Part shown: piece after piece, positions 1 to 64,000 of the stretch
Numbering within the stretch: position 1 is the stretch's first letter
Layout: every line of letters begins with the position of its first letter
From: a bacterium
GTDB taxonomy: Bacteria > Hinthialibacterota > Hinthialibacteria > OLB16
Direction of reading: 5' to 3'
Assembly: GCA_022072055.1 (NCBI GenBank)
Contig: JAJVIK010000002.1
Span: 231,615 to 295,614 of the forward strand
Length of the DNA stretch: 64,000 bases
Made by a program: the position numbers and the translations under genes
Notes under the pieces: generated by a model
The model's input: only the letters and a program-made list of their open reading frames with translations
Told to the model about the DNA's origin: nothing
Databases searched by the model: none

Positions 1-13
1 CTCCGGATTCTCC

Positions 14-1624
14 GTGAACATCTTTCGCGGCAGTCGGCTGATGACTAAAGCCCACGGCGCACTGCCTCGAACCTTGGCCCGCCATTTGGCGTTGACAGCC
101 CTACTACTCCTGGCGGCGGGTCATCAGGCCTACTTTGCGTTTCGCGTGGATCGTCTCAATCCGGTTCCGGAGTATGACGAGGCGGTCTACGCCGATCTGG
201 CGCGGGAGTGGGCGCGCTCCGGCGCGCCGCTTCGTCGCATGGGACCTCAGCCTTCGTTCTACTACATCCACCCCTACCTCCAAACCGCGCTCTGGAGCAT
301 CCCGGTCCGTTTGGACAACTCTTCCGAGACTCCCCAATCCTCCTCCAAGGCGCTCGCCCTCCTTCGCGTCATGCGTTGGCTGACTACTCTTCTCGCGTTC
401 TCCGCGCTTGCGGCGCTCTTGGGGTTCCCGGGTCGAATCTCCATGACCTGGGGGATCACAATCCTGGTGCTCCTGGGCTGGAATCCCCTGTGGCTCAAGT
501 ATTCCCACCTGGTCTATCTGGAAGCCCCCGCCGCCCTGTGGGTGCTGCTTTCAATTCTCACACTGAACCGGGCCATTTCCCAGACAAGGGACAGCCTGTC
601 GGCCCTGAGTGGCGCGTTTTGCGGTTTGGCGGTCATCACCAAATACATCGCCCTTCCGTGGGAGCTTGCCGCCATGACCTTCCTGTTGTGGAGATCAGTC
701 CGTGGGGGGAGAGGATACCAGCCCCTTTGGGTATGGATGGCGGCCTTTGGGGCTGTGTTTTCCAGCTGGCCGCTCCTCATCCTGATCAAAGGCAGCCCGA
801 GCGACTGGCTTGCCCGTTCGCTCGGAAGGTGGGGATCCTTTCAAGCCGGGCAAGGGGGGGACCCCCGCACCGACTGGGGGATTCTTCGCCTGATATGGGA
901 GACGGTTCGAGAGATGGGGCCAGTCCATGCTTTGCTGCTTGCGCTCGGCTTCCTGTTCCTGCTCTTGGGCCGGATTGGAAGCCGAGGTCTACTGCGAGGG
1001 TTGAGGCTGCATTCCATCTTCCTGTCCGTGTTTGTTCTTTTCTGGCTTGCTTCACCGACACGCGACCCGAAATTCCTGGTTGTGGCTCTTCCCTCATTCT
1101 GCCTTGTCGCGGCCATCGGATGGGTCGCGATACTCGGCATGCTCTGGGAAAAGGCTCGATCCGTTCCCCTCGGACACCCGCTTGTGAGTCTGGTCGGGGC
1201 CTTGGCTCTCCTGACCGCCTTCCCGGTGGATGTGCTGGGACTCGACCAAAGCCCACTCAGGAAGCTGTACCCCACCGACCATGCCTACACTCGAATCTGC
1301 CTTCCCCACGGCGTGGATTACCCGCCGCTGGTGGATGCACTAGAGGCGATGGAGGGGTCTGACCAACCGATCCTGGTGGGACGTCAAGGCCCCATTGTCG
1401 GCTACCTGGCCGATCGAGCCTACAGCCTGCTTTATGTCCGGAGAGAGGAGTCGGAAGTGGCCCGACTGCTCGACTCAAGAGCGCACTTGGTCCTTGATGA
1501 CACCTGGGAGAGCTGTCTGGCGGGTCTCTCAGAGCAGGGCAGACTCCGCATGCGGGAAAGAATCATGGAGGAATACAAGGAGGTCTGGCGTTCCGGGCGG
1601 GTTCGGCTGCTGAACCCGATCTGA
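14..1624 (+). CDS. GT39-like (ArnT/PMT-type) membrane glycosyltransferase, start uncertain
   Basis: Polytopic membrane protein of about 530 residues with many hydrophobic spans. Just after the first span (about residues 25-43) comes a Y-D-E-A-V-Y element (Y54, D55, E56), the acidic first-loop signature of GT-C enzymes that use polyprenyl-phosphate sugars as donors (GT39/ArnT/PMT type). The C-terminal 100 residues are soluble and probably periplasmic. The reading frame is open to the left edge, so the gene may begin upstream; in-window starts are GTG at 14 and ATG at 41, neither with a clear Shine-Dalgarno sequence. It is co-directional with the FkbH/ACP/MBOAT genes 135 bases downstream, which suggests a role in the same surface glycan. 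The acceptor and sugar cannot be told from sequence. Confidence 0.75.
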   Translation: MNIFRGSRLMTKAHGALPRTLARHLALTALLLLAAGHQAYFAFRVDRLNPVPEYDEAVYADLAREWARSGAPLRRMGPQPSFYYIHPYLQTALWSIPVRLDNSSETPQSSSKALALLRVMRWLTTLLAFSALAALLGFPGRISMTWGITILVLLGWNPLWLKYSHLVYLEAPAALWVLLSILTLNRAISQTRDSLSALSGAFCGLAVITKYIALPWELAAMTFLLWRSVRGGRGYQPLWVWMAAFGAVFSSWPLLILIKGSPSDWLARSLGRWGSFQAGQGGDPRTDWGILRLIWETVREMGPVHALLLALGFLFLLLGRIGSRGLLRGLRLHSIFLSVFVLFWLASPTRDPKFLVVALPSFCLVAAIGWVAILGMLWEKARSVPLGHPLVSLVGALALLTAFPVDVLGLDQSPLRKLYPTDHAYTRICLPHGVDYPPLVDALEAMEGSDQPILVGRQGPIVGYLADRAYSLLYVRREESEVARLLDSRAHLVLDDTWESCLAGLSEQGRLRMRERIMEEYKEVWRSGRVRLLNPI

Positions 1625-1758
1625 GGTATCCTTGGCGTAGGCGCGCCTTCGGGATTCGTGATAAGGTCCCGTCGCTCCTTGGGCGGAGGAAGATTCGCCT
1701 GCCTGATTGACAAGAAGCCCGTTACTTGCCGGAATTCGATCCACTCTTAACCAAGAAC

Positions 1759-3696
1759 ATGGGTTCCATGGGCAGACTTGAGGAAATCCTGGAAGAATAC
1801 CTGACCGCGTCCCCGGCAAGGAAAAGAGATTGTTTCAATCTTGCGGTCAAGGCCCTGAAGGCGGAGCTGGCGGCGGAACGATTTGAGGAGGCGGCGAGCG
1901 GCCTGGCAAGAATGGTCGCAGTGGACCTCGATTACCCCTCCGCACGGACCCTGATCGGCCTCCGCGAACGGCTCCAGGGGCGCGTGGACACGACCGGCCC
2001 CTCCGCGCGGCTCGCCATCCTGGGCGGGTTCACCACGACACAGCTTGCCTCCCTGATCGAGCTGTTCCTTTTCGCCGCCGGGGCGAAAGTGGAGATCCTG
2101 GAGTCGGAATATGGCATCTTCCGCCAGGATATCCTCGATCCGAATTCCCCGCTCTATCGCTTCCATCCCAATCTGGTCTACATCGCGGTGGGGCGTCACG
2201 ATCTAAGGACCCTCCCCTCGCTTGGAGAGGACGCCCAAGGCGCGCGAGAATGGATGGACACCGAGTTCTCTCAATGGGCCGGCTTGTGGGAGGTCCTGCA
2301 GGATCGCCTCGGATGCCAGATCATCCAGAACAACTTCGATCCTCCCCCCTGGAGAGTTCTGGGCAATTACGAGACCACTCACCCCTCCAGCCCAAGCCGA
2401 CTCATCCAGGATCTCAACCGCAAGCTCGCGGACGAGGCGCCGGCCCATGTGCTTGTGCATGATGTCGGCGAGCTGGCCGCCGCCGCTGGGCGCTGGGCTT
2501 GGGGAGACACCCGGTATTACTTCGAGGCCAAGCTCCCCTGCGCCCCGGAGTTGTTGGTCGATTACGCCCACAGTGTCGCCTCGCTGGTCCTGTCCCAACT
2601 GGGACTCGGGAAAAAATGCCTTGTGACCGATCTGGACAACACGCTGTGGGGCGGGGTGATCGGGGATGATGGGCTTGGGGGCATCCGACTCGGGCATGGG
2701 AGCGGCGAAGGGGAAGCCTATGTCGAGTTTCAGCGCCACCTGAAGGGGCTCCAGAGCCGCGGGGTGATCCTCGCGGTGTGCAGCAAGAACAGCGAGGAAT
2801 TGGCCCGCGAGCCGTTCGAGAAACACCCGGAGATGGCTCTCCGCCTGGAGGACATCTCCTGTTTTGTGGCCAATTGGGAGGACAAGGCCGCCAACTTGCG
2901 CGCCATCGCGCGGACCCTGGATATCGGGTTGAATTCGCTGGTGTTTGTCGATGACAATCCGATGGAGCGCGCGCTGGTCAGGCGGCTCGCCCCGGAAGTG
3001 GCCGTCCCGGAAATACCGGAGGATCCCGCCGGCTTTATCCGGGCGCTGGAGAAACACCGCTATTTCCAGGTGACCTCCCTGGCGGGCGAGGATTTCCGTC
3101 GGACGGATTTCTATCGCGCGAACGCCGAGCGGCGCGAGGCGGAGAGCGCGGCGGGCAGCTTGGACGAGTTTCTCGGCTCGTTGAGGATGACCGCGAAAGT
3201 CGCCCCGATCGACTCGACCAACCTGGAGCGCTGTGTCCAGCTGATCCAGCGCTCGAACCAGTTTAACCTGACCACTCGGCGGAGGGCCTCCGGCGAGGTG
3301 CTGGCCCTGGTCGAGGATTCGCGTTGGGTGACCGTCGCGGTCTCCCTGGCGGACCGCTTCGGGGACCATGGGCTGATTTCGGTGGTTCTGGCCCGCCTCG
3401 AAGGCGAGGTTTTCCGGATCGACACCTGGCTGATGAGCTGCCGCGTGTTGAAACGCGGGGTGGAGCGTTTTCTGCTCAATCATCTGGTGAGCGAGGCGGG
3501 GAAACGTGGGGCGGAAAAGCTGATCGGGGAATACATCCCCACCGCGAAGAATGGGCTGGTCCGGGATCATTACTCCGATCTGGGGTTCACCCGGATTGGC
3601 GAGGAACAGGATGGGAGCTCCCGGTGGGAGCTCGATATCACGGGGGGTTGGACGCCGCTTCCAACCCACATTGAGGAGATGCAAGCGAATGGATGA
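1759..3696 (+). CDS. FkbH-type HAD-IIIC phosphatase/acyltransferase with C-terminal GNAT-like domain
   Basis: About 645 residues. The N-terminal 270 residues resemble the SGNH-like region of FkbH family proteins. The HAD core has D291-L-D293-N-T-L-W-G-G, a conserved C-S-K-N element with C341, and the F-V-D-D-N-P motif (D398, D399, N400), followed by a GNAT-like C-terminal region containing the family block S-N-Q-F-N-L-T-T. Characterised FkbH proteins take 1,3-bisphosphoglycerate, dephosphorylate it and load glyceryl onto an acyl carrier protein. The next gene is an ACP whose start overlaps this stop by 8 bases, which strongly supports that chemistry. The start is uncertain: ATG 1759 is chosen over TTG 1726 and ATG 1768, and none has a good ribosome binding site. 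Confidence 0.9.
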   Translation: MGSMGRLEEILEEYLTASPARKRDCFNLAVKALKAELAAERFEEAASGLARMVAVDLDYPSARTLIGLRERLQGRVDTTGPSARLAILGGFTTTQLASLIELFLFAAGAKVEILESEYGIFRQDILDPNSPLYRFHPNLVYIAVGRHDLRTLPSLGEDAQGAREWMDTEFSQWAGLWEVLQDRLGCQIIQNNFDPPPWRVLGNYETTHPSSPSRLIQDLNRKLADEAPAHVLVHDVGELAAAAGRWAWGDTRYYFEAKLPCAPELLVDYAHSVASLVLSQLGLGKKCLVTDLDNTLWGGVIGDDGLGGIRLGHGSGEGEAYVEFQRHLKGLQSRGVILAVCSKNSEELAREPFEKHPEMALRLEDISCFVANWEDKAANLRAIARTLDIGLNSLVFVDDNPMERALVRRLAPEVAVPEIPEDPAGFIRALEKHRYFQVTSLAGEDFRRTDFYRANAERREAESAAGSLDEFLGSLRMTAKVAPIDSTNLERCVQLIQRSNQFNLTTRRRASGEVLALVEDSRWVTVAVSLADRFGDHGLISVVLARLEGEVFRIDTWLMSCRVLKRGVERFLLNHLVSEAGKRGAEKLIGEYIPTAKNGLVRDHYSDLGFTRIGEEQDGSSRWELDITGGWTPLPTHIEEMQANG

Positions 3697-3943
3697 ACTG
3701 CGCGCGCAGCTGCAGGAGGTGTTCCGCGAGGTATTCGATGATGAGGAGATCGCCCTCCGGGACGAGATGACCGGGAATGACATCGAGGGGTGGGATTCGC
3801 TCATGCATCTCAATCTGATTATCGCCGTGGAAAGCCGCTTTGGGGTCAAGTTCGCCACCTCCGAAATCTCCAACCTCCGCAATGATGGGGAGAATGTGGG
3901 CAGCATGGTGAGCCTTCTGGCCAAGAAACTGGGGCGCGGTTAG
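3689..3943 (+). CDS. Acyl carrier protein
   Basis: An 84-residue acidic, helical carrier protein. The phosphopantetheine site is the D-S-L motif in G-W-D-S-L-M-H (S37). The start is fixed by a GAGGAG ribosome binding site at 3673-3678 and by the 8-base overlap with the upstream FkbH-type gene. The next gene starts two bases after the stop. This is a stand-alone carrier next to FkbH, MBOAT and methyltransferase genes, not the fatty-acid ACP, whose usual fab neighbours are absent. It most likely carries the acyl unit formed by the FkbH-type protein. Confidence 0.9.
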   Translation: MDELRAQLQEVFREVFDDEEIALRDEMTGNDIEGWDSLMHLNLIIAVESRFGVKFATSEISNLRNDGENVGSMVSLLAKKLGRG

Positions 3944-3945
3944 CC

Positions 3946-4842
3946 ATGTGCGGATACCTCGACGAAATCCAGGAAGTCGCTCGCAAGGAGTTCGGGCTCA
4001 CCGAGGGGAGCTTCATCAAAAATCGAAAACTCTTTGGGAGAGCCTGGGAGCAGGAGTTCGACTCGTTCCTACGCGCGGCGTTCGTGGACGGCGCGGAGTA
4101 TCGGAAGGCGCTTACCGGCTACACCACTTATATCGTGGATGTGATGCGCCAACTGGTGGCCTTCCAAAAGGATGGGACCTACGCCCCGCTGACCTATGAG
4201 GAGGCCACCCACAAGGTCTACCAGAACGAGGACCGGATGATGAACGAATACCTTCCGGGCCACCTCATCAGTCAGTTCCTATGGGTCCACCATTACCGTC
4301 ACCTTCTGTTTTTCAGGACCTTCTTCCTCCGGGACATGGCCCTTTCCGCGGACCAGCGCTTCCACGATGTCGGAGTCGGGACCGGCTTTTATTCGAGCGT
4401 GATCCTGAACGGCCTTCCCGGCGCGCGGGGTCATGGCTGGGACCTCAGCCCCCATTCGCTCAAGTTCACCGAACGTCTGCTTTCCCGGTTCGGGACCGCG
4501 GAGCGGTACACCTCGCATTTGAGCGACATACTCACGGCCCCGGATATCGAGCCGCTTCCGTTCGTGGTTTCCGTGGAGGTGCTCGAGCACCTGGAGGATC
4601 CCCTCACCTTCCTGATCGGACTCAGGAAGATGGTCGCGCCGGGCGGCAAGGCCTTCATCACCGCCGCGCTCAATTCCCCGCACGAGGACCATGTGTACCA
4701 CTATCGCACCGAGCTCGATGTGCTGGACCAGGTGCGAGCCGCCGGGTTCCATGTGGAAAATGCCTTTTCGGCGTACGCCTATCCCCCCACCAAGCGCTCG
4801 CCCCTGGTTCCTTCGGTGGAGGCCGTGATTGTCACCACTTAG
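3946..4842 (+). CDS. Class I SAM-dependent methyltransferase
   Basis: 298 residues. The SAM-binding motif I is D141-V-G-V-G-T-G147 and the post-motif strand is F-V-V-S-V-E-V-L-E-H (206-215), typical of Rossmann-fold methyltransferases. The N-terminal 120 residues form a helical extension that may read the substrate. The gene starts two bases after the ACP stop, so translation is probably coupled. In methoxymalonyl-ACP pathways an O-methyltransferase acts on an FkbH-derived glycerate unit; a comparable role here is an inference from gene order, not from sequence similarity to FkbG. Confidence 0.85.
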   Translation: MCGYLDEIQEVARKEFGLTEGSFIKNRKLFGRAWEQEFDSFLRAAFVDGAEYRKALTGYTTYIVDVMRQLVAFQKDGTYAPLTYEEATHKVYQNEDRMMNEYLPGHLISQFLWVHHYRHLLFFRTFFLRDMALSADQRFHDVGVGTGFYSSVILNGLPGARGHGWDLSPHSLKFTERLLSRFGTAERYTSHLSDILTAPDIEPLPFVVSVEVLEHLEDPLTFLIGLRKMVAPGGKAFITAALNSPHEDHVYHYRTELDVLDQVRAAGFHVENAFSAYAYPPTKRSPLVPSVEAVIVTT

Positions 4843-4875
4843 CGCGGCGCGCGTGGGCGGCATGAACGGACGGGA

Positions 4876-6120
4876 ATGAATGTCGCGAGCCTTGAATTCC
4901 TTCTCGGCCTGTTTGCCTTGGGCGCGGCCTTCTTCCTGCTCGCAGGGCATCTCTCACGCCGATGCGCGTTGTTCGTTCTGAACCTCGCGGTTCTCTATCT
5001 GGCGAACCCCGCTCCGCTCAGTTGGATCCTCTTGGGGGTCTTCCTGGTTACGGGGTATGGAACCGCCCTGTGGGCGCGGGCGCGATCCGCCAAGGGCGCG
5101 GTGGCGCTCTATCTCGCCGTCTTCACCTTGGTTTTTGTGATCCTCAAGCGCTACGACTTTCTTCTTCCGCTCCTGCCCGGTCTTATTCTCGAGCATCCCA
5201 TCCTGATCACCGGATTGAGTTATATTTTCTTCCGGCAGGTCCACTTCATCGTGGATGCGATCCAGGGGCAGATCGAGAATCCATCGTTCTGGACTTATCT
5301 GAACTATCAACTCAATTTCTTCTGCCTGCTCTCCGGACCGATTCAGCGATACCAGGATTTTGCGAGCTACTGGGTTGCCCCAGAGCCGCCGCCGGCCTCT
5401 CGGGAGGAGGTCCTTCGAGCCTTCCTGCGGATCCTGATGGGGGTGGGCAAGGTGACTGTTTTGGCCGCCGCGCTGCTCATGGCCTACGACCGGATGGGGG
5501 AATGGCGATTAACCTGGCTTTCTCAGGCGAATGCAGCCCCTCTGCCGGTCACCCTGGCGTGGTTCTTGGGGATGCTCTACGCCTACCCGCTGTATGTCTA
5601 TCTGAACTTCGCGGGGTACTGCGATATCGTGATCGGGGGCGCGTTTCTGATCGGAATGAGACTGCCGGAGAACTTTGACCGCCCTTACCTGTCCCGAAAC
5701 CTGATTGATTTCTGGACACGCTGGCACCGCACATTGGGTTTCTGGGTGCGCGACTACATCTTCACCCCTCTCTATATGGCCTTGGCGAAACGTAGTCCCC
5801 AAGCCGCCTCCAGGTGGGCCTTTGCCTGCTATTTTGTGGCCTTCTTTCTGGTGGGGATGTGGCATGGGTCTAATCTGAAGATTGTGGTCTTCGCGCTTCT
5901 CCACGGAATCGGCGTCTCAGCGGCCAAACTGTGGGAAGCCTGGCTGCTCAAACGCGGTGGAAGAGCGGGCCTTCGGAAGTATCTTGAATCCCGCCCGATC
6001 CGCGCGCTTGCGGTGTTCCTCACACTGCATTACTTTGTCTTCACGGTTCTATTCTTCCCGACTCACCTCGCGGCGGAGGCGACTCCGCTGCATGCCCTCC
6101 TGGCTTGGTTGCAGTGGTGA
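4876..6120 (+). CDS. MBOAT-family membrane O-acyltransferase (AlgI/DltB type)
   Basis: 414 residues with about ten membrane spans. Hallmarks of the bacterial MBOAT family are W280-T-R-W283-H284-R and G-M-W-H330-G-S-N, where H330 matches the invariant catalytic histidine. AlgI, PatA and DltB-type enzymes move acyl groups from cytoplasmic donors to extracytoplasmic polymers with a periplasmic SGNH-like partner. Such a partner is encoded at 6734. The upstream FkbH/ACP genes suggest that the donor is an acyl-ACP, as in DltB, which uses D-alanyl-DltC. The acceptor is unknown. Confidence 0.92.
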   Translation: MNVASLEFLLGLFALGAAFFLLAGHLSRRCALFVLNLAVLYLANPAPLSWILLGVFLVTGYGTALWARARSAKGAVALYLAVFTLVFVILKRYDFLLPLLPGLILEHPILITGLSYIFFRQVHFIVDAIQGQIENPSFWTYLNYQLNFFCLLSGPIQRYQDFASYWVAPEPPPASREEVLRAFLRILMGVGKVTVLAAALLMAYDRMGEWRLTWLSQANAAPLPVTLAWFLGMLYAYPLYVYLNFAGYCDIVIGGAFLIGMRLPENFDRPYLSRNLIDFWTRWHRTLGFWVRDYIFTPLYMALAKRSPQAASRWAFACYFVAFFLVGMWHGSNLKIVVFALLHGIGVSAAKLWEAWLLKRGGRAGLRKYLESRPIRALAVFLTLHYFVFTVLFFPTHLAAEATPLHALLAWLQW

Positions 6121-6167
6121 GTGGAGTGGGGAATCCGTGAGCAAAACCGCCGGAAGAGAGACGCGCG

Positions 6168-6602
6168 ATGAACCTTGAACAGCTCTCGTTCCATCACTTC
6201 GGACTTGCGGTCAAAAGCCCGGAGAGCGCCCTCCGTTTGCTCAGGGGTATGGGTTACACCGTGGGGGAGACACTGCGCGAGCCGATCCAGAATGTCCGGC
6301 TGATTCTGTGTACCCACCCCAGCGCGCCGGATGTGGAGATCATTTTTCCAACCGAGACCCCCGGGCCGGTGGATGCCATCCTTGCCAAATCGAGGGAGAG
6401 AATCTACCACCTGTGCTACGAAATCGACGATCCCGAGGCGACACTGGCCGAGATCGAGGCCAAGGGGCTCCGGGTAGTTTGCGTCTCGCCGCCCCAACCC
6501 GCACTGCTCTTTGGGAACCGAAAGGTCTCGTTTCACTATGTGGAAGGGTTTGGTTTGATTGAACTCCTCGAGAGAGGGAAGGGAGCGGAGCCGCATGTCT
6601 GA
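6168..6602 (+). CDS. VOC (glyoxalase/epimerase) superfamily protein
   Basis: 144 residues with the paired beta-alpha-beta-beta-beta modules of the vicinal-oxygen-chelate fold. Candidate metal ligands fall where expected: H10 in S-F-H-H-F-G-L-A-V, H81 in I-Y-H-L-C-Y and E132 in G-L-I-E-L-L. The overall pattern is closest to methylmalonyl-CoA epimerase-like VOC proteins. In this operon it could epimerise or isomerise the ACP-bound unit, which is an inference. Its last 8 bases overlap the small membrane-protein gene that follows. Confidence 0.8.
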   Translation: MNLEQLSFHHFGLAVKSPESALRLLRGMGYTVGETLREPIQNVRLILCTHPSAPDVEIIFPTETPGPVDAILAKSRERIYHLCYEIDDPEATLAEIEAKGLRVVCVSPPQPALLFGNRKVSFHYVEGFGLIELLERGKGAEPHV

Positions 6603-6732
6603 ACGAATCGCGCGCTTCCTGTCCAAACGCCCGACCCTGGCCGTGGCGGTGGTGACTCTCCTTGCGGTCCTGGTCACTCTGGTCCTGCTCGCGGTCCGTC
6701 ACGAGCCGGCGGTTCTTTACGAGGCATTCTGA
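6595..6732 (+). CDS. Small single-span membrane protein (45 residues)
   Basis: The ATG at 6595 overlaps the VOC stop by 8 bases, and its TGA is followed one base later by the ATG of the SGNH gene. This tight packing supports a real gene. The product has a short basic N-terminus (M-S-E-R-I-A-R-F), one hydrophobic helix (about residues 13-34) and a short tail ending L-Y-E-A-F. The layout recalls the roughly 50-residue DUF5989 proteins found beside surface-modification genes, but the resemblance is too weak to assign. It could be an accessory subunit for the MBOAT. Confidence 0.7.
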   Translation: MSERIARFLSKRPTLAVAVVTLLAVLVTLVLLAVRHEPAVLYEAF

Positions 6733-6733
6733 G

Positions 6734-7777
6734 ATGAGCAAGGCAAGCCTTGAAGTGTCCGTGGCCGATGCCCACCGGTTCCAGGTCGGAGTCTCGCTGC
6801 TCCTGCTCGTGGCCGTGTGCGCCACCTTCGCGCTCGTGGACCTGCTTGCTCAAGACCGGACCCTTGAAGCCTGGTTTCGGGACCGTGAACTGGAGTTCAG
6901 GGAACAGGCGAATCTGGTCTTCCCAAACAACGGCTATTTTGTCGATTTCGAGGACCGAATGCTCCTCGATGAGCTCCCTCACGCCGACTATTCTCATGGT
7001 GGAACCTATTTCTTTGGCTCCTCGAACCTCAAGTGGGGGTTGATGACCTGGACTCTGCCGGAGGAGCAGCGGCGCTTGGTGCACAACTACGGCATCGGGG
7101 CCACGAATCACACCACCCAGTTTCAATTCATCCGATATCTTGTCGACCACGAAGGCTGGCTCGCCGCCGGGGGGGAAAAGACCCACGCGGTGCTCGCCGT
7201 GTGCTACCGAAGCGCGGTGGAGAAGGGGGATTTCTTTCCGAGCCTGTGGACCCGTCACGGCTTCTACTCTTACAATCAGGAACGGGGGATCACCCCCCGT
7301 GGAATCCCAAGAGTCCTCAGGAACTACAGGATCGATCGGGAACGCTGCGCCGGTTTTCTTTCGCTGGCCGCCAAGTCTGCTTGGTGGGCGCTCTGGGGAC
7401 GCGAGGCGCGCGCGGCCCCGAGGGACACCACGGTTTACCGAGCGAGGCTGGTCGAAACCATCGAGTCCACCGATTGGCGGAAGGTCATGGACCAAGAGGT
7501 CGCGGAACTCGGGAGAATGCTGGACTACCTCCGCGAGCGCGGAGTTCGGGTTTCGGTGGCGCTCCTGCCGCGGGTGAGCTGGACCCACGAGCTTCCCTAT
7601 CCCGCGCGGTATTTGGAGGGCGTGACCCGAATCTGCCGAGCTCGCTCGACTCCACTCCTCGATCTCTCGGCGCTCCTTCCGGATGAGGAGTTCGTGGATT
7701 CCTCGCATGTCAATTTGACCGGCCTCCGCAAGCAGCACTCGGCCCTGATGTCCTTCGCGGGAGTTCCCACGCTCTGA
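6734..7777 (+). CDS. Membrane-anchored SGNH-like protein, probable partner of the MBOAT
   Basis: 347 residues from the ATG at 6734, one base after the preceding stop. One N-terminal membrane span (about 18-36) is followed by a large extracytoplasmic domain. F-F-G-S-S-N (G95-S96-S97-N98) sits where SGNH proteins keep the nucleophile block, and D322-S-S-H325-V-N-L-T-G matches the D-x-x-H catalytic block with its usual following residues. AlgJ/AlgX, PatB and DltD-type proteins with this fold accept the acyl group from an MBOAT and pass it to the glycan. The local identity to any one of them looks low. Confidence 0.75.
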   Translation: MSKASLEVSVADAHRFQVGVSLLLLVAVCATFALVDLLAQDRTLEAWFRDRELEFREQANLVFPNNGYFVDFEDRMLLDELPHADYSHGGTYFFGSSNLKWGLMTWTLPEEQRRLVHNYGIGATNHTTQFQFIRYLVDHEGWLAAGGEKTHAVLAVCYRSAVEKGDFFPSLWTRHGFYSYNQERGITPRGIPRVLRNYRIDRERCAGFLSLAAKSAWWALWGREARAAPRDTTVYRARLVETIESTDWRKVMDQEVAELGRMLDYLRERGVRVSVALLPRVSWTHELPYPARYLEGVTRICRARSTPLLDLSALLPDEEFVDSSHVNLTGLRKQHSALMSFAGVPTL

Positions 7778-7830
7778 ACTCGCCGGGGAGTAGTCTTGGC
7801 GGGAGAAGTAGGGTATGAAGTCGAGTCGCC

Positions 7831-8598
7831 ATGAAATGGATTCGCAAGCGCGTCTTGAGCGGGGAGCTTCTCTCCGGGACCTTCTTGAACCTGGGATCCG
7901 GCCTGACCGCCGAAATCGCGGGGCAGGCTGGGTTTGACCATGTGATCCTCGACCTGGAGCACGGTTCCGGGGACCAGGAGAGTTTGGTTGCCCAGCTCCA
8001 GGCGCTGGAGGCCACATCGGCGGCGGCCGTGGTCCGAGTGGCGTCCAACGAAGCGCCGCGTTTCAAGCGCGTCCTCGACCTGGGGCCGAGCGGAGTGATG
8101 GTCCCGATGGTGAACACGGCGGAAGAGGCGCGCCAAGCGGTGGCCGCGAGTCGCTACCCGCCCGAGGGAAACCGAGGCGTGGCCGGATGGAACCGCGCCT
8201 GCCGATTCGGGCCGGGTTTCGAGGAGTACTTCAAGGAAGCCAACCGGAACCTGCTGGTCGTGGTTCAGATCGAAACCCCCGAGGCCCTGGGAAACCTGGA
8301 CTCCATCGCAGAGGTCGAGGGTGTGGATGTCCTCTATGTGGGACCCACCGACTTGAGCGTCTCGCTCGGAATCCCGCGACAGTTCGAGCATCCCCACATG
8401 CAGGAAGCTTACGACAAGGTGGTGGCGTCGGCGCGCAAGCATGGGAAAACGGCGGGTATTCTCGCCCCCCGATATGAACTTCTTGAAGGGTTTATCGGCA
8501 GGGGCTTCACTTTTGTCAGCGTCTCCTCCGATGGCGCGGTGGTGGCCGAGGGGTTATACCGTCTGGCCGCTGGCTTTGCTCAGTTCCGGACCCGCTAG
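7831..8598 (+). CDS. HpcH/HpaI family class II aldolase
   Basis: 255 residues covering the whole family length. L-D-L-E-H-G (H44, the probable base), E148 in Q-I-E-T-P-E and D174 in G-P-T-D-L-S-V-S-L-G (metal ligands) are all present. Family members cleave 4-hydroxy-2-oxo acids such as 2-keto-3-deoxy-sugar acids to pyruvate or similar products plus an aldehyde. It begins a block of three small-molecule enzymes downstream of the acylation genes. It could serve sugar-acid catabolism or, less likely, supply a three-carbon unit. Confidence 0.88.
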   Translation: MKWIRKRVLSGELLSGTFLNLGSGLTAEIAGQAGFDHVILDLEHGSGDQESLVAQLQALEATSAAAVVRVASNEAPRFKRVLDLGPSGVMVPMVNTAEEARQAVAASRYPPEGNRGVAGWNRACRFGPGFEEYFKEANRNLLVVVQIETPEALGNLDSIAEVEGVDVLYVGPTDLSVSLGIPRQFEHPHMQEAYDKVVASARKHGKTAGILAPRYELLEGFIGRGFTFVSVSSDGAVVAEGLYRLAAGFAQFRTR

Positions 8599-8619
8599 AG
8601 AAAGAGGCAACAGACCCGC

Positions 8620-9483
8620 ATGGCGAAATCGATCATCGTTGCCGGGGTTCAGATGGATGTCGCGCTGGGAAATCCGGAGGCGAACCACGCCAAGATCGAG
8701 GCGCGCCTGGCGGAGGCGGCTGGAATGGGAGCCGCGCTCGCGGTTTTCCCGGAGTGCGCGCTGGCGGGTTATTGTTTTGAATCCCTCGATGAGGCGCGGC
8801 CTTTCGCTGAAACGGTTCCCGGTCCCAGCACCTCACGTTGGTCAGAGACCTGTCGGAAGCTGAACCTCCATGCGGTTGTGGGGATGCTCGAGACGGATGG
8901 AGAGCGGCTCTTCAACGCCTGCGTTTTGGTCGGGCCGAAGGGTCTGGTCGGCGCTTACCGGAAGATTCACCTCCCCATGTTGGGGGTGGACCGCTTCACC
9001 ACCCCGGGAGATCGCCCCTTCGAGGTGTGGTCCATCGGGGCGGCGAGAGTGGGCATGCACATCTGCTACGATGGGGCCTTTCCCGAGGCCCCGCGCGCGC
9101 TCGCGCTCCTCGGCGCGGACCTGATAGTCCTCCCCACCAACTGGCCTCCGGGCACCGAGTGCACCGCGGGGCATGTTCCCAACACCCGCGCCCTCGAAAA
9201 CAATGTCTACTACATGGCGGTGAATCGGGTGGGCGTGGAGCGCGGTTTCACCTTCATCGGTTGCAGTAAGATCTGCGACACCGATGGTGGGGTGTTGGCC
9301 GAGGCGCCGCACGCGAGCGAGGAGATTCTCCATGCCGAAATCGATGTGGACCGCGCCCGGAACAAGCGCCTGGTTCGGGTCCCCGGTAAGCATGAAATCC
9401 ACCGTTTCGCGGACCGTCGCCCGGATATGTATGGACCGATTGTGAACCTCCCGATCCCACCCAGACAGGGGAGGTCGGAGTGA
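8620..9483 (+). CDS. Carbon-nitrogen hydrolase (nitrilase superfamily)
   Basis: 287 residues. The catalytic triad is intact: E45 in F-P-E-C-A-L-A-G-Y, K115 in Y-R-K-I-H-L-P and C149 in H-I-C-Y-D-G. Members hydrolyse amides, N-carbamoyl compounds or nitriles; the lack of nitrilase-specific features favours an amidase. The gene lies 21 bases after the aldolase gene and its stop TGA overlaps the next start in a TGATG arrangement. The neighbouring creatininase-family gene suggests joint action on a cyclic or linear amide. Confidence 0.88.
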   Translation: MAKSIIVAGVQMDVALGNPEANHAKIEARLAEAAGMGAALAVFPECALAGYCFESLDEARPFAETVPGPSTSRWSETCRKLNLHAVVGMLETDGERLFNACVLVGPKGLVGAYRKIHLPMLGVDRFTTPGDRPFEVWSIGAARVGMHICYDGAFPEAPRALALLGADLIVLPTNWPPGTECTAGHVPNTRALENNVYYMAVNRVGVERGFTFIGCSKICDTDGGVLAEAPHASEEILHAEIDVDRARNKRLVRVPGKHEIHRFADRRPDMYGPIVNLPIPPRQGRSE

Positions 9484-10274
9484 TGCTTTGGCAGGAACAG
9501 AGCTGGCCTCGGATCAGGGAGTTGGACAAGCGGATTCCGGTGGTGGTCCCGCTCGGCTCTTTGGAGCAGCACGGTCCCCACCTCCCGTTGATCGTGGACA
9601 CCCTCCAGGTGACCGCGATCGCCGAGGCGGCTGAGCGGCGGCTTGCGGACAGAGTCCTCCTACTCCCGACCCTCTGGCTTGGCTCTTCCCATCACCATCT
9701 CGACTTTCCGGGGACAGTGAGCCTGCTCCCCTCGTTGTACAGCCAGGTGATCGAGTCCATCGCGCTCTCGATCCTCCAGGCCGGGTTCCGAAGGGTTGTG
9801 TTCCTGAATGGGCATGGCGGCAACAAGGTCCCGGTCGCCCAAGCCCTTTCCGAGTTGGTGTGCGGAAGCGAGATAGCCGAGGATGCCTATTTGGCCCTTG
9901 CCACTTGGTGGGAGCTCAATCCGGAGGCTTTCCGCGTGGGGATGGAGACCCCCGCGGTGTCGCATTCGTGCGAGTATGAAACCTCGCTGGTGCTGGCGCT
10001 CAGACCTGACCTGGTCCGGATGGATCGCGCGCGGAAAACCCCCATGGCGCTCGACAACGAGTGGGTCAAAACAGAAAGCCCCCAGAGCAGCCGTGTCAGC
10101 ATCTATCGCCGGTTCCGGCGTCTCACCGCGCCAGGTTCGATGGGCAGCCCCCTCTCGGCCAGCGCGGAGAAGGGGAATCGGTTGCTCGCCGCCGTGGTCG
10201 AGGAGCTCGTTCGCTTCCTGACCGACTTCTTCCAGTGGCCCGAATTGCCCCCGCTGGGTCCCGACCTCGGTTAA
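9483..10274 (+). CDS. Creatininase family amidohydrolase
   Basis: 263 residues from ATG 9483, which overlaps the preceding TGA; GTG 9480 is possible. A GGGGAGG ribosome binding site precedes it. The family metal residues are visible: E28 and H30 in S-L-E-Q-H-G-P-H, D39 in I-V-D-T, H111 in N-G-H-G-G-N, and acidic E164/E166 in C-E-Y-E-T-S. The family includes creatininase, formamidase-type enzymes and MftE-like peptidases, so the substrate is undefined. The coupling with the nitrilase-like gene suggests consecutive amide-bond hydrolyses. Confidence 0.85.
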   Translation: MLWQEQSWPRIRELDKRIPVVVPLGSLEQHGPHLPLIVDTLQVTAIAEAAERRLADRVLLLPTLWLGSSHHHLDFPGTVSLLPSLYSQVIESIALSILQAGFRRVVFLNGHGGNKVPVAQALSELVCGSEIAEDAYLALATWWELNPEAFRVGMETPAVSHSCEYETSLVLALRPDLVRMDRARKTPMALDNEWVKTESPQSSRVSIYRRFRRLTAPGSMGSPLSASAEKGNRLLAAVVEELVRFLTDFFQWPELPPLGPDLG

Positions 10275-10284
10275 GTCCGTCGGC

Positions 10285-12174
10285 CTATTCCTCAAGTCCA
10301 AGCGAGCGCTTGCCGGCATCGGTCAACCGCGCCGCCGACCAGGCCGGCTCCCAGGTGAAACGAACCACCACTTGGGAGACTCCCGGAACCCTGAGGAGGC
10401 GCTCGCGTATCCCCTCGGTGTTCCTTCCACCGCCGCGGAAGACCAGATAGTCATACACCGGACGCCCCCGGTGGGGCATGGTCATCAACACCTCCGCCAC
10501 TCCGTTCCTCACCTTGAGGTCATAGACATAGCCCAGGTCCACGACATTCCCATCGATCCGATAGAGCTGCTCGTCGGTGACATCTCGGATGGCCTCCCAA
10601 AGAGCGTGCTTGAGAGCCCCCGTTTCCTCGGTCTCGCCATACCGGGCGAGCGACCCGACCTGGACGTGCTTCTTGAGATCCGGGGGCTCTCCCGGCGAGG
10701 CCACAAGAGGCGCGAGAAACCGCTTCCGAATCCCCTCGATCACCGGAGCGGCATCGCCTTGGGGGAAAGGCGCGACGAGATAGGCGTTTCGTTCCGACAA
10801 GACCGTGCCGGCATACCAATGGAGGTCGCCGCCCCCGATGGGTGAACGGCTCCAGAGCTGACCGTGCTGGTGGTAGTGAAGGATTGGGGGAGCATTGCGA
10901 GTGAGCGGCCCCGCCGGAGACAAGACATGGTCCAGCCACAGGCCGATGAAGGCGTCCCGACTTTCCGGGTGATGGAACCCGACTCCCCAAAGGTGTTCCC
11001 CTTCCTCGGCTGGGACCTCACCCTCTCTGAGTTTTCCAGCCCCATCGATCCAGACCTTTTCGGTGAAGGAATAGCCCGAGAGGACCCATTCATCATCGCG
11101 CATCGTGGTGAAATCGAAATCCTTGGCCGCTTCCATCTTGCCCTCTTTGAGGAAGTAATCCTTCCCGGCGTAAAACACATAAGTCTGGTCGATGTGCATC
11201 CGACTGGGGGTGAAGACCGGATGGATCGGGCTGTGGGGGAAACCCCAGTGACGGACCCGGACACACAGCGGGCCTCGGATCACCTCATAATTGGGGGGGC
11301 TGGCCCAGTTGCGGATGCGGAGCTTCTGGTAGTGGTCCTGGTCCACATAGTCGTTCGACCAGTCGATGGTCGGCGGCTCGCCATGCCCCTTTCCCCCGGC
11401 GTAGAGCTCAAGACCATGCTCGCGGCGGTACCGAACTCGCTCCAGTTGACCGGTTTGGTCCGAAAGGTCGGCGACAAAATGGTTGTTGGTCACCTCCACT
11501 CCGCATCCCTCTCCCGTCACGGTGAGGTCCGTGGCGTAGCACGGGAGTTCGGCCAGCGGATTTCCATGCAGGATCAGATAGGCGGCCTCGCCGCTCGCGG
11601 GAGCGTCGGCGAAAAAGACCAAACGGCAAATCCGGGAATCGCCGCGACGCACTTCACCGTAAATCTGGGAGGCGACTTCGCGGAGGGTTCCATCCTCCCC
11701 GTTGACCCGCGCCACCCGCGTCTCGCGTTGGAGATCGGTGGTCTCCGCGACAGGAAAGGCCACGATCAGGTCCACCGGCTCGGCGGCGCGCGCGATTCCG
11801 GCGGTCTCCTTGAGGGTGAGGGCCCGATAGGAGCTCCACCCCCGGGCCCACTCGGCCCATTCCGCCGGAAGGTCGGCGACCTTCGAGGACTTGGCCGCCG
11901 CAAGCAGCGGTGTCCCCGGATCCTCCCTGAGCTGCTCTTCAAACTGGAGGGTCTCCTTGAGGGATTCCGACAAAGACAGCGCGAGGTCAAACCGCCCCTT
12001 GCGGTAGGCCGCCTCGATCAGCTGGAGTTTCTCCTCAATCGTGTCCGTGCGCGCCTCGCGTCGGATTTCCGTGAGGAGCTCCTCGGCTTGGGCCGAACGG
12101 CCCGCCGACAGGACCAGCAGCGCTCCGAACATCGCGATCCCGATGAATGTCCCCCGATGACGCCATGTCCGCAT
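10285..12174 (-). CDS. Secreted protein, possibly glycan-lyase-like, with C-terminal DUF59/MIP18 domain
   Basis: About 629 residues from the ATG at 12174, which has a GGAGG ribosome binding site. A signal peptide (residues 1-30, ending near S-A-Q-A) leads into a helical stretch and a long beta-rich, aromatic-rich central region that resembles secreted polysaccharide-lyase-like proteins of this type of bacterium, without a certain family. Residues about 514-629 clearly follow the MIP18/DUF59 pattern of SufT and PaaD: V-V-D-L-G-Y-V-Y-D, V-L-M-T-M and F-T-W-E-P-A-W-S followed by S-L-G. The conserved cysteine after M-T is missing. A normally cytosolic iron-sulfur assembly domain on an exported protein is unusual. 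Confidence 0.75.
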   Translation of the reverse strand: MRTWRHRGTFIGIAMFGALLVLSAGRSAQAEELLTEIRREARTDTIEEKLQLIEAAYRKGRFDLALSLSESLKETLQFEEQLREDPGTPLLAAAKSSKVADLPAEWAEWARGWSSYRALTLKETAGIARAAEPVDLIVAFPVAETTDLQRETRVARVNGEDGTLREVASQIYGEVRRGDSRICRLVFFADAPASGEAAYLILHGNPLAELPCYATDLTVTGEGCGVEVTNNHFVADLSDQTGQLERVRYRREHGLELYAGGKGHGEPPTIDWSNDYVDQDHYQKLRIRNWASPPNYEVIRGPLCVRVRHWGFPHSPIHPVFTPSRMHIDQTYVFYAGKDYFLKEGKMEAAKDFDFTTMRDDEWVLSGYSFTEKVWIDGAGKLREGEVPAEEGEHLWGVGFHHPESRDAFIGLWLDHVLSPAGPLTRNAPPILHYHQHGQLWSRSPIGGGDLHWYAGTVLSERNAYLVAPFPQGDAAPVIEGIRKRFLAPLVASPGEPPDLKKHVQVGSLARYGETEETGALKHALWEAIRDVTDEQLYRIDGNVVDLGYVYDLKVRNGVAEVLMTMPHRGRPVYDYLVFRGGGRNTEGIRERLLRVPGVSQVVVRFTWEPAWSAARLTDAGKRSLGLEE

Positions 12175-12203
12175 CGTTCTTTCCTCCGACCTGGAAGTCT
12201 TCC

Positions 12204-12233
12204 TTGACACTCGGATTGCCCGAATGGTACACC
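12204..12233 (+). promoter_or_regulatory. Putative promoter for the amidohydrolase gene
   Basis: TTGACA at 12204-12209 matches the -35 consensus. An extended -10 follows: TG at 12225-12226 and TACACC at 12228-12233, spacing 18. It lies in the 105-base region between divergent genes, 46 bases before the ATG at 12280. Confidence 0.45.
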
Positions 12234-12279
12234 AGCCCGGTTCAGAGTCGAATCCAGTTTTCAACCGGAGGTCCCGCGC

Positions 12280-13239
12280 ATGACCCACCGCATCAGCCGC
12301 CGCGAATGCCTCAAGACCCTGGCCGTTTCCTCCGCCGCGCTGCCGGCTTCAGCTCCATGGCCCGCCCTCGCGGGGGGGCCGCCCGGATCGTCTTCGGGTT
12401 ACATCGATGGGCATGTCCATGTCTGGTCCTCCGACACCATCCGATATCCCCTCGCGCCCGACCAGCGCAAGGAGCAGATGCGTCCGGCATCGTTCACCCC
12501 GGAGGATTTCTTCACGCACGCCGGCCGGTGCGGGGTTACTCGCGCCAACCTGATCCAGATGAGCTATTACGGCTTCGACAACTCGTACATGCTCGACATG
12601 ATCGCGGCGCATCCGGGCGCCTTTGTCGGAACCGCGATCGTGGACCCGTTCGGGCCGGACCTCGAGGGCGAAATGACCCGTCTGGCTGCGCGCGGGTGCC
12701 CGGCCTTTCGGATTCAGCCCGCGCACTCGAAACAGCCTCCGGAGAGTTGGCTGCGCCCCGAACCGATGGAGCGGATGTTCGCCATCGCCGCCAAGCATCG
12801 CCTCATCCTGTCCACGCTGATCCGCTGGGATGCCCTGCCGGAGCTGGAGCGGGTCTGCGGGAAACACCCGGACACGCAAGTGATCATCGACCACCTGTGC
12901 CTCCTGGCCACGGGCGACACCCAGCCGCCGACCGAGGAGCACATGAACCGCCTGGCCGTGATGGCCAAGCATCCGAGGGTGTTCCTCAAGGTCGGCGCGT
13001 TCTATGCCTTGGGGGAAAGAACACCCCCTTATCTGGACCTCCTACCCCTCATCCGGCGAATGGTCGAGGCTTTCACCCCCTCCAGGTGCTTGTGGGAGTC
13101 GGACTGCCCCTTTCAAGTGACCAACCATTCGTATGAGGACTCGATTGCGCTGATCCGCGATCATGCCGATTTCCTTTCGGCTTCCGACAAGGACCGGATC
13201 CTCCGAGGCACGGCGGAGAGTCTCTTCTTCCAACGGTAG
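12280..13239 (+). CDS. Tat-exported amidohydrolase (PF04909-like, TIM-barrel)
   Basis: 319 residues. An S-R-R-E-C-L-K twin-arginine motif at residues 6-12 and a following Ala-rich segment form a Tat signal. H45-V-H47 in D-G-H-V-H-V-W is the metal pair, and D275 in W-E-S-D-C-P-F is the likely catalytic aspartate, as in the amidohydrolase-2 family, which includes lactonases and decarboxylases. The probable substrate is a lactone or sugar-acid derivative. The gene converges with the Gfo/Idh/MocA gene only one base away and is divergent from the DUF59-fusion gene. Confidence 0.85.
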   Translation: MTHRISRRECLKTLAVSSAALPASAPWPALAGGPPGSSSGYIDGHVHVWSSDTIRYPLAPDQRKEQMRPASFTPEDFFTHAGRCGVTRANLIQMSYYGFDNSYMLDMIAAHPGAFVGTAIVDPFGPDLEGEMTRLAARGCPAFRIQPAHSKQPPESWLRPEPMERMFAIAAKHRLILSTLIRWDALPELERVCGKHPDTQVIIDHLCLLATGDTQPPTEEHMNRLAVMAKHPRVFLKVGAFYALGERTPPYLDLLPLIRRMVEAFTPSRCLWESDCPFQVTNHSYEDSIALIRDHADFLSASDKDRILRGTAESLFFQR

Positions 13240-13240
13240 C

Positions 13241-14593
13241 TCACGACAGATACCCATCCGGGAATCTCCACGGCTTCCGGTAGATGGGTCGAACCAACTT
13301 CTGGGCTTCCGGGTCGTTCGGGATGGTCTCGGTGACCGGATCGAACGCCACCGACCTCCCCAGCTTGAGTGAGACTAGCGAGAGCTGGATCGCCACATCA
13401 ATCTTGTAGTGGTAGCCGACATGGCAACTGGGCTGCTTGCGGCTCCGCAGGCAGTCCAGCCATTCCCGATAATGGCCGGGGGAGTTGGGCACGCTTTCCG
13501 GCACTCCGGCGGAGTCGATGGCCAAACCGAGCTCCGGAACAATGTCGTGGGAGCTGTAATCGGTCACCAGGGTTGCGTTCACACCCTGAAAAACAATCGC
13601 CAGGGTCCGCCGAGTCCCCTCCGGACCGGGGAGGCTGTAGCCGCACGCGTTCACAATCGAGCTGCTCCAGGTGAGAGTGAAGTTGGGATACTGGAACAAC
13701 ACCTCGTGAGTGTCGTAGGCATCACCCGGATCCTGGATGATGTACCGCCCGCCGGAAGAGCTGACCCGGATCGGATGGTCCAAGTTGAGCGCCCAGTAGG
13801 GGAGGTCGAGGATGTGGGGCGCCATGCCGGGAGTCCAGCCCCCGCTGTAGTCCATGAAGGACCCGTGCTCGTAGGCGCCCTTGGCAATCAGCGGATTGAA
13901 CGCGCGCAGCTTGGCCGGGCCGCACCACTGGTTCCAATCCAGGTCTCGCGGGGGATCGCAATCGGCCATCTCTCCCAGTCCATCGGGGCCTTGGTTTCCC
14001 ACATGGACGGTCCGGATCACCCCGATCTTTCCCAGAATTCCCGAGCGCACGATCTCCACCACCCTGCGGTAGTTGTCCCCCGCGTGAATTTGAGTCCCGA
14101 TCTGGGTGATCCGGTTGTGGTGACGAACCGCGTTGCGGACCGCAAGACTCTCGCCCACAGACATGGTCATCGGCTTTTCGATGTAGAAGTCCTTTCCGGA
14201 CTCGCAGGCGTGAATGGCCTGCAGGCAGTGCCAATGGGGTGGGGTGCAGATCACCACCGCGTCCACATCCTTCCGCGAGAGCAGGTCGCGATAGTCCTTG
14301 ATCTCGGAGGGTTTGTTGGGGCACTTCTCGACTGCCTGGCGGATGTGGTCCCCCCACACATCGCAGATCGCGGTCACCTCGACATCCGGCTGTTTGAGGA
14401 ATTCCTCCAGAACCTGAAGCCCGCGCGCCCCGACCCCGATGAAGCCGAGTCGGATGCGTTCGTTGGGGCTGGTGGAGGGAGTCTCCTCGGACCAAGCGGC
14501 CCGAGGCAGACCCGTCGCCGCCACCCCGGCCGCTCCCAGGCGGGCGCTCAATTCCAGAAACTCCCGGCGCGAAAGATGGTCATTAGCGTGCAT
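13241..14593 (-). CDS. Tat-exported Gfo/Idh/MocA family oxidoreductase
   Basis: 450 residues with a Tat signal (L-S-R-R-E-F-L, residues 7-13). The NAD(P)-binding segment reads R-L-G-F-I-G-V-G-A-R-G, and the family catalytic-loop motif is I-E-K-P-M-T-M-S. The C-terminal region resembles the GH109-like and planctomycete-expanded branches of the family. It may oxidise a sugar or act as an NAD-dependent glycosidase. It is the last gene of a five-gene minus-strand operon; its start overlaps the symporter stop by 11 bases, and a GGAGG lies 8 bases upstream. Confidence 0.88.
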   Translation of the reverse strand: MHANDHLSRREFLELSARLGAAGVAATGLPRAAWSEETPSTSPNERIRLGFIGVGARGLQVLEEFLKQPDVEVTAICDVWGDHIRQAVEKCPNKPSEIKDYRDLLSRKDVDAVVICTPPHWHCLQAIHACESGKDFYIEKPMTMSVGESLAVRNAVRHHNRITQIGTQIHAGDNYRRVVEIVRSGILGKIGVIRTVHVGNQGPDGLGEMADCDPPRDLDWNQWCGPAKLRAFNPLIAKGAYEHGSFMDYSGGWTPGMAPHILDLPYWALNLDHPIRVSSSGGRYIIQDPGDAYDTHEVLFQYPNFTLTWSSSIVNACGYSLPGPEGTRRTLAIVFQGVNATLVTDYSSHDIVPELGLAIDSAGVPESVPNSPGHYREWLDCLRSRKQPSCHVGYHYKIDVAIQLSLVSLKLGRSVAFDPVTETIPNDPEAQKLVRPIYRKPWRFPDGYLS

Positions 14594-16325
14594 TCGAGTG
14601 CCTCCGATAAAAATATTTCACAACCAACTCTTGGGGCGGCTTGGGAGTTAGAAGCGTTCCCACAATTCCACCGACAAGCGAGGCCGCCAGGCCCCACATG
14701 AAGGGATGGAGATCAAGCGGGGTCCAGGGTTGAAGCTCTCCGGTCCGGAGTTTCCCGACCAGGTACAGGCTTGCCACGCCGAGAAACCCGGCGAACATCG
14801 AGCAGGCTGTTCCAGCCGCGTTGGCTCTGGGCCAATACAGGGCGAGCGCCATGGGGATGAGGAAGGTCGCCGCCTGGGAGGAGGATCCGAAGACAAGCAG
14901 ATCCTGGAGGTAGCGCGGCGGGTCCGCGGCCATGAGCATGACCCCGAAACCGACCGCCAGCGTGGTGGCCAGGCTGGCGCGTTTGATTGTCCGCTCGGAA
15001 ACATGCGGGTTGAAACCGTGCTGGTAGAGGTCGCGGACCAGCGCGGAGGAGATCATTAGGAGAAAGCTGTCCACCGTGGACATAACCGCCGCGAAGGGCG
15101 CGGCGATGAGCAGTCCGGCCAGGAAGGGCGGAGCGGCGAATAGACTCATCGCCGGCATGGCTTGGTCCGACTGCTCCAGATGGAGCGGAAGGGTTTTTGC
15201 CGCGACAAAGGTTACCACCAGCGGGAGATAGATCAGGCTGTAGCAGATGGTGACTGTAAAAATCGCCCGCGCCAGGGTCTTGTTGTCTCGGAAGGCCATC
15301 AAACGGAGCATGTTTCCGGCCTGACCCGCGCCCCCAATCGGCCAGATGAAGAAGAAGGAGATCGCCATTCCAATCGGCAGAAAGGCCTCGAACCCTCCGC
15401 TCCGCGCTTCGTCCGCGCTCTTCTTTCTGCCCGGCGCCACAAGCGCCTCGGGTTCGGTCGCCTGGAGGTGGCTGTTGACCTTCCGAAGGCCCTCGGGGAG
15501 CTGTGAGAAGCGAAAGGCTTCGTTCTTGCGGACCTCCATTCCGGCATAGCGCTCTTCCTCGGTCCAGGCGGCGGCGACCACCGCGCGTGGATCGCCCACC
15601 GGAGCCAGATGGACATAGGCCTGATACAGAGTGAGCGGGAGGAGCAGAGTCACCCCCACCACCATGATGACCCCTTGCATCACATCGGTCAGCACCACCG
15701 CGCGAAATCCCCCGAAGGCCGTATAGAGGACCACCGATAGGGCGAAAAACACCAGTCCCGCCAAGTATCCGGCGGACACTCCGGGAAGACCGCGCGCCGC
15801 CGGCTCCAACAACTGCTTGCAGATTTCAAACGTGGGAAAGTCCGTCATCAGGGTCTGGAACAAGACCCCTCCGGCTTTGAACTGTCCGACCAGGTACACA
15901 ACCAGAAAGAAGAGCAGGAAGAGGGTGACCAACACTCCGAGCCAGGGACACGCGAAGCGATCGCGGAATAAGTCGGGGAAGGTGATCGCGTCACTCTTTC
16001 GCGCCACTTGGTTCAAACGTTTTCCCAGGAGGCCCATGGAACAGATCGGAAAAACCATGTAGCCCGCGATCCACAACGCCAGCACCCAGCCGTAGGTGTA
16101 AATCAGGGAGGGGAAGCCCGTGTATGTTCCGCCCGAGGCGCTGGTCGCGGCGAAGGTGAACGCCAGAGTCCAGGACCCTAGTGTCCGTCCTCCAATGTAG
16201 TACTCCTTCAGAAAGGATTTTCCACGTGACCGACGGTGCGCGAAGGCGGCAATGGCGAACACCCCAGCCAGATAGACCATGAAGGTGAGGACAGTCCAGT
16301 GTGAGGAGCTGCTTTCAATCTCCAC
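14583..16325 (-). CDS. Sodium:solute symporter (SSS family, PanF-like)
   Basis: 580 residues with about 13 membrane spans. Y-Y-I-G-G-R-T-L-G and T-F-A-A-T-S-A-S-G-G-T-Y near the N-terminus are typical of SSS transporters, and the C-terminal third resembles the pantothenate-symporter branch. The start is GTG at 16325, supported by a GGAGG about 9 bases upstream. A roughly 70-residue charged insertion (A-A-W-T-E-E-E-R-Y to K-K-S-A-D-E-A-R) lies between two spans. The genomic setting suggests uptake of a sugar or sugar acid released by the neighbouring enzymes rather than pantothenate. Confidence 0.88.
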   Translation of the reverse strand: MEIESSSSHWTVLTFMVYLAGVFAIAAFAHRRSRGKSFLKEYYIGGRTLGSWTLAFTFAATSASGGTYTGFPSLIYTYGWVLALWIAGYMVFPICSMGLLGKRLNQVARKSDAITFPDLFRDRFACPWLGVLVTLFLLFFLVVYLVGQFKAGGVLFQTLMTDFPTFEICKQLLEPAARGLPGVSAGYLAGLVFFALSVVLYTAFGGFRAVVLTDVMQGVIMVVGVTLLLPLTLYQAYVHLAPVGDPRAVVAAAWTEEERYAGMEVRKNEAFRFSQLPEGLRKVNSHLQATEPEALVAPGRKKSADEARSGGFEAFLPIGMAISFFFIWPIGGAGQAGNMLRLMAFRDNKTLARAIFTVTICYSLIYLPLVVTFVAAKTLPLHLEQSDQAMPAMSLFAAPPFLAGLLIAAPFAAVMSTVDSFLLMISSALVRDLYQHGFNPHVSERTIKRASLATTLAVGFGVMLMAADPPRYLQDLLVFGSSSQAATFLIPMALALYWPRANAAGTACSMFAGFLGVASLYLVGKLRTGELQPWTPLDLHPFMWGLAASLVGGIVGTLLTPKPPQELVVKYFYRRHSNAR

Positions 16326-16647
16326 CCGCGTCCCCCTCCGCTTTCATCCCCGAGCGAGCCGCCTCCATGTCGTCCGCCGGAGAAACCTCCTCGGGATCAT
16401 CATGGACCATGTGGAAGAAGGTGAACCATGCGGTGAAACCCACGCACACGGTCCATGGAACAAACACCCCCCAAAACACCCAGTCCGGAATTCCCCAATA
16501 GTCGCCGACTGTATGGGGGTCGCGGTCGTACCCGGTCCGGGCGCAGTAAATGACCGTGAAGGCCAGAGGGATGATGAACACCACGAGCGTGAAGATCGCC
16601 TCGTGGAGGGCGCGCCGATAGGACGGATCGAAGGTGTGTTTGTCCAT
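16315..16647 (-). CDS. YhdT/DUF997-like small membrane protein paired with the symporter
   Basis: 110 residues with two membrane helices (about 17-36 and 56-80) and an acidic tail. Its position, overlapping the SSS symporter start by 11 bases, copies the yhdT-panF arrangement of enterobacteria, where this small family accompanies PanF-type transporters. It is probably a subunit or assembly factor of the transporter. A GGGAG ribosome binding site precedes the ATG at a longish spacing. Confidence 0.75.
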   Translation of the reverse strand: MDKHTFDPSYRRALHEAIFTLVVFIIPLAFTVIYCARTGYDRDPHTVGDYWGIPDWVFWGVFVPWTVCVGFTAWFTFFHMVHDDPEEVSPADDMEAARSGMKAEGDAGGD

Positions 16648-16662
16648 CGCGTCGGACGCTCC

Positions 16663-19284
16663 CTACTGAGTCGCCTCCATTCCGAGATGAAAGGCCTCTT
16701 TGTGGGGGGCGCCCACCTCGGCATAGTGGGTGATTTGCTCCCGTTCCGCGATTTCACACAGGCGCGCGTAGGTTCCGTCTCGCTTGGCCTCCATCGGCGA
16801 GCGTCTGCACTTGAGGTACATCACCGGGAAACGGGCCGTTTCCACTCGCCGGCGCACCTCCTCGCTGTCGGCCACCCGTTCGGCCTCGTCAAAGATGGCC
16901 TCCGCCCGGCGTATGAAGTCGTCCGAATAGATCTTGTCGTCCGGCTCCACCCGGATGTGGATGTGGGTCTCCGGGGTGATCCGCCCGTGCAGCAGGTCGA
17001 AGTACTGACGGACATACTGGCCGCTCCGACCGTAATAGCCGAACATGAAGTCCTGAATCACGCTTTCCACGTCACACTCCGGGTCCCACAGCAGCTTCGA
17101 GAGGACATAAGCCCGAAGTTCGGCGAACTCGCCGCCGCGGCTCTGATAGGCCGCCTGCTCCATGATCCCGATGGCATTGTGGTCGCGAAAGGTCCGAATG
17201 TTGGATTGAAGCACCTTAAAGTTCGGATGCGGAAGGACATAGTGGCTGAAGTTGACCACGTAATCCCAAATATAGAGTTGCGGGGCGATCTCCGCCCACC
17301 CCTGGAGGTCCGCCAGGAACGAAGCGTTTTCCTCGCAACTCTTGAAATCATGCGCGAAGCAGCATTCGATGCTGCATAGTCGGATCACCACGTTCTTTCT
17401 CGGGCGCAGGGTTTTGCAGGGTTTGCGGGTGTACTGATAGGCCAGGGTCCCGATGTACTTGTCCGGAAACTCCTTCTCCACCGCCTCGGCCACCTGATTG
17501 ACAAAATTAATGACCGGCCCGGATTCGCTTTCCTCCCGTTTGGCGATGGCTTGGCAGCGGTCGCACTCGCAGGGGCCTTGCCAGTCGTTCTGGGAAACGG
17601 AGTAGATCAAGTACCCGGGGTTCTCGCGCATCACCGTCCCGAGGCGCTCGGTGAGGAGGCGGAGGACATCCGGGTTGGTGAGGCAGAGCTGCGCGTGGTC
17701 ATACGTCCGCTTGCCGTCAATCAGGCTGTAATACTCCGGATGTTCCGCGAAGAACTCCTCCGGCGGCAGCAGCGGAAAGAAGGTGTGGACCGACCAATAG
17801 GCCTCGACCCCGCCCGGTTGGTCCCGATCCCACATGGCTCCGTTGACCCGGTTCCGCGCCGCCCAGGTCGGGTCGAAGGCCTCAAAATAGAAATCGTTCC
17901 GCACCCGGATTCCCGGAGACTCGCGACGATGGAGGGTTTCAAAGGAGACTCGCTCGCGCTTGGGGACCACGCTCACCCTGGGGGTGTACCAGCGACACCC
18001 CAGCTCGCGCTCCAGGAAGGCCATCACCCCGTACATCGTCCCCCGGTCTCGACCACCGCGAATCAGGATGGTGGGGCCCGCGTTGTGGTATTCAAAGATC
18101 TCATCCGCATGCCGGAAGCGTGTGTCCTCGGATCCCAGCAGGGCCTCGGTGTGACGATTGTCCCCCAGAATGATCTCGCGCTCGGTGGCCGGCTCGCTGT
18201 CGCCCCGAATCGGGAAATCGGCCCCGCCGGATTCCGCTAGCCAGTGGCGCAGTTCGCTCGCCGCCCATTTCTCGGATTCCGAGGCGTTCTCGCCGATGAC
18301 GATTGAGTAATCGGTCTTGCCGTCCGCAAACAAGGTATGAACAACCCGCTTCCCGGCCACGAAACGGATGTCCGTCTCCCACTCGCCTCCCGCCTTCTTC
18401 TCTCCGACGACCTTGGCCACATAGCGACCATAGTCCGTGGGGTCAATTCCGAGGTCCATCTCCGCCTCCTTGTTCCACTCCAGCCGGCGAATCACCTTGT
18501 TGGGGTTGCCCTCGCGAGTCACCGACACGTTCACGGACTTCAGCACCTCCGGCGCCAGCCATGCGGGTTGCTCCAGGCGCAAGAACGCTGTCCCATCTTC
18601 CCGCGAGATCACGTTAAACAGCGGAAATCGATCCGCGAAGGAACCGGCCTCAAACGGCAGCAGGCGCATGCAGAAGCCCCACTTGTTGCCACGCTCCTCC
18701 ACCTTGAGCAGCACGCGATTCTTCCCCGAAAGCAATCGCACCGGAACGATCTCGTCATCGGCGCTCAGGCTCCGACCCGAGGGATAATCCCCGATTTGCT
18801 CACCGTTCAACCACAGCCGGTAACCGTCGTTGGTCCCGAGCGAGAGCAGACAGACCTGGTCATTCGAGGATTCGATTTCACAGTATCCGTAGGCGGTCGC
18901 CGGGCTTCGTGTCGAAATGGCCGAGTCGAGGTCGATGATATGGTCCGCGGAGTGGTGACGAACCCACTCCACCACGGTCCCGTCATGGGAAACCTTCCCG
19001 CCTTCGTTGACCGTGGGATGGGCTTCGCCGCCGATGCTCGCGAGGAAATCGGTCTCGAAGCCAACCAGGTGGCGGACCTCCGGGTCATTCGGGGGAGGCG
19101 TTTCGAGAGGGAAAGGGCCGCACAGTAGCCAATCTTGAAAGAATTGAGAGGAGGGTTCGGACCGATAGATGGGGATTTCACCAAGGGAAGGTCCGATCCA
19201 AAGCGCTCCCACAAGGACAAGGAATGCCACTCGTAGGAGCTGCCTGGCTTGTTGAGAACACTCGAAACTGTCTTTGCGAATCAT
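16663..19284 (-). CDS. Secreted DUF4838 (GH67-related) glycoside hydrolase-like protein
   Basis: 873 residues. The signal peptide covers about residues 1-36. The N-terminal half contains beta-sandwich regions and an alpha-glucuronidase-like N-domain (S-I-V-I-G-E-N-A-S-E-S-E-K-W-A-A). The TIM-barrel part holds the DUF4838 signature C572-E-C574-D-R-C577, S-Q-N-D-W and L-Y-I-W-D-Y. DUF4838 proteins are common in lineages that degrade complex glycans, and the related GH67 enzymes remove glucuronic acid. The exact substrate is unknown. A GGAGG ribosome binding site lies 8 bases before the ATG. Confidence 0.85.
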   Translation of the reverse strand: MIRKDSFECSQQARQLLRVAFLVLVGALWIGPSLGEIPIYRSEPSSQFFQDWLLCGPFPLETPPPNDPEVRHLVGFETDFLASIGGEAHPTVNEGGKVSHDGTVVEWVRHHSADHIIDLDSAISTRSPATAYGYCEIESSNDQVCLLSLGTNDGYRLWLNGEQIGDYPSGRSLSADDEIVPVRLLSGKNRVLLKVEERGNKWGFCMRLLPFEAGSFADRFPLFNVISREDGTAFLRLEQPAWLAPEVLKSVNVSVTREGNPNKVIRRLEWNKEAEMDLGIDPTDYGRYVAKVVGEKKAGGEWETDIRFVAGKRVVHTLFADGKTDYSIVIGENASESEKWAASELRHWLAESGGADFPIRGDSEPATEREIILGDNRHTEALLGSEDTRFRHADEIFEYHNAGPTILIRGGRDRGTMYGVMAFLERELGCRWYTPRVSVVPKRERVSFETLHRRESPGIRVRNDFYFEAFDPTWAARNRVNGAMWDRDQPGGVEAYWSVHTFFPLLPPEEFFAEHPEYYSLIDGKRTYDHAQLCLTNPDVLRLLTERLGTVMRENPGYLIYSVSQNDWQGPCECDRCQAIAKREESESGPVINFVNQVAEAVEKEFPDKYIGTLAYQYTRKPCKTLRPRKNVVIRLCSIECCFAHDFKSCEENASFLADLQGWAEIAPQLYIWDYVVNFSHYVLPHPNFKVLQSNIRTFRDHNAIGIMEQAAYQSRGGEFAELRAYVLSKLLWDPECDVESVIQDFMFGYYGRSGQYVRQYFDLLHGRITPETHIHIRVEPDDKIYSDDFIRRAEAIFDEAERVADSEEVRRRVETARFPVMYLKCRRSPMEAKRDGTYARLCEIAEREQITHYAEVGAPHKEAFHLGMEATQ

Positions 19285-19314
19285 GGGCGCGCCTCCACTC
19301 AGATGGATTGAACT

Positions 19315-21936
19315 CTAGGGCAGCCAGGGCAAGCGATCCTCGCGCATCAGCCATGCCTCGGCCAGGAGTGTCCCCCAACCCCCGCTGTTCCTCCAGATCT
19401 CCCGACTCACACGATCCCCCTCGGCCACTCCCTGCGCCTTGCGGAGTTGAATCACGAGCTCCCCATCGCGGATCGCCTCCGGAGGGATCTTGTAGGTGAA
19501 GAAATCGCTCATCTGGAGCGGGAGCTCCTGTTCCTCGGCGATGGGGATCCCGTCCGCCTCGATCCGCTGCGATTTCTGGTTCATCCACGCCGCGTATCGC
19601 TCCTGGTACCAGGGGCGCGAAAGGGTGAGACGGATCCGGTAGCTAGCGTTCGGATCAAGCCCGCGATAATGAAGCGCGACCCCCTGCTCCTCATCCTGCG
19701 TGAACGACATCGAGCGCTGGCTGGGTCGATTGCCCTCGGAGAACATCCCCGACACATACGGCTGCCCGTGATCGTAAGGATAGCCCCTCACCAGATTGGG
19801 CGCGGGGTTGTAGGTTCCACAGTTGTCATAGAATCCCCCCTCGCCCGCATCCTCGTAGTGAATGACTGCCCAGAGCAGTTCGCGCTGGTCATTACCGGAG
19901 GCGTCCCGCGCCCTTTCGAGCTGACGTTTCAGCCAGCCGAGTCCGATGTAGTCATGCTCCAGGTTGTAGATCCCCTCGCTGCGCACCCCGAACAAGGTGT
20001 TACTCTCCTCCCCCAGACGGGTGGCCTCCCCGCGCAGCGCTTTCATCTCCTCGGTCTCGGCGAGAGTGTCGAACCAGGTCAGCGCCTCCACCGCCGCGGC
20101 CTTCAGATCGCCGGCCTCAAAACCCTCCGTGACTCGCTTTTCAATTCGAGCCTCCAGGTCCGTCTGCTGCGCGACCTTGAGTTGGATGCACTTGTCCAGC
20201 GCGGCCTTCTGCATGTACTCGCGCCAGAGCCAGTTCCCCTTGAGGAGCAGCGCGGGCATCCGCTCGCCGGCCTGCTTGACGAGGCGGTAATAGCGGTCGA
20301 TCCCTTCTTTCTCGGTGATCGGTTGCCCCGGAATCTCCTCCAGGTTCTTCTCGAGCTGGAAAATCGCCTCCGCCATCGGCGGCGCGGCCGCTTCCCCGAA
20401 CCAGGTTCGGCAGTACTCCGCGACCACATCCTCCACCGAGGTTTGCGGCGCCCACAGAAGGCGCTGCCACATCCACTGATTGAAATGGTCATGGCTTCCG
20501 CTGGAGTGGGTGATGTCCCCGACCCCAAATCGGAGAAGTTGGTTAAAGACCCAGTGGTAAAAGCGCGGCCAGGCAAAGAAGGTGAGACGGTCATAAACCA
20601 TGGTCAGCGCTTGGTCCGGGCGACGCTCGTAAATGAAGTGGTTCCAGCGCGGGGGGAGATCGCCGTTCCGGTCCGCGCGCGGATACATCTGAACATACCC
20701 GTGCTGCGAATAGCGCCAGTGGGTGATCTCGTTGTAGAACACCAGGACCTGTTCCGGCGGGAGCTGATGAACGATCTCCTGACAATACCTTCCGAAGGGA
20801 CCGAATCCCGGATAGCGGAAGAGGTCCATGCGGTGGGTTTGACGGTGCCCCGGTTGCCAGCTCATGGCATCCGAGCCGGGACCGTACCCAAAAGCCCACA
20901 GCCAGGTCCGCGGCTTCTCCCGGAGGTATTCGAAGATCGCCCGGTCGTCATCGTCGTCAAACTTCTGGTTGGTGAAATACACCCGGCTCTCCGGGTGATA
21001 CTTGTGAACAATCGCGGCCATGTCTTCCACCAGATGGATGAAGGTCTTTCCGTACGGATCGCATTTGTCGCACTCGCAACCGCCGCCATCGCCGCCATGG
21101 AACTTGACAAGATCGAAGGTGGGACCGGACTTGAAGTAGTCCTCGCATTTCTTGAGCAGCGCCGCCCGCGCCTCGGGAACCGAGGGGCAAAGATACCCGG
21201 TCCGTCCGATGGATTCCTTGGCTTGCCACTCCGGCGGTCCGGATCCCGTGTTGGGGCCCAGCCCTCCCTGGGTCATCAGGCCATAAGACTTGATGAAATC
21301 GAACATCAACCCGGTCTCGGTGGAAAACACATTCGCCCCCGCCAGGGCGTAATCGAGGATGACCCGCTGCGTCTCCGCATCGGTCCAGTCGCGGACCCTT
21401 CCGAGCCGCTTGGCCACCGAGCTCTGGCCGAATTGGGTTCCGCGAATCTCAAAGGCCGGAGCATTGCGTTTCTCGGTCGGGATCGGGAATAGAAGGCTGC
21501 TCTCCGTGACCTTCGCGCGCCGAAGGATTTCCCCGACCGCGTAGAGCACGCCGCGCTCATCCACGCCCGCCGCCAAAAGGACTTGGGCGTTCCCGCGCGG
21601 CAAAGTCTTCAGTAGAAAACCCTCCGGTCCGGGATCGGCTTCGGAAAGAGGCTTGATCCGTTGAAGATCGAATTCCCGTGATATCTCCCCATGGTTCCGA
21701 GGGATCCCTAAAAGGACCAACAGCTCTTGGTCTCCAACCGTGGATGAAACATCCTCGACTTCGACCCGAACCGGTAAGGGGGAGATTTCGGTCCAGCGGT
21801 CACGGAGTAGGTTGGCGACTCGGCGTTCGACCGCCGTGGCGCCCCGCCCCACGCGAATCACCGCGCCGTGGAAGGTCTGGTCCTCAGCGGCGACGGTTTG
21901 GAATAGCAGGATTGGGATGAGAAGGTGGGAGAGCAT
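19315..21936 (-). CDS. Second secreted DUF4838/GH67-like protein
   Basis: 873 residues from the ATG at 21936 (signal M-L-S-H-L-L-I-P-I-L-L-F-Q), preceded by GAGGGGA. The N-terminal domain (to about 150) resembles the GH20/GH67 accessory domain. The barrel carries H-G-G-D-G-G-G-C287-E-C289-D-K-C292, a C-E-C-D-x-C element shared with the neighbouring DUF4838 protein, and F-Y-N-E-I-T-H-W, a possible acidic active-site strand. The C-terminal region looks like a beta-sandwich. It is the first gene of the minus-strand operon, 30 bases before the next gene. Enzymatic activity on an acidic glycan is likely but unproven. Confidence 0.75.
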   Translation of the reverse strand: MLSHLLIPILLFQTVAAEDQTFHGAVIRVGRGATAVERRVANLLRDRWTEISPLPVRVEVEDVSSTVGDQELLVLLGIPRNHGEISREFDLQRIKPLSEADPGPEGFLLKTLPRGNAQVLLAAGVDERGVLYAVGEILRRAKVTESSLLFPIPTEKRNAPAFEIRGTQFGQSSVAKRLGRVRDWTDAETQRVILDYALAGANVFSTETGLMFDFIKSYGLMTQGGLGPNTGSGPPEWQAKESIGRTGYLCPSVPEARAALLKKCEDYFKSGPTFDLVKFHGGDGGGCECDKCDPYGKTFIHLVEDMAAIVHKYHPESRVYFTNQKFDDDDDRAIFEYLREKPRTWLWAFGYGPGSDAMSWQPGHRQTHRMDLFRYPGFGPFGRYCQEIVHQLPPEQVLVFYNEITHWRYSQHGYVQMYPRADRNGDLPPRWNHFIYERRPDQALTMVYDRLTFFAWPRFYHWVFNQLLRFGVGDITHSSGSHDHFNQWMWQRLLWAPQTSVEDVVAEYCRTWFGEAAAPPMAEAIFQLEKNLEEIPGQPITEKEGIDRYYRLVKQAGERMPALLLKGNWLWREYMQKAALDKCIQLKVAQQTDLEARIEKRVTEGFEAGDLKAAAVEALTWFDTLAETEEMKALRGEATRLGEESNTLFGVRSEGIYNLEHDYIGLGWLKRQLERARDASGNDQRELLWAVIHYEDAGEGGFYDNCGTYNPAPNLVRGYPYDHGQPYVSGMFSEGNRPSQRSMSFTQDEEQGVALHYRGLDPNASYRIRLTLSRPWYQERYAAWMNQKSQRIEADGIPIAEEQELPLQMSDFFTYKIPPEAIRDGELVIQLRKAQGVAEGDRVSREIWRNSGGWGTLLAEAWLMREDRLPWLP

Positions 21937-21965
21937 CGGGTCCCCTCGTCGGATGGATTGGTTAG

Positions 21966-21994
21966 ACCCTGTCTGAGCCAAACGGGGACAGGGT
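21966..21994. promoter_or_regulatory. Inverted repeat, possible operator in a divergent promoter region
   Basis: ACCCTGTC at 21966-21973 and its perfect complement GACAGGGT at 21987-21994 are separated by 13 bases. GTT and AAC on the outside could extend the stem across a 2-base bulge. It lies between the divergent starts at 21936 and 22087, a good place for a repressor or activator of both glycan operons. Confidence 0.45.
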
Positions 21995-22052
21995 AACCGT
22001 TCGACAGCCTCTTGCAAGCTCTTGGAGGTGGCTTTTCAAAGCTGCCGAATGT

Positions 22053-22084
22053 GACAAACTCACCCAATCCCTTGGAGGTTTGTC
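22053..22084 (+). promoter_or_regulatory. Hairpin enclosing the ribosome binding site of the metallophosphoesterase gene
   Basis: GACAAAC at 22053-22059 pairs perfectly with GTTTGTC at 22078-22084. The GGAGG ribosome binding site lies at the edge of the loop and the ATG at 22087 is three bases beyond the stem. In mRNA this could hide the start and modulate translation. Confidence 0.35.
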
Positions 22085-22086
22085 CC

Positions 22087-23991
22087 ATGACCGTGAAACG
22101 GAATCCGTCGGAAGGTTCAATCTCAGGCGCGCGCTTCGGTCGAGTCCCAGCGATTCTCGCGCTGATCGGGTTATTCGGCCTTGGCGCCCCCTCGTGGACC
22201 GCGGAGCCCATGCCGGCCACAATCGACTCGGATGTCGCGAGCGCGGCGAAACCCTGGACAAACCTGGATCTCAACAACGATCCCAATCTGATTCGCTTCG
22301 CCATTGTGAGCGACAACGCGGGCGGCCCCAGGGCGGGGATATTTGGAGAAGCGGTGGCCAAGATCAACCTGCTCCAACCCGAATTCGTGATGAGCATCGG
22401 AGACTTCATCGAGGGTTACGAAAACACCCGCGAGCAGCTCGACGCTCAGTGGGATGGGTTCATGAGGGATGTCAACAACTTCGAGATGCCCTTCTTCTTT
22501 GTCCCCGGGAACCACGATAACGGCAAGCCGCTGTGGGCGGAGATCTACCGGCGGCGCTTTGGGGCTGAGTACTACCACTTTGTGTACAAGAATGTCCTCT
22601 TCCTGTGCCTCTCCACCAACGATGGCCCCGAGAACAACACGGGCATCAGCCAGAATCAGGTGGATTATGTGGCGCGCGTGCTGGAGCGCCGCAAGGATGT
22701 GCGTTGGACTTTGGTCTTCCAGCACAAACCGCTCTGGAACGACCAGGGCAATGAGGGCTGGGCCAAGATCGCCGCGCTGCTCAAGGGAAGGAAATGCACC
22801 GCGTTCGCCGGGCACACCCACAACTACCTGAGGCAGGAAAAAGATGGGATTTCCTTCATCACCCTGGCCACCACCGGCGGCGGGAGCGCCCTGCGTGGCC
22901 CGGCCTACGGGGAATTCGATCAGATCGCCTGGGTCACCTTGACCGATGAAGGTCCGCGCGTGGCGAACCTGCTGATGGACGGCATCCTCGACAAGGATGT
23001 CCGCACCGAAGCCGAGGCGAAGGACTACGGTCTCTTTCGCGCCGGGCGCGCGGTCACCGCCACCTCGATCCTGGCCGACCCCCCGGCATTCGCCTCCGGA
23101 AAGTCCACCCTCCGGATCAAAAATCCCACGAACGCGCCGTTGCGCATGAAAGTGCTCAGTGAATCGCAGCCGGGCGTTCGGGTCGAACCGGGGAGTGTCT
23201 CGGCGGTTGTCCCAGGGATGGGGGAATTGGTGACCGAGCTCCAAGTGAGCGCCGGGGAGCCCATCCCGATCGCCCAGGCGCAGCCGGTGGTCCTGCACTG
23301 GGAGGCGTTCCTGGACCGGTCGGACAACACCCCCTCAACCCGCTTCGCGGGTGAGGTCCGCGTCACGGTGGACTCCCCCATGGAAATCCCCAAGCGGGAC
23401 AGCGCGCCAAGCATCGACGGCAGCCTCGAAGATTGGAGTGACCTCTCCTTCCAAGTCGATCAGCCGGGTGAGGTTTGGCACAACCCACCGGGCTGGAGGG
23501 GGCCTTGGGATGGCTCGTTCCGGTTTGGAGTCGCGCATGATGACGAGTTCATCTATGTCGCGGTTCGAGCAACGGATGACCAACCCTGCTTCGACGGTTG
23601 GAAATACTGGGAGGACTTTGCACTCGTTTGGGTGGATGGGCGCGCCGACGGCCAAGGGGACCCCAAGACTTCCATCTTCACTCTCATGGCGGGTCCGCGG
23701 CTTTCTGAGGAGCAGAAAGAGGAATTCTCGGAAGGGCAGGCCCCCGAAACGGTCCGGACCGCGAGCCGCGCCACCGAAAGCGGCTTTGAGGCTGAGTTTG
23801 CCATCCCGCTCTCCTACCTGAAGGACCGCCAGGGAGGCGACTGGAAAGAGGCGCGCCTCAATGTCGGCTTCAGCGACTACGATTCCGGCGATGCCCGCGA
23901 AGGAGTGACCCTCTTGTATTGGCGTCCACAGTGGACCAGCCCGACCAGCGCGCCCCAGTCGGGAATCTTCCGAAGAGCCGATAAGAACTGA
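22087..23991 (+). CDS. Secreted metallophosphoesterase with C-terminal CBM9-like domain
   Basis: 634 residues from ATG 22087, chosen for its GGAGG site and a signal peptide ending near S-W-T-A. Calcineurin-like phosphoesterase motifs appear in order: V-S-D-N, S-I-G-D-F, V-P-G-N-H-D-N, F-Q-H-K-P-L and A-G-H-T-H-N-Y. Residues about 440-630 resemble a family 9 carbohydrate-binding module: S-I-D-G-S-L-E-D-W, then F-I-Y-V-A-V-R-A-T-D-D. The pairing suggests an extracellular phosphatase or phosphodiesterase attached to a glycan. The pectate lyase gene follows after 5 bases, probably in the same operon. Confidence 0.85.
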   Translation: MTVKRNPSEGSISGARFGRVPAILALIGLFGLGAPSWTAEPMPATIDSDVASAAKPWTNLDLNNDPNLIRFAIVSDNAGGPRAGIFGEAVAKINLLQPEFVMSIGDFIEGYENTREQLDAQWDGFMRDVNNFEMPFFFVPGNHDNGKPLWAEIYRRRFGAEYYHFVYKNVLFLCLSTNDGPENNTGISQNQVDYVARVLERRKDVRWTLVFQHKPLWNDQGNEGWAKIAALLKGRKCTAFAGHTHNYLRQEKDGISFITLATTGGGSALRGPAYGEFDQIAWVTLTDEGPRVANLLMDGILDKDVRTEAEAKDYGLFRAGRAVTATSILADPPAFASGKSTLRIKNPTNAPLRMKVLSESQPGVRVEPGSVSAVVPGMGELVTELQVSAGEPIPIAQAQPVVLHWEAFLDRSDNTPSTRFAGEVRVTVDSPMEIPKRDSAPSIDGSLEDWSDLSFQVDQPGEVWHNPPGWRGPWDGSFRFGVAHDDEFIYVAVRATDDQPCFDGWKYWEDFALVWVDGRADGQGDPKTSIFTLMAGPRLSEEQKEEFSEGQAPETVRTASRATESGFEAEFAIPLSYLKDRQGGDWKEARLNVGFSDYDSGDAREGVTLLYWRPQWTSPTSAPQSGIFRRADKN

Positions 23992-23996
23992 TCGCC

Positions 23997-25160
23997 ATGC
24001 TTGCGGGTCGTGGAGCGTGGGGATCCGCCTCTTGCCTATTGCTGATCTTGCTCAGCGCGGATTTCAGCCGGACGGAAGCGCCCCCCATCGAGATCAGTCA
24101 GTTCCAGGACAGCATCAACCACTGGCAAAACAAGCACGGGCGGGATCGAAAGGACCAACGCTGGAAACCCAGTCAGGTTGTCGAAATCGCGGACAACATC
24201 CTCCAATATCAGAACCCCGATGGGGGATGGCCCAAGAGCATTGACTGGCTGGCGAAGATCCCCGCCGAGGAAGTCCGCGAGATTTACCGTTCCTCGATCC
24301 ATCGAAGCACCTTGGACAATCGCAACACCTATCCGCAAGTGGAGTACATCGCCAAGGTGTACTCCCAAACAGGAATCGAACGCTTTCGCGAAAGCGCGGC
24401 CCGTGGCCTGGAATATATCCTTGCCGAACAGCGTCCCAGCGGCGGATGGCGAGGGTCGGATGTGGATGCGATCACCTTCAACGACGATGTGATGGTGGGG
24501 GTTATGACCCTCCTGCTCGATATCCGTGAGGGTGTTGAGCATTTCTCTTGGCTGGATGAAACCAGGCGCAAGAGGGTGGCCGAAGCCCTTGACCGGGCCG
24601 TCTCGGTGACTTTGGCCTGCCAGATCGAGGTGGACGGAACGAAGACCGCCTGGTGCCAGCAGCATGACCACCAAAATCTCAAGCCGGTCGCCGCGCGAAC
24701 CTTCGAACTCCCCTCGATCTGCGGACAGGAAAGCGTGGGCATCGTTCGCTTCTTGATGAAACTCAAGGACCCCAGCCCGGAGGCGCGCGGCGCGGTGGAG
24801 GCGGCGGTGCAATGGTTCGAGCAGGCGGCGATTCGAGGGCTCCGGCTGGAAAGAGTCCCCATCCCGGCTCAAAGGTTCGAAAACCACACCGCGACCCACG
24901 ATGTGGTGGTGGTGTCGGACCCCGCCGCGCCCCGGATGTGGGCGCGCTACTACGATCTCGAAACCGGCAAGCCTTTTTTCTGTAATCGGGATGGTCGCAA
25001 GGTGGAATCCCTGGCCGAAGTCGAAATCGAGCGGCGGACAGGGTATGCTTGGTACGGATATTGGCCGGAGAGTCTGCTCAGGGACGACTATCCCTCTTGG
25101 AGGGAACGGAGCGGAGGTTTCCCGAGGACTGAGGAAGGCCCAAGCGGGGGGCTGCGATAA
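23997..25160 (+). CDS. Pectate lyase, PL10 family
   Basis: 387 residues with an N-terminal signal peptide (to about residue 28). PL10 hallmarks are Y-Q-N-P-D-G-G-W-P-K, S-T-L-D-N-R-N-T-Y-P-Q and G-W-R-G-S-D-V-D-A-I-T-F-N-D-D-V-M, which correspond to the calcium- and substrate-binding core of these (alpha/alpha)3-barrel lyases. The enzyme cleaves polygalacturonate by beta-elimination outside the cytoplasm. It is the clearest indication that the surrounding region targets pectin-like or uronic-acid-containing polysaccharide. Confidence 0.9.
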   Translation: MLAGRGAWGSASCLLLILLSADFSRTEAPPIEISQFQDSINHWQNKHGRDRKDQRWKPSQVVEIADNILQYQNPDGGWPKSIDWLAKIPAEEVREIYRSSIHRSTLDNRNTYPQVEYIAKVYSQTGIERFRESAARGLEYILAEQRPSGGWRGSDVDAITFNDDVMVGVMTLLLDIREGVEHFSWLDETRRKRVAEALDRAVSVTLACQIEVDGTKTAWCQQHDHQNLKPVAARTFELPSICGQESVGIVRFLMKLKDPSPEARGAVEAAVQWFEQAAIRGLRLERVPIPAQRFENHTATHDVVVVSDPAAPRMWARYYDLETGKPFFCNRDGRKVESLAEVEIERRTGYAWYGYWPESLLRDDYPSWRERSGGFPRTEEGPSGGLR

Positions 25161-25254
25161 CTACTTTTCGCCTGGCCGGGATTGAATCTTTGCCACCCGG
25201 CGTGAGTCTAAGACCACAACGCCGAATGGCGATCTTGTTCATGGAGGTGTTGAG

Positions 25255-27354
25255 ATGACACCGAGAGGATTTCTGACATTTCTTATGGCCCCGTGCCTTT
25301 CACTCATACTGGCCCAGGCGGGGGCTTCAGCCCAGGACAACAACATGACAGTCCTGACTCAGGGGCCGGTCCACGAAGCCTTCGCGGGGTCGGTGGAGAT
25401 GGATCCCACCGAGGGCTTGATCGTGCCGAAGGCCCCTCCCCCGCCCATCGAGGAGATTCCCCCGGAGGAGCGTCCCGAAGGAGAGGATGTGATCTGGATT
25501 CCCGGCTATTGGGGCTGGGACCCCGAACGCCAGGACTTTATCTGGGTGAGCGGGGTTTGGAGAGTCCCGCCGCCGGGCCAATCCTGGGTGCCGGGGTATT
25601 GGCTCGAAGTCCAAGGCGGATACCAGTGGATCCCCGGGTTCTGGGTCGCCGAACAGGGAGAAGAGGTGGAATACCTCCCTCCGCCGCCTCCGACCCTCGA
25701 AGTCGGACCTTCCAGCCCGCCCCCGGCCCAAGACTATGTCTGGTCGCCCGGAAGTTGGGTCTGGTACGGTGGGAACTATGTTTGGAGACCGGGCTATTGG
25801 CTCACGGTTCCCGATGGCTGGGTCTGGGTTCCCCCGCACTACGAATGGACCCCCTCTGGGTATGTCTTCATCAACGGCTATTGGGATTTCGTCTTGGAGA
25901 ATCGCGGAGTGCTGTTTGCCCCGGTGGCGTTCAGCGCCCCGGTGTATGTCGAACCCGCCTTTGTTTACTGCCCCGCGGTGGTGATTCTCGCGGATGTCCT
26001 GGTCTCTCACCTGTTTTTCCACCCGCACTACCACCACTACTGCTTCGGCGACTACTATGACCCCTTCTACGCGGACCGGTGGGGGATTGTGCCCTGGTTC
26101 GAGTTCCACTACCACCATCACCACCACGGGTACGACCCGCTCTTTGCCTGTTACTCGGTTCACTACCATCATCACCATGGCGGGCATTGGGTGGATCACT
26201 TGAGGAACGATTTCATCCGGAGACGGAGTCGCAAGGAGTTCCGTCCGCCCAAGACCTATGAGGCGCGCGGACTCCCGGAGGACAAGTTGAAGCTTGCGGA
26301 TGCGAAGAAGGACTTCGGGCTGGCCTCGCCGCTGGACAAGGTCACCAAGGAGGGCCTCGGGGGCCTCAAGTTCCAGAAGGTGGACCCGGATCGCAGAAAC
26401 AAGTTTAAGTCCCAAGGGAAAGACCTACGCGATATTGGCGGGAAACGCGCCAAGGTGGAGACCGAGGCAATCGGACAATCTCCTTTGAAGGATAAAGGGA
26501 AAGGCCCGCAAAAGCTGAAGCTCCCCAAGACGGAGGTTTCCAAGTGGACCGGCGGCGCCAAGAAGGATTCTCCGCCCCTTCCCAAGGAGCCGACAGGAAA
26601 GGGTGGCCAGTCCTACAAGGTGCTCGACCAAACCGCACCAATTGGCGGCAAGGGAACGGGAGCGGGAGTCCGCGGCGGCAAGAAGGGTTCCGCCGAGAAC
26701 CTCCAAACCCCCGGTGACAAGGGTGGCGCCTCCGTCCAAGGCCAAAAGCAACGCTCCACGCGGCGGCGTGGCGAGGGCAAGGGGCAATCTAAGATCACCA
26801 CCCCCACGGATGTCCAAGGCCAAGGCGAGCCTCAGGTAGAACCGAAGGGATCGACTGGACCCGGCCCCTGGGGAACTCAGCGGAAGATCCAAGGCGGCGC
26901 CTCCGGAAAGGGGCAGGGAGCCGTGGAGCCAATCGAGGTTCAGGGCCAAGGCAAAGGCCAAGGTGGGGCCGGGAAATCCTCGATCCGCCAGCGCAGACTG
27001 AGCAACCAACAGGACCAGGGGAGCCTCCAGAGCCAGTCCCCCATGTCCTTCCAGGGGCAGTCGATGATCCAGCCCCAGGGTCAGAAGGGGGTCCAACTCC
27101 AGGGGAACTGGCAACGTCAGTTCAGTCCGTCCGGAAAGGGCGGGGGCCAATTCCAGTACCAATATCGGGGCAGCGGGCGTGGGATCTCGCTTCCCCCCAC
27201 AAGTGGGAATTTCCAGCCCAAGATGACCCCGGACCAACCGATCTTCTCCCCCTCACCGCAAGGGGCGATCAATGGCATCCCCCCAGGCGGCTCCGGAAGT
27301 CCGGGGGGCGGCTTCGGAGGCTCGGGAGGCGGTAAGGGGAGTGGGAGGAAGTAA
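25255..27354 (+). CDS. Secreted YXWGXW-repeat protein with His-rich and Gln/Gly/Lys-rich regions
   Basis: 699 residues. A signal peptide (about 1-26, ending A-S-A) is followed by at least six W-x-P-G-x-W type units between residues 75 and 215 (for example W-I-P-G-Y-W, W-V-P-G-Y-W, W-I-P-G-F-W, W-R-P-G-Y-W). A histidine/tyrosine-rich part (about 255-320) has runs such as H-Y-H-H-H-H-H. The last 350 residues are low-complexity, basic and Gln/Gly/Lys-rich with V-Q-G-Q-G-like repeats, ending in a Gly-rich tail. YXWGXW repeats are widespread in planctomycetes with unknown function. It may be a cell-envelope structural or metal-binding protein. Confidence 0.8.
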   Translation: MTPRGFLTFLMAPCLSLILAQAGASAQDNNMTVLTQGPVHEAFAGSVEMDPTEGLIVPKAPPPPIEEIPPEERPEGEDVIWIPGYWGWDPERQDFIWVSGVWRVPPPGQSWVPGYWLEVQGGYQWIPGFWVAEQGEEVEYLPPPPPTLEVGPSSPPPAQDYVWSPGSWVWYGGNYVWRPGYWLTVPDGWVWVPPHYEWTPSGYVFINGYWDFVLENRGVLFAPVAFSAPVYVEPAFVYCPAVVILADVLVSHLFFHPHYHHYCFGDYYDPFYADRWGIVPWFEFHYHHHHHGYDPLFACYSVHYHHHHGGHWVDHLRNDFIRRRSRKEFRPPKTYEARGLPEDKLKLADAKKDFGLASPLDKVTKEGLGGLKFQKVDPDRRNKFKSQGKDLRDIGGKRAKVETEAIGQSPLKDKGKGPQKLKLPKTEVSKWTGGAKKDSPPLPKEPTGKGGQSYKVLDQTAPIGGKGTGAGVRGGKKGSAENLQTPGDKGGASVQGQKQRSTRRRGEGKGQSKITTPTDVQGQGEPQVEPKGSTGPGPWGTQRKIQGGASGKGQGAVEPIEVQGQGKGQGGAGKSSIRQRRLSNQQDQGSLQSQSPMSFQGQSMIQPQGQKGVQLQGNWQRQFSPSGKGGGQFQYQYRGSGRGISLPPTSGNFQPKMTPDQPIFSPSPQGAINGIPPGGSGSPGGGFGGSGGGKGSGRK

Positions 27355-27364
27355 TCCAATCCAT

Positions 27365-27398
27365 CCCACCGGGCGGGTCTTCCGGCTCGCCCGGTGGG
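27365..27398 (+). terminator. Rho-independent-like terminator hairpin
   Basis: A perfect 11-base-pair GC-rich stem (CCCACCGGGCG at 27365-27375 with its complement at 27388-27398) and a 12-base loop start 10 bases after the YXWGXW gene stop. The downstream T-rich stretch (GCATGTTCTGTT) is weak. Confidence 0.6.
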
Positions 27399-27418
27399 GC
27401 ATGTTCTGTTGAGGAGGT

Positions 27419-28360
27419 GTGAAGGCCGCCGTGACTCTCCCGCGATATATTCATTTTGTTTTCCTTATCCTCTCCTTGGTCGCCGCCGGGACCGCGGCCC
27501 AGGACGCCACTCCATACCCTCGGATCAGCCAGGAGGCCTTCAAGGCCCGGGTTCCATTCTTTGATTACGCCCGCGAGGTTCCTTTGGATGGCCGGGTTGT
27601 CCGGGAGTGGGACAGCCAGGCCACCCTGAGGCAGAAGATCGTCTTTCGCGGCGCGCAGGGATTCCTGGTTCCCGGATACCTCGAGTTTCCCAAGCAGGCG
27701 ACGAAACCCTACCCGCTGGCGCTGCTTCTTCATGGCTGGTCCGGCTCGAAGGAGGCCTGGTATGAGGAGGGCAACATCATCAGCGGCGGGGAAATGCGCA
27801 AGGCCCTGCTGGACTCCGGATACGCGGTGTTGGCGCTGGATGCCGCCACGCATGGCGAGCGGAGCAACGAGATCGACTACCAGCATGCCAATGTGTTTGA
27901 GGACCCGAAAGCGCCGCCCACGCGCAATTACTTCACCTTCGCGGAAATCAGCGTTCAGACGGTCAAGGATTACCGTCGCGCCCTCGATTACCTCGCCACT
28001 CGGGATGAGATCGACATGGAGCGCATCGGACTGGTCGGATACAGCATGGGTGGGATGGACAGTTTTTACCTGCTCTCGGTGGAGCCGAGGATCAAGATGG
28101 CCGTGGCCTGTGTCCCTCCCCTGCTCAGCGAGGGATATGGTCCCGCCTCGCCCATCGATTTCACCTGGGGGATTCAGGACAAACCTTTTCTTCTCCTTGC
28201 GGGAAGGCAAGATGAGATGTACGACGCCGCCCGGTTTGAGGCCTCCTACAAGGCCTACATCGAGAGTCCCAAGACTAAACTGATCTGGTACGACCAGGGG
28301 CACAAGCTCACCGAAATCTATGTTCCCGATGCCTTGGCCTGGGTGAAGGCCCAGCTATAG
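27419..28360 (+). CDS. Secreted alpha/beta hydrolase (acetylesterase/dienelactone hydrolase-like)
   Basis: 313 residues with an N-terminal signal segment (F-V-F-L-I-L-S-L-V-A-A-G-T-A-A). The lipase-type motif G-Y-S209-M-G-G, D265 and H295 in Q-G-H-K make a complete catalytic triad, and L-L-H-G-W-S-G-S forms the oxyanion region. The sequence is closest to acetyl-xylan-esterase or dienelactone-hydrolase-like families, and a role in removing acetyl or methyl esters from glycans fits the neighbourhood. The start is ambiguous: GTG 27419 sits too close to the GAGGAGG at 27411-27417, so GTG 27431 may be used. Confidence 0.85.
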   Translation: MKAAVTLPRYIHFVFLILSLVAAGTAAQDATPYPRISQEAFKARVPFFDYAREVPLDGRVVREWDSQATLRQKIVFRGAQGFLVPGYLEFPKQATKPYPLALLLHGWSGSKEAWYEEGNIISGGEMRKALLDSGYAVLALDAATHGERSNEIDYQHANVFEDPKAPPTRNYFTFAEISVQTVKDYRRALDYLATRDEIDMERIGLVGYSMGGMDSFYLLSVEPRIKMAVACVPPLLSEGYGPASPIDFTWGIQDKPFLLLAGRQDEMYDAARFEASYKAYIESPKTKLIWYDQGHKLTEIYVPDALAWVKAQL

Positions 28361-28364
28361 CCCC

Positions 28365-29180
28365 ATGCCCAAGGAAGCCCTTCCGCCGATGCCTGTCCGG
28401 AAACCCTACCCGCTCTCCAAAGAACAGATTCGGCTTTATCGAGAAAACGGCTTTGTCGCCCTGCCGGATGTGCTCGAGCGCGAGGAGGTGCGCGCCCTCC
28501 GGAGAATTCTGACCGGCGCGGTTCGGGACAGGAAACGGAAACACGCGGACGGTCTCATCCAAACCAACCCCCGCTACGAAAAGGTCTTCGCGCAGATGGT
28601 CAACCTCTGGGAGGATTACGAGGAGTTTCGGCCCTTCATCCTGAATTCACGGCTTGCCGATATCGCCCGGCGACTCGTGGGATGCCGTTCCATCAGACTT
28701 TGGCACGATCATGCGCTGATCAAGCCTCCCTTTGATGGCGCGCCGACCCCTTGGCATCAGGACTTCCCGTATTGGCCGATGAAGGAGCCGGGGGCGCTTT
28801 CGTGCTGGCTGGCGCTGGATGATGTCGACGAGTCCAACGGATGCATGAGCTTTGTGCCGGGAACCCATCGCCTCGGCGCGCTCGCGCCGGTCAGTCTCAC
28901 TCACCCGAGCAGCCTCTTCAAGGTCGCCGGTCTGGACCGGAGGGAACACCGCCCAACGATCGTCCGTCTCAAGGCCGGAAGCTGCACCTTCCACGACGGA
29001 AACACGTTCCACCATGCCGGACCCAACCGGAGCGCCAAGCCGCGACGCGCGCTTGCGATCATCTACATGCCCGCCGGCGTGACCTATGATGGGAAGCCTC
29101 ACTGTGTCACTGACGGATGCGGGTTGCGGGTCGGGGGACGTTTTTCGGGGAAGAGGTTCCCGGTTCTGGCTCGGTCCTGA
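28365..29180 (+). CDS. Phytanoyl-CoA dioxygenase (PhyH) family protein
   Basis: 271 residues. The non-haem iron site is visible as H131-x-D133 in P-W-H-Q-D-F and H216/H217 in T-F-H-H-A-G-P-N, followed by R-R-A-L-A-I for 2-oxoglutarate binding. It starts 4 bases after the hydrolase stop, so the two are probably cotranscribed. PhyH-type dioxygenases are greatly expanded in planctomycete-, Latescibacteria- and Poribacteria-like genomes, where most substrates are unknown. Confidence 0.9.
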   Translation: MPKEALPPMPVRKPYPLSKEQIRLYRENGFVALPDVLEREEVRALRRILTGAVRDRKRKHADGLIQTNPRYEKVFAQMVNLWEDYEEFRPFILNSRLADIARRLVGCRSIRLWHDHALIKPPFDGAPTPWHQDFPYWPMKEPGALSCWLALDDVDESNGCMSFVPGTHRLGALAPVSLTHPSSLFKVAGLDRREHRPTIVRLKAGSCTFHDGNTFHHAGPNRSAKPRRALAIIYMPAGVTYDGKPHCVTDGCGLRVGGRFSGKRFPVLARS

Positions 29181-29192
29181 AAGGTCAAGTGC

Positions 29193-30599
29193 ATGAAAAC
29201 GACACTCAAGCGCCTCATCGCCGCCATCCTGATCATGGGATCTGTTTGCTCAGATTCTTTCGGGGGAATCCCCACGGTGGCCGATTACCCCTCGATCCAG
29301 GCGGCGCTGGACGCCAACCCCGGACAAATGGTCCTTGTGCCGGATGGAGACCACCTCATACAGAAGAAGATTCGGATTAGCCGGGATGGCTCCGGTCTGT
29401 ATGGCTATGGGCGAATCCTCCAGGAGGATCCCGAGCAGCCGATCCTGGAAATTGAAGGGGCCGAGGGGGTGCGAGTTTGCGACCTCACCTTCAGTCGCGC
29501 CGAGGGAAAACAGGAGGCGCGCGCTCCGGGTGTCCTCATTCTGGACTGCACGGACACTCTCTTGGATGGCGTCAGAGTGCTGGATAACCACGCCTCGGAA
29601 GGTTCGATTGACCTCCGCGATTGCGTCCGTTGCATTGTCCGCGATTGCGAGGTCACCAACTACAAACGAATCACCGTTGATGACCGCACGGAGAGTGATC
29701 TTTACGGCTACGCTTTCCACGCCATCGATGGGCATGGCATCCTGGTTCGCTTCAGCCAGGGAACGCGGGTTACCGACAACCGTGTGGTCGAAAACCGCCT
29801 GCTGCCGACCCCTGAAATAAAAGAAAAACACAATCTTGGACAGCTAACTCCGGGGAAGAAACCGAATCATGTGGGCGAACTCGCGTCGGATGTGTTCAGA
29901 CGCGGATCGGTGACCAATTGGCACCAAGGCTCGGCGATCATGGTGAGTTCCCCGGAGTCAACCGACCACACGATTATTACCGGGAATTACATTGAGAATT
30001 GCGCGCAGGGGATCGACATCCACTCGGACCACGTGATCTGCTCGCGGAACATCGTGAAGTGCGGCATGATGGGGGTGAAGGCCACGCACGGCTCCCGGAA
30101 CCTGATCATCACCGAAAACCAGCTCAACCGGATCGACCTGTGGGGAATCATCCTCAATCCCGGTGCTCTTTCGCACGCCGCGGAGGCCGCCTCGGAGGGC
30201 AAGTCGCAGCGCGCGGCCAATGTGGATGGCGGAACGATCATCGCCGAGAACATCATTTCGGACTACGGTTACGGACACGAATACTGGAACTGGGGAGGAG
30301 CCTCGGAGGACAAGAAGGGCTCTTACGCCATCGCCCTCTATGAGGGGCAGCTCCCCACCAATCCCCCCCTCCGGGATGTACTGATTCAAGGAAATGTTGT
30401 CTATGACCACGGCCGTGATCAAATCCTCGTGGATGGAGAGCCCAAGGTCGCGCCCCCTCGGTATCGTTACGCCATCTATGTCGGACCCTGGGGAGAATCG
30501 AATGAAAAGGGTCCCACTTATCCGACTGGAATCCGTTTCGAGGGGAATCTCCTGCATCCGGGACTCGCGGGGATTTCCAATGTGGAGCTCACACCCTGA
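29193..30599 (+). CDS. Secreted right-handed parallel beta-helix protein
   Basis: 468 residues with a signal peptide (about 1-24). The opening V-A-D-Y-P-S-I-Q-A-A-L-D-A is typical of pectate-lyase-like beta-helix proteins, and repeating coil motifs such as N-Y-I-E-N-C-A-Q-G-I-D and N-I-V-K-C-G-M-M-G-V-K cover residues 85-400. The fold occurs in polysaccharide lyases, galacturonases and C5-epimerases; catalytic residues cannot be fixed here. It lies 12 bases after the PhyH gene. Confidence 0.8.
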   Translation: MKTTLKRLIAAILIMGSVCSDSFGGIPTVADYPSIQAALDANPGQMVLVPDGDHLIQKKIRISRDGSGLYGYGRILQEDPEQPILEIEGAEGVRVCDLTFSRAEGKQEARAPGVLILDCTDTLLDGVRVLDNHASEGSIDLRDCVRCIVRDCEVTNYKRITVDDRTESDLYGYAFHAIDGHGILVRFSQGTRVTDNRVVENRLLPTPEIKEKHNLGQLTPGKKPNHVGELASDVFRRGSVTNWHQGSAIMVSSPESTDHTIITGNYIENCAQGIDIHSDHVICSRNIVKCGMMGVKATHGSRNLIITENQLNRIDLWGIILNPGALSHAAEAASEGKSQRAANVDGGTIIAENIISDYGYGHEYWNWGGASEDKKGSYAIALYEGQLPTNPPLRDVLIQGNVVYDHGRDQILVDGEPKVAPPRYRYAIYVGPWGESNEKGPTYPTGIRFEGNLLHPGLAGISNVELTP

Positions 30600-30644
30600 G
30601 GAACTCAACTTGAGAGAATCTCATCCTTCGGAGGGCAGCTTGCC

Positions 30645-32582
30645 ATGAAACGCCGTGATTTTCTCCACTCCGGATCGGCTGCCCTTGCCGCCCTGGGCCT
30701 CCATCAAACCGTTTCGCGCGCGGAACCGTCCAGGCCCCTCAACATTCTCTGGCTGACCTGCGAGGACTCCAGCCCAAACCTGGGGTGTTACGGAGACCCG
30801 CAAGCAAGGACCCCCAACCTGGACCGACTCGCTTCCCAAGGGGTTCGCTTCAACCGCGCCTTTTCCGTTAGCGGGGTCTGCGCGCCCAGCCGGTCCTGCC
30901 TGATCACCGGCGTGCACCCCACGACCTTGGGCACCCTCCACATGCGCTGCAAGAACCAGCCCCCGGAACACATCAAGTGCTTCCCCGAATACCTCCGGCA
31001 AGCCGGTTACCACTGCACCAACAACCAGAAACAGGATTACAATTTCGATGCCCCTCCCGGCTCCTGGGATGAATCGAGCAACAAGGCGCATTTCCGGAAC
31101 CGCCCGAACAAGGATCAACCCTTTTTCGCGGTCTTCAATTTCACGATCACTCATGAATCCAAGATCGGCACTTTGCCTCCAGGTCTTTCGCCGGGGGAGC
31201 GCGCCCTGCTCGAAGGTCTCGAACCCCATGACCCCGCGCGGATTACGCTTCCGCCTTATTATCCCGACACGGACCTGATCCGGCGTCATTGGGCCCACTA
31301 CTATGACCTGATCACCGCGATGGACCGTCAGGCCGGGAAGATCCTCGCGGAGCTCGAAGAGGATGGCCTGGCCGACAACACCGTGGTGTTCTTCTTCAGC
31401 GACCATGGAGTGGGCGCGCCGCGTGGGAAGCGGTGGCTGTATGATTCGGGCATTCGCGTGCCGCTGATTATCCGCTGGCCGGGGAGGATTGGACCGGGAT
31501 CAGTCAGCGAGCGTCTGGTGAGCTTCGTGGACTTCGCCCCCACGCTCCTCTCCATCGCCGGCGTCCCGATTCCGCCCCACATGCAGGGGGTTCCATTCCT
31601 CGGCGCCTCGGAGGGCGCCCCGCGAACGACCCTCTTTGCCGCCCGGGACCGGATGGATGAGCGCTACGACATTATCCGCGCGGCGCGGGATGAACGCTTC
31701 AAGTACATCCGCAATTATGAGCCGCAAATCCCATACGATCTGCCGTTGAGCTACCCCGAAAGTTTTCCGATCATGCAGGAGCTTCGCCGAGTGAAGGCGG
31801 AGATCGGCCTGGTGGGTCCCCAGACACTGCCGTTTCTGGAGCGGAAACCCATCGAGGAACTCTACGACACCGACAAGGACCCCTACGAGCTCACCAACCT
31901 CGCGGAGGATTCCGCGCATGCGGAAGTCCTCGCGAAGCTGCGTGGCGAGCTGGACTCCTGGATGATCGAGACCCGCGATCTGGGGCTTGTTCCGGAATTC
32001 GACCTTGCGGGCTGGCTGGCCACGGGTGGGAAGGGAAAGGAGGTCACTCTCGCGACCCCCTACACCCCGCTCGAAAGCTCCGCCGGGAACGAACAGGTGT
32101 TTGGCGGGACGGCCAATCACTGGATTGGCGACTTGAACCACTCCGCCCCGCTTATCCGCTACCGCGCGCTGAAGTCGCTCGCGGTCCTCGGCTCGCCCGC
32201 GATGGGGATCTTGAAAGCGGCCCTCGCTGATCCTGACCCGAACGTGGCTTTCTGGGCGGGGCGGGCCTTTGGGGAAATCAAGGAGGTGGACGCCGAGTCC
32301 TTCGACGCGCTGGAGGCGAACCTGAACCGACCGGAGCCGGGCGCGCGCCTGGGCGCGGCCTATGCTCTGGTTCGTCACGGAAAACAGGAGCCCGCGCTTG
32401 AAGTCTCGCTCTCGCTCATGAAGGACCGCAATCCGTTTGTCAGGCTGGCCGCGATCGAGATGCTGGATCTGGTGGGACCATCCGATCCCAAGGTGGCCGC
32501 GACCCTACAGGTCGCGCTGGGGGACAAGAACGACTATGTGGTTCGACGGGCCAAGCGGGTGTTGGGGATTCCGGTGAGGTGA
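30645..32582 (+). CDS. Tat-exported sulfatase (N-sulfoglucosamine sulfohydrolase-like) with C-terminal HEAT repeats
   Basis: 645 residues. M-K-R-R-D-F-L starts a Tat signal. The formylglycine motif is C79-A-P-S-R83 within S-G-V-C-A-P-S-R, so activation needs a formylglycine-generating enzyme that is not in this window. C-E-D-S-S-P-N near the N-terminus supplies metal ligands, and F-S-D-H-G completes the site. Residues about 490-645 form three to four HEAT-like helical repeats (Y-R-A-L-K-S-L-A-V-L-G, G-A-A-Y-A-L-V-R), an extension absent from simple sulfatases. It probably desulfates a glycan. Confidence 0.9.
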   Translation: MKRRDFLHSGSAALAALGLHQTVSRAEPSRPLNILWLTCEDSSPNLGCYGDPQARTPNLDRLASQGVRFNRAFSVSGVCAPSRSCLITGVHPTTLGTLHMRCKNQPPEHIKCFPEYLRQAGYHCTNNQKQDYNFDAPPGSWDESSNKAHFRNRPNKDQPFFAVFNFTITHESKIGTLPPGLSPGERALLEGLEPHDPARITLPPYYPDTDLIRRHWAHYYDLITAMDRQAGKILAELEEDGLADNTVVFFFSDHGVGAPRGKRWLYDSGIRVPLIIRWPGRIGPGSVSERLVSFVDFAPTLLSIAGVPIPPHMQGVPFLGASEGAPRTTLFAARDRMDERYDIIRAARDERFKYIRNYEPQIPYDLPLSYPESFPIMQELRRVKAEIGLVGPQTLPFLERKPIEELYDTDKDPYELTNLAEDSAHAEVLAKLRGELDSWMIETRDLGLVPEFDLAGWLATGGKGKEVTLATPYTPLESSAGNEQVFGGTANHWIGDLNHSAPLIRYRALKSLAVLGSPAMGILKAALADPDPNVAFWAGRAFGEIKEVDAESFDALEANLNRPEPGARLGAAYALVRHGKQEPALEVSLSLMKDRNPFVRLAAIEMLDLVGPSDPKVAATLQVALGDKNDYVVRRAKRVLGIPVR

Positions 32583-32615
32583 GCTGCCCTGTCTGAAAGG
32601 AGCTGTTCCAGTTTC

Positions 32616-34367
32616 ATGAGATTCTCCAAGACGCGAAGGATTCTGTTATTCTCGCGAAAGCGGGAATCCATACGGTATGCGGACTGCAAATGGACGATTG
32701 GCGGCACTGCTCTGTGCTTCCTCACATTAGGATTCGCTGCCTCCTGCTGGTCCGAGCAGTTTGCTCCGCCGGATGCCTTCGAGGACAATTCCGGGATTGC
32801 CTATTACGGCAGCGCCACCGCTTGGGACCGTCGCGTCTTCGAGCGCGCGGATGGCTCTCAGTACGGTCGCCTGGGACAAAAAGCGTTGCTTCATGTCTTG
32901 GATGGCAAGCCGGAGGAGGCGGTGAGGCTCTGCGAGGAGCTGATCGCCAAGGACCCGCAAGACCTGGAATCCCGTTTCATTCTCGTGCTGGCCCGCGCGC
33001 AACTGAAAGAGATCTCACGCGCTCTGGAGGCGCTCCAACATGCGCTCGATGCCGGGTTGCCCTTCGAACGTTTCCAGGCCGGGCCCAGGGAGCTTTTCGA
33101 TCCCCTCTATCGAACGGAGAAGTTCCGGGAACTCGCGGCCCGTCATGGCCGCGCGCTGATCCATGGGCCCATGCTCGGCGCGGTGACCGAGAATAGCGCG
33201 AAATTCTGGGTCCGGACCGCGACCGAGTGCGAGGTCCAGGTGATCGCCTCCACCTCGCCGGGCTTCGAATCCATCATCCCTTCGGAGAAAAACCGGACCA
33301 GCGCCGAGCGGGATTACACAGCCGTGGTCTCCCTTTGCGGCGTCGAGCCGGCCACGCAGTACCATTACCGGGTGCATTTGAATGGCAAACCGGCGCGAGG
33401 GAGCGAGACTCACCTCTTCAGGACCGCGCCCACCGCCGGATCAAAAGTCCGTTTCGATGTGGCCTTTGGCGGCGGCGCGAATTACTGCCCGACCCACGAA
33501 CGCATGTGGACCACCATCCTCCGCCGGAAACCCTCGGCATTCCTGTTCCTGGGAGACAATGTGTACATCGATCTCCCGGAGGAAGCCGGTCCGTTTCATG
33601 ATTACACCTATTACCGCCGTCAGTCCCGCCCGGAGTACCGGGAACTGATCGCCTCGACCCCAATCCACGCGATCTGGGATGACCACGACTCCGCCACCAA
33701 CGATTCCTGGCTGGGACCGTTTCGCGAAAAACCTTCCTGGAAGCCATCCATGTGGCGGCTCTTCGAAAACAATTGGAACAACCCATCGTTCGGCTCACCC
33801 GAGTGGCCCGGCTGTTGGCACCGCTTTCCCGTTGGGGATGTGGAGTTCTTCATGCTGGATGGTCGCTCCTACCGGACCCATCCGGAGGCGCCCGAGCGCG
33901 CCATGCTGGGCCCGGTTCAGAAGCAGTGGCTCAAGGAGGGTCTCAAATCCTCCACGGCGACTTTCAAAGTGATCGCCTCTCCGGTTCCGTGGTCCTTCGA
34001 GGCCAAGGAGTCGCTGGACACCTGGAACGGCTACCGCGAGGAGCGCGAGGAGTTGTTCGCTTTCCTTCATGAGAACCGGATCGAGGGGGTGATCCTCTTG
34101 AGCGCCGACCGTCACCGCTCCGACGCCTGGCGAATCGAGAGGGCGGACGGTTACCCGCTGTATGAGTTCGAGAGTTCGCGCCTCACCAACGAACACACCC
34201 ACAACCTGGTCCCCGGCGCGCTCTTCGGCTACAACGAAACCTGCTCATTCGGGCTGCTCTCCTTCGACACCCTCCAAGCGGACCCGGAGGTCACCTACCG
34301 GATTGTCGGCATCGATGACGAGGTCAAGCGCTCGCTCACGGTTCGGCGGAGCAATCTGGCCTATTGA
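32616..34367 (+). CDS. PhoD-like alkaline phosphatase/metallophosphatase with N-terminal TPR-like region
   Basis: 583 residues. A basic leader and one hydrophobic segment (about residues 28-45) act as signal or anchor. TPR-like helices (about 75-150) precede a fibronectin-like strand domain (G-P-M-L-G-A-V-T-E-N) and the PhoD catalytic domain with F-L-G-D-N-V-Y, I-W-D-D-H-D-S and L-S-A-D-R-H. PhoD enzymes are extracellular calcium/iron phosphodiesterases. The first 20 codons include a palindromic repeat (32648-32667) that may have lengthened the N-terminus; no in-frame ATG exists before the hydrophobic segment other than the first. Confidence 0.85.
   Translation: MRFSKTRRILLFSRKRESIRYADCKWTIGGTALCFLTLGFAASCWSEQFAPPDAFEDNSGIAYYGSATAWDRRVFERADGSQYGRLGQKALLHVLDGKPEEAVRLCEELIAKDPQDLESRFILVLARAQLKEISRALEALQHALDAGLPFERFQAGPRELFDPLYRTEKFRELAARHGRALIHGPMLGAVTENSAKFWVRTATECEVQVIASTSPGFESIIPSEKNRTSAERDYTAVVSLCGVEPATQYHYRVHLNGKPARGSETHLFRTAPTAGSKVRFDVAFGGGANYCPTHERMWTTILRRKPSAFLFLGDNVYIDLPEEAGPFHDYTYYRRQSRPEYRELIASTPIHAIWDDHDSATNDSWLGPFREKPSWKPSMWRLFENNWNNPSFGSPEWPGCWHRFPVGDVEFFMLDGRSYRTHPEAPERAMLGPVQKQWLKEGLKSSTATFKVIASPVPWSFEAKESLDTWNGYREEREELFAFLHENRIEGVILLSADRHRSDAWRIERADGYPLYEFESSRLTNEHTHNLVPGALFGYNETCSFGLLSFDTLQADPEVTYRIVGIDDEVKRSLTVRRSNLAY
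32648..32667. repeat. Palindromic repeat with GAAA tetraloop
   Basis: ATTCTCGC / GCGGGAAT form an 8-base-pair stem (one G-T wobble) closed by GAAA. The core resembles the widespread dispersed palindrome ATTCCCGCGAAAGCGGGAAT. Here it lies inside the first codons of the PhoD-like gene. No second copy was noticed in the window. Confidence 0.5.
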
Positions 34368-34433
34368 ATGGAGAGGCCCGCTTTGACCTCCTTGACCGGG
34401 CATGCCCCTTGGACTGCCCGGACAGGGGAATTG

Positions 34434-34442
34434 TGGTATGGT
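34434..34442 (+). promoter_or_regulatory. Putative extended -10 promoter for the GT9 gene
   Basis: TG-G-TATGGT: TG at 34434-34435 and -10 hexamer at 34437-34442. No well-spaced -35 box is present. It lies 34 bases before the ATG at 34476. Confidence 0.35.
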
Positions 34443-34453
34443 TTCTGTCCCTT

Positions 34454-34469
34454 GTGGCCGGAAGGCCAC
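34454..34469 (+). promoter_or_regulatory. Leader hairpin immediately before the GT9 start
   Basis: GTGGCC and GGCCAC form a perfect 6-base-pair stem with a GGAA (GNRA) tetraloop, ending 6 bases before ATG 34476. No Shine-Dalgarno sequence is visible outside the stem, so the hairpin could control translation. Confidence 0.35.
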
Positions 34470-34475
34470 CCGTGA

Positions 34476-35633
34476 ATGCCCATGCTCATCCACACTTCCT
34501 GCCGTCACTATCGCGGGTCGCGCCCCTGCATCCCGAACAAGGCGAGAGGCAAGGAATGCCCCACCTGCGATGAACAGGATCCTATCGGGGATCGGATTCT
34601 CCTGATCAAGCTCGGAGCGCCTGGGGATGTGCTCCGGACCACCTCCCTGCTGCCGGGAATCAAGCGGCTCTGGCCGGATTCCGAGCTCACCTGGCTCACT
34701 CGTCGTTCCGCCGCGCCACTGCTTGAGAACCTCCCTCAGATCGACAGGGTCCTCCTCCTTGAGGAGGAAGGCGCGCTCCAAATCCTCGGCGAGAGGTTTG
34801 ATATTTGCATGAACCTCGACAACGATCCGATTGCCTCGGCGCTCGCGACCCAAGAGCGCGCGGTGCGCCACTTGGGGTATGTGCTGGATGACCTGGGTCG
34901 AATTGTGGCGGCCAATCCCGAGGCCACCGCTTGGCTGGAGATGGCTTCGTTCGACCGGGTCAAGCGCGAGAACCGGGACACCTATCAGGCCCACATGCGC
35001 CGGATCGTCGGGCTTGAGGCGGAGAACCCCGACCCGATTCAAATCCGCCTGACCGACAAGGAGCGTGAGGGGGCGCGCGAGCAGTTGCGACATCTCGGAC
35101 TCGCGGGCCATCGACCCTTTGCCTTCAACACCGGCTCCGGCTCGCGTTGGCCGACCAAGCGTTGGCCGCCCGAGCGATTTATCGAACTTGGCTTCCTCCT
35201 TGCCCCGCACTCCCCTTGTCGGATATTGCTGCTTGGCGGGCCGGATGAGGAGGAAACCAACCGGATGCTTGCCCTCGAACGTCCGGATCTCTTTGTCAGT
35301 CCCGGCGCCATGCCCCTCCGGGATTTCCTGGCCCTGGTGGAGACCTGCTCGTTGCTTGTGACTTCGGATACGCTCGCGCTCCATGTCGGACTCGGAACCG
35401 CCGTTCCCACCGTGGGCCTGTTTGGTCCCACCTCAGCCGCCGAGATCGAGGGAGTCACGCCCCTCCTCAAGATCACCTCGCCCAAGGCATGTGTCCACTT
35501 TTACGCCCGAGAGTGCGCCGAATCGCCCTGCTGCATGGAAACCATCACTCCCGCCGATGTCCACGAGCAAGTCCGCTCCGCCGGATGGATCGATTCGGCT
35601 GAGGTGGACATCCCCACCGAGCGACACCCATGA
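34476..35633 (+). CDS. GT9 family glycosyltransferase with N-terminal cysteine motif
   Basis: 385 residues. An N-terminal module with C9, C18, C28 and C31 (C-R-H-Y-R-G, R-P-C and C-P-T-C) looks like a metal-binding element found on some GT9 proteins. The remainder is the ADP-heptose:LPS heptosyltransferase-like fold, with I-L-L-I-K-L-G-A-P-G-D-V-L-R at the start of the first Rossmann domain and F-N-T-G-S-G-S-R-W-P-T-K-R-W-P in the second. The sugar donor may be ADP-heptose or another nucleotide sugar. It overlaps the WecA-like gene by ATGA, so the two probably act in the same surface polysaccharide pathway. Confidence 0.85.
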   Translation: MPMLIHTSCRHYRGSRPCIPNKARGKECPTCDEQDPIGDRILLIKLGAPGDVLRTTSLLPGIKRLWPDSELTWLTRRSAAPLLENLPQIDRVLLLEEEGALQILGERFDICMNLDNDPIASALATQERAVRHLGYVLDDLGRIVAANPEATAWLEMASFDRVKRENRDTYQAHMRRIVGLEAENPDPIQIRLTDKEREGAREQLRHLGLAGHRPFAFNTGSGSRWPTKRWPPERFIELGFLLAPHSPCRILLLGGPDEEETNRMLALERPDLFVSPGAMPLRDFLALVETCSLLVTSDTLALHVGLGTAVPTVGLFGPTSAAEIEGVTPLLKITSPKACVHFYARECAESPCCMETITPADVHEQVRSAGWIDSAEVDIPTERHP

Positions 35634-36847
35634 CACCATCCTCCGCCTCCTGGCTGCTCCTCCTTCAGACCTTCGCGGTGACCGTGCCATGCGTCCACGC
35701 GATCAAGCGCCTCGGGCTTGCCATGGGTTGGGTGGACAAACCCAACGAGCGCAAGATTCATCGCGCTCCGGTGGTCACCATCGGCGGGCTGGGGATCTTC
35801 ATCGGACTTTTTCTGAGCTTTTGTCTGTTCAACCTGTGGCGAGGGGACATCGCGCGGGGGCCCAACGCCGACGGTCTCGTGCGCTACAAGGACCATTTTC
35901 ACCTCTGGCTGCTGTTCGCCTCCAGCGCGATCCTCGTGGTGGTGGGAGTCTGGGATGACCTGCGCGACACCAACCCCTTTGTCAAGCTCGGCTTCCAGAC
36001 CCTCGCGGCGGCCCTCTTCGTGGGGTTGAGGGTCACCTCCGGAGAGACCTGGCAATTTCAACAACTGAACCTTGCTTACTTCATCGACCTGGTGGTGATC
36101 ACCGGCTGGATCGTGCTGCTCCTCAACGCCATAAACCTTATCGATGGGCTGGATGGACTCGCGGCGGGGACTGTCGCCATTGCCGCCTTCTGGCTGATGT
36201 TGGCCAACCGTCCGATGGAGAACCACTTCCTCACCTGGGTGGCGGCGATGCTGGTGGGCGGGTGTCTCGCCTTCCTGGTTTTCAACTTCAATCCGGCCAC
36301 GATCTTCATGGGCGACACCGGCGCCCTTCTGCTCGGGCTTTGGCTCGGCGCGGGTTCGGGAGAAGGAGAATTCCTGAAGCTTTCCGGACTGATCCTGGCC
36401 ACCCCCCTAGTGCTTTTGGTGGTGCCGCTGCTTGAAGTGATTTCCTCCACTCTCAGGCGGCTGCTTGGAGGACAGGGGGTGTTTCGCGCGGACAGCCGTC
36501 ACATGCACCACCGACTGCTACGGCTTGGGTTCCGTCACCGGAACATTGTGCTGTTCTATTACGGGATCACCTTCTTCCTCGGAATGCTTGGGTTTCTTCT
36601 CGCGCCGGGCTCCTTTCACCCGGTCACCAAAGCCCCGATTCCGCGGATCGCAAACCCCACCATGATGTTCGGAATGCTCGTGGTGGTCGGTGGCGGGGTG
36701 TTGATGGCTTTCACCGCGCTCTCCGCCATCGAGCGACGTTTCGAGCGCGCGATCCAGGAAATCACCTCACGCTACGAGAGCGGGAAAGAGATCAAGCGCG
36801 AACTCCAGGGGTTGATCGAGGAGGAGAAGGCGGTCAACGAATCTTAG
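35630..36847 (+). CDS. WecA/MraY-family polyprenyl-phosphate sugar-1-phosphate transferase
   Basis: 405 residues with about 10-11 membrane helices. Signature loops are V-D-K-P-N-E-R-K-I-H (lipid-substrate loop), N-L-I-D-G-L-D-G-L (catalytic Asp pair), F-M-G-D-T-G-A-L and R-H-M-H-H-R-L (nucleotide-binding histidines). The enzyme transfers a HexNAc-1-phosphate from UDP-sugar to undecaprenyl phosphate and starts glycan assembly. The last 50 residues form a charged coiled coil. The ATG overlaps the GT9 stop by 4 bases. Confidence 0.9.
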   Translation: MTPSSASWLLLLQTFAVTVPCVHAIKRLGLAMGWVDKPNERKIHRAPVVTIGGLGIFIGLFLSFCLFNLWRGDIARGPNADGLVRYKDHFHLWLLFASSAILVVVGVWDDLRDTNPFVKLGFQTLAAALFVGLRVTSGETWQFQQLNLAYFIDLVVITGWIVLLLNAINLIDGLDGLAAGTVAIAAFWLMLANRPMENHFLTWVAAMLVGGCLAFLVFNFNPATIFMGDTGALLLGLWLGAGSGEGEFLKLSGLILATPLVLLVVPLLEVISSTLRRLLGGQGVFRADSRHMHHRLLRLGFRHRNIVLFYYGITFFLGMLGFLLAPGSFHPVTKAPIPRIANPTMMFGMLVVVGGGVLMAFTALSAIERRFERAIQEITSRYESGKEIKRELQGLIEEEKAVNES

Positions 36848-36850
36848 GGG

Positions 36851-38296
36851 TCATTCCAGGGATGCCTCTTCCGCCGGCCGGGGTCGCAGGATCCCATAGA
36901 GCAAGCTGATTCCCCCCACCAGCGCCAGGGCGATGAGCAGCGGCAAAAGCTTTTCGATCGCTTCCGTTTGCCCCTGTTCGCGGGCCCTCTGATAACCCGC
37001 GATCATCTTCCAGGCGCCGTTCCCGATCATCGCCAGGCAGATCCCAGCCCCAAGCGCCGGAATCGCCGCCGGAACCTCGAATCCTCCCCGCGCCTCTCCC
37101 GGACGCCGTTTCAGGATCACAAGCGCGACATTCACCACGGTGAACGATCCGAGCAGCAGCAGCGAGGTTGCTTGAGCAAGCGAGGCGATACTCCCGACCG
37201 CCACCAAGACCAGCACGATTGCCAGCAGGATCAGGATGGCCACATGCGGAGTGCGCCGATTCGGATGCACCTTCCCCAGAAACGCGGGAAGCAATCCCTG
37301 TTTGGCCATCCCATAGACAAGCCGCGATCCCATGATGAAGTTGAGCAGCGCGGTGTTCATCACCGCGAACATGGCCACGAACGCGAACACCTGAGGCTTG
37401 ACCCAAGGGGCCGCCTTGTCCACCACAAGGTAAAGCGCGGGCTTGTCCGAGGCGGCGAGCTCCGCCGAGGGGACCACCGAGACCGCCACCACGCTGACTG
37501 TCATGTAGATGCAAGTGGCGAGCAGGAGTGCCCCGACCAAGGCCAGCGGCAGGGTGCGTTCCGGCTTCTTCACCTCCTCGGAGACATTCAACAGATCCTC
37601 GAATCCGATGAACGAAAAAAAGGTCAGCACCGCGCCGCCGAGGACCAGCATGAGGCTCAAGTCCCCACTGGGGTTGTTCGGGGAGGAAGCGTCCAGGTAA
37701 TCCACTCCACCGACAAACCGCAGGCCGAAGGCGATGATGAACAGGAGTCCCGCGGTCTCGATCACGGTGCAGAGCGCGTTCAGCCAGGCCGATTCTCGGA
37801 TGCCCCAGAAGTTCACGAAGGCTAGCGCGAGGAGGAACGGAAGGGCCACGGACCGTGTCGTCCACTCCGAACCCATCGCCGATATTCGCGGATCGAGGAC
37901 GCTCAGGAAGTAATTCGAGAACACATGGCTGGCGGTGGCCATCGAGGTGAGTCCCGAAAACAGAACTGCAAGCCCCACGAGGTACGTGAGGAACGGAGCG
38001 CGATAGGCGCGCTGAGTGATGTAGGCCGCGCCCGCCGCACGGGGGTAGCGCGAGCCGAGGCAGGCGTAAGAGAGGCCGGTGAGACCCGCCGCGACCATGC
38101 TGGCGGCGAAGGCCATCCAGAGGGCATTTCCCAGCCCCTGCGCCGCCGCCCCGATGGTCCCGTAGATTCCCGCCCCGAGCATGTTGCCGAGACCATAGAG
38201 GGTGAGCGAGAACAGGCCCAGGCGGCGCTGAAGCGTGGGGTGAGTGTCGGCAATCCCTTCCCGCGCCGGAGGCTGTATCGAGTCTATCGGGGGCAT
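36851..38296 (-). CDS. APC family amino-acid permease
   Basis: 481 residues from ATG 38296 with about 12 membrane spans. The first span contains the APC signature G-L-G-N-M-L-G-A-G-I-Y-G, and the third carries Y-P-R-A-A-G-A-A-Y. It fits the cationic amino acid/polyamine branch of amino-acid-polyamine-organocation transporters; the substrate is not predictable. A longer start (GTG 38335) is possible. It converges with the WecA-like gene (3 bases apart) and is divergent from the toxin/antitoxin operon. Confidence 0.85.
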   Translation of the reverse strand: MPPIDSIQPPAREGIADTHPTLQRRLGLFSLTLYGLGNMLGAGIYGTIGAAAQGLGNALWMAFAASMVAAGLTGLSYACLGSRYPRAAGAAYITQRAYRAPFLTYLVGLAVLFSGLTSMATASHVFSNYFLSVLDPRISAMGSEWTTRSVALPFLLALAFVNFWGIRESAWLNALCTVIETAGLLFIIAFGLRFVGGVDYLDASSPNNPSGDLSLMLVLGGAVLTFFSFIGFEDLLNVSEEVKKPERTLPLALVGALLLATCIYMTVSVVAVSVVPSAELAASDKPALYLVVDKAAPWVKPQVFAFVAMFAVMNTALLNFIMGSRLVYGMAKQGLLPAFLGKVHPNRRTPHVAILILLAIVLVLVAVGSIASLAQATSLLLLGSFTVVNVALVILKRRPGEARGGFEVPAAIPALGAGICLAMIGNGAWKMIAGYQRAREQGQTEAIEKLLPLLIALALVGGISLLYGILRPRPAEEASLE

Positions 38297-38336
38297 GGAA
38301 AGGTGAGTCTTGCATGATCCCGGAAGGGAAACCACC

Positions 38337-38365
38337 TTGAAGGGATATAGCGTATATGGTATAAA
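38337..38365 (+). promoter_or_regulatory. Promoter of the toxin/antitoxin operon
   Basis: TTGAAG (38337-38342), a 17-base spacer and TATAAA (38360-38365), with TG one base upstream of the -10. It is the best promoter match in the window, 15 bases before the toxin ATG. Confidence 0.65.
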
Positions 38366-38379
38366 GCGGAAATGGGACC

Positions 38380-38712
38380 ATGTGGAAGGTCACTTTCTAT
38401 AGTCCCGAGGTCGAGTCAAGGATTCTTGCACTCCCGGCGGGATTCCTTGCCCGTTTCCTGAGATATGCCGAGCGGATGGAGGTCTATGGCCCCAATCTCG
38501 GGATGCCCCACACTCGGGTGATGGAGGGAGGGCTCTTCGAGCTTCGGCTCAAGGCCGCGGAGGGAATTGCCAGAGTCTTCTATTGCACTCTCGTGGGGCG
38601 CGAAATTGTGATACTCCACCAGTTCGTGAAGAAATCCCAAAAGACCCCACAAAGGGAACTCGAAATCGCTCGCAAACGGATGAAGGAGATCAAGGATGCG
38701 GAGAGGACTTAA
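38380..38712 (+). CDS. RelE/HigB-like toxin (Gp49 family)
   Basis: 110 residues, the usual size of HigB/Gp49-like ribosome-dependent mRNA interferases. F-E-L-R-L, A-R-V-F-Y-C and I-V-I-L-H-Q-F-V-K-K-S-Q-K-T-P are the family's conserved strands and basic helix. Toxin first, antitoxin second, with a 17-base overlap, is the higBA order. A strong promoter lies just upstream. Confidence 0.85.
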   Translation: MWKVTFYSPEVESRILALPAGFLARFLRYAERMEVYGPNLGMPHTRVMEGGLFELRLKAAEGIARVFYCTLVGREIVILHQFVKKSQKTPQRELEIARKRMKEIKDAERT

Positions 38713-39037
38713 AGCTTTTAAGGCTCGCGCGTTTGCAAGACCTGAGGTTCGGGTTGAATACGACAAACTGGCGGATGAATTCGCATATCTCGATGAAATC
38801 CTGAAAGCTCGCGTCGAGAGCGGACTTACTCAGGCGCAAGTCGCCAAGCGGATTGGGACAACTCAATCCGCGGTGGCGCGGCTTGAGTCAGGGTGCGGGA
38901 CGCATTCCCCAACTGTTGCCACGCTTCGCCGGTACGCGTCGGCGCTTGGGTACAGATTGGAGGTGCGATTGGTTAAGGAACAGAGGCCTCGAACATGGCT
39001 GCCAGAATCGACGCCAATCCGTGAACAAGTGCGATAG
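38696..39037 (+). CDS. HigA-like antitoxin with XRE helix-turn-helix
   Basis: 113 residues. The HTH (about residues 44-72) reads L-T-Q-A-Q-V-A-K-R-I-G-T-T-Q-S-A-V-A-R-L, a classical XRE/Cro fold. It starts inside the toxin gene. It should neutralise the toxin and repress the shared promoter. The N-terminal 30 residues probably contact the toxin. Confidence 0.85.
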   Translation: MRRGLKAFKARAFARPEVRVEYDKLADEFAYLDEILKARVESGLTQAQVAKRIGTTQSAVARLESGCGTHSPTVATLRRYASALGYRLEVRLVKEQRPRTWLPESTPIREQVR

Positions 39038-39284
39038 TCAGACTAGAAATCCATCGAGCCGTTGGAATCCCGGGCGATCGCGGCAACGGTATTTCCCCCC
39101 CCTTCTTACCCCCCATCCGTATTCGCATCCGCACCGCGATGATGATCATGAGGGCCACGATGACTCCCTTCAGGTAAGAGTTGTCCTCCCCTCTGAATCT
39201 CATCCGGAGACCGCCGCGACAGGACGCGAAGGAGATCTGCTCCAAGCTGGAATACTCCTGGCCGTTGAAAATGATCCGTGTCAT
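38973..39284 (-). CDS. Small putative membrane protein, possibly degraded
   Basis: 103 codons. The start M-T-R-I-I-F-N-G-Q-E-Y-S-S-L-E-Q resembles the conserved opening of a family of small bacterial hypothetical proteins, and a GGAGGAGGG ribosome binding site lies about 12 bases upstream. One hydrophobic segment (Y-L-K-G-V-I-V-A-L-M-I-I-I) follows, then a basic, low-quality tail. The 3' end runs antisense into the antitoxin gene, which suggests that the reading frame has been shifted or extended and that the true protein is shorter or broken. It lies 24 bases after the KptA-like stop, probably in that operon. Confidence 0.4.
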   Translation of the reverse strand: MTRIIFNGQEYSSLEQISFASCRGGLRMRFRGEDNSYLKGVIVALMIIIAVRMRIRMGGKKGGEIPLPRSPGIPTARWISSLTIALVHGLASILAAMFEASVP

Positions 39285-39308
39285 TCGCGGATATCCCTCC
39301 TCCGAACT

Positions 39309-40103
39309 TCAGTTCCCCCTGCGTTTTTCCTTCCGGGCGGCGTCCTTCCAGTCCACCCGCTTGCGCTCGCGCTGGCGCTTGAGGAGTTGCTTGGCCGCTT
39401 CCGGGTCACGCGCGATCAGGCGGTCCATCGCAGGGTTCCAGGCGCTCGATTGGGCCAGGGAGTCGAGAGAGGGAAGTCGCGGGCCTTCGGTCTTGGCCGG
39501 TTTGGGTTTCTTGACCGGGCGATCTTCCAGCTCCTCCTTGGGGGGAGGACCGAACAGGGCCTCGGGTGGCAGCATGTTGGCCACGAACAGGTGGCTTCCG
39601 TACGACAAGAGACGTGTCCCTCGCGCCTCGGCGATCCGAGTGTTGACCTCCAGCAGGATCGGCTTGGGCTCGCGCCGTCGCGCGATGCGCAGCGCCATCT
39701 CCGCCTCGCGGGCCAGCACGATCTCCTCGTTGTTCGCCGGCTGGATGCCATCGCGCCGATGGACTGCGTAGGGTTTGCGACGTGACCCGTAGTAAAGCAG
39801 TGTTGGAGGAGGATTCTGCTCGCGTTGCGGAGGATGGAGGGTTCCTTCCGGGTCGGGAACAAGCCGCACCCGCTTGTCATCAAACTCGAACGGGCAAGGG
39901 TCCATCTGCCAGGCGAGGTCTGCCAGCCGAGTCGGCGTCATTCCGGGCCAAGCCTTATCCTCCGCGAGGGCAAGCGCCAGATTCTTGAGCGGGCACCATC
40001 CCTCGGGATCCGGGACCAAGCCATACTCGTCGGGGGCCACCCCCAGGATGTACCGCAGGGTCCGGGCGAGGGATTCGCACCGCTGCCGGGTCGCTCGGTC
40101 CAT
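39309..40103 (-). CDS. KptA/Tpt1-like RNA 2'-phosphotransferase-fold protein, active site altered
   Basis: 264 residues. The layout follows KptA/Tpt1: an N-terminal winged helix (L-A-R-T-L-R-Y-I-L-G, P-E-G-W-C-P-L, W-P-G-M-T), then the ADP-ribosyltransferase-like half (P-P-T-L-L-Y-Y-G-S and I-L-L-E-V-N-T). However, the usual L-R-H of the first motif reads I-L-G-V here, the G-H-S motif is missing and L-Y-H-G-T is L-Y-Y-G-S. The protein has probably lost or changed the tRNA splicing-type 2'-phosphate transfer activity. An extra basic, Lys/Arg-rich tail (about 190-264) could bind nucleic acid. Confidence 0.6.
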   Translation of the reverse strand: MDRATRQRCESLARTLRYILGVAPDEYGLVPDPEGWCPLKNLALALAEDKAWPGMTPTRLADLAWQMDPCPFEFDDKRVRLVPDPEGTLHPPQREQNPPPTLLYYGSRRKPYAVHRRDGIQPANNEEIVLAREAEMALRIARRREPKPILLEVNTRIAEARGTRLLSYGSHLFVANMLPPEALFGPPPKEELEDRPVKKPKPAKTEGPRLPSLDSLAQSSAWNPAMDRLIARDPEAAKQLLKRQRERKRVDWKDAARKEKRRGN

Positions 40104-40115
40104 GGTGGGAGGGCG

Positions 40116-40493
40116 TCAGGCGTTCTTCTTCTTGAGCTCCGCCTCGGCCATTTTCTGGCGCGCCGCCACCAGCCCCTTCAGAATGCGGTCGTTATTGGGC
40201 ATCAACCGATCGGCGCGCTGCCAAGCGTTGTAAGCGGCCTCGTATTCCCCCAATTTATAATGGACACTCCCCAAGTAAAACCGGTAACTCGCGTTCCCCT
40301 CGTCCAGCTTGATCAGCTGGGTCAGCAACCCCTTGGCGTCGATGACCTGCCCGGCTTGGATACGCTGCATGGCCTCGGCGAAAAGGCTCTCCGCGCTGCG
40401 ACCCCCGGTCTCCATCTTGTACTCGGCGCCGCAGCTCGGACAAAACCCGGTGGTGTTGTCGAACATTTCCCCGCAAACCGCGCAAATCGCCAT
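40116..40493 (-). CDS. Zinc-ribbon protein with TPR repeats
   Basis: 125 residues. C4-A-V-C7 and C18-P-S-C21 form a zinc ribbon. Helical TPR-like repeats follow (about 30-115: A-K-G-L-L-T-Q-L-I-K-L-D-E, Y-K-L-G-E-Y-E-A-A-Y). It is probably a protein-interaction adaptor of unknown partner. It lies 12 bases upstream of the KptA-like gene. Confidence 0.75.
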   Translation of the reverse strand: MAICAVCGEMFDNTTGFCPSCGAEYKMETGGRSAESLFAEAMQRIQAGQVIDAKGLLTQLIKLDEGNASYRFYLGSVHYKLGEYEAAYNAWQRADRLMPNNDRILKGLVAARQKMAEAELKKKNA

Positions 40494-40560
40494 GATGCCT
40501 CTCCCTTCCCGGGCGGTTCCGGGACCGATCCGCGCGGAACCGCCTCAAAGACTGGAAAGC

Positions 40561-40589
40561 ATGGTATCAGTCCGCACCAGCGCGGTTAA
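40561..40589 (-). promoter_or_regulatory. Putative minus-strand promoter for the zinc-ribbon/KptA-like operon
   Basis: Read on the minus strand: TTAACC (40589-40584), a 17-base spacer and TACCAT (40566-40561) with TG in the extended -10 position. Confidence 0.35.
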
Positions 40590-40626
40590 CCCCAGTCCGC
40601 GCGATGAGTGCCACGGCATCTCCCCT

Positions 40627-40653
40627 TTGACACTCGCGCATATCGGCTACCAT
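40627..40653 (+). promoter_or_regulatory. Putative promoter of proA
   Basis: TTGACA at 40627-40632 and TACCAT at 40648-40653; the 15-base spacer is short. It lies 56 bases before the ATG at 40709. Confidence 0.35.
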
Positions 40654-40708
40654 GAGACCATCCCGGGGACTCCCATGTCCCCTCGTTATTCGGGAGGATT
40701 GCTTCGCC

Positions 40709-41980
40709 ATGACGGATGTTCGCGAATCAGTGCACCACCTTGCCGCGCACGCCCGGGCGGCTTCGCGCCTTGGGCGACGGCTTTCGACCACGCAGAAGAA
40801 CGATGTTCTTCTCACCTGCGCGCGGTTGATCGAGGAGCGCCTCCCCGACCTCCGCAAGGAGAACGCGTTGGATCTGGAAGCGGGGCGGGGGCATGGACTG
40901 TCCTCGGCCATGCTGGACAGGCTCACTCTTTCCGACAAGACCGTGCGAGCCATGACCGAGGGTCTGCGCGAAGTGGCCGCCCTCCCCGATCCGGTTTACG
41001 AGATCACCCATGCCTGGCGTCGCCCCAACGGCCTGGAGATCGCGCGCATGCAGGTGCCGCTCGGAGTGATCGCGATCATCTATGAGTCGAGACCCAATGT
41101 GACTATCGACGCCGCCGCATTGTGCTTCAAGGCGGGCAACGCCACCATCCTTCGGGGCGGCTCCGAGGCGTTTTATTCCAACCGCGCCTTGACTCAAGTG
41201 TTCCGCGAGGCCTGCTCGCTTCACAGTGTTGAGCCGGATGTGGTCCAATCGCTGGAGACCACCGACCGGGAGGCCGTGGGGGCGTTGCTCAAACTGGACA
41301 GCCTGATCGATGTGGTCATCCCGCGAGGCGGAAGGAGCCTGATCGAGCGCGTGGTCGAGGAATCCCGCATCCCGGTCATCAAGCATTATGACGGCATCTG
41401 CCATGTTTATGTGGACCGTGACGCCGACCTCGACATGGCGGATGAGATTGTTTTCAACGCCAAGGTGCAGCGCCCGGGCGTTTGCAACGCGATGGAGACC
41501 CTCCTCGTGCATGAGGCGGTGGCGGACTCGTTCCTCCCAGGGGCGCTCAAGCGCCTCGCGGCGGCGGGAGTCGAGCTCCGAGTGGACGAGCGAACCAGAA
41601 GGGCGGCGCAAGGTCAGGGAATCGAGCTCAAGCCGGTCACCGAGGAAGACTGGCGGACCGAGTACTTGGAGCTCATCCTGAGCGTCGCGGTGGTTCCGGA
41701 CCTCGAAGCGGCTATTGATCACATCGAAACTTACGGTTCCCACCACACCGACACGATTGTCACACGCTCGTGGGAGGCGGCCCGTCGCTTCCAGATGGAG
41801 GTGGATTCCTCAACCGTCCTGGTGAACGCCTCCACCCGCTTTTCCGATGGACAACAGTTTGGCCTCGGAGCGGAAATCGGAATCAGCACGGATAAGCTCC
41901 ACGCCCGAGGCCCGATGGGACTGACCGACCTGGTCTGCAAGAAGTTCGTGGTTTCGGGGAACGGTCAAATCCGGACCTGA
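40709..41980 (+). CDS. proA: Glutamate-5-semialdehyde dehydrogenase (gamma-glutamyl phosphate reductase)
   Basis: 423 residues, the normal ProA length, from ATG 40709 with GGAGG 11 bases upstream. The catalytic cysteine is C259 in V-Q-R-P-G-V-C-N-A-M-E-T. P-L-G-V-I-A-I-I-Y-E-S-R-P-N-V and S-H-H-T-D-T-I-V-T are also diagnostic. The enzyme reduces gamma-glutamyl phosphate to glutamate semialdehyde, the second step of proline synthesis. proB is not in the window. Confidence 0.97.
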   Translation: MTDVRESVHHLAAHARAASRLGRRLSTTQKNDVLLTCARLIEERLPDLRKENALDLEAGRGHGLSSAMLDRLTLSDKTVRAMTEGLREVAALPDPVYEITHAWRRPNGLEIARMQVPLGVIAIIYESRPNVTIDAAALCFKAGNATILRGGSEAFYSNRALTQVFREACSLHSVEPDVVQSLETTDREAVGALLKLDSLIDVVIPRGGRSLIERVVEESRIPVIKHYDGICHVYVDRDADLDMADEIVFNAKVQRPGVCNAMETLLVHEAVADSFLPGALKRLAAAGVELRVDERTRRAAQGQGIELKPVTEEDWRTEYLELILSVAVVPDLEAAIDHIETYGSHHTDTIVTRSWEAARRFQMEVDSSTVLVNASTRFSDGQQFGLGAEIGISTDKLHARGPMGLTDLVCKKFVVSGNGQIRT

Positions 41981-42083
41981 GCGCCGCGATGGCGAAACCA
42001 AGGGTGGAAGGGAAAGGTCGCCTGCGCGCCATCCATTGGAAGTCAGCCAAAGGTAGAAAACGCGAGATTTCCGGCAGCGACCG

Positions 42084-42092
42084 TGGTACAAT
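42084..42092 (+). promoter_or_regulatory. Putative extended -10 promoter of the PAS kinase gene
   Basis: TG-G-TACAAT: TG at 42084-42085 and -10 at 42087-42092. No good -35 box is seen. It lies 46 bases before the ATG at 42138. Confidence 0.45.
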
Positions 42093-42137
42093 AGAGAGTA
42101 TTAAACACCGGAATGCCAGTGTCAGGAGAGGCTCGCC

Positions 42138-43307
42138 ATGCCCGCTCAAGCCCGACCCCAAGCTGAGACCTTCTTCCTCCCGGCCGAGCGCGCCTCACGG
42201 CGCGAGGTTCAGTACATCGCGGAGCGCGTGGCCTCCGAGGGACTGCTGAGAACTCTGCTGGATTCCATTCCAGGCCTTGGTTTCATCATCAATCGGGAGC
42301 GACAAATTGTTGCGGTCAACAACAGGATGCTGCGTGACCTGGGAGTTTCCGAACCGAAATCCCTGATCGGCAAGCGACCCGGAGAGGCGCTGCGTTGTCT
42401 TCACGCCACGGAGATGCCCGCCGGGTGCGGAACCACCGAGACCTGCACCACCTGTGGGCTGGCGCGCGCGATATACGAAAGCCTCGAGACCGGAGAGCGG
42501 ATTACCAAGGAGTGCAGGATTTCGCTCCGGACAGACAAGGATCCCGCCTTGGACATGGAGGTTGTGGCCGCGCCCGCAAAGATCGAGGGATGCGATCTCA
42601 CCCTTTGCGTGATGCGCGACATCAGTGGGGAGAAACGTCGCAGAGTCCTTGAAAGGCTCTTTTTCCATGATGTCATGAACACCGCCGGCGGGCTTCAAGG
42701 GCTCGCCCTGTTGATCGCCGAAAGCTCCGAGGATTCCGAGGAAGACCGCGAGGTCAAAGAGGCGCTGGTCGAAGCTTCCAACACCCTGGTGGAAGAGATT
42801 CAGGGCCAACGGGACTTGCTGGCCGCCGAGTCAGGGGACTTGGGCGCGCATCCCGAGACCATCAAAGTCGAAACCTTGGTCCTATCCGTGCAGGATGTCC
42901 TGGGGAACCATAGGGTTTCCGAGGGACGGTTCCTGGAGGTGGAGGCCGCGAACGGCCCTTCTCTCACCACCGACCTTGTCTTGGCGCGAAGGGTCCTGAT
43001 CAACATGGTCAAGAACGCCCTGGAGGCGACCCCGCGCGGCGGCACGGTCACTCTGAGGTGCGAGGATCGCGGGGAGTGTGTGACATTCCTGGTCCACAAT
43101 CCGGAGGTCATGCCCAAGGAGGTCCAGCTCCAAATCTTCAAGAGGTCATTCACCACCAAGGGGGAGGCGGGGCGGGGCATCGGGACCTACAGCGTCAAAC
43201 TCTTGGGGGAGCGCTATCTTGGGGGCCAGGTCGGGTTTACCAGCGAGGAACCGGCCGGGACCACCTTTCATTGGACCGTTCCCAAGGAGTGGCGGATACA
43301 CGACTAA
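42138..43307 (+). CDS. PAS-domain sensor histidine kinase with cysteine cluster
   Basis: 389 residues. A PAS domain (about 38-165) carries C87-x9-C97-x5-C103-x2-C106 (G-C-G-T-T-E-T-C-T-T-C-G), which could bind an iron-sulfur cluster or another metal, or act as a redox switch. The phosphoacceptor is probably H177 in F-F-H-D-V-M-N. The ATPase domain has N293 in N-M-V-K-N-A-L-E-A-T and G-R-G-I-G-T-Y-S. No membrane helix is present, so the sensor is cytosolic. No response regulator is adjacent, which makes it an orphan. Confidence 0.88.
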   Translation: MPAQARPQAETFFLPAERASRREVQYIAERVASEGLLRTLLDSIPGLGFIINRERQIVAVNNRMLRDLGVSEPKSLIGKRPGEALRCLHATEMPAGCGTTETCTTCGLARAIYESLETGERITKECRISLRTDKDPALDMEVVAAPAKIEGCDLTLCVMRDISGEKRRRVLERLFFHDVMNTAGGLQGLALLIAESSEDSEEDREVKEALVEASNTLVEEIQGQRDLLAAESGDLGAHPETIKVETLVLSVQDVLGNHRVSEGRFLEVEAANGPSLTTDLVLARRVLINMVKNALEATPRGGTVTLRCEDRGECVTFLVHNPEVMPKEVQLQIFKRSFTTKGEAGRGIGTYSVKLLGERYLGGQVGFTSEEPAGTTFHWTVPKEWRIHD

Positions 43308-43326
43308 AGCCGACGCCCCAGGGGCC

Positions 43327-44610
43327 CTATCCCGCGCCTCCGGTCAGATGTCTCTCAAAATCCATTCCCGCCTCGCGACCGCGCCTTTCGTTAACCGGAA
43401 TATTTGTCAAGAACGCCAGCAGGAAGAAAACGGAGATCGTGAGCATCCCCGCGCGATGGGACCATCGATCCGCGATCGTGCCGTAGAGCAGCGGGCCAAT
43501 CATGCCGCCCACCTTGTAGGTTAGCGACCAGAACCCGAAGATTTCCGCGGCCTTCGAGGGGGGCGCGAACATGGCGGTCATCCCCCGCGCCGCGGATTGA
43601 ACCGAGCCGAGCAACGCCCCCAGGATCAGCACGAGCGCCCAATACACTTGAACCGAGTAAGTGAAATAGACCGCCACCACCAGAACCACCCAGGCCAGCA
43701 GCAAGAGCTGCATGTTGAACTTGAGACCGATACGGTCCTGCAGGAACCCGAAACCGAAGGCGCCCGCCGCCGCGCTGACCTGCACCGCGATGAACAGGAT
43801 CATCAACTGGCCGGCGTCAAACCCCATCTCTTGCGCCGAGTAAATCGAGCTGAAGGTAAACACGGTCATGAGCGCCACCGATGTCAGAAAGAAAACCACG
43901 AGGAAGAGCGAAAGGTCGCGGAGCTGACGGAGGTGTCGCAATGTTTCCATCACTCGTTCAAGTCCGATCCCGATATACGTTTTCCCGGGCGGGAGGGTTC
44001 TGCCGTGCGCGTGTTCCTTGAGGAACAGGAAAGTCGGAATCGCCGCGAACAGGAATAGCCCCGCGGTGACCAGGTTCGTCAACCGAAGGTTCCAGCTGTT
44101 CTCAGGCCCGAAACCGCCCGCTTTCACCAAGGGCAGGCACAGGAACAACCCGAGCAGGCCGCCGATGTATCCAAGGCTCCATCCGAACCCGCTGATCCTG
44201 CCCACCTCGTGCGGCTCCGCAAGGTCGGGCAGAAAGCTCGCGCACAACGCCTCGCTCACCAGGAAGAAGTAATTTGAAACCACGAACAGGAAGAGCGCCA
44301 GGAACACCGCCCCCGGCACCGCGAAGAAAAGTCCGGCGGTGGTCACCACGCACAGCAAACAGGTGGTCACCAGGAACTTCTTGCGACAACTCGAAAAGTC
44401 CGCGATGGCCCCGATGATCGGCGCGGTCAGAATGATCAGCAGGTTGGTGAGCGATCCGCCGAAGCCCCACAAGGTGTTGGCGTTTGCCCCCTCCGGGACC
44501 ACCGCCTTCGTGAAGTAATTGCAGAAGATGACAGTCACCACATTGGTGGTGTAAGCCGAGTTCGCGAAATCGAACATGGCCCAGCCGAAGATTTCTTTCT
44601 TGCTTTTCAT
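43327..44610 (-). CDS. MFS transporter of the UMF1/Atg22-like family
   Basis: 427 residues from ATG 44610. A-M-F-D-F-A-N-S-A-Y-T-T in the first span is the UMF1/Atg22 hallmark. About 12 membrane spans are present, with G-R-I-S-G-F-G-W-S-L-G-Y-I-G as a second conserved motif. Bacterial members are thought to export or import small solutes; the substrate is unknown. It converges with the PAS kinase gene (19 bases apart). No Shine-Dalgarno sequence is visible. Confidence 0.88.
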   Translation of the reverse strand: MKSKKEIFGWAMFDFANSAYTTNVVTVIFCNYFTKAVVPEGANANTLWGFGGSLTNLLIILTAPIIGAIADFSSCRKKFLVTTCLLCVVTTAGLFFAVPGAVFLALFLFVVSNYFFLVSEALCASFLPDLAEPHEVGRISGFGWSLGYIGGLLGLFLCLPLVKAGGFGPENSWNLRLTNLVTAGLFLFAAIPTFLFLKEHAHGRTLPPGKTYIGIGLERVMETLRHLRQLRDLSLFLVVFFLTSVALMTVFTFSSIYSAQEMGFDAGQLMILFIAVQVSAAAGAFGFGFLQDRIGLKFNMQLLLLAWVVLVVAVYFTYSVQVYWALVLILGALLGSVQSAARGMTAMFAPPSKAAEIFGFWSLTYKVGGMIGPLLYGTIADRWSHRAGMLTISVFFLLAFLTNIPVNERRGREAGMDFERHLTGGAG

Positions 44611-44751
44611 GGGAGGGGATGATGAACTAAACTCGGATGAAAAGAATAGAGAAGGCGCCCGATCCTCTGGCAGGATTCCCGACTTGCTCCCAGGGGGGAT
44701 TAGGGGCAGGATATAGTTGTTTGTAGAAAGCTTCCTTAGAGGTGATCTCCA

Positions 44752-44958
44752 ATGCCCGCTGTGAAGGCCATGTTTGACGGTGAGCGAGTCATTCTTCCCG
44801 ATGGCGCGCGCTCCTTCCCGCCGGGAGACGTGATTGTTTTGTTTCAAGCGGAGGAGCCGAGCGAGGAAGAGGAGGAACGGCTTTGGCTCCGGATACAATC
44901 TCACTCGTTTGCCGAGATTTGGGACAACGACGAAGATTCCGTCTATGACGATCTATGA
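44752..44958 (+). CDS. Antitoxin of a MazF/PemK-type module
   Basis: 68 residues. The beta-rich start (V-K-A-M-F-D-G-E-R-V-I-L-P-D-G, then P-P-G-D-V-I-V-L-F) and acidic tail (E-E-E-E-E, D-N-D-E-D-S) are typical of small antitoxins beside MazF-like toxins. An AGAGGTG site precedes it. Its last 14 bases overlap the toxin gene. Confidence 0.7.
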   Translation: MPAVKAMFDGERVILPDGARSFPPGDVIVLFQAEEPSEEEEERLWLRIQSHSFAEIWDNDEDSVYDDL

Positions 44959-45313
44959 CCCGGGAGAGGTTGTCCTGACCGAGTTTCCGTTCGAGGACTT
45001 GAGCTCTCAGAAACGGCGACCTTGTGTGGTCCTCAGTTCACCCGGTTTCTCCGAAAGGGAAAGAAATGTAGTGGTTGTTGGTCTGACCGGAAGGCCCCAG
45101 AAAGAAGAATCGCTTAGGGTTTTGGACTGGGAGTCTGCTGGATTGTCCAAACCATCCTGGATCAGATATCGCCTGACTACAATATCCTGCTCAATTGTCG
45201 TCCGTCGGTTGGGCCGGCTTTCTGACCGAGACGCAAAGCGAATTCTCCCGGTCCTGGATTCCATGATTGACGAAAGGTTCCGTTATGGAAGGGATTCGTC
45301 GGTCGGGGGTTGA
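44945..45313 (+). CDS. MazF/PemK-family endoribonuclease toxin
   Basis: 122 residues from ATG 44945. P-G-E-V-V-L-T-E-F-P-F, K-R-R-P-C-V-V-L-S (the R-P-x-V-V-L-S core) and the C-terminal helix D-S-M-I-D-E-R-F match the MazF fold. It should cleave mRNA when freed from the upstream antitoxin. This is the second toxin/antitoxin operon within 7 kb. The start overlaps the antitoxin gene by 14 bases. Confidence 0.85.
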   Translation: MTIYDPGEVVLTEFPFEDLSSQKRRPCVVLSSPGFSERERNVVVVGLTGRPQKEESLRVLDWESAGLSKPSWIRYRLTTISCSIVVRRLGRLSDRDAKRILPVLDSMIDERFRYGRDSSVGG

Positions 45314-45445
45314 ATCAGGTATCAGCTCCCAAACCTTGGCGCGTCTCCAATTTCCCACGAGTATGGCGACCTGTTCAAGCGGAACTGGAGGAGGGAACCC
45401 GTGCCATCCTGGTCAGCCATTTCCACTGGATAGAGGGGATTTCCT

Positions 45446-46336
45446 GTGAATCCAAACCAAATTGGCTTGGTGGGAGTCGGCCTGCTCGGCTCGGCGCTGG
45501 CCCAACGGCTCTCCGAGGCCGGCTTTCAAGTCCTGGCGTACGACAGCGATCCCTCGCGAACCGCCATGGTTTCCGGTCAGAACCTCCGCTTCTCGGATTC
45601 GGCGCGGAAGGTCGCAGCGGAGTGCCGAAGGGTGGTCTTGTGTCTGCCGGATTCGAGCGTGGTGAACGAAGTCCTCTGGGGGAGCGGCCCATTGGCGGGT
45701 TCCCTCTCCGAGGGCGCCACGGTCATCGACACAACCACGGGAGACCCCTCGGACACCCTCCGGACCGGACAGCGCCTTGCAGAGCGAGACATCTCCTACA
45801 TGGATGCCACCATCGTGGGTTCTTCAACCCAAGTCCGAGAGGGGGCCTCCACGCTCCTGGTGGGTGGCGCATTGGCGCAGTTTGAGGCCAACCGGGATGT
45901 CTTTTCCGCGTGGTCGGACCGCGTGTTTCACACCGGTCCCATCGGCAGCGCGGCGTTGACCAAGCTGCTGGTCAATCAGGTTCTGGGGTTGAATCGACTC
46001 GCCCTCGCGGAAACGCTCGCGCTGGCGATGGGGCTCGAGCTGGACCAGGAAAGCCTCCTCTCCATTCTCAAAGCAACCCCGGCTTATTCACGGATCATGG
46101 AGAACAAAGGGCCGAAAATGATCCGTGGGGACTTCTCTCCGGAAGCGAAACTCGCCCAACACCGGAAGGATGTGGGACTGATCCTCGAACTTGGCCGAAG
46201 GGCCGCAGTCCCACTCCCGGTTTCGGAAACACATCTTGAGATGCTTGATCTGGCGATTTCCTCCGGATGGGGAGAGCTCGACAACAGCGCCGTGATTCGA
46301 GCCTTCATTCCCGCCGATGACAAGGCGCGGCCATGA
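45446..46336 (+). CDS. NAD(P)-dependent beta-hydroxyacid dehydrogenase (3-hydroxyisobutyrate dehydrogenase family)
   Basis: 296 residues starting with GTG 45446, supported by GAGGGG at 45433. The Rossmann motif G-L-V-G-V-G-L-L-G-S is at residues 7-16, the substrate-binding segment is D-A-T-I-V-G-S-S, and the catalytic region is G-P-I-G-S-A-A-L-T-K-L-L-V-N-Q with the conserved lysine. Family members oxidise beta-hydroxyacids such as tartronate semialdehyde, 3-hydroxyisobutyrate or succinic semialdehyde. The ATGA overlap with an SSS symporter suggests uptake of its substrate. Confidence 0.88.
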   Translation: MNPNQIGLVGVGLLGSALAQRLSEAGFQVLAYDSDPSRTAMVSGQNLRFSDSARKVAAECRRVVLCLPDSSVVNEVLWGSGPLAGSLSEGATVIDTTTGDPSDTLRTGQRLAERDISYMDATIVGSSTQVREGASTLLVGGALAQFEANRDVFSAWSDRVFHTGPIGSAALTKLLVNQVLGLNRLALAETLALAMGLELDQESLLSILKATPAYSRIMENKGPKMIRGDFSPEAKLAQHRKDVGLILELGRRAAVPLPVSETHLEMLDLAISSGWGELDNSAVIRAFIPADDKARP

Positions 46337-48045
46337 GGGTCTATGGCATCCATCTCATCGATCACGCGGTCATTCTGGCTTATCTGATTGGGATCACCTG
46401 TCTCGGTTTGTGGATGGCCCGCAGCGTGCGCAACCTGGAGGATTTCTTCCAAGGGGGGCGCCGCTTCGGGCGCGTGTTCATGACCATGTTCGCGTTCGGC
46501 GCGGGGACCCATTCCGACCAGGCGGTCGGAGTGATCTCCAAGACCTACACCAACGGGCTCTCCGGCATCTGGTACCAATGGCTGTGGTTATTCGCCACCC
46601 CCTTCTATTGGTTGATTGCCCCCATCTTCCGGAGAATGCGGGCCTTGACCACCTCGGATTATTTTGAGCTTCGTTTCGGTCCGGGGCTTGCGGTCCTTTT
46701 CTCCCTCGTCTCGAGCCTGATCGGCATGGTGAACATGGGCACCATGCTTCTCGGCTCGGGGAAGATTCTTGAAGCCTGCACGGGACATGAGCTCCCACTG
46801 GTCTACGCCATCGGATCCATGACAGTCTTGTTTGTGTTGTATGGTGTCGCGGGAGGGCTTTTGGCGACCGTGATGACCGACTTCGTTCAGGGGCTGCTCA
46901 CTATTGTCCTGTCGATTCTGATCCTCCCGTTCGCGCTTCAGTCGGTGGGTGGGTTTTCGGGGCTGCACGAGAAGATCCGGGACCCCCACATGTTCTCGCT
47001 CGTGGCGCCTAGCGAGATCAACCTGTTTTATGTGGCCATGCTCTCAATCAATTCCCTGTTCACGATCGGCGGGCAGGCCATGACCCAAGCGATTTGCGGG
47101 GCCTCGAAATCGGAATACGACAGCCGCGTGGGGTTTTGTTACGGGAACTTTCTCAAGCGGCTCTGCACCATCGCGTGGTGTTTTACCGGGCTTTGCACGG
47201 TTGCGCTGTATCCGGGGCTTGCGGATCCCGACATGGCCTTTGGGAAAGCGGCCTATGACCTACTCCCGGCGGTCATGCCGGGACTGCTTGGTTTGTTGAT
47301 CGCCTCGGTCCTGGCCTCGGTCATGGACAATTGCGCGGTGTTGATGAACTCCAGCGCCGCCCTGCTGACAGTCAATGTGTACAAGCGGCATTGGGCGCCG
47401 GCGCGGAGCGAGCCCCACTATCTGATCTTCGGTCGAGCCGTTTCTTGCCTGACCGTGGTCGGGGGCATCGCCGCCGCCTTCTACCTGGAGAGTGTCATCG
47501 CCGGGCTGGAGTTTTTCTGGCAGGTGGGCGCCATGCTGGGGATCCCGTTCTGGATGGGGGTCTTCTGGCGAAGGGCGACCAACGCCGGGGCTTGGGCCGC
47601 GACCCTGGTGTCGATTGCCACCGGGTATCTCCTGACCCGGGCGGATGTGGCCGAATGGCTGTATCCCCTTGCGGAGTTTGCGGTTCGTTTCGATCCCAAG
47701 AAGGAGCTTTTCACCGTGGAGTTGCCTTGGCGCATGTTGGCTTATCTCACGACTGGGATCGCGGCCGGTGTGTGGATCAGCCTGCTCACTCCTCGTCACG
47801 ACACGGCCCGACTGGATCGCTTCTACAATCTTCTCCGCACTCCGATCCAACCCGGCGAGGTCATTTCCGCGCCCTGCACGCTGCCCGAAGGGGTCACCCC
47901 CGCCAACCCACCCAAACTCCTCGGCCACCCCGACCTTGAAATCTACCGGCCCACGCGCACCGACACGGTGGGGTTTCTGGTGGCCTGCTTGGTTGTGGTC
48001 ATCATTGTAATGTCCGTGTGGATGCTGGCGCGGGTGGGGGGGTAG
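46333..48045 (+). CDS. Sodium:solute symporter (SSS family)
   Basis: 570 residues with about 13 membrane helices. D-F-F-Q-G-G-R-R-F, F-A-F-G-A-G-T-H-S-D-Q and the R-M-R-A-L-T-T-S-D-Y-F-E-L-R-F-G signature place it in the SSS family, distinct in sequence from the PanF-like protein at 14583. The C-terminus adds a soluble segment and one more helix. It overlaps the dehydrogenase gene by 4 bases and probably imports an organic acid or sugar for it. Confidence 0.88.
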   Translation: MRVYGIHLIDHAVILAYLIGITCLGLWMARSVRNLEDFFQGGRRFGRVFMTMFAFGAGTHSDQAVGVISKTYTNGLSGIWYQWLWLFATPFYWLIAPIFRRMRALTTSDYFELRFGPGLAVLFSLVSSLIGMVNMGTMLLGSGKILEACTGHELPLVYAIGSMTVLFVLYGVAGGLLATVMTDFVQGLLTIVLSILILPFALQSVGGFSGLHEKIRDPHMFSLVAPSEINLFYVAMLSINSLFTIGGQAMTQAICGASKSEYDSRVGFCYGNFLKRLCTIAWCFTGLCTVALYPGLADPDMAFGKAAYDLLPAVMPGLLGLLIASVLASVMDNCAVLMNSSAALLTVNVYKRHWAPARSEPHYLIFGRAVSCLTVVGGIAAAFYLESVIAGLEFFWQVGAMLGIPFWMGVFWRRATNAGAWAATLVSIATGYLLTRADVAEWLYPLAEFAVRFDPKKELFTVELPWRMLAYLTTGIAAGVWISLLTPRHDTARLDRFYNLLRTPIQPGEVISAPCTLPEGVTPANPPKLLGHPDLEIYRPTRTDTVGFLVACLVVVIIVMSVWMLARVGG

Positions 48046-48122
48046 GACCAAGATCGGACGACGGACTTGGTGGGTCCCCCTGCTCTTGCCTCCCATCCCC
48101 CCCTCCCATAGATTCCCATGTG

Positions 48123-51100
48123 ATGGCCAGGAAAGAAGAAACCCGCCTGATAAACCCGTTCCTTGTTGTGGGCGCCTTGCTCGTGATCGCCGTTGGTCTC
48201 GGCGCCGGGTTGTGGCTCGCGCTCAAGGAAGGCCCCCTGGAGAAACCCGCCCTCCCCGTGGAGGTCGTCGAGGAATCCGACAAGCAGGCTCCCCCACCCA
48301 AGCAGGCCCCCTCCGCGCCGAGGCCCGCGCCCGCCGAGGTGATGGAGGAGACCCGCGAGGCCCTGGCCGCCGTGTCGGGCGTGGTCTACCTCGGAGCCGA
48401 AGAGACCCGTGCGGCGGGAGTGACCGTGAGGGCCTTTTCAAATGGAAAAGCCGTTCCGGCTCACGAGGTCCGGACGGATGATCTAGGACAGTTTCAGATT
48501 CCGGAGATCCAACCGGGAAACTGGCTCTTCCGCGCGGGCGGAGAAGGACTGGCCGCGGTGCATGCGAAATCGTATGACGACGGGCGAGAGATCAAGCCCG
48601 GCGAAAGCCAGGGGGATGTCGCGCTACGCGTGGTCCCGTCCGCCACGCTCGAAGGGAAGGTCCTCAACGCCATCGGGAAAGAGCTTCCTGGCGCCACGGT
48701 TCACGTGATTCGCGGAGCGAATAGCGCGGGCGAGGAGGTCCAGGGACCTCCGTCACCACCCTTTCCAAGGATCGGCCTGTTCGAGTCTCCTCCCCCACCA
48801 AGCAAGACTCGCACAGGGGCGAAGGGAGAGTTCGCGCTTCATGATCTGGAGGCGGGAACCTATGACCTTGTCGCCTACGCCAGCGGTTATGCCCGCCAGA
48901 TGATTCGAGAGGTCCGAACCGGAGCATCGGATGCGGTCTTCCGCCTGGAGCCGGAGGTCCGTCTCTTCGGCACGGTCAAGCTTTCCTCCACCGGCGCCAT
49001 CCTGCCCGGGGCCACCATCACTGTCCAAATCCCTCTCAAGGAGGGGCCATTCCTTTCCGGAACCCTTCTCGCCGGCCCGACCGGGACTTATGAGGTCCGC
49101 AATCTCCCGCGCCGTTTCGAGGCGCGGCTTCAGGCCATGATCGATCGCGCGGATTCCTGCCCATATCGGCTGGCTCCCATCGGAGGCCTCTCTCAGATCC
49201 GTCAAGACCTCCTGATCATGGACAACCGCAAGATCACCGGGCATGTGGTCCACGCCTTCGATCGTTCTCCCCTTGCCGATGTGGAGGTTGATCTCAAGAA
49301 CCAGGGGCGAGAGAGGAGCGCTGGGCGCAGCGCGGCGGATGGCGTGTTTACAGTCCAAACATCGTTCTCAAGCAACGACCTCATATTCCGGAAGCCGGGC
49401 GGATTTGAGGGCAACGATGCCTCGGCGAATTTCATGGATGATAGCCCCGAGCTCGACATCGGCGAGGTCGAATTGGTCCAGGGTGTCCGAGTTTCCGGGC
49501 GAGTCATCGACGCCAAGTCCAAGGGGGGAATTGGAGGTGCGCTTGTTCGGGCGTTTCGAGTGGACCAGACCGTGCCGGATTGGGAAAGACTCCCCTCCCA
49601 AACCACCTCCGGCGCGGGAGATTTCACCTTTGATTTCATTCCCCCCGGGGCCTATTACATCGCCGCTCAAGCCTATGGCTATCGCGAGGGGTTTTACGGG
49701 GAGCCGAAGGGGGCCACCGAGGGGCTGCACCCGCAGATCCAGATTCCCCCAGACCGGAACTTCCAGGGCCTACAGATCGCGCTCACGGCATCTGCCCTCG
49801 CCACGCTTTCCGGTCTGGTCGTGGACACCACCGGAACCCCCATCGCCGGGGCGCAGGTGACCCTCAGGTCCATCGAGAATCCCAAGGAAGAGAAGACCCT
49901 TTCGGGGGCCACGGACCAATCCGGGGGGTTTGAATGGACCTCGGTTCCGGTGGGGAGCTACAGCTTGTCCGCCGAGCAGGCGGACTACTACCCCGGCGGA
50001 CTCGCCTCGGTTTCCGTTCTTCCGAACCTAAAGGATCAGCAGGTGAAGGTGGTTCTCGAGCCGAAGAGCGAGCTGACCATTTCGGGGAGAGTTTTCGATG
50101 AGGAAGAGAACCCGCTTCCCAACGCCTCGGTGGGGGCCATCGCCGGTCGGATGGAATACCTTTTCGCGGTGGGGTTCCTGAGCGAGGAGGGGCTACTGAA
50201 TCTCAATCCATCGGGTCGGCGAGGGGCTGGCCCCTTGCTTCAACAGATCAAGACCGGCAATGTCGCCGAAGCCCGCTCGGGAGGTGACGGAACCTACAGT
50301 CTTGAGGGTCTGCGACCCGGAAAATACACGGTCGTCGCGGAGATGAAAGGTGCGTTTGACCTCCGGTATGACGTGGACGCGGGCGCGAGCGGAGTCGATT
50401 TTGTCTTGAGGGAGAGGGGAGGGGCGATCTCCGGCGTGGTCTACCAAGTGGATGGGAAGACCCCCTGCACCAAGTTCACCGTTCAGGTGATGGGACCCCC
50501 CGGTGGTTTCTACTCCTCCAGGCAAGTCCTCTCAGAGGATGGGACCTTCGAGATCACGGAGCTCGGGGATGGGGTCTACACCCTCCATGTCCGCGCCGAG
50601 GGGCAGGGTGAAGCCTCGCTCTTCAGTCTCGAAGTGGTCGATGGGGCGGGTCCCACCGACATCAAAGTGGTCCTCAACGGCGGCGGTTCGATTGTCGGGC
50701 GAGCGCTCGGTCCCAAGGGGCAGCCGGTGCCGAGAGCGGTCGCCAAGGTGGGGCGTGTCGAGTGCACGCTCCTTCCGGATGGGACCTTCGCGTTCCTGGG
50801 CCTTCCGCAAGACCGATACGCTCTGGTGGTCCGTCACAAGGACTACGCCCCAATCGTGGTTCCCAGCATCCCGGTTTCCGCTGGTGGGCGGGCCGATGTG
50901 GGAACGCTCACCTTCGGGAACGGCGGAACGATTTCGGGAAGGGTGCGCTATTCCTCCGGAGAGGGTTGCGGGAACCGCCTTCTCCGGGCCGAGCCCGCGA
51001 TCAGCGAGTTCCTGGCGGACCTGTTGGAGACCCCATCCACGCGAACCGATGGTCAGGGGTACTTTTCCTTTCCCCGGATGGCGCAGGGTGAGTATCGCCT

Positions 51101-51470
51101 CTCGGTTAGGAGCGAGCCGGGGAGTTTGCTCGGCTTCTCCTCGCAGTCCAAAACCGTGGCGGTGCATGACGGACAAACCAGCCAAGTGGACTTTGTTCTC
51201 GACGAAGGGGTCCGGGTCCAGGGTCAGGTGACTGTTCAAGGCCGACCGCTGGCGCGCTCCACCTTCGTGCTCTATCCGCGCGGCGGCTCCTCGCGTGGCG
51301 CGGCGGAGGAGTTTGTCACCGTGACCGACGCCGCCGGGAACTATCTCTTTGAAGGCGTGCCCGCCGGGAACTACGAGGCGGTGGCCGCCGAGTTCTCCCC
51401 GGAGGACTCCCGGAGCGCCTCTGTGACCATTCCGGATCAACCGGTTTTCGAGCAGAATTTCTCGTTTTAG
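48123..51470 (+). CDS. Membrane-anchored protein of tandem carboxypeptidase-regulatory-like domains
   Basis: 1115 residues from ATG 48123. One N-terminal membrane span (about residues 11-33) and a Pro/Glu-rich linker are followed by about eleven beta-sandwich repeats, each opening with a G-x-V pattern: V-S-G-V-V-Y, L-E-G-K-V-L, L-F-G-T-V-K, I-T-G-H-V-V, V-S-G-R-V-I, L-S-G-L-V-V, I-S-G-R-V-F, I-S-G-V-V-Y, I-V-G-R-A-L, I-S-G-R-V-R and V-Q-G-Q-V-T. Each typically continues with P-G-A or P-N-A and G-x-Y/F-x-F. No catalytic domain is seen. It is probably a long extracellular stalk or adhesin. The pdxB gene starts 5 bases later. Confidence 0.85.
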   Translation: MARKEETRLINPFLVVGALLVIAVGLGAGLWLALKEGPLEKPALPVEVVEESDKQAPPPKQAPSAPRPAPAEVMEETREALAAVSGVVYLGAEETRAAGVTVRAFSNGKAVPAHEVRTDDLGQFQIPEIQPGNWLFRAGGEGLAAVHAKSYDDGREIKPGESQGDVALRVVPSATLEGKVLNAIGKELPGATVHVIRGANSAGEEVQGPPSPPFPRIGLFESPPPPSKTRTGAKGEFALHDLEAGTYDLVAYASGYARQMIREVRTGASDAVFRLEPEVRLFGTVKLSSTGAILPGATITVQIPLKEGPFLSGTLLAGPTGTYEVRNLPRRFEARLQAMIDRADSCPYRLAPIGGLSQIRQDLLIMDNRKITGHVVHAFDRSPLADVEVDLKNQGRERSAGRSAADGVFTVQTSFSSNDLIFRKPGGFEGNDASANFMDDSPELDIGEVELVQGVRVSGRVIDAKSKGGIGGALVRAFRVDQTVPDWERLPSQTTSGAGDFTFDFIPPGAYYIAAQAYGYREGFYGEPKGATEGLHPQIQIPPDRNFQGLQIALTASALATLSGLVVDTTGTPIAGAQVTLRSIENPKEEKTLSGATDQSGGFEWTSVPVGSYSLSAEQADYYPGGLASVSVLPNLKDQQVKVVLEPKSELTISGRVFDEEENPLPNASVGAIAGRMEYLFAVGFLSEEGLLNLNPSGRRGAGPLLQQIKTGNVAEARSGGDGTYSLEGLRPGKYTVVAEMKGAFDLRYDVDAGASGVDFVLRERGGAISGVVYQVDGKTPCTKFTVQVMGPPGGFYSSRQVLSEDGTFEITELGDGVYTLHVRAEGQGEASLFSLEVVDGAGPTDIKVVLNGGGSIVGRALGPKGQPVPRAVAKVGRVECTLLPDGTFAFLGLPQDRYALVVRHKDYAPIVVPSIPVSAGGRADVGTLTFGNGGTISGRVRYSSGEGCGNRLLRAEPAISEFLADLLETPSTRTDGQGYFSFPRMAQGEYRLSVRSEPGSLLGFSSQSKTVAVHDGQTSQVDFVLDEGVRVQGQVTVQGRPLARSTFVLYPRGGSSRGAAEEFVTVTDAAGNYLFEGVPAGNYEAVAAEFSPEDSRSASVTIPDQPVFEQNFSF

Positions 51471-51475
51471 CCCCC

Positions 51476-52609
51476 ATGCGCATCCTTGCCGATCGGAACA
51501 TCCCCTTCGCCGTGGAGGTCTTTTCGCAATTCGGACACGTGCGCCTGGCCTCCGGCCGGGAGATCACTCCTGAAATGGTCCGCGAGGCGGAGATCCTGGT
51601 GGTCCGCTCGGTCACTCGCGTGGACTCCGCTCTTCTTGAGGGCAGCCCGGTCCGCTTCGTGGGAACCGCCACCATCGGCACCGACCACATCGACCTGCGC
51701 TACTTGAAAGAGAGAGGAATCGTCTTCGCGGATGCCGCCGGGAGCAACGCCACCTCGGTGGCTGAGTATGTCACCGCCGCGCTCCTCTATGTCGAGCAAC
51801 GGGATGGGATCTCCTTTGAGGGCAAGACCCTTGGTGTGGTGGGAGTCGGTAATGTCGGCTCCCGCGTGGTTCGCAAGGGGTTGGCCCTTGGGATGAAAGT
51901 GCTCCGGAACGACCCCCCTCGCGCCGAGCGTGAAGGCCCCACTGGCTTCGTGGACCTGGAGCGAGTCCTGGTCGAAGCGGATGTGGTCACCCTGCACACT
52001 CCACTTGAGCGTGGCGGCGCGCATCCCACTTTCCACCTGATCGGAGAGGCGGAGCTTTCCCGCCTGAAGCCGGGGTCGCTTCTCTTGAACACCGCGCGCG
52101 GGGCGGTGGTGGACAATCCCGCGCTGTTGCGCGCGCTTAAGGGGGGCAGACTCGCGGGCGCGGTCCTCGATGTGTGGGAGAACGAACCCGATCCGGATGT
52201 GGACCTGGTGGCGCGAACGCGAATTGCCACCCCCCACATCGCGGGGTATTCCTTCGATGGTAAGATCGCCGGGACACGAATGATGGCGGAAGCGATCGGG
52301 CGTTTCCTCGGCGCTCCCTTCGGGTGGCCCGAAGGTCTCGGAGCACAGGAACGGCGGTCCACCGTTCCGCTCCAGGGCGAGGGGCGCGAGGCGGTTCGCA
52401 GCGCGGTCCTTTCCGCTTATCCGATTGGGGAGGACGATGCTCGGATGCGGGGAATCCTCGATCTTACTCCCCCGGAAAGGCCCGCTTTCTTCGACCGCCT
52501 GCGCAAGGAATACCCCGTCCGACGGGAGTTCCACCAGCACGCCCCGCCAGGGGGAATCTCGGATGAGAGCGCCCTTGAAATCCTGGCCGCCCTGGGATTC
52601 GTCTGGTAG
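51476..52609 (+). CDS. pdxB: 4-phosphoerythronate dehydrogenase
   Basis: 377 residues, the usual PdxB length. I-L-A-D-R-N-I-P-F-A, R-S-V-T-R-V, F-V-G-T-A-T-I-G-T-D-H-I-D and G-S-N-A-T-S-V-A-E-Y-V are PdxB-specific. The NAD site is G-V-V-G-V-G-N-V-G-S, and catalytic residues lie in N-T-A-R-G, E-N-E-P and P-H-I-A-G-Y-S. A short PdxB-type dimerisation domain closes the protein. It oxidises 4-phosphoerythronate in the DXP-dependent pyridoxal phosphate pathway. Its tight linkage to the repeat protein upstream is odd and probably incidental. Confidence 0.93.
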   Translation: MRILADRNIPFAVEVFSQFGHVRLASGREITPEMVREAEILVVRSVTRVDSALLEGSPVRFVGTATIGTDHIDLRYLKERGIVFADAAGSNATSVAEYVTAALLYVEQRDGISFEGKTLGVVGVGNVGSRVVRKGLALGMKVLRNDPPRAEREGPTGFVDLERVLVEADVVTLHTPLERGGAHPTFHLIGEAELSRLKPGSLLLNTARGAVVDNPALLRALKGGRLAGAVLDVWENEPDPDVDLVARTRIATPHIAGYSFDGKIAGTRMMAEAIGRFLGAPFGWPEGLGAQERRSTVPLQGEGREAVRSAVLSAYPIGEDDARMRGILDLTPPERPAFFDRLRKEYPVRREFHQHAPPGGISDESALEILAALGFVW

Positions 52610-52822
52610 ACTGGAAGACAGGAAGAGCCGGATGCGCTATCCTACCTCTCGATCCGAACCTCTTGACGGTCCTTGGATCAAGGGGCGAGACTCCCAGATC
52701 ATTATTTTTCATGGATTATCGCGCGCCGGGGCGTTGGATTCAGGGGACCTCCCCCGGTGCTGTGAAAAAGGGCGTTACATGCGGGCATCCTCCGGTCGCG
52801 CCTCTCTTGTAGAGGTCTTGAG

Positions 52823-54241
52823 ATGAACGAGCAGCTCCTCAAGTTCAAGGACGAACGGGCCAAGATTCTGGCCTCGAAGACCCCATACGAGGCGCTCTTC
52901 TTACTGACCACAGCCACTCCGGAAGAGGCCAAGTACCAGTACTTCAAGCTGGTCAAGCGATTCTCGCCCGAGCGCGAGGAAGAAGCCTTCCGGACCATCC
53001 GCAAAGCCTACGAGGACCTCCGCGACCCGGCCAGCAAGGCCGCCGTGGATGTCATGCTCTTCACCGCTCCTCCGGGACGTGTCCGTTTCCGCGGAGTCTC
53101 CACCTCGACAGTCTCCCAGCTCAAGGTCAACCGCGAGATCGAGGCCCTCGAAACCCAGGCCGCCACTTCCGCCGAGGCCAAGAAGGAACTCCTCTTGGCC
53201 CTCAAGCAGCGGGCCGTGATCCTCGCCAAAAACAGCAACTGGACCGCCGCGCTCAAGGATCTGGACCGAATTGAGGAGCTTGAACCGGGTAACGACGATG
53301 TTCGCGATGGGCGTGTCTTCATCCTTTCCCGTCAGGCCATCGAACTGGCCGATTCGGGGCACTACGCGGACGCCGCTCACCGCTGGCGCCGGGCACTGCG
53401 TTTGGACCCAAACAACTCCTACATCCTGCACAACCTCGCGGTGTGCGCGACCCTGCTTCTCAACAAGGAGGAGGAGACACGGTATTGGGTTGAAACCCTT
53501 CGCGCCTGGCACCGCGACCTGACCGAACGCGGGGATGACCCGTACCTGAAGAACTTGATCCTTGAGACCCACAAGCGCTTTGGGGGTCGATTCCTGAACC
53601 TCACCGGCGATGAGGGTCTGAGGGCCCAGGTGTCGCTCGCGCCGCCTCCGCCGGATGGCACCCCGCGGGCGATGGGGGACTCCTCGACCGTGGCGAAGAC
53701 ACGGAAGCCCACGCCGGAGGCCGAACCGAGCCGTCCCGCTCCCCCGGCGGGAGCGCCCGAATCGGTCGGCCTTGAGGCGTTCAAGGCGCAGAACTGGGCT
53801 GGAGCGGTGGCGAGCTTTGAACTCCACCTGAAGGAGAACCCGAAAGACTTTGAGGTCATGAACAAGATGGCTTGGGCCCTTCATCACTCGAACCAAGCCA
53901 ACCGCGCCTTCGCCACTTGGCAGAAGATGATCCAGGAGGATATCGGCAAAGAACTCGCGCGAGAAAGTTATGTCCAGGCCAAACTTGACACCGCCCGGGC
54001 CTTGCGACGGCGCATGATGGTGAATCCGGCGCTTGTCCAGCTCAAGGATGCCCTCAAAGTGGTGCCCGATTCCGCCGCTGTCTACCAGGAACTCGCGGAG
54101 ATCTACAATGAACGTCAGGATTGGATAAACGCCTCTTTCTACTATGAAAAAGCGGTTGAGCTCCTCCCCAATGACAAGGGTCTTCGGCAGCAGGCGCGGG
54201 CGGTGAAGCTGCGCGCGCGCTCCCCGAAGGCCCTTAAGTAG
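52823..54241 (+). CDS. TPR protein with a degenerate J-like N-terminal domain
   Basis: 472 residues. Residues 15-75 follow the helix pattern of a J-domain (T-P-Y-E-A-L-F, Y-F-K-L-V-K-R-F, then F-R-T-I-R-K-A-Y-E-D-L-R-D-P), but the H-P-D tripeptide needed to stimulate DnaK reads S-P-E. TPR helices follow at about 110-250 and again at 315-460, split by a Pro-rich linker. The GrpE-like and DnaK genes follow directly, so this is probably the client- or DnaK-binding partner of that set. An AGAGGT site lies 8 bases before the ATG. Confidence 0.8.
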   Translation: MNEQLLKFKDERAKILASKTPYEALFLLTTATPEEAKYQYFKLVKRFSPEREEEAFRTIRKAYEDLRDPASKAAVDVMLFTAPPGRVRFRGVSTSTVSQLKVNREIEALETQAATSAEAKKELLLALKQRAVILAKNSNWTAALKDLDRIEELEPGNDDVRDGRVFILSRQAIELADSGHYADAAHRWRRALRLDPNNSYILHNLAVCATLLLNKEEETRYWVETLRAWHRDLTERGDDPYLKNLILETHKRFGGRFLNLTGDEGLRAQVSLAPPPPDGTPRAMGDSSTVAKTRKPTPEAEPSRPAPPAGAPESVGLEAFKAQNWAGAVASFELHLKENPKDFEVMNKMAWALHHSNQANRAFATWQKMIQEDIGKELARESYVQAKLDTARALRRRMMVNPALVQLKDALKVVPDSAAVYQELAEIYNERQDWINASFYYEKAVELLPNDKGLRQQARAVKLRARSPKALK

Positions 54242-54255
54242 GTCGTGGTCGATCC

Positions 54256-54807
54256 GTGAGCTCCTCCCGGGATTATACGCCTTACCACGAAGAGTCACGC
54301 CCCAAGGGGCTTCCCCAAAGCGAGTACACTCGGGTGGCCTGGACGGATGAGATCTGGAACGGGATCCGCGCCCACTTGGAGGAGGCCCGCGCCCCGCTGC
54401 CACCCCCCGGCGAACAGCCCATGCGCGATCCCGAAGGGAAGCCGACCAAACGCATGCTTCTCGAAATGATTTCAATCCTGGATGGATTTGAGCGCTTAAT
54501 CTCACTGGCGGATAAGGACTCGATCGAATCCACCCCTCTGCTCAAGAACTGGATGACCAGCATTCGGGGACTACACCGGCGAATGGGTAAGGCGCTTGAG
54601 AGGTTGGGGGTTCGCCCGGCCCCCTCCGTGGGGAGACCTTTTGACGCTCACCTCCATGAAGCGGTGGAGGTCCGACAGGATCCCCGGTTTCCCCCGGGCA
54701 CCGTGATCGAAGTGCGTGAAAAGCCCTACCGGTGGGGCGGCCAAACCCTCCGGGTGGGGAAGGTCGTGGTGACTCCCAAGGCCCCCCGAAAATCCCCTGT
54801 GCTTTAG
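54256..54807 (+). CDS. GrpE-like nucleotide exchange factor
   Basis: 183 residues starting with GTG 54256, 14 bases after the TPR gene. A helical middle part (M-L-L-E-M-I-S-I-L-D-G-F-E-R-L) is followed by the GrpE head signature G-R-P-F-D-A-H-L-H-E-A-V and V-I-E-V-R-E-K-P-Y-R-W-G-G-Q-T-L-R-V-G-K-V-V-V. The N-terminal coiled coil is shorter than in standard GrpE. It should release ADP from the DnaK encoded next. Confidence 0.82.
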   Translation: MSSSRDYTPYHEESRPKGLPQSEYTRVAWTDEIWNGIRAHLEEARAPLPPPGEQPMRDPEGKPTKRMLLEMISILDGFERLISLADKDSIESTPLLKNWMTSIRGLHRRMGKALERLGVRPAPSVGRPFDAHLHEAVEVRQDPRFPPGTVIEVREKPYRWGGQTLRVGKVVVTPKAPRKSPVL

Positions 54808-54868
54808 TCCCCGTTTGTGGAATAATCGAGTCGCGGAAGGCGTTCTGTCTGGAGTTCGTGCTTTGCCT

Positions 54869-54898
54869 TTGAAGGTGGACAATGGCTCCTTTTATTAA
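54869..54898 (+). promoter_or_regulatory. Putative promoter of the dnaK-like gene
   Basis: TTGAAG at 54869-54874, an 18-base spacer and TATTAA at 54893-54898, 36 bases before ATG 54935. No CIRCE-like repeat was seen. Confidence 0.35.
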
Positions 54899-54934
54899 GG
54901 ATGCCTGCTCATTACACGGAAATTGGAGGGTGAC

Positions 54935-56692
54935 ATGCCAAGCCGTATCGTCGGGATAGACTTGGGAACAACGAACTCCTGCATGGCCATCATTGAGGGA
55001 GGACAGGCCAACATTATCCCCAATAGTTTGGGGGATCGGATCACCCCTTCGGTGGTGTGCATCGACGAGGAGGGGGATGTCTTGGTCGGCAAGCCCGCCA
55101 AGCGCGCGGCGGCGCTGAATCCGGAGCGCACGATCTTCTCGATCAAGCGCCACATGGGCACCAACTACCGGGTGAACGTGGATGGCAAGCCTTACACCCC
55201 GCAGGAAATCAGCGCGATGATCCTCCAGAAACTCAAGTGGGATTTGGAGGAGTACCTGGGCGAGGAGGTGGACCAAGCGGTCATCACCGTGCCGGCCTAC
55301 TTCACCGACGCGCAACGTCAGGCCACTCGCGACGCGGGCGAGATCGCGGGATTGACGGTCCGGCGCATCATCGACGAGCCCACCGCCGCCGCCATCGCCT
55401 ACGGCATCGATAAGGAGGAAGACCAGATTCTGATGGTCTTCGACTTGGGCGGCGGCACTTTCGACGTCTCCATCATCGAGGTTATCGGCGGGGTCTTCCA
55501 GGTTCTCGCCATCAAGGGCAACAACATGCTCGGCGGCGATGATTTCGACCAGCGCGTGGTGACTTGGATGGTCGAGGAATTCAAGGCCAAGCACGGCATC
55601 GACCTGTCGCTGGACAAGGGGACTGTTTACAAGCTGCGCGCGGCCGCGGAGCAGGCCAAAATCGAGCTCTCCAGCGCGCAAAAGACCAACATCCTGCTCG
55701 AGGCCATCGCGATGAGCGATTCGGGTCCCTTGACCCTGGACATGGACCTCACCCGCGCCAAGTTCGAGAGCATGGTGGAGGACCTGATCCAGAGCACGGT
55801 CAAGCCCACCCAGCAGGCCATTGAGGATGCCGGCCTCACTCCCGCCGACATCAACACGATCATTCTTGTGGGCGGCAGCACCCGTATTCCGATGGTCCAA
55901 CAGGTGGTCCAGAAGATTGTGAGCAAGGAGCCGAGACGGGATGTGAATCCCGACGAGGTGGTGGCCATGGGCGCGGCCTATCAGTCCGGACTGCTTGCCT
56001 CGCTGGATGAGGAGCTGGAGATGTCCGCGGCGGACCGCATGCCCGCCGACAACCCGGTGATCGTGCACCTCACCCCCTTCTCGCTGGGCGTCGGCTTGGT
56101 GAACGACCAGTACGGGATCCTGATCGAGCGCAACGCCACCTACCCGACCGAGGCCAAGGACTACTTCACCTCGACCCGGGATTTCCAGACCGCGATTTCC
56201 TTCCCGATCTATGAGGGTGAGGAGCAGATCGCCTCGACCAACACCTTTCTCGACATGCTGCGCATCGATGGTCTACCGCCGGCCCCTCGAGGGATCCCCC
56301 GTATCGAGGTCACCTTCCGGCTGAACCATGACCGGATTCTGGAGGCCACCGCGCGCGATCTCACCACCGGAAATGAGGTCTCGGTGACCGTGGTCGCCAC
56401 CGACAACCGTCTCGGCGAGCAAGAGAAGGCGCGCATGACCCGCGAAGCGCGCCAACGTGTCACCCGCATGCTTGAACAGCGTGTTAAGGAGACTCTCTTC
56501 AACCAGGCTGAGAGCCTCATCTTCCGCGCCGAAAAGATGATCGGGGACAACAGCGATCCGACCGCGATCGAAACCCGCTCCATCGTGGATGCTCTGCAGC
56601 GCGCCTTGGATAAGGGAGACACTCAGCAAATCAACGCCAACATGACCAAGCTCTCCGACCAGATCACTCGGCTCGAGGCGGCTGAATACTGA
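54935..56692 (+). CDS. dnaK: DnaK/Hsp70 chaperone, short form
   Basis: 585 residues from ATG 54935 with GGAGG 6 bases upstream. Hsp70 motifs are intact: [21 protein letters not shown] and L-V-G-G-S-T-R-I-P. The linker/substrate domain is divergent ([14 protein letters not shown] instead of the usual D-V-T-P-L-S-L-G-I-E-T-x-G-G), and the helical lid is reduced, so the protein is about 50 residues shorter than standard DnaK. With its own GrpE-like and J-like partners it may be a specialised second chaperone system rather than the main housekeeping DnaK. Confidence 0.92.
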
Positions 56693-56696
56693 AGGC

Positions 56697-57680
56697 ATGC
56701 CTCGAGCCTGGCTCCTCTGCATATCTGTCGGGCTCGTCGCGCTCGGGTGCGGCTCGGACAAGGCGTCCGAGCCGCAGCCCGGCGAGCTCAATCCCCCTCC
56801 CGCCGAGCGAAGGCTTCGCTTTGCTTTTGTGCCCAACAATGTCTCGAACTTCTGGACCATCGCCAAGAAGGGGCTCGACAAGGCGGCCGCGGAGCTCGAT
56901 GTGGAGGCGGAGTTCCGACCCCCGGCCTCGGGTGGGATCGCCGAGCAGCGCAGCATCATTGAGGACCTGCTGAACAAGGGTATTGATGGCATCACTGTCA
57001 GCCCGATCGATCCCGCCAATCAGACCGATTTCCTCAATGGCGTGGCGGATCGGGTCCCCCTGCTTTGCCACGATAGCGACGCCCCCCAGAGCAAGCGCCT
57101 CGCCTATGTCGGGACCAATAACCTCCAGGCCGGTCGTGAAGCCGGGAAGCTGATCAAGGAGGCCCTGCCGCAAGGGGGCAAGATCATGCTTTTTGTGGGC
57201 ACCCTCGACGCCCAGAACGCTCAGGACCGCAAGCGCGGCATCGAGGAAGAACTCCAGGGCAGCGGCGTGGACATCCTCGACACGCGCACCGACCAGGTGG
57301 ACACGGTCAAGGCGCGCTCAATCGCCGAGGACGAATTGGTCGCCCACCCGGACCTGGCCTGCCTGGTGGGGCTTTGGTCCTATAACGGTCCCGCTCTCGC
57401 GGCGGCTCTTAAAGGATCCGGCAAGGCGGGAAGCGTCAAAATTGTCTGCTTCGATGAGGACGAGGAGACCCTTCAGGCCATCACCGAGGGGCTTATCCAC
57501 GGCACGGTGGTGCAACGCCCCTTCGAGATGGGGTATCAGACCATCAAACTCCTGACTGATATCGCCAGGGGGAATAAGGGCGCAGTCCCCGAAGGGGGCC
57601 TGATCGACACCGGCGTGGTCTTGGTCCGCAAGGACAACGTTCAGGCCTTTTGGGACGAGCTCAAGGCATTGACCCAGTGA
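56697..57680 (+). CDS. Sugar-type ABC substrate-binding lipoprotein (RbsB-like)
   Basis: 327 residues. The lipobox V-A-L-G-C18 makes it a lipoprotein. The mature protein is a periplasmic-binding-protein fold of the ribose/LacI type: F-V-P-N-N-V-S-N-F-W at the start of domain 1, G-I-D-G-I-T-V-S-P-I-D, Y-V-G-T-N-N, and F-D-E-D in domain 2. It starts 4 bases after the dnaK-like stop. The permease gene follows 64 bases later, but no ATPase gene is present between or near them. Confidence 0.88.
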   Translation: MPRAWLLCISVGLVALGCGSDKASEPQPGELNPPPAERRLRFAFVPNNVSNFWTIAKKGLDKAAAELDVEAEFRPPASGGIAEQRSIIEDLLNKGIDGITVSPIDPANQTDFLNGVADRVPLLCHDSDAPQSKRLAYVGTNNLQAGREAGKLIKEALPQGGKIMLFVGTLDAQNAQDRKRGIEEELQGSGVDILDTRTDQVDTVKARSIAEDELVAHPDLACLVGLWSYNGPALAAALKGSGKAGSVKIVCFDEDEETLQAITEGLIHGTVVQRPFEMGYQTIKLLTDIARGNKGAVPEGGLIDTGVVLVRKDNVQAFWDELKALTQ

Positions 57681-57744
57681 GTTTATCCATCCCTTGAAGC
57701 ATGAGCTCAATCATGTTCCAGGCCGACATCAAGAGGAAGCCTGA

Positions 57745-58701
57745 ATGGGAAAGCTGATCGGGATTCTGCTCCTTCTCTTCGCCCTTTGCGCCGCGCTCGC
57801 GATCACCAAACCGGTCTTTGGAAGCCAGAGCAACATTCTCAGCCTCACTCGTCAGATCGCCTTTCTCGGGATCTACTCGATGGGCGCGGCGGTGGTCATC
57901 ATCACCGGCGGGATTGATCTCTCGGTCGGGTCGTTGATGGGCCTGGTCGGGGTCCTGCTTGTGATCGCTCTCAAGGATTGGGGGCTTCACCCCGGCGTGG
58001 GGACCCTCGCGTGCCTTGCAGTGGCGCTCGGCTTGGGTTGGGTGCATGGATTCCTGATCACCCGGGTCCGTCTCCAGCCTTTCATCGTGACACTCTGCGC
58101 CCTGCTCATCTATCGCGGAATGACCCGTTATATCACCTCGGACATCACGCAGGGCTTTGGGAGCGACTACCCGAGGTTCAAGGAGCTCGCCAACGGGAGC
58201 CTCCTGGGACTGCCCGTGCCGCTGTACATCCTGGCGGTCTTGGCGGTCTTGACCACCCTTATCGTCCACCGCTCGGTTCCCGGGCGCCACCTCTTCGCGG
58301 TGGGGGGGAATGAGCTCGCCGCGACCTTCTCCGGTGTTCCGGTCGGCTGGGTGAAGACCGGGGCCTACATGGCCGCTGGTTTGCTGACCGGGATCGCCGG
58401 GGTCCTGGTCGCCCTGTACACCAACGCGGTCCAACCCGCCAGTCACGGTCAGTTCTACGAGCTTTACGCCATCGCGGCGGCGGTGGTCGGGGGGTGCAGC
58501 CTACGAGGGGGCGAGGGGACCGTCGCGGGGGTCCTGCTCGGAGCCGCCTTACTGCAAGTTCTCCGCAACGCGGTCAACTTGTGGGGCATCCCCACCTATC
58601 TGGAGTATGCGGTGATCGGCGGGGTGATTTTGATCGGCGCCACGGCGGACGAGGTTGTCCGCCAGGGGGTCCGCTGGAAGGGGTGGGCCGCGAGAGCGTA
58701 A
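57745..58701 (+). CDS. Sugar ABC transporter permease (RbsC-like)
   Basis: 318 residues with about 8-10 membrane spans. I-I-T-G-G-I-D-L-S-V-G-S is the RbsC-family signature, and A-A-A-V-V-G-G-C-S-L-R-G-G-E-G-T is the conserved cytoplasmic-loop region. It is paired with the preceding binding protein. The matching RbsA-type ATPase must be encoded elsewhere. Confidence 0.9.
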   Translation: MGKLIGILLLLFALCAALAITKPVFGSQSNILSLTRQIAFLGIYSMGAAVVIITGGIDLSVGSLMGLVGVLLVIALKDWGLHPGVGTLACLAVALGLGWVHGFLITRVRLQPFIVTLCALLIYRGMTRYITSDITQGFGSDYPRFKELANGSLLGLPVPLYILAVLAVLTTLIVHRSVPGRHLFAVGGNELAATFSGVPVGWVKTGAYMAAGLLTGIAGVLVALYTNAVQPASHGQFYELYAIAAAVVGGCSLRGGEGTVAGVLLGAALLQVLRNAVNLWGIPTYLEYAVIGGVILIGATADEVVRQGVRWKGWAARA

Positions 58702-58763
58702 GGCTTCCCCTACAGCCCTCCACCCGCTGACCCCCGCGCCGCTTCGTTGTAGGATCGGCTTCC

Positions 58764-59363
58764 ATGAACCTGGCGCTCTTGCTCACTTGGACCCGCCTCC
58801 TGCTCACCCCGGTCTTCGCGGTGGTCTTCTTCCAGGGGTACCTCTGGTCGCGGATCTCGGCGCTGGTGATTGTGATCCTGTCGGAACTCACCGATCTGTT
58901 TGACGGCATCGCGGCGCGCCGTCGCCGGGAGGTTACCGATTTCGGGAAGATTCTTGACCCGCTGGCCGACAGCGTCTCCCGACTCACCATCTTTCTGTGC
59001 ATGGCGGTCGAGTTCGCCGTCGGCTCCGGGAACCGCATCGCCATGTACCTGGTCCTTTGTCTCCTGTGGCGGGATGCCGTGGTTTCGACCCTTCGGACAG
59101 TCTGCGCTCACAAGGGTGTGGTCGTTGCGGCAAGGTGGTCTGGGAAGGTCAAGGCCGTGGTCCAGGCCGTGGTGATCTTCGCGATTCTCGGAATCCGCGT
59201 CTTGGTGGGGGATAGTCCTCCCGCGCTCGAACCCTATTGGTTCTATAACCTGCTGCTCGCGGTGGCCTCGGCGGTGACTGTCTGGTCGCTCTACGATTAC
59301 GTGGCCGGGAACTGGGAAATCCTGAAACCGGTGATCTTCCCCAAAACCCCTCGGGCGGAATGA
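58764..59363 (+). CDS. CDP-alcohol phosphatidyltransferase (PgsA-like)
   Basis: 199 residues with several membrane helices. The complete family motif D-G-x2-A-R-x8-G-x3-D-x3-D is present as D47, G48, A51, R52, G61, D65 and D69, with D44 in front. The enzyme condenses CDP-diacylglycerol with an alcohol phosphate such as glycerol-3-phosphate. The size and helix pattern favour a PgsA-type phosphatidylglycerophosphate synthase, but the alcohol substrate is not proven. Confidence 0.88.
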   Translation: MNLALLLTWTRLLLTPVFAVVFFQGYLWSRISALVIVILSELTDLFDGIAARRRREVTDFGKILDPLADSVSRLTIFLCMAVEFAVGSGNRIAMYLVLCLLWRDAVVSTLRTVCAHKGVVVAARWSGKVKAVVQAVVIFAILGIRVLVGDSPPALEPYWFYNLLLAVASAVTVWSLYDYVAGNWEILKPVIFPKTPRAE

Positions 59364-59370
59364 GCCCCCC

Positions 59371-60066
59371 TCAACCCTTTTCCTCCGAATCCTCCGGAAA
59401 CAGATCGAGAATTCTTTGCCGCCCGACATATGCCTTGGTCTGCACCTCTTTGAGCGAGGATAGCCGCTGGACAATGTCTCGAATGCGCGTGGCCTGCTTG
59501 GAGATTCGCTCGACATACCCGAGGAGCGCCTCGGGCGCGGCCCCTGAGCGGATCGAATCCTCAAGCAGGTCCAGGTACCCGAAAATGCCGGTCAGCGGGT
59601 TATTGATCTCATGTCCCGCCGTGGCGGCGACCTGAACCACCGCGACTCTCTTCTCCAGGTTGATGAGATCGCTTTGGAGGCTCCGAATGCGAATCCCGGC
59701 CCGAACCCTGGCGACCAGCTCCTCCTGATGGCAGGGCTTGGTGAGGTAATCATCCACCCCCAGGTCGAGGGCGCGCACCTTGTCCTCAGTCTTCTCGCGG
59801 GAGGTCAGCAGGATGAAGAAAGTGCCGCGGAGAGCCTCGTCCTCCTTGACTCGCGAGCAGAGTTCCACGCCGTCCATGTTCGGCATCATCCAATCGGAGA
59901 GGATGACATCGAAACTCGGGCCGGCCTTGAGGTGGTCCAGCGCCCGCGCGCCGTTCTCCGCCGTAACCACCTCAAACCCCTGCTCCGACAGGATCTTCTT
60001 GAGAACCTGCTGAGAAAACGGGTCATCCTCGACGATCAGGATTCTCGGCTTCGCGGCAGCGGTCAT
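59371..60066 (-). CDS. Response regulator with C-terminal HisKA-like dimerisation domain but no ATPase
   Basis: 231 residues. The receiver domain has E-D-D near the N-terminus, phosphoacceptor D58 in L-S-D-W-M-M-P, T89/S90 and K110-P. The C-terminal half reads like a histidine-kinase dimerisation domain, with H152 in T-A-G-H-E-I-N-N-P-L-T-G. No ATPase domain follows. It could be a phosphorelay intermediate or dimerise with a kinase. It converges with the PgsA-like gene (7 bases apart). Confidence 0.85.
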   Translation of the reverse strand: MTAAAKPRILIVEDDPFSQQVLKKILSEQGFEVVTAENGARALDHLKAGPSFDVILSDWMMPNMDGVELCSRVKEDEALRGTFFILLTSREKTEDKVRALDLGVDDYLTKPCHQEELVARVRAGIRIRSLQSDLINLEKRVAVVQVAATAGHEINNPLTGIFGYLDLLEDSIRSGAAPEALLGYVERISKQATRIRDIVQRLSSLKEVQTKAYVGRQRILDLFPEDSEEKG

Positions 60067-60165
60067 CGGCGAGTCTCCGTGCGGAACCTGGGTGGGATGT
60101 CAATAAAGGAAGTATGCGTCCGATTGAGGCCATTGCCTAGAACAGAATTGCACGATCTGTCCGAA

Positions 60166-61272
60166 TCAGAGGAAAGGTTGGATTCCCATGTCTGTCTGGG
60201 TCAACGGTTCCGGCGTTCCGGATCCGACCACAACCGCGTTTTCCAGGCGAATTCCCCCCCATCCCGGGAGATATATCCCCGGTTCGATGGTGACCACCAT
60301 CCCCTCCTGGAGGACCTCCCTGCTAGGGGGAGCAAGCCGTGGGGCCTCGTGGATTTCGAGGCCAACTCCATGCCCCAGGCCGTGCATGAACGCCTGGCCA
60401 AATCCGGCCTCCTCCAAGACTTTCCTTGCGGCCTGATCCACTTCGTTGCAGACCGCCCCCGGTCGCGCCACCTCAAAGGCGGCCCGATGCGCCCGCATCA
60501 CCAGATCGTGCCGTTCTCGCTGGAGGGAGTCGGGTTCGCCGAAGACAAAAGTTCGTGTGCAATCGCTGCAGTACCCATCCACGATTCCCCCGAAATCGAG
60601 GAGCACCCAATCCCCCTTCCCCAAAGGCGTGTCTCCCGGTTGGCCATGGGGCAGGGAACTTCTTGCTCCAAACAGGACGATCAGGTCGAAGGAAGGCCCT
60701 TTGGCGCCATGCTCCCAGAACAAGTTCATCATCCTCCGAACCACCTGCTTTTCCGTAATCCCCTCGCGGAGTTCCGGCAGAATCGCCTCGAGAACACGGT
60801 CCGCCACCGCGCCGGAGCGCTTGAGGATTTCGATCTCGGTCGTGTCCTTGACCACCCGAAGCTCCTCGACCCACGAGGAGATCGGCTCCCAATGGACCGA
60901 GTCGGCGGCGGCCTCCCGCGCTTTGGAAAACCCCTCCACGGTGAGCTGCCGCGCCTCGAACCCGATTCTCTTCCATCCCCGCTCCCGAATCTCCTCGGCG
61001 AAAACCTCAGGCCAGGTTCGATTGCGGAAGATCTTCACCTCGCACTCCGAGACCTCCGACTCCACCTGCTCCTGGTAACGTCCGTCTGTGATGAACAAGG
61101 TTCCCTCGCGGGTGATCAGGAGCTGCGCGTAGGTCCCGGTGAATCCGGCGAGATAACGAATGCTCGGGAGTCCGGAAACCCAATACGCATCGAGATTCGC
61201 CTCTCCGAGGCGCGCCGCGAGACGGTCCCGCCGGGCCCGATGCGGGGAGGTGTTCGTGGAAGAGGTGTTCAT
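60166..61272 (-). CDS. M24 family metallopeptidase (Xaa-Pro aminopeptidase type)
   Basis: 368 residues from ATG 61272 (an overlapping TTG at 61281 is possible). The N-terminal creatinase-like domain contains Y-L-A-G-F-T-G-T. The M24 metal ligands lie in L-D-F-G-G-I-V-D-G-Y-C-S-D, M-H-G-L-G-H-G-V-G-L, I-E-P-G-I-Y and G-I-R-L-E-N. It should release N-terminal residues from Xaa-Pro peptides in the cytoplasm. Its start lies just after the DUF4091 gene stop on the same strand, so the two may be cotranscribed. Confidence 0.92.
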   Translation of the reverse strand: MNTSSTNTSPHRARRDRLAARLGEANLDAYWVSGLPSIRYLAGFTGTYAQLLITREGTLFITDGRYQEQVESEVSECEVKIFRNRTWPEVFAEEIRERGWKRIGFEARQLTVEGFSKAREAAADSVHWEPISSWVEELRVVKDTTEIEILKRSGAVADRVLEAILPELREGITEKQVVRRMMNLFWEHGAKGPSFDLIVLFGARSSLPHGQPGDTPLGKGDWVLLDFGGIVDGYCSDCTRTFVFGEPDSLQRERHDLVMRAHRAAFEVARPGAVCNEVDQAARKVLEEAGFGQAFMHGLGHGVGLEIHEAPRLAPPSREVLQEGMVVTIEPGIYLPGWGGIRLENAVVVGSGTPEPLTQTDMGIQPFL

Positions 61273-61277
61273 GTCGC

Positions 61278-64000
61278 TCAATCCTTGTTGAGTCTTTCCA
61301 GCGCCCGGCCGATGGCTTCGCGGTTGGCCTGAAACCGAGACTGGTTTTCCTTCGAATCCAGGACCTTGTTCGGGGCCTTGTCGTACACAAGGCCGCCCGC
61401 GAATTGGATGGCGTCCTCCAGGAGCCTTTGCGCCTCGGCGTCCGGCTTGGCGGCCAATTTCTCCCTGAGCAAAGTGACCAGGTCAAAGTCCTCGGAGCCA
61501 TCCCGGGTGGCTTCCCAGCGGCGGCTGGTCACCAATGATCGTCCGTCATGAGCCACCGCGCCGAATCCCGGCTCCCGAGTGGGTGAGGTGCCCCACAAGT
61601 CATCCGAGTGATAGACCCAGTAACCGCCCCCTTCGATCCCCCAGTAGAGCGCGAGCCAAGCCAAGCCTCGGAAGAAATCGAGCGGTCCGAGGACTCGCTG
61701 GTTTCCCGGAGGAGTGAACATCCAGATCATCTTGTCCCCCTTGGGGCCGCGCATGATCCGGATGAACTCCTCGCCCAGGGTCCGGATCGAGGCGATCTCC
61801 GGCTGCCACACATCGGTGTAAGGCTCCATCTGTCGGGTCATCTCATGGTCGATCATGCCGATGGGATTGGCATAGACCTGGTAGTTCGGATCGATCTCCT
61901 TGATGGCCTTGGCGGCGACGACATAGCTGTCGACCGGCCCGGCGAGTCCCGGTTCGTCCTGCGGATAAAAAGCGAAGTTTCGGTAGTCCAGCCCGAAGGT
62001 CCTGAGGTGCTCCACCAGGGCTTTGGCGCAGCTGCGTTGTCCGGCGATCCGGAGCGCGTCGGTCACCTCGACCCCATCCGGGAATTTCGGGGTCGGAGGC
62101 CCCCCATACAGCAGCAGGTGGAGGTCCTTGGCCTGCTTGAGGAGAGCATCATGAGCGCTCCAATCGATCTCCCCGACCAGCTCCCCCTGTTCGTTCGCGT
62201 TCATGGTGGGGATCGGAAACTGGTACCAGACATTCTGTCGGTGCGCGATGAGATCGGGGATTGTGTTGATCTCGCCGAGCTGGGTCTTGGCCCAGAAGTG
62301 CATCGCGAAATGGCTCTCCTCCGGAAGCCGGACGGGAGAGACATCGATCCGAAGGGTCAACTTGTTTGAAATCGAAGCCGTGTCCAGGGTGCGGAGGTCC
62401 CATTCGGCGAGGTAATGCCCCGACTCAAGGTCGTGGGTCTTCACATTCAGCCAGAGCTGGCGAACCTCCCCCGCGGGGATGTCGAGCAGGAACCCATCTC
62501 CGAGCGGCGGCAGGAGGTCCGGGACCACCGGACCAAAGCGGCTGGGAAGATGGACCACTCGAAGAAAATCGATAGACCCATGCGCCGGTCGGGGTTTCTC
62601 TCCCGTCCCTTCCCGTCGCAGGGTTCCCGGCTCCACACGAACCGTCATCCCCTTGGACTCCAGGTTGACCAAGCTGATGACCACCGGTTCGACCTCGTTC
62701 CCGGCCGCCCACAGCGAGGTTTCCAAGGGACCGCCGGCCTCCGGCAGTTCGGTGCCGGGATCCACATTGTCCCAGGGGTTCTCATCCCTCCACATCACAA
62801 AAGCCGGAGCGCGACCCGCATCGACCTCCCCCCGGATGAGCGCGGCCAGCTTCCGAGTCGAGTCGATCTTGGGAAAGAACTTTTCCACATCGCGGGACAG
62901 AATGTCCTTGTCCGCCAGAGTGAGGTTCTTCGAACCGCGAATTCGTTCCGCGAGCGCGGCGAAATCCTCCTCCAAGCCGACACGGTGCAGGCGAAGGTTG
63001 GCGGCGGCGTCGCGAGCCTCGGCTCGAAGCTTGCCCTCCACCTCCTTGAGCTCCTTGGCGGTCGCGGAGTGAGCCTTCTTAAGTCCGGCCAAGAGGTTCG
63101 GGACCTGAAAGACCACCCGTTGCGCGCCGAGGACCTTCCTCCCGCTGATGTCCAACAGCCGGAGCGTGAGGGAATACTGTCCTGTTGAAAACACGGGAAC
63201 CTCAGCCTCGGAAAAACCCTCCTCGGCGGTCATGCGATAGGCCCTGAGCTGAGTCCACCCTTCCGGGGACCTGGTCGCGGTCTCGAGGATCCTCTCGGCC
63301 GGCTCCTCCGGGAGCGCAATCGGCAAGGGGAACAGGCCGAAATGATTGGGCCTGAATTTTCCCCCTAGGAGCGGCATGGACTCGGATTTCTTGGAGCCGC
63401 GGGGAGCGGCGGTCCCGATGCGAATCGGATACGGAGGGTTCGGCCAGCTGGAGAGAACCGCGGCCCCCTCGCCGGCCTTGCCGCCGAAGGTGTAGGCGTG
63501 GACCTTGGTTACGCTTCGGGAGGTGACAATCAGGTCGAGGACTCCATCCCGCTCCAGGTCCATGACCAGCGGGGAGCCGAAACACCCGCCCTCCATCATG
63601 TAACTTCCAAGGATTTCCCCTTTGGGATTCAGGACATACCAACCGTACCCCTCCGGCGAGCTGCCCCGCACGGTCTGAATGATCTCAAGCGTCCCATCGC
63701 CATCGAGGTCGGCCACCGCCGGACGGGTCCAGATTCCGCGCCCTCCCATCTGGGTGCGCCAACGCAGGGTCCCATCGGGGCTGAAACAGGCCAGGGTCGT
63801 GCCCTTGTCTCCCGCCAGGATTTCATCCTTCCCATCCCCATCCAAATCCACGACGGCGAGCGCGCAGTATGCCATGTGGGTCATCTCTCCATGCCAACGC
63901 ACCGCGCAATCCGCGCCGTTCACACACACCAGGCCGGAATGAAGCGACTTGGCGGCGCACATGGTGTAAACCTCAGCGTTCCCGTCTCGGTCGGCGTCGG
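61278..64000 (-). CDS. FG-GAP-repeat protein with DUF4091 glycosidase-like domain, 5' end outside window
   Basis: The reading frame stays open to base 64000, so the N-terminus is missing; over 900 residues are visible. The N-terminal part has FG-GAP/VCBS repeats with calcium-type D-L-D-G-D-G and D-A-D-R-D-G loops and is probably an extracellular beta-propeller. A coiled region and beta-sandwich follow. The C-terminal barrel (last about 350 residues) matches DUF4091: F-Y-P-Q-D-E-P-G, W-M-F-T-P-P-G and G-G-G-Y-W-V-Y-H-S-D-D-L-W. DUF4091 proteins are secreted glycoside-hydrolase-like enzymes. An ATG inside the frame at 63962 is unlikely to be the start, since FG-GAP sequence continues upstream. 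Confidence 0.82.
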   Translation of the reverse strand, partial: DADRDGNAEVYTMCAAKSLHSGLVCVNGADCAVRWHGEMTHMAYCALAVVDLDGDGKDEILAGDKGTTLACFSPDGTLRWRTQMGGRGIWTRPAVADLDGDGTLEIIQTVRGSSPEGYGWYVLNPKGEILGSYMMEGGCFGSPLVMDLERDGVLDLIVTSRSVTKVHAYTFGGKAGEGAAVLSSWPNPPYPIRIGTAAPRGSKKSESMPLLGGKFRPNHFGLFPLPIALPEEPAERILETATRSPEGWTQLRAYRMTAEEGFSEAEVPVFSTGQYSLTLRLLDISGRKVLGAQRVVFQVPNLLAGLKKAHSATAKELKEVEGKLRAEARDAAANLRLHRVGLEEDFAALAERIRGSKNLTLADKDILSRDVEKFFPKIDSTRKLAALIRGEVDAGRAPAFVMWRDENPWDNVDPGTELPEAGGPLETSLWAAGNEVEPVVISLVNLESKGMTVRVEPGTLRREGTGEKPRPAHGSIDFLRVVHLPSRFGPVVPDLLPPLGDGFLLDIPAGEVRQLWLNVKTHDLESGHYLAEWDLRTLDTASISNKLTLRIDVSPVRLPEESHFAMHFWAKTQLGEINTIPDLIAHRQNVWYQFPIPTMNANEQGELVGEIDWSAHDALLKQAKDLHLLLYGGPPTPKFPDGVEVTDALRIAGQRSCAKALVEHLRTFGLDYRNFAFYPQDEPGLAGPVDSYVVAAKAIKEIDPNYQVYANPIGMIDHEMTRQMEPYTDVWQPEIASIRTLGEEFIRIMRGPKGDKMIWMFTPPGNQRVLGPLDFFRGLAWLALYWGIEGGGYWVYHSDDLWGTSPTREPGFGAVAHDGRSLVTSRRWEATRDGSEDFDLVTLLREKLAAKPDAEAQRLLEDAIQFAGGLVYDKAPNKVLDSKENQSRFQANREAIGRALERLNKD

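Follow-up and report, generated by a model that had tools for sequence, protein, structure and literature searches.

A candidate FkbH-fed, Dlt-like transmembrane acylation relay in an operon of a Hinthialibacterota bacterium

Why would an FkbH-type enzyme and an acyl carrier protein (ACP) share an operon with an MBOAT and an SGNH protein? This question is raised by seven genes at positions 1759-7777 of the window, the whole 64,000-nucleotide stretch of DNA analysed here. They run in one direction, were all judged real and are joined, in order, by an 8-bp overlap, gaps of 2, 33 and 47 bp, a second 8-bp overlap and a 1-bp gap; a promoter scan gave no signal above chance. These coordinates agree with the preliminary description of the locus as seven packed genes with four of six junctions overlapping or 1-2 bp apart. 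The family assignments and a predicted SGNH model likewise bear out its view that FkbH/ACP chemistry is combined here with an MBOAT/SGNH pair, and the absence of a polyketide synthase (PKS) holds among the genes scanned. On balance we favour the explanation that the operon encodes a Dlt-type transmembrane acylation relay in which FkbH and ACP replace DltA and DltC. Taken by itself, such a relay appears very likely, and that its cargo derives from glycerate is probable. The observed basis consists of the parts, their motifs and the conservation of a core across phyla.

The first gene (1759..3696, + strand) encodes an FkbH-type glyceryl-ACP synthase with a HAD-IIIC phosphatase and an acyltransferase domain. 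The protein scores 285 bits against TIGR01686 (cut-off 147) and also matches PF21211, and residues D291, D293, T295, D398, D399 and C561 are invariant across 21 proteins including one from Streptomyces; both marks of a glyceryl-ACP synthase, the domain above cut-off and the HAD and Cys motifs, are thus present. The ACP (3689..3943, +) matches the PP-binding profile below its cut-off (E 0.005) and the ACP and DltC models weakly, has an intact GWDSL motif and shares 61% identity with the ACP of locus L034 from Armatimonadota. Profile searches found no adenylating D-Ala ligase (DltA) in the window operon, where FkbH holds the loader's place. Going by its family function, FkbH would dephosphorylate D-1,3-bisphosphoglycerate and load the glyceryl group onto the ACP, probably via the conserved FkbH Cys.

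How might such a group leave the cytoplasm? The MBOAT (4876..6120, +; PF03062) has 414 aa and is short in the manner of DltB, carries invariant RWH (H284) and WHG (H330) motifs and matches only DltB among PDB profiles; at 187 bits against TIGR04091 (cut-off 375), it stays below the equivalog level for DltB. According to the literature, the acyl group is carried by the Tyr of an FXYXXF shuttle motif, a mechanism demonstrated in DltX and in PatA, whose motif is fused to its own C-terminus (PMC12148441). The window MBOAT ends in HALLAWLQW and so lacks the motif expected at this place of PatA or AlgI. The operon also encodes a separate 45-aa membrane microprotein ("mini-TM"; 6595..6732, +) with one TM helix and the exact C-terminus AVLYEAF, i.e. 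a YxxF end with V instead of F at the first motif position. The motif missing from the MBOAT would therefore be supplied by the microprotein. Its orthologues in L034 and in locus L036 (Verrucomicrobiota) end in VLYQAF and VLYKGF, respectively, and DltX of both S. aureus and L. crispatus ends in FIYNEF. Relatives without a microprotein have the motif fused to the MBOAT, and a fused C-terminal motif is present in the MBOATs of L074, L088, L089, Tistrella and S. meliloti. From their anatomy, the microproteins may well work like DltX, the likeness being one of anatomy and not of family: the DltX profile PF12459 matched none of eight microproteins at E <= 1 and recognised both DltX controls.

The last gene (6734..7777, +) encodes a membrane-anchored SGNH acyltransferase. 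No Pfam profile matched this protein, but among the PDB matches of its predicted model are SGNH hydrolases and DltD; the protein has one N-terminal TM helix and conserved G-S-S (Ser) and D-S-S-H motifs, so that fold and Ser/Asp-His motifs together provide a partner in a DltD-like role. Since the mini-TM resembles a DltX-type shuttle, every one of the five Dlt parts has a counterpart in the operon, and the analogy with DltC/DltB that had been drawn for this locus is strongly supported and extended. In the relay as we envisage it, the methyltransferase (MT), perhaps with the VOC protein, would modify the group on the ACP, O-methylglyceryl being the most likely outcome; the MBOAT would pass the acyl group from ACP to the Tyr of VLYEAF on the outer face, as suggested by the DltX/PatA motif; and acyl-Tyr would hand it to the Ser of the SGNH protein, which would transfer it to an acceptor outside the cytoplasm, most probably a glycan.

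Could a YxxF end on a small hydrophobic protein be fortuitous? In 801,177 bp, comprising the window and all fetched loci, we counted 263 ORFs that encode 30-85 aa and include a strongly hydrophobic segment. An exact YxxF end occurred in ten of them, all within MBOAT operons; these loci had been picked for MBOAT or FkbH, with MBOAT surroundings making up only ~1% of the sequence. Nine of the ten overlap an MBOAT gene or sit <=53 bp from one, and the tenth, that of the window, is separated from its MBOAT by 474 bp that include the VOC gene, and from the SGNH gene by 1 bp. Beyond the closest three, microprotein relatives are mostly very divergent. For four of the ten (L077, L079, L080 and L083), the fetched sequence contains no FkbH, and the split shuttle is therefore wider than FkbH-linked systems. 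Pathways other than Dlt have been said to have no separate shuttle microprotein (PMC12148441, 2025), a view that the window operon contradicts.

Is the arrangement peculiar to this genome? The preliminary description would have been undermined by a gene order unique to this contig, and here the outcome is divided: the full seven-gene order was found in the window alone, but a five-gene core of FkbH, ACP, MBOAT, microprotein and SGNH recurs in Armatimonadota (L034) and Verrucomicrobiota (L036). In L034 (Armatimonadetes), these five genes follow one another with no tailoring gene between or beside them; L036 (Verrucomicrobiales) has the same core order with a MaoC/SDR fusion gene upstream. Chance alone does not explain an operon whose core keeps its order in other phyla. 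Its family is rare and scattered: no comparable FkbH was found in same-class relatives of the window genome at E <= 1e-60, L036 stands alone among 388 genomes of its phylum, and only L034 and L118 (genome G871) were retrieved among 291 genomes of theirs.

Looser forms of the association are more frequent. FkbH searches, covering 386 relatives and the 291 genomes of the L034 phylum, yielded 36 places, around each of which up to 20 kb were fetched, some stretches ending at contig ends. Besides the window and L034, an MBOAT lies near FkbH in L074, L081, L088, L089, L101 and L118. Without the window and L034, both brought in by MBOAT similarity, this amounts to six of 34 places, against ~0.2 expected by chance by our own estimate, which takes a 4-Mb genome to contain a single MBOAT and the neighbourhood to span 20 kb. 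L101 reads MT-FkbH-ACP-MBOAT-microprotein(FIYAGF)-SGNH and adjoins two glycosyltransferases; in L118, FkbH-ACP is divergent from SGNH-microprotein(TVYGGF)-MBOAT, and in L081, FkbH-ACP is convergent with SGNH-microprotein(LVYRRF)-MBOAT. On plasmid pTM1 of Tistrella mobilis, an MBOAT ending in EFIYAGF and a neighbour share one strand, with ACP, MT and FkbH alongside. Sinorhizobium meliloti pSymB carries a VOC-like gene, an MBOAT ending in PFLYQGF, an SGNH-like protein (annotated as a TonB receptor), ACP and FkbH; an orphan ACP of S. meliloti, SMb20651, may or may not be this ACP. FkbH and ACP occur together in L074, L081, L089, L101, L118, Tistrella and S. meliloti; in L088, only FkbH was seen.

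In the MBOAT tree, the proteins of the window, L034, L036, L118, L081, L083, L074, L075, L035 and Tistrella cluster together (97/97), separate from three DltB sequences (100/100), in a group that has both split and fused forms. Those of L088, L089 and S. meliloti group with fused MBOATs of the ordinary kind, and the long branch of L101 allows no placement. One member of the window's group, L035 (Eremiobacterota), was rejected as an FkbH system, its genome giving no FkbH match despite an ACP, a fused-motif MBOAT and an SGNH-like protein. FkbH seems to have become associated with MBOATs on several occasions, a pattern that speaks for function and not just for inheritance. The same recurrence bears on an alternative in which MBOAT, microprotein and SGNH protein export acetyl or another group from acyl-CoA, with FkbH, ACP, MT and VOC protein forming a separate neighbouring pathway. 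Most bacterial MBOAT-SGNH pairs are indeed described as acetyl-CoA users (PMC12148441), and split microproteins do exist without a nearby FkbH (L077, L079, L080, L083). Yet with FkbH-MBOAT links in several lineages, in numbers well beyond the chance estimate, and with MT and VOC genes interleaved between core genes in the window, we consider two independent pathways improbable.

What, then, would an ACP-fed relay carry? The class I SAM methyltransferase (3946..4842, +; PF08242) has homologues beside FkbH in L101, Tistrella and Paroceanicella, and in a search of 72,556 plasmids its only long matches were the FkbH-linked enzymes of Tistrella and Paroceanicella. Its predicted structure is of low confidence (pLDDT 61) and matches generic methyltransferases without telling O- from C-methylation. 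The VOC protein (6168..6602, +; PF13669, Glyoxalase_4), of the methylmalonyl-CoA-epimerase/glyoxalase type, scores 40 bits against TIGR03081, below the cut-off of 115; VOC genes also lie near FkbH in S. meliloti and in Paroceanicella profunda, which has an ACP-FkbH-MT-VOC array and no recognised MBOAT. Both MT and VOC protein are thus optional parts, each recurring with FkbH/ACP in other lineages. The two dehydrogenase genes of the methoxymalonyl-ACP pathway, leading to hydroxymalonyl-ACP, were not found in the window operon. Because the MT is FkbH-associated and these dehydrogenases are absent, the simplest prediction is O-methylglyceryl as the cargo in the window and plain glyceryl in L034.

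Alternatively, a Dlt-like relay might export not glyceryl or O-methylglyceryl but a further-converted group, for example an epimerised or C-methylated acid made by MT and VOC protein in the window, or lactyl where relatives have MaoC and SDR genes. The epimerase/glyoxalase type of the VOC protein would fit, as would the low-confidence MT model, whose matches include C- and O-methyltransferases with a C-methyltransferase first. MaoC and SDR genes accompany FkbH in L036, L088 and L089, and MaoC and a B12 radical-SAM protein do so in L074. For the three loci with MaoC and SDR, a lactyl-type group is possible by analogy with bryostatin loading. Against such conversion, the window operon has no dehydratase or dehydrogenase gene and L034 manages without any tailoring gene, which leaves us doubtful of it.

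Which molecule would receive the group? We saw no dedicated glycan locus next to the window operon. The upstream protein at 14..1624 (+ strand) is polytopic and matched neither Pfam nor NCBIfam; its several predicted TM helices and YDEAVYADLARE loop (DE motif) make it a putative GT-C glycosyltransferase-like neighbour of the operon. Membrane proteins of this GT-C-like kind lie upstream of the window operon. Taken with the glycosyltransferases by L101 and the capsule genes by S. meliloti, where capsular polysaccharide and rkpR export genes lie ~4 kb from the pSymB locus, these gene neighbours suggest an extracytoplasmic glycan as the acceptor. Alternatively, the operon might build or decorate a small secreted natural product: in suomilide/aeruginosin clusters, FkbH, an O-methyltransferase and an MBOAT occur together (PMC13122637, PMC10143770), and on an aeruginosin-type model FkbH would load glycerate, the methyltransferase methylate it and the MBOAT acylate a sugar. 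We regard this as highly improbable here, given that neither the operon nor its flanks showed a recognisable NRPS or PKS gene, that an SGNH protein and a shuttle microprotein mark extracytoplasmic transfer, and that the S. meliloti and L101 relatives adjoin polysaccharide genes.

A surface polymer remains our preferred acceptor, and there is an earlier example of a surface glycan with methylated glycerate. The flagellar pseudaminic acid of C. jejuni carries di-O-methylglyceric acid, and the glycosylation locus includes cj1302, a gene with an FkbH domain (PMC7099621, PMC3068675), although an MBOAT-SGNH relay has not been described there. That cj1302 makes the methylated glycerate group, which these two papers do not state, is our own reading. 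Our searches of open-licence literature retrieved nothing on FkbH with O-antigen, nor on MBOAT with acyl carrier protein, glyceric acid and polysaccharide; earlier reports may exist.

Compared to known systems, the window operon is closest in build to DltABCDX, with which it shares a carrier protein, a short MBOAT whose profile matches DltB structures, a separate microprotein with a C-terminal Tyr motif and an SGNH protein. It differs in having FkbH in place of the adenylating ligase DltA, MBOATs that form a clade separate from DltB, a microprotein unmatched by the DltX profile, a predicted glycerate-derived cargo in place of D-Ala, and two additional tailoring genes. PatAB and AlgIJ likewise rely on a YxxF acyl-Tyr shuttle and on an SGNH protein (PMC12148441), but have the motif fused to the MBOAT and draw on acetyl-CoA without a carrier protein, whereas the window has a separate motif protein and an ACP. 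Tetronate and methoxymalonyl-ACP modules likewise pair FkbH with a stand-alone ACP, along with an MT in the case of methoxymalonate (PMC7489565); the operon lacks their PKS, FabH-like tetronate synthase and dehydrogenases, and has the predicted export relay instead.

Together, the recurring core may define a class of surface acylation, a proposal about evenly poised between right and wrong, wherein FkbH draws glycolytic 1,3-bisphosphoglycerate onto a carrier, tailoring ranges from nothing over O-methylation to dehydration and reduction to lactyl, and a Dlt-like MBOAT/microprotein/SGNH relay exports the product. In such a class, the separate DltX-like microprotein would be a general, fusible module and not a peculiarity of Dlt. 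A short MBOAT accompanied by a tiny ORF with a YxxF end provides a search rule for these systems, and S. meliloti pSymB a culturable model for an FkbH-fed relay. The relay model predicts glycerate-type esters on surface polymers. If the model is true, the acyl-Tyr shuttle mechanism would reach a new acyl source, beyond teichoic acids and acetylation.

YxxF microproteins lie beside short MBOATs at L077:6449-6565, L079:8453-8608, L080:6505-6735 and L083:6730-6936, comparison loci whose fetched stretches all lack FkbH. Judged from sequence, these would be DltX-like split shuttles that, within the stretches fetched, belong to neither Dlt nor FkbH systems. Within L075:3832-8994, an MBOAT that groups with the one from the window carries a fused LIYGGF motif; a phage portal protein gene sits ~1.5 kb upstream, and this MBOAT is possibly carried by a prophage.

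On a Paroceanicella profunda plasmid (L122:5483-10585, no MBOAT recognised in this interval), ACP-FkbH-MT-VOC is followed by a 439-aa protein with no Pfam match and by mprF, and here the same acyl-ACP module may serve a different acceptor. A Niveispirillum plasmid encodes an FkbH-ACP-WcbI-MaoC/SDR cluster (L123:5806-10286), where a WcbI-type polysaccharide acyltransferase may be another recipient of FkbH supply. Farther upstream of this cluster lies a sulfotransferase gene.

Downstream of the window operon, co-directional genes for an HpcH/HpaI aldolase, a carbon-nitrogen hydrolase and a creatininase (window 7831-10274; the latter two overlapping) probably form a separate catabolic unit.

On pSymB of S. 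meliloti 1021, the FkbH gene (L120:6335-8397) is broken into two overlapping reading frames, whereas other S. meliloti strains have a single open frame; this split bears on which strain suits tests.

Follow-up and report, generated by a model that had tools for sequence, protein, structure and literature searches.

We found that the C-terminal DUF59 domain of a protein encoded in the 64,000-nucleotide stretch analysed here (the window; contig JAJVIK010000002.1, OLB16 lineage, Hinthialibacterota) differs from its iron-sulfur (Fe-S) relatives in precisely the motifs that define them. The explanation that we consider best, and rather probable, is that this protein belongs to a multi-phylum, probably carbohydrate-processing family in which a PL26-like body is joined to a DUF59 domain released from Fe-S assembly, the window member being exported. 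The gene runs on the minus strand from an ATG at 12174 to a stop at 10285, and its features are as follows.

12182 to 12187, minus strand: ribosome-binding site GGAGGA, shortly upstream of the ATG at 12174 (read from the sequence).
10285 to 12174, minus strand: whole gene, P0001, a 629-residue preprotein (open frame; orthologues 48-61% identical from end to end).
12085 to 12174, minus strand: putative Sec-type signal peptide, residues 1-30, AQA/EE cleavage (read from the sequence; hydrophobic peak 2.68).
11920 to 12054, minus strand: helical segment, residues 41-85 (RTDxxEEKLxLLxxAYxxGxxxLALSLAESIKDTL), subfamily-specific.
10681 to 11868, minus strand: body, residues 103-498, combining a beta-barrel with a galactose-mutarotase-like supersandwich, as do the first two PL26 domains (predicted fold).
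10288 to 10626, minus strand: DUF59/MIP18 domain, residues 517-629 (Pfam, NCBIfam, PDB match, predicted fold, alignment and tree).
10567 to 10575, minus strand: position of the lost DPE motif, occupied by D534-E535-Q536 and then by additional residues (alignment).
10459 to 10476, minus strand: PHRGRP loop, P567-H-R-G-R-P572, with R571 in the reactive-cysteine column (alignment).
10420 to 10443, minus strand: Gly-rich insertion VFRGGGRN, residues 578-585 (alignment).

An earlier note on this DNA had assigned the last 116 residues to the SufT/PaaD/MIP18 domain, and the searches bore this out. When those residues (10285-10635, minus strand) were compared alone with PF01883, they scored just above the cutoff (E=5.3e-5, 23.8 bits, cutoff 23.5); the whole open reading frame scored 20.1 bits, under the cutoff, and two orthologues without signal peptides exceeded it over their full length (31.9 and 38.0 bits). 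NCBIfam models of the PaaD/SufT type matched the C-terminus at 2.5e-14 (PaaD) and 5e-11, with the equivalog cutoffs missed by far (53.4 versus 180 bits and 26.4 versus 108 bits), and PDB entry 2cu6, a DUF59 protein of Thermus, matched residues 562-664 of the open reading frame (667 residues) at 1e-10. Structure prediction, with models that rest on six sequences, placed a MIP18 fold at the C-terminus (Z 12.9 to DUF59 entry 3cq2_B, 2.2 Å over 97 residues), and the domain start was corrected to near residue 517. The fused domain thus shares with PaaD/SufT/MIP18 proteins (PF01883) the fold and the overall sequence along its final 115 residues, the LG-x-x-Y and W-x-P-x-W stretches among them, but differs from them in being joined to a large beta-rich body and, in the window protein, probably exported. 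A frame error or gene-fusion artefact was excluded because homologues from many genomes have the identical layout.

The conserved motif published for DUF59 domains is DPE-X26-31-T-X2/3-C, in which the cysteine is required for partner binding (PMC9045647), and this cysteine was present in every one of 761 SufT homologues surveyed (PMC4982691). The motif is missing in the window domain, where D534-E535-Q536 and R571 stand in its place; the cysteine had already been reported as gone, and we find the same for DPE, the motif's other half. In our alignment the reactive-cysteine column held Cys in 41/41 standalone domains, Arg in 43/43 C-terminally fused domains and His in the single N-terminally fused one; DPE or DPD occurred in 41/41 standalone domains and in 0 fused ones. 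Relative to PaaD/SufT/MIP18, therefore, DPE is replaced by D-[DEA]-[QM] and the T-x-C cysteine by P-H-x-G-R-P. The P-H-x-G-R-P run is invariant in subfamily A, as are His568 and Asp546, and the Asp534 position is Asp or Glu throughout that subfamily; subfamily B has P-Y-A-G-R, so that His568 is there Tyr, and it is Asn in L092. The VFRGGGRN insertion is common to a clade that includes non-exported members. We concluded that the fused DUF59 is remodelled, not decayed. The divergent second subfamily (L080, L081, L083-L085, L089-L091 and L094), with MPYAGRE instead of MPHRGRP, is without the N-terminal helical segment, and some of its members adjoin a conserved 458-residue gene with no Pfam match (seen on L081). 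Fusions of DUF59 with PaaJ, P-loop NTPase, DUF1858, PqqD, U-type scaffold, Rieske and CysE modules have been surveyed (PMC4982691); they resemble the present one in combining DUF59 with another module, but no carbohydrate-enzyme fold is among those modules and the cysteine kept there is lost here. Our own literature search on secreted or fused DUF59/MIP18 proteins found nothing relevant.

Homologues of the fusion, about 40 in all, were found in genomes of Latescibacterota, Poribacteria, Planctomycetota and Armatimonadota. The first contig scan returned one fragment and five full-length relatives, the latter sharing 48-61% of their residues with the window protein along the entire chain. Genome-wide matches (below 1e-40 or 1e-50) occurred in 20/64 genomes of the phylum of L005, 4/84 of the phylum of L007 (Poribacteria), 7/392 of the phylum of L004 (Planctomycetota) and 3/251 of the phylum of L009 (Armatimonadota). 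Transfer of the gene from one phylum to another is possible, since the window genome alone among 14 genomes of its own phylum has the full fusion. In a 77-row tree of DUF59 domains all fused domains (n=41) were set apart by a single branch supported at 100/98, a value obtained from a small data set (111 columns) and to which the shared motif changes contribute; DUF59 was captured once by this family. Mean identity between members was 0.54 in the DUF59 domain and 0.545 in the body, with a median DUF59/body ratio of 0.997. In L092 (G118:C166) the order is reversed relative to all other members, DUF59 (residues 10-111) preceding the body (117-568). Because the domain was kept after being moved and evolves no faster than the body, it is unlikely to be a relic.

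A domain with such clear homology to the SufT/PaaD families could still be a SufT/PaaD-like Fe-S or metal assembly factor, and a class-V aminotransferase gene lies 9 bp downstream of the fused gene in two closely related loci. Against this, the DPE and cysteine motif is missing in all fused copies, and the cysteine is the residue needed for SufT interactions (PMC9045647). The window genome, which is 96.6% complete, yielded no match to SufB/D (PF01458) and only one match to PF01883, the fused domain itself; a Pfam scan of representatives recognised no suf genes among the neighbours; and no cysteine of the desulfurase type is seen toward the C-terminus of the class-V aminotransferase. We rejected an Fe-S role because the motifs are lost and SufB/D is missing, and we give it very little chance. 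As the window genome has an IscU/NifU-type scaffold and no SufB/D, and as each of the six genomes from the first scan also encodes a separate, unfused DUF59 protein that keeps its cysteine (L063-L068), gene content indicates that the ordinary DUF59 function is met elsewhere or is dispensable. The aminotransferase genes at 9 bp from the fused gene are L128:5876-7003 and its counterpart in L129. The class-V aminotransferase beside L086/L072 was considered as a cysteine desulfurase and dismissed, its NCBIfam scores falling far below the cutoffs and no desulfurase-type cysteine being visible by eye in the C-terminal part.

Even at E-values as high as 10 the body matched no Pfam family, and it gave no NCBIfam family and no PDB sequence match. 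Folded alone it reached a pTM of 0.81 and a mean pLDDT of 72, and the earlier description of it as beta-rich and lyase-like agrees with its predicted fold, that of the first two PL26 domains: the best structural match was the PL26 exo-rhamnogalacturonan lyase 5xqg_F (Z 16.5, 333 aligned residues, 3.8 Å), tied within one unit with the Schizosaccharomyces pombe GH38 mannosidase Ams1. In comparison with the PL26 enzyme PcRGLX (5xqg, 5xqo), the predicted fold of residues 111-498 corresponds to that of PcRGLX 23-510, but identity is about 9% with no sequence-profile match, and the C-terminal alpha/alpha-barrel domain is missing, the chain running instead into DUF59. The supersandwich domains of galactose mutarotase and the GH38 mannosidase have the same predicted fold at about 10% identity, with no catalytic residues demonstrated in common, and likeness of fold is not function. 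Residues E151, R153, Q170, W290, R359, E362, W375 and R443 are conserved with or without DUF59, and H264, D275, R286 and D361 in those proteins that carry DUF59. A match of one paralogue to the YidC N-terminal domain (E=0.043) was set aside as reflecting the shared supersandwich fold only. The window genome also encodes two body-only paralogues without DUF59 (L002:1078-2826 and L003:388-2616), which have signal-peptide-like N-termini and gave no Pfam or NCBIfam family.

Genes near the fusion point to the kind of substrate that the body might recognise. In the window the nearest of these are as follows.

7831 to 8598, plus strand: HpcH/HpaI aldolase, closest to 2-dehydro-3-deoxyglucarate aldolase (profile match).
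9480 to 10274, plus strand: creatininase-family amidohydrolase, convergent neighbour (Pfam).
12280 to 13239, plus strand: Amidohydro_2 protein, lactonase-like, divergent neighbour, Tat-type signal RISRRECLK (Pfam).
13241 to 14593, minus strand: Gfo/Idh/MocA oxidoreductase, Tat-type signal HLSRREFLE (Pfam).

A nitrilase-family protein and a sodium-solute symporter are also present, and by their family assignments the window neighbours appear to be largely genes of sugar-acid catabolism. In L146 and L140, too, an Amidohydro_2 gene adjoins the fusion, there without a signal peptide, and a creatininase-family protein is near the fusion in L133. Neighbouring genes differ from locus to locus; the repeated clusters were PhyH (10 loci), Gfo/Idh (8), SDR (7) and enolase-superfamily dehydratases (6 and 5), followed by the rarer UxuA-like mannonate dehydratase (3) and Amidohydro_2 (3), counts that overstate independence because many of the loci come from related genomes. 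Since dehydratases of sugar acids, Gfo/Idh oxidoreductases and lactonase-like amidohydrolases occur at these loci, joined in the window by an aldolase of the keto-deoxy-sugar-acid type, we infer that the body would bind and act on a sugar, probably an acidic one. Two further genes were observed at these loci. In L007 a weak GH88-like gene (2558-3931, below the Pfam cutoff) lies 13 bp upstream of the fused gene and is possibly a separate alpha/alpha-barrel partner, and at 16663-19284 of the window, in the same stretch of sugar-related genes, is an 873-residue protein with DUF4838 (1.4e-106).

The signal peptide already described for the window protein is a plausible one of the Sec type, MRTWRHR-GTFIGIAMFGALLVLSAG-RSAQA|EE, and the next in-frame Met is residue 15, within the hydrophobic stretch. 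We consider the protein very probably exported, and so extracytoplasmic, in the window lineage. Signal peptides in all members were assessed by eye and by hydropathy, and a clear one was missing in 35/40 tree members, a majority that would favor a cytosolic window protein whose signal peptide is unused. However, the window ATG has a good ribosome-binding site, the peptide ends in an AxA cleavage site, the signal is common to the window protein, L004 and L071, which form one supported clade, and the adjoining genes carry Tat-type signals; a cytosolic location is accordingly hard to credit. Tat-type N-termini on an Amidohydro_2 protein and a Gfo/Idh oxidoreductase, members of families that are often cytosolic, suggest that the pathway may be extracytoplasmic.

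When N-termini were read across the family, exported fusions were recovered (L004, L071, L118 and L119, besides the window protein); L005-L008, by comparison, start with MAET or MTSE immediately before the RTD motif, and genome G127 has one exported paralogue and one non-exported (L071, L086). Signal peptides also occur in more distant relatives that consist of the body without DUF59, L002 among them. On the tree of 40 rows the signal-bearing proteins require at least two changes of export state, so that fused proteins acquired export on two or more occasions; a possible signal peptide from a GTG start in L087 was scored as none, and the gains still do not fall below two. As the Cys-to-Arg change is common to non-exported members, reuse of DUF59 most likely preceded export. 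The earlier proposal of an extracytoplasmic reuse of the domain thus holds in part: reuse outside Fe-S assembly is likely, but the fusion is not tied to export.

In the sequence of events that we propose, the DUF59 domain, captured once and with its cysteine turned into Arg and its DPE lost in every C-terminally fused copy, would have given up its Fe-S duties and become part of a carbohydrate-processing protein. The Arg/His loop MPHRGRP, which lies in a poorly predicted region (pLDDT <50 in the model), would then help to hold in place the substrate or the assembly at the active site, with a cationic pocket where the thiol one had been, and the body would act on a sugar or sugar acid with the remodelled loop working alongside it. 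In the window lineage this sugar-processing reaction would occur outside the cytoplasm; two adjacent enzymes likewise carry Tat-type signals. Only tentatively do we extend this to a DUF59 that is itself a working part of a carbohydrate enzyme family, binding acid sugars or taking part in catalysis, with Arg standing where the reactive Cys was, and extracytoplasmic in several lineages. DUF59 might instead be a dimerisation or scaffold module only, with PHRGRP making a subunit or interdomain contact and touching no substrate. M. tuberculosis SufT homodimerises (PMC9045647), the domain is tolerated at either end of the body (L092), and a conserved interface would explain equally well why DUF59 is conserved as much as the body; the invariant P-H-x-G-R-P, however, lies exactly at the former reactive pocket, and therefore continued use of that pocket is suggested. 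We regard a purely structural role as possible but rather unlikely. A new non-Fe-S site, in which His568, Asp534 and Asp546 bind a divalent metal outside the cytoplasm, would accord with the conservation of these three positions in subfamily A, but not with the Tyr and Asn that replace His568 elsewhere, nor with the non-export of most members, and the invariant pocket Arg favors an anion ligand. The analysis found no evidence of metal binding, a role that the earlier note had suggested for the domain, and we consider such a site quite improbable.

The name DUF59 has come to stand almost entirely for Fe-S assembly, and fused proteins of this sort are likely to be labelled as Fe-S factors by automatic annotation. 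If the explanation that we favor, a DUF59 domain released into a carbohydrate-processing family, is correct, a clade in which the Fe-S motifs are replaced and constraint equals that on the body would show the DUF59 fold in another job, and the fused clade would serve as a natural control for the roles of the cysteine and of DPE. Beyond this, these results indicate an uncharacterised PL26-like family, as yet without a Pfam model, in several little-cultured phyla.
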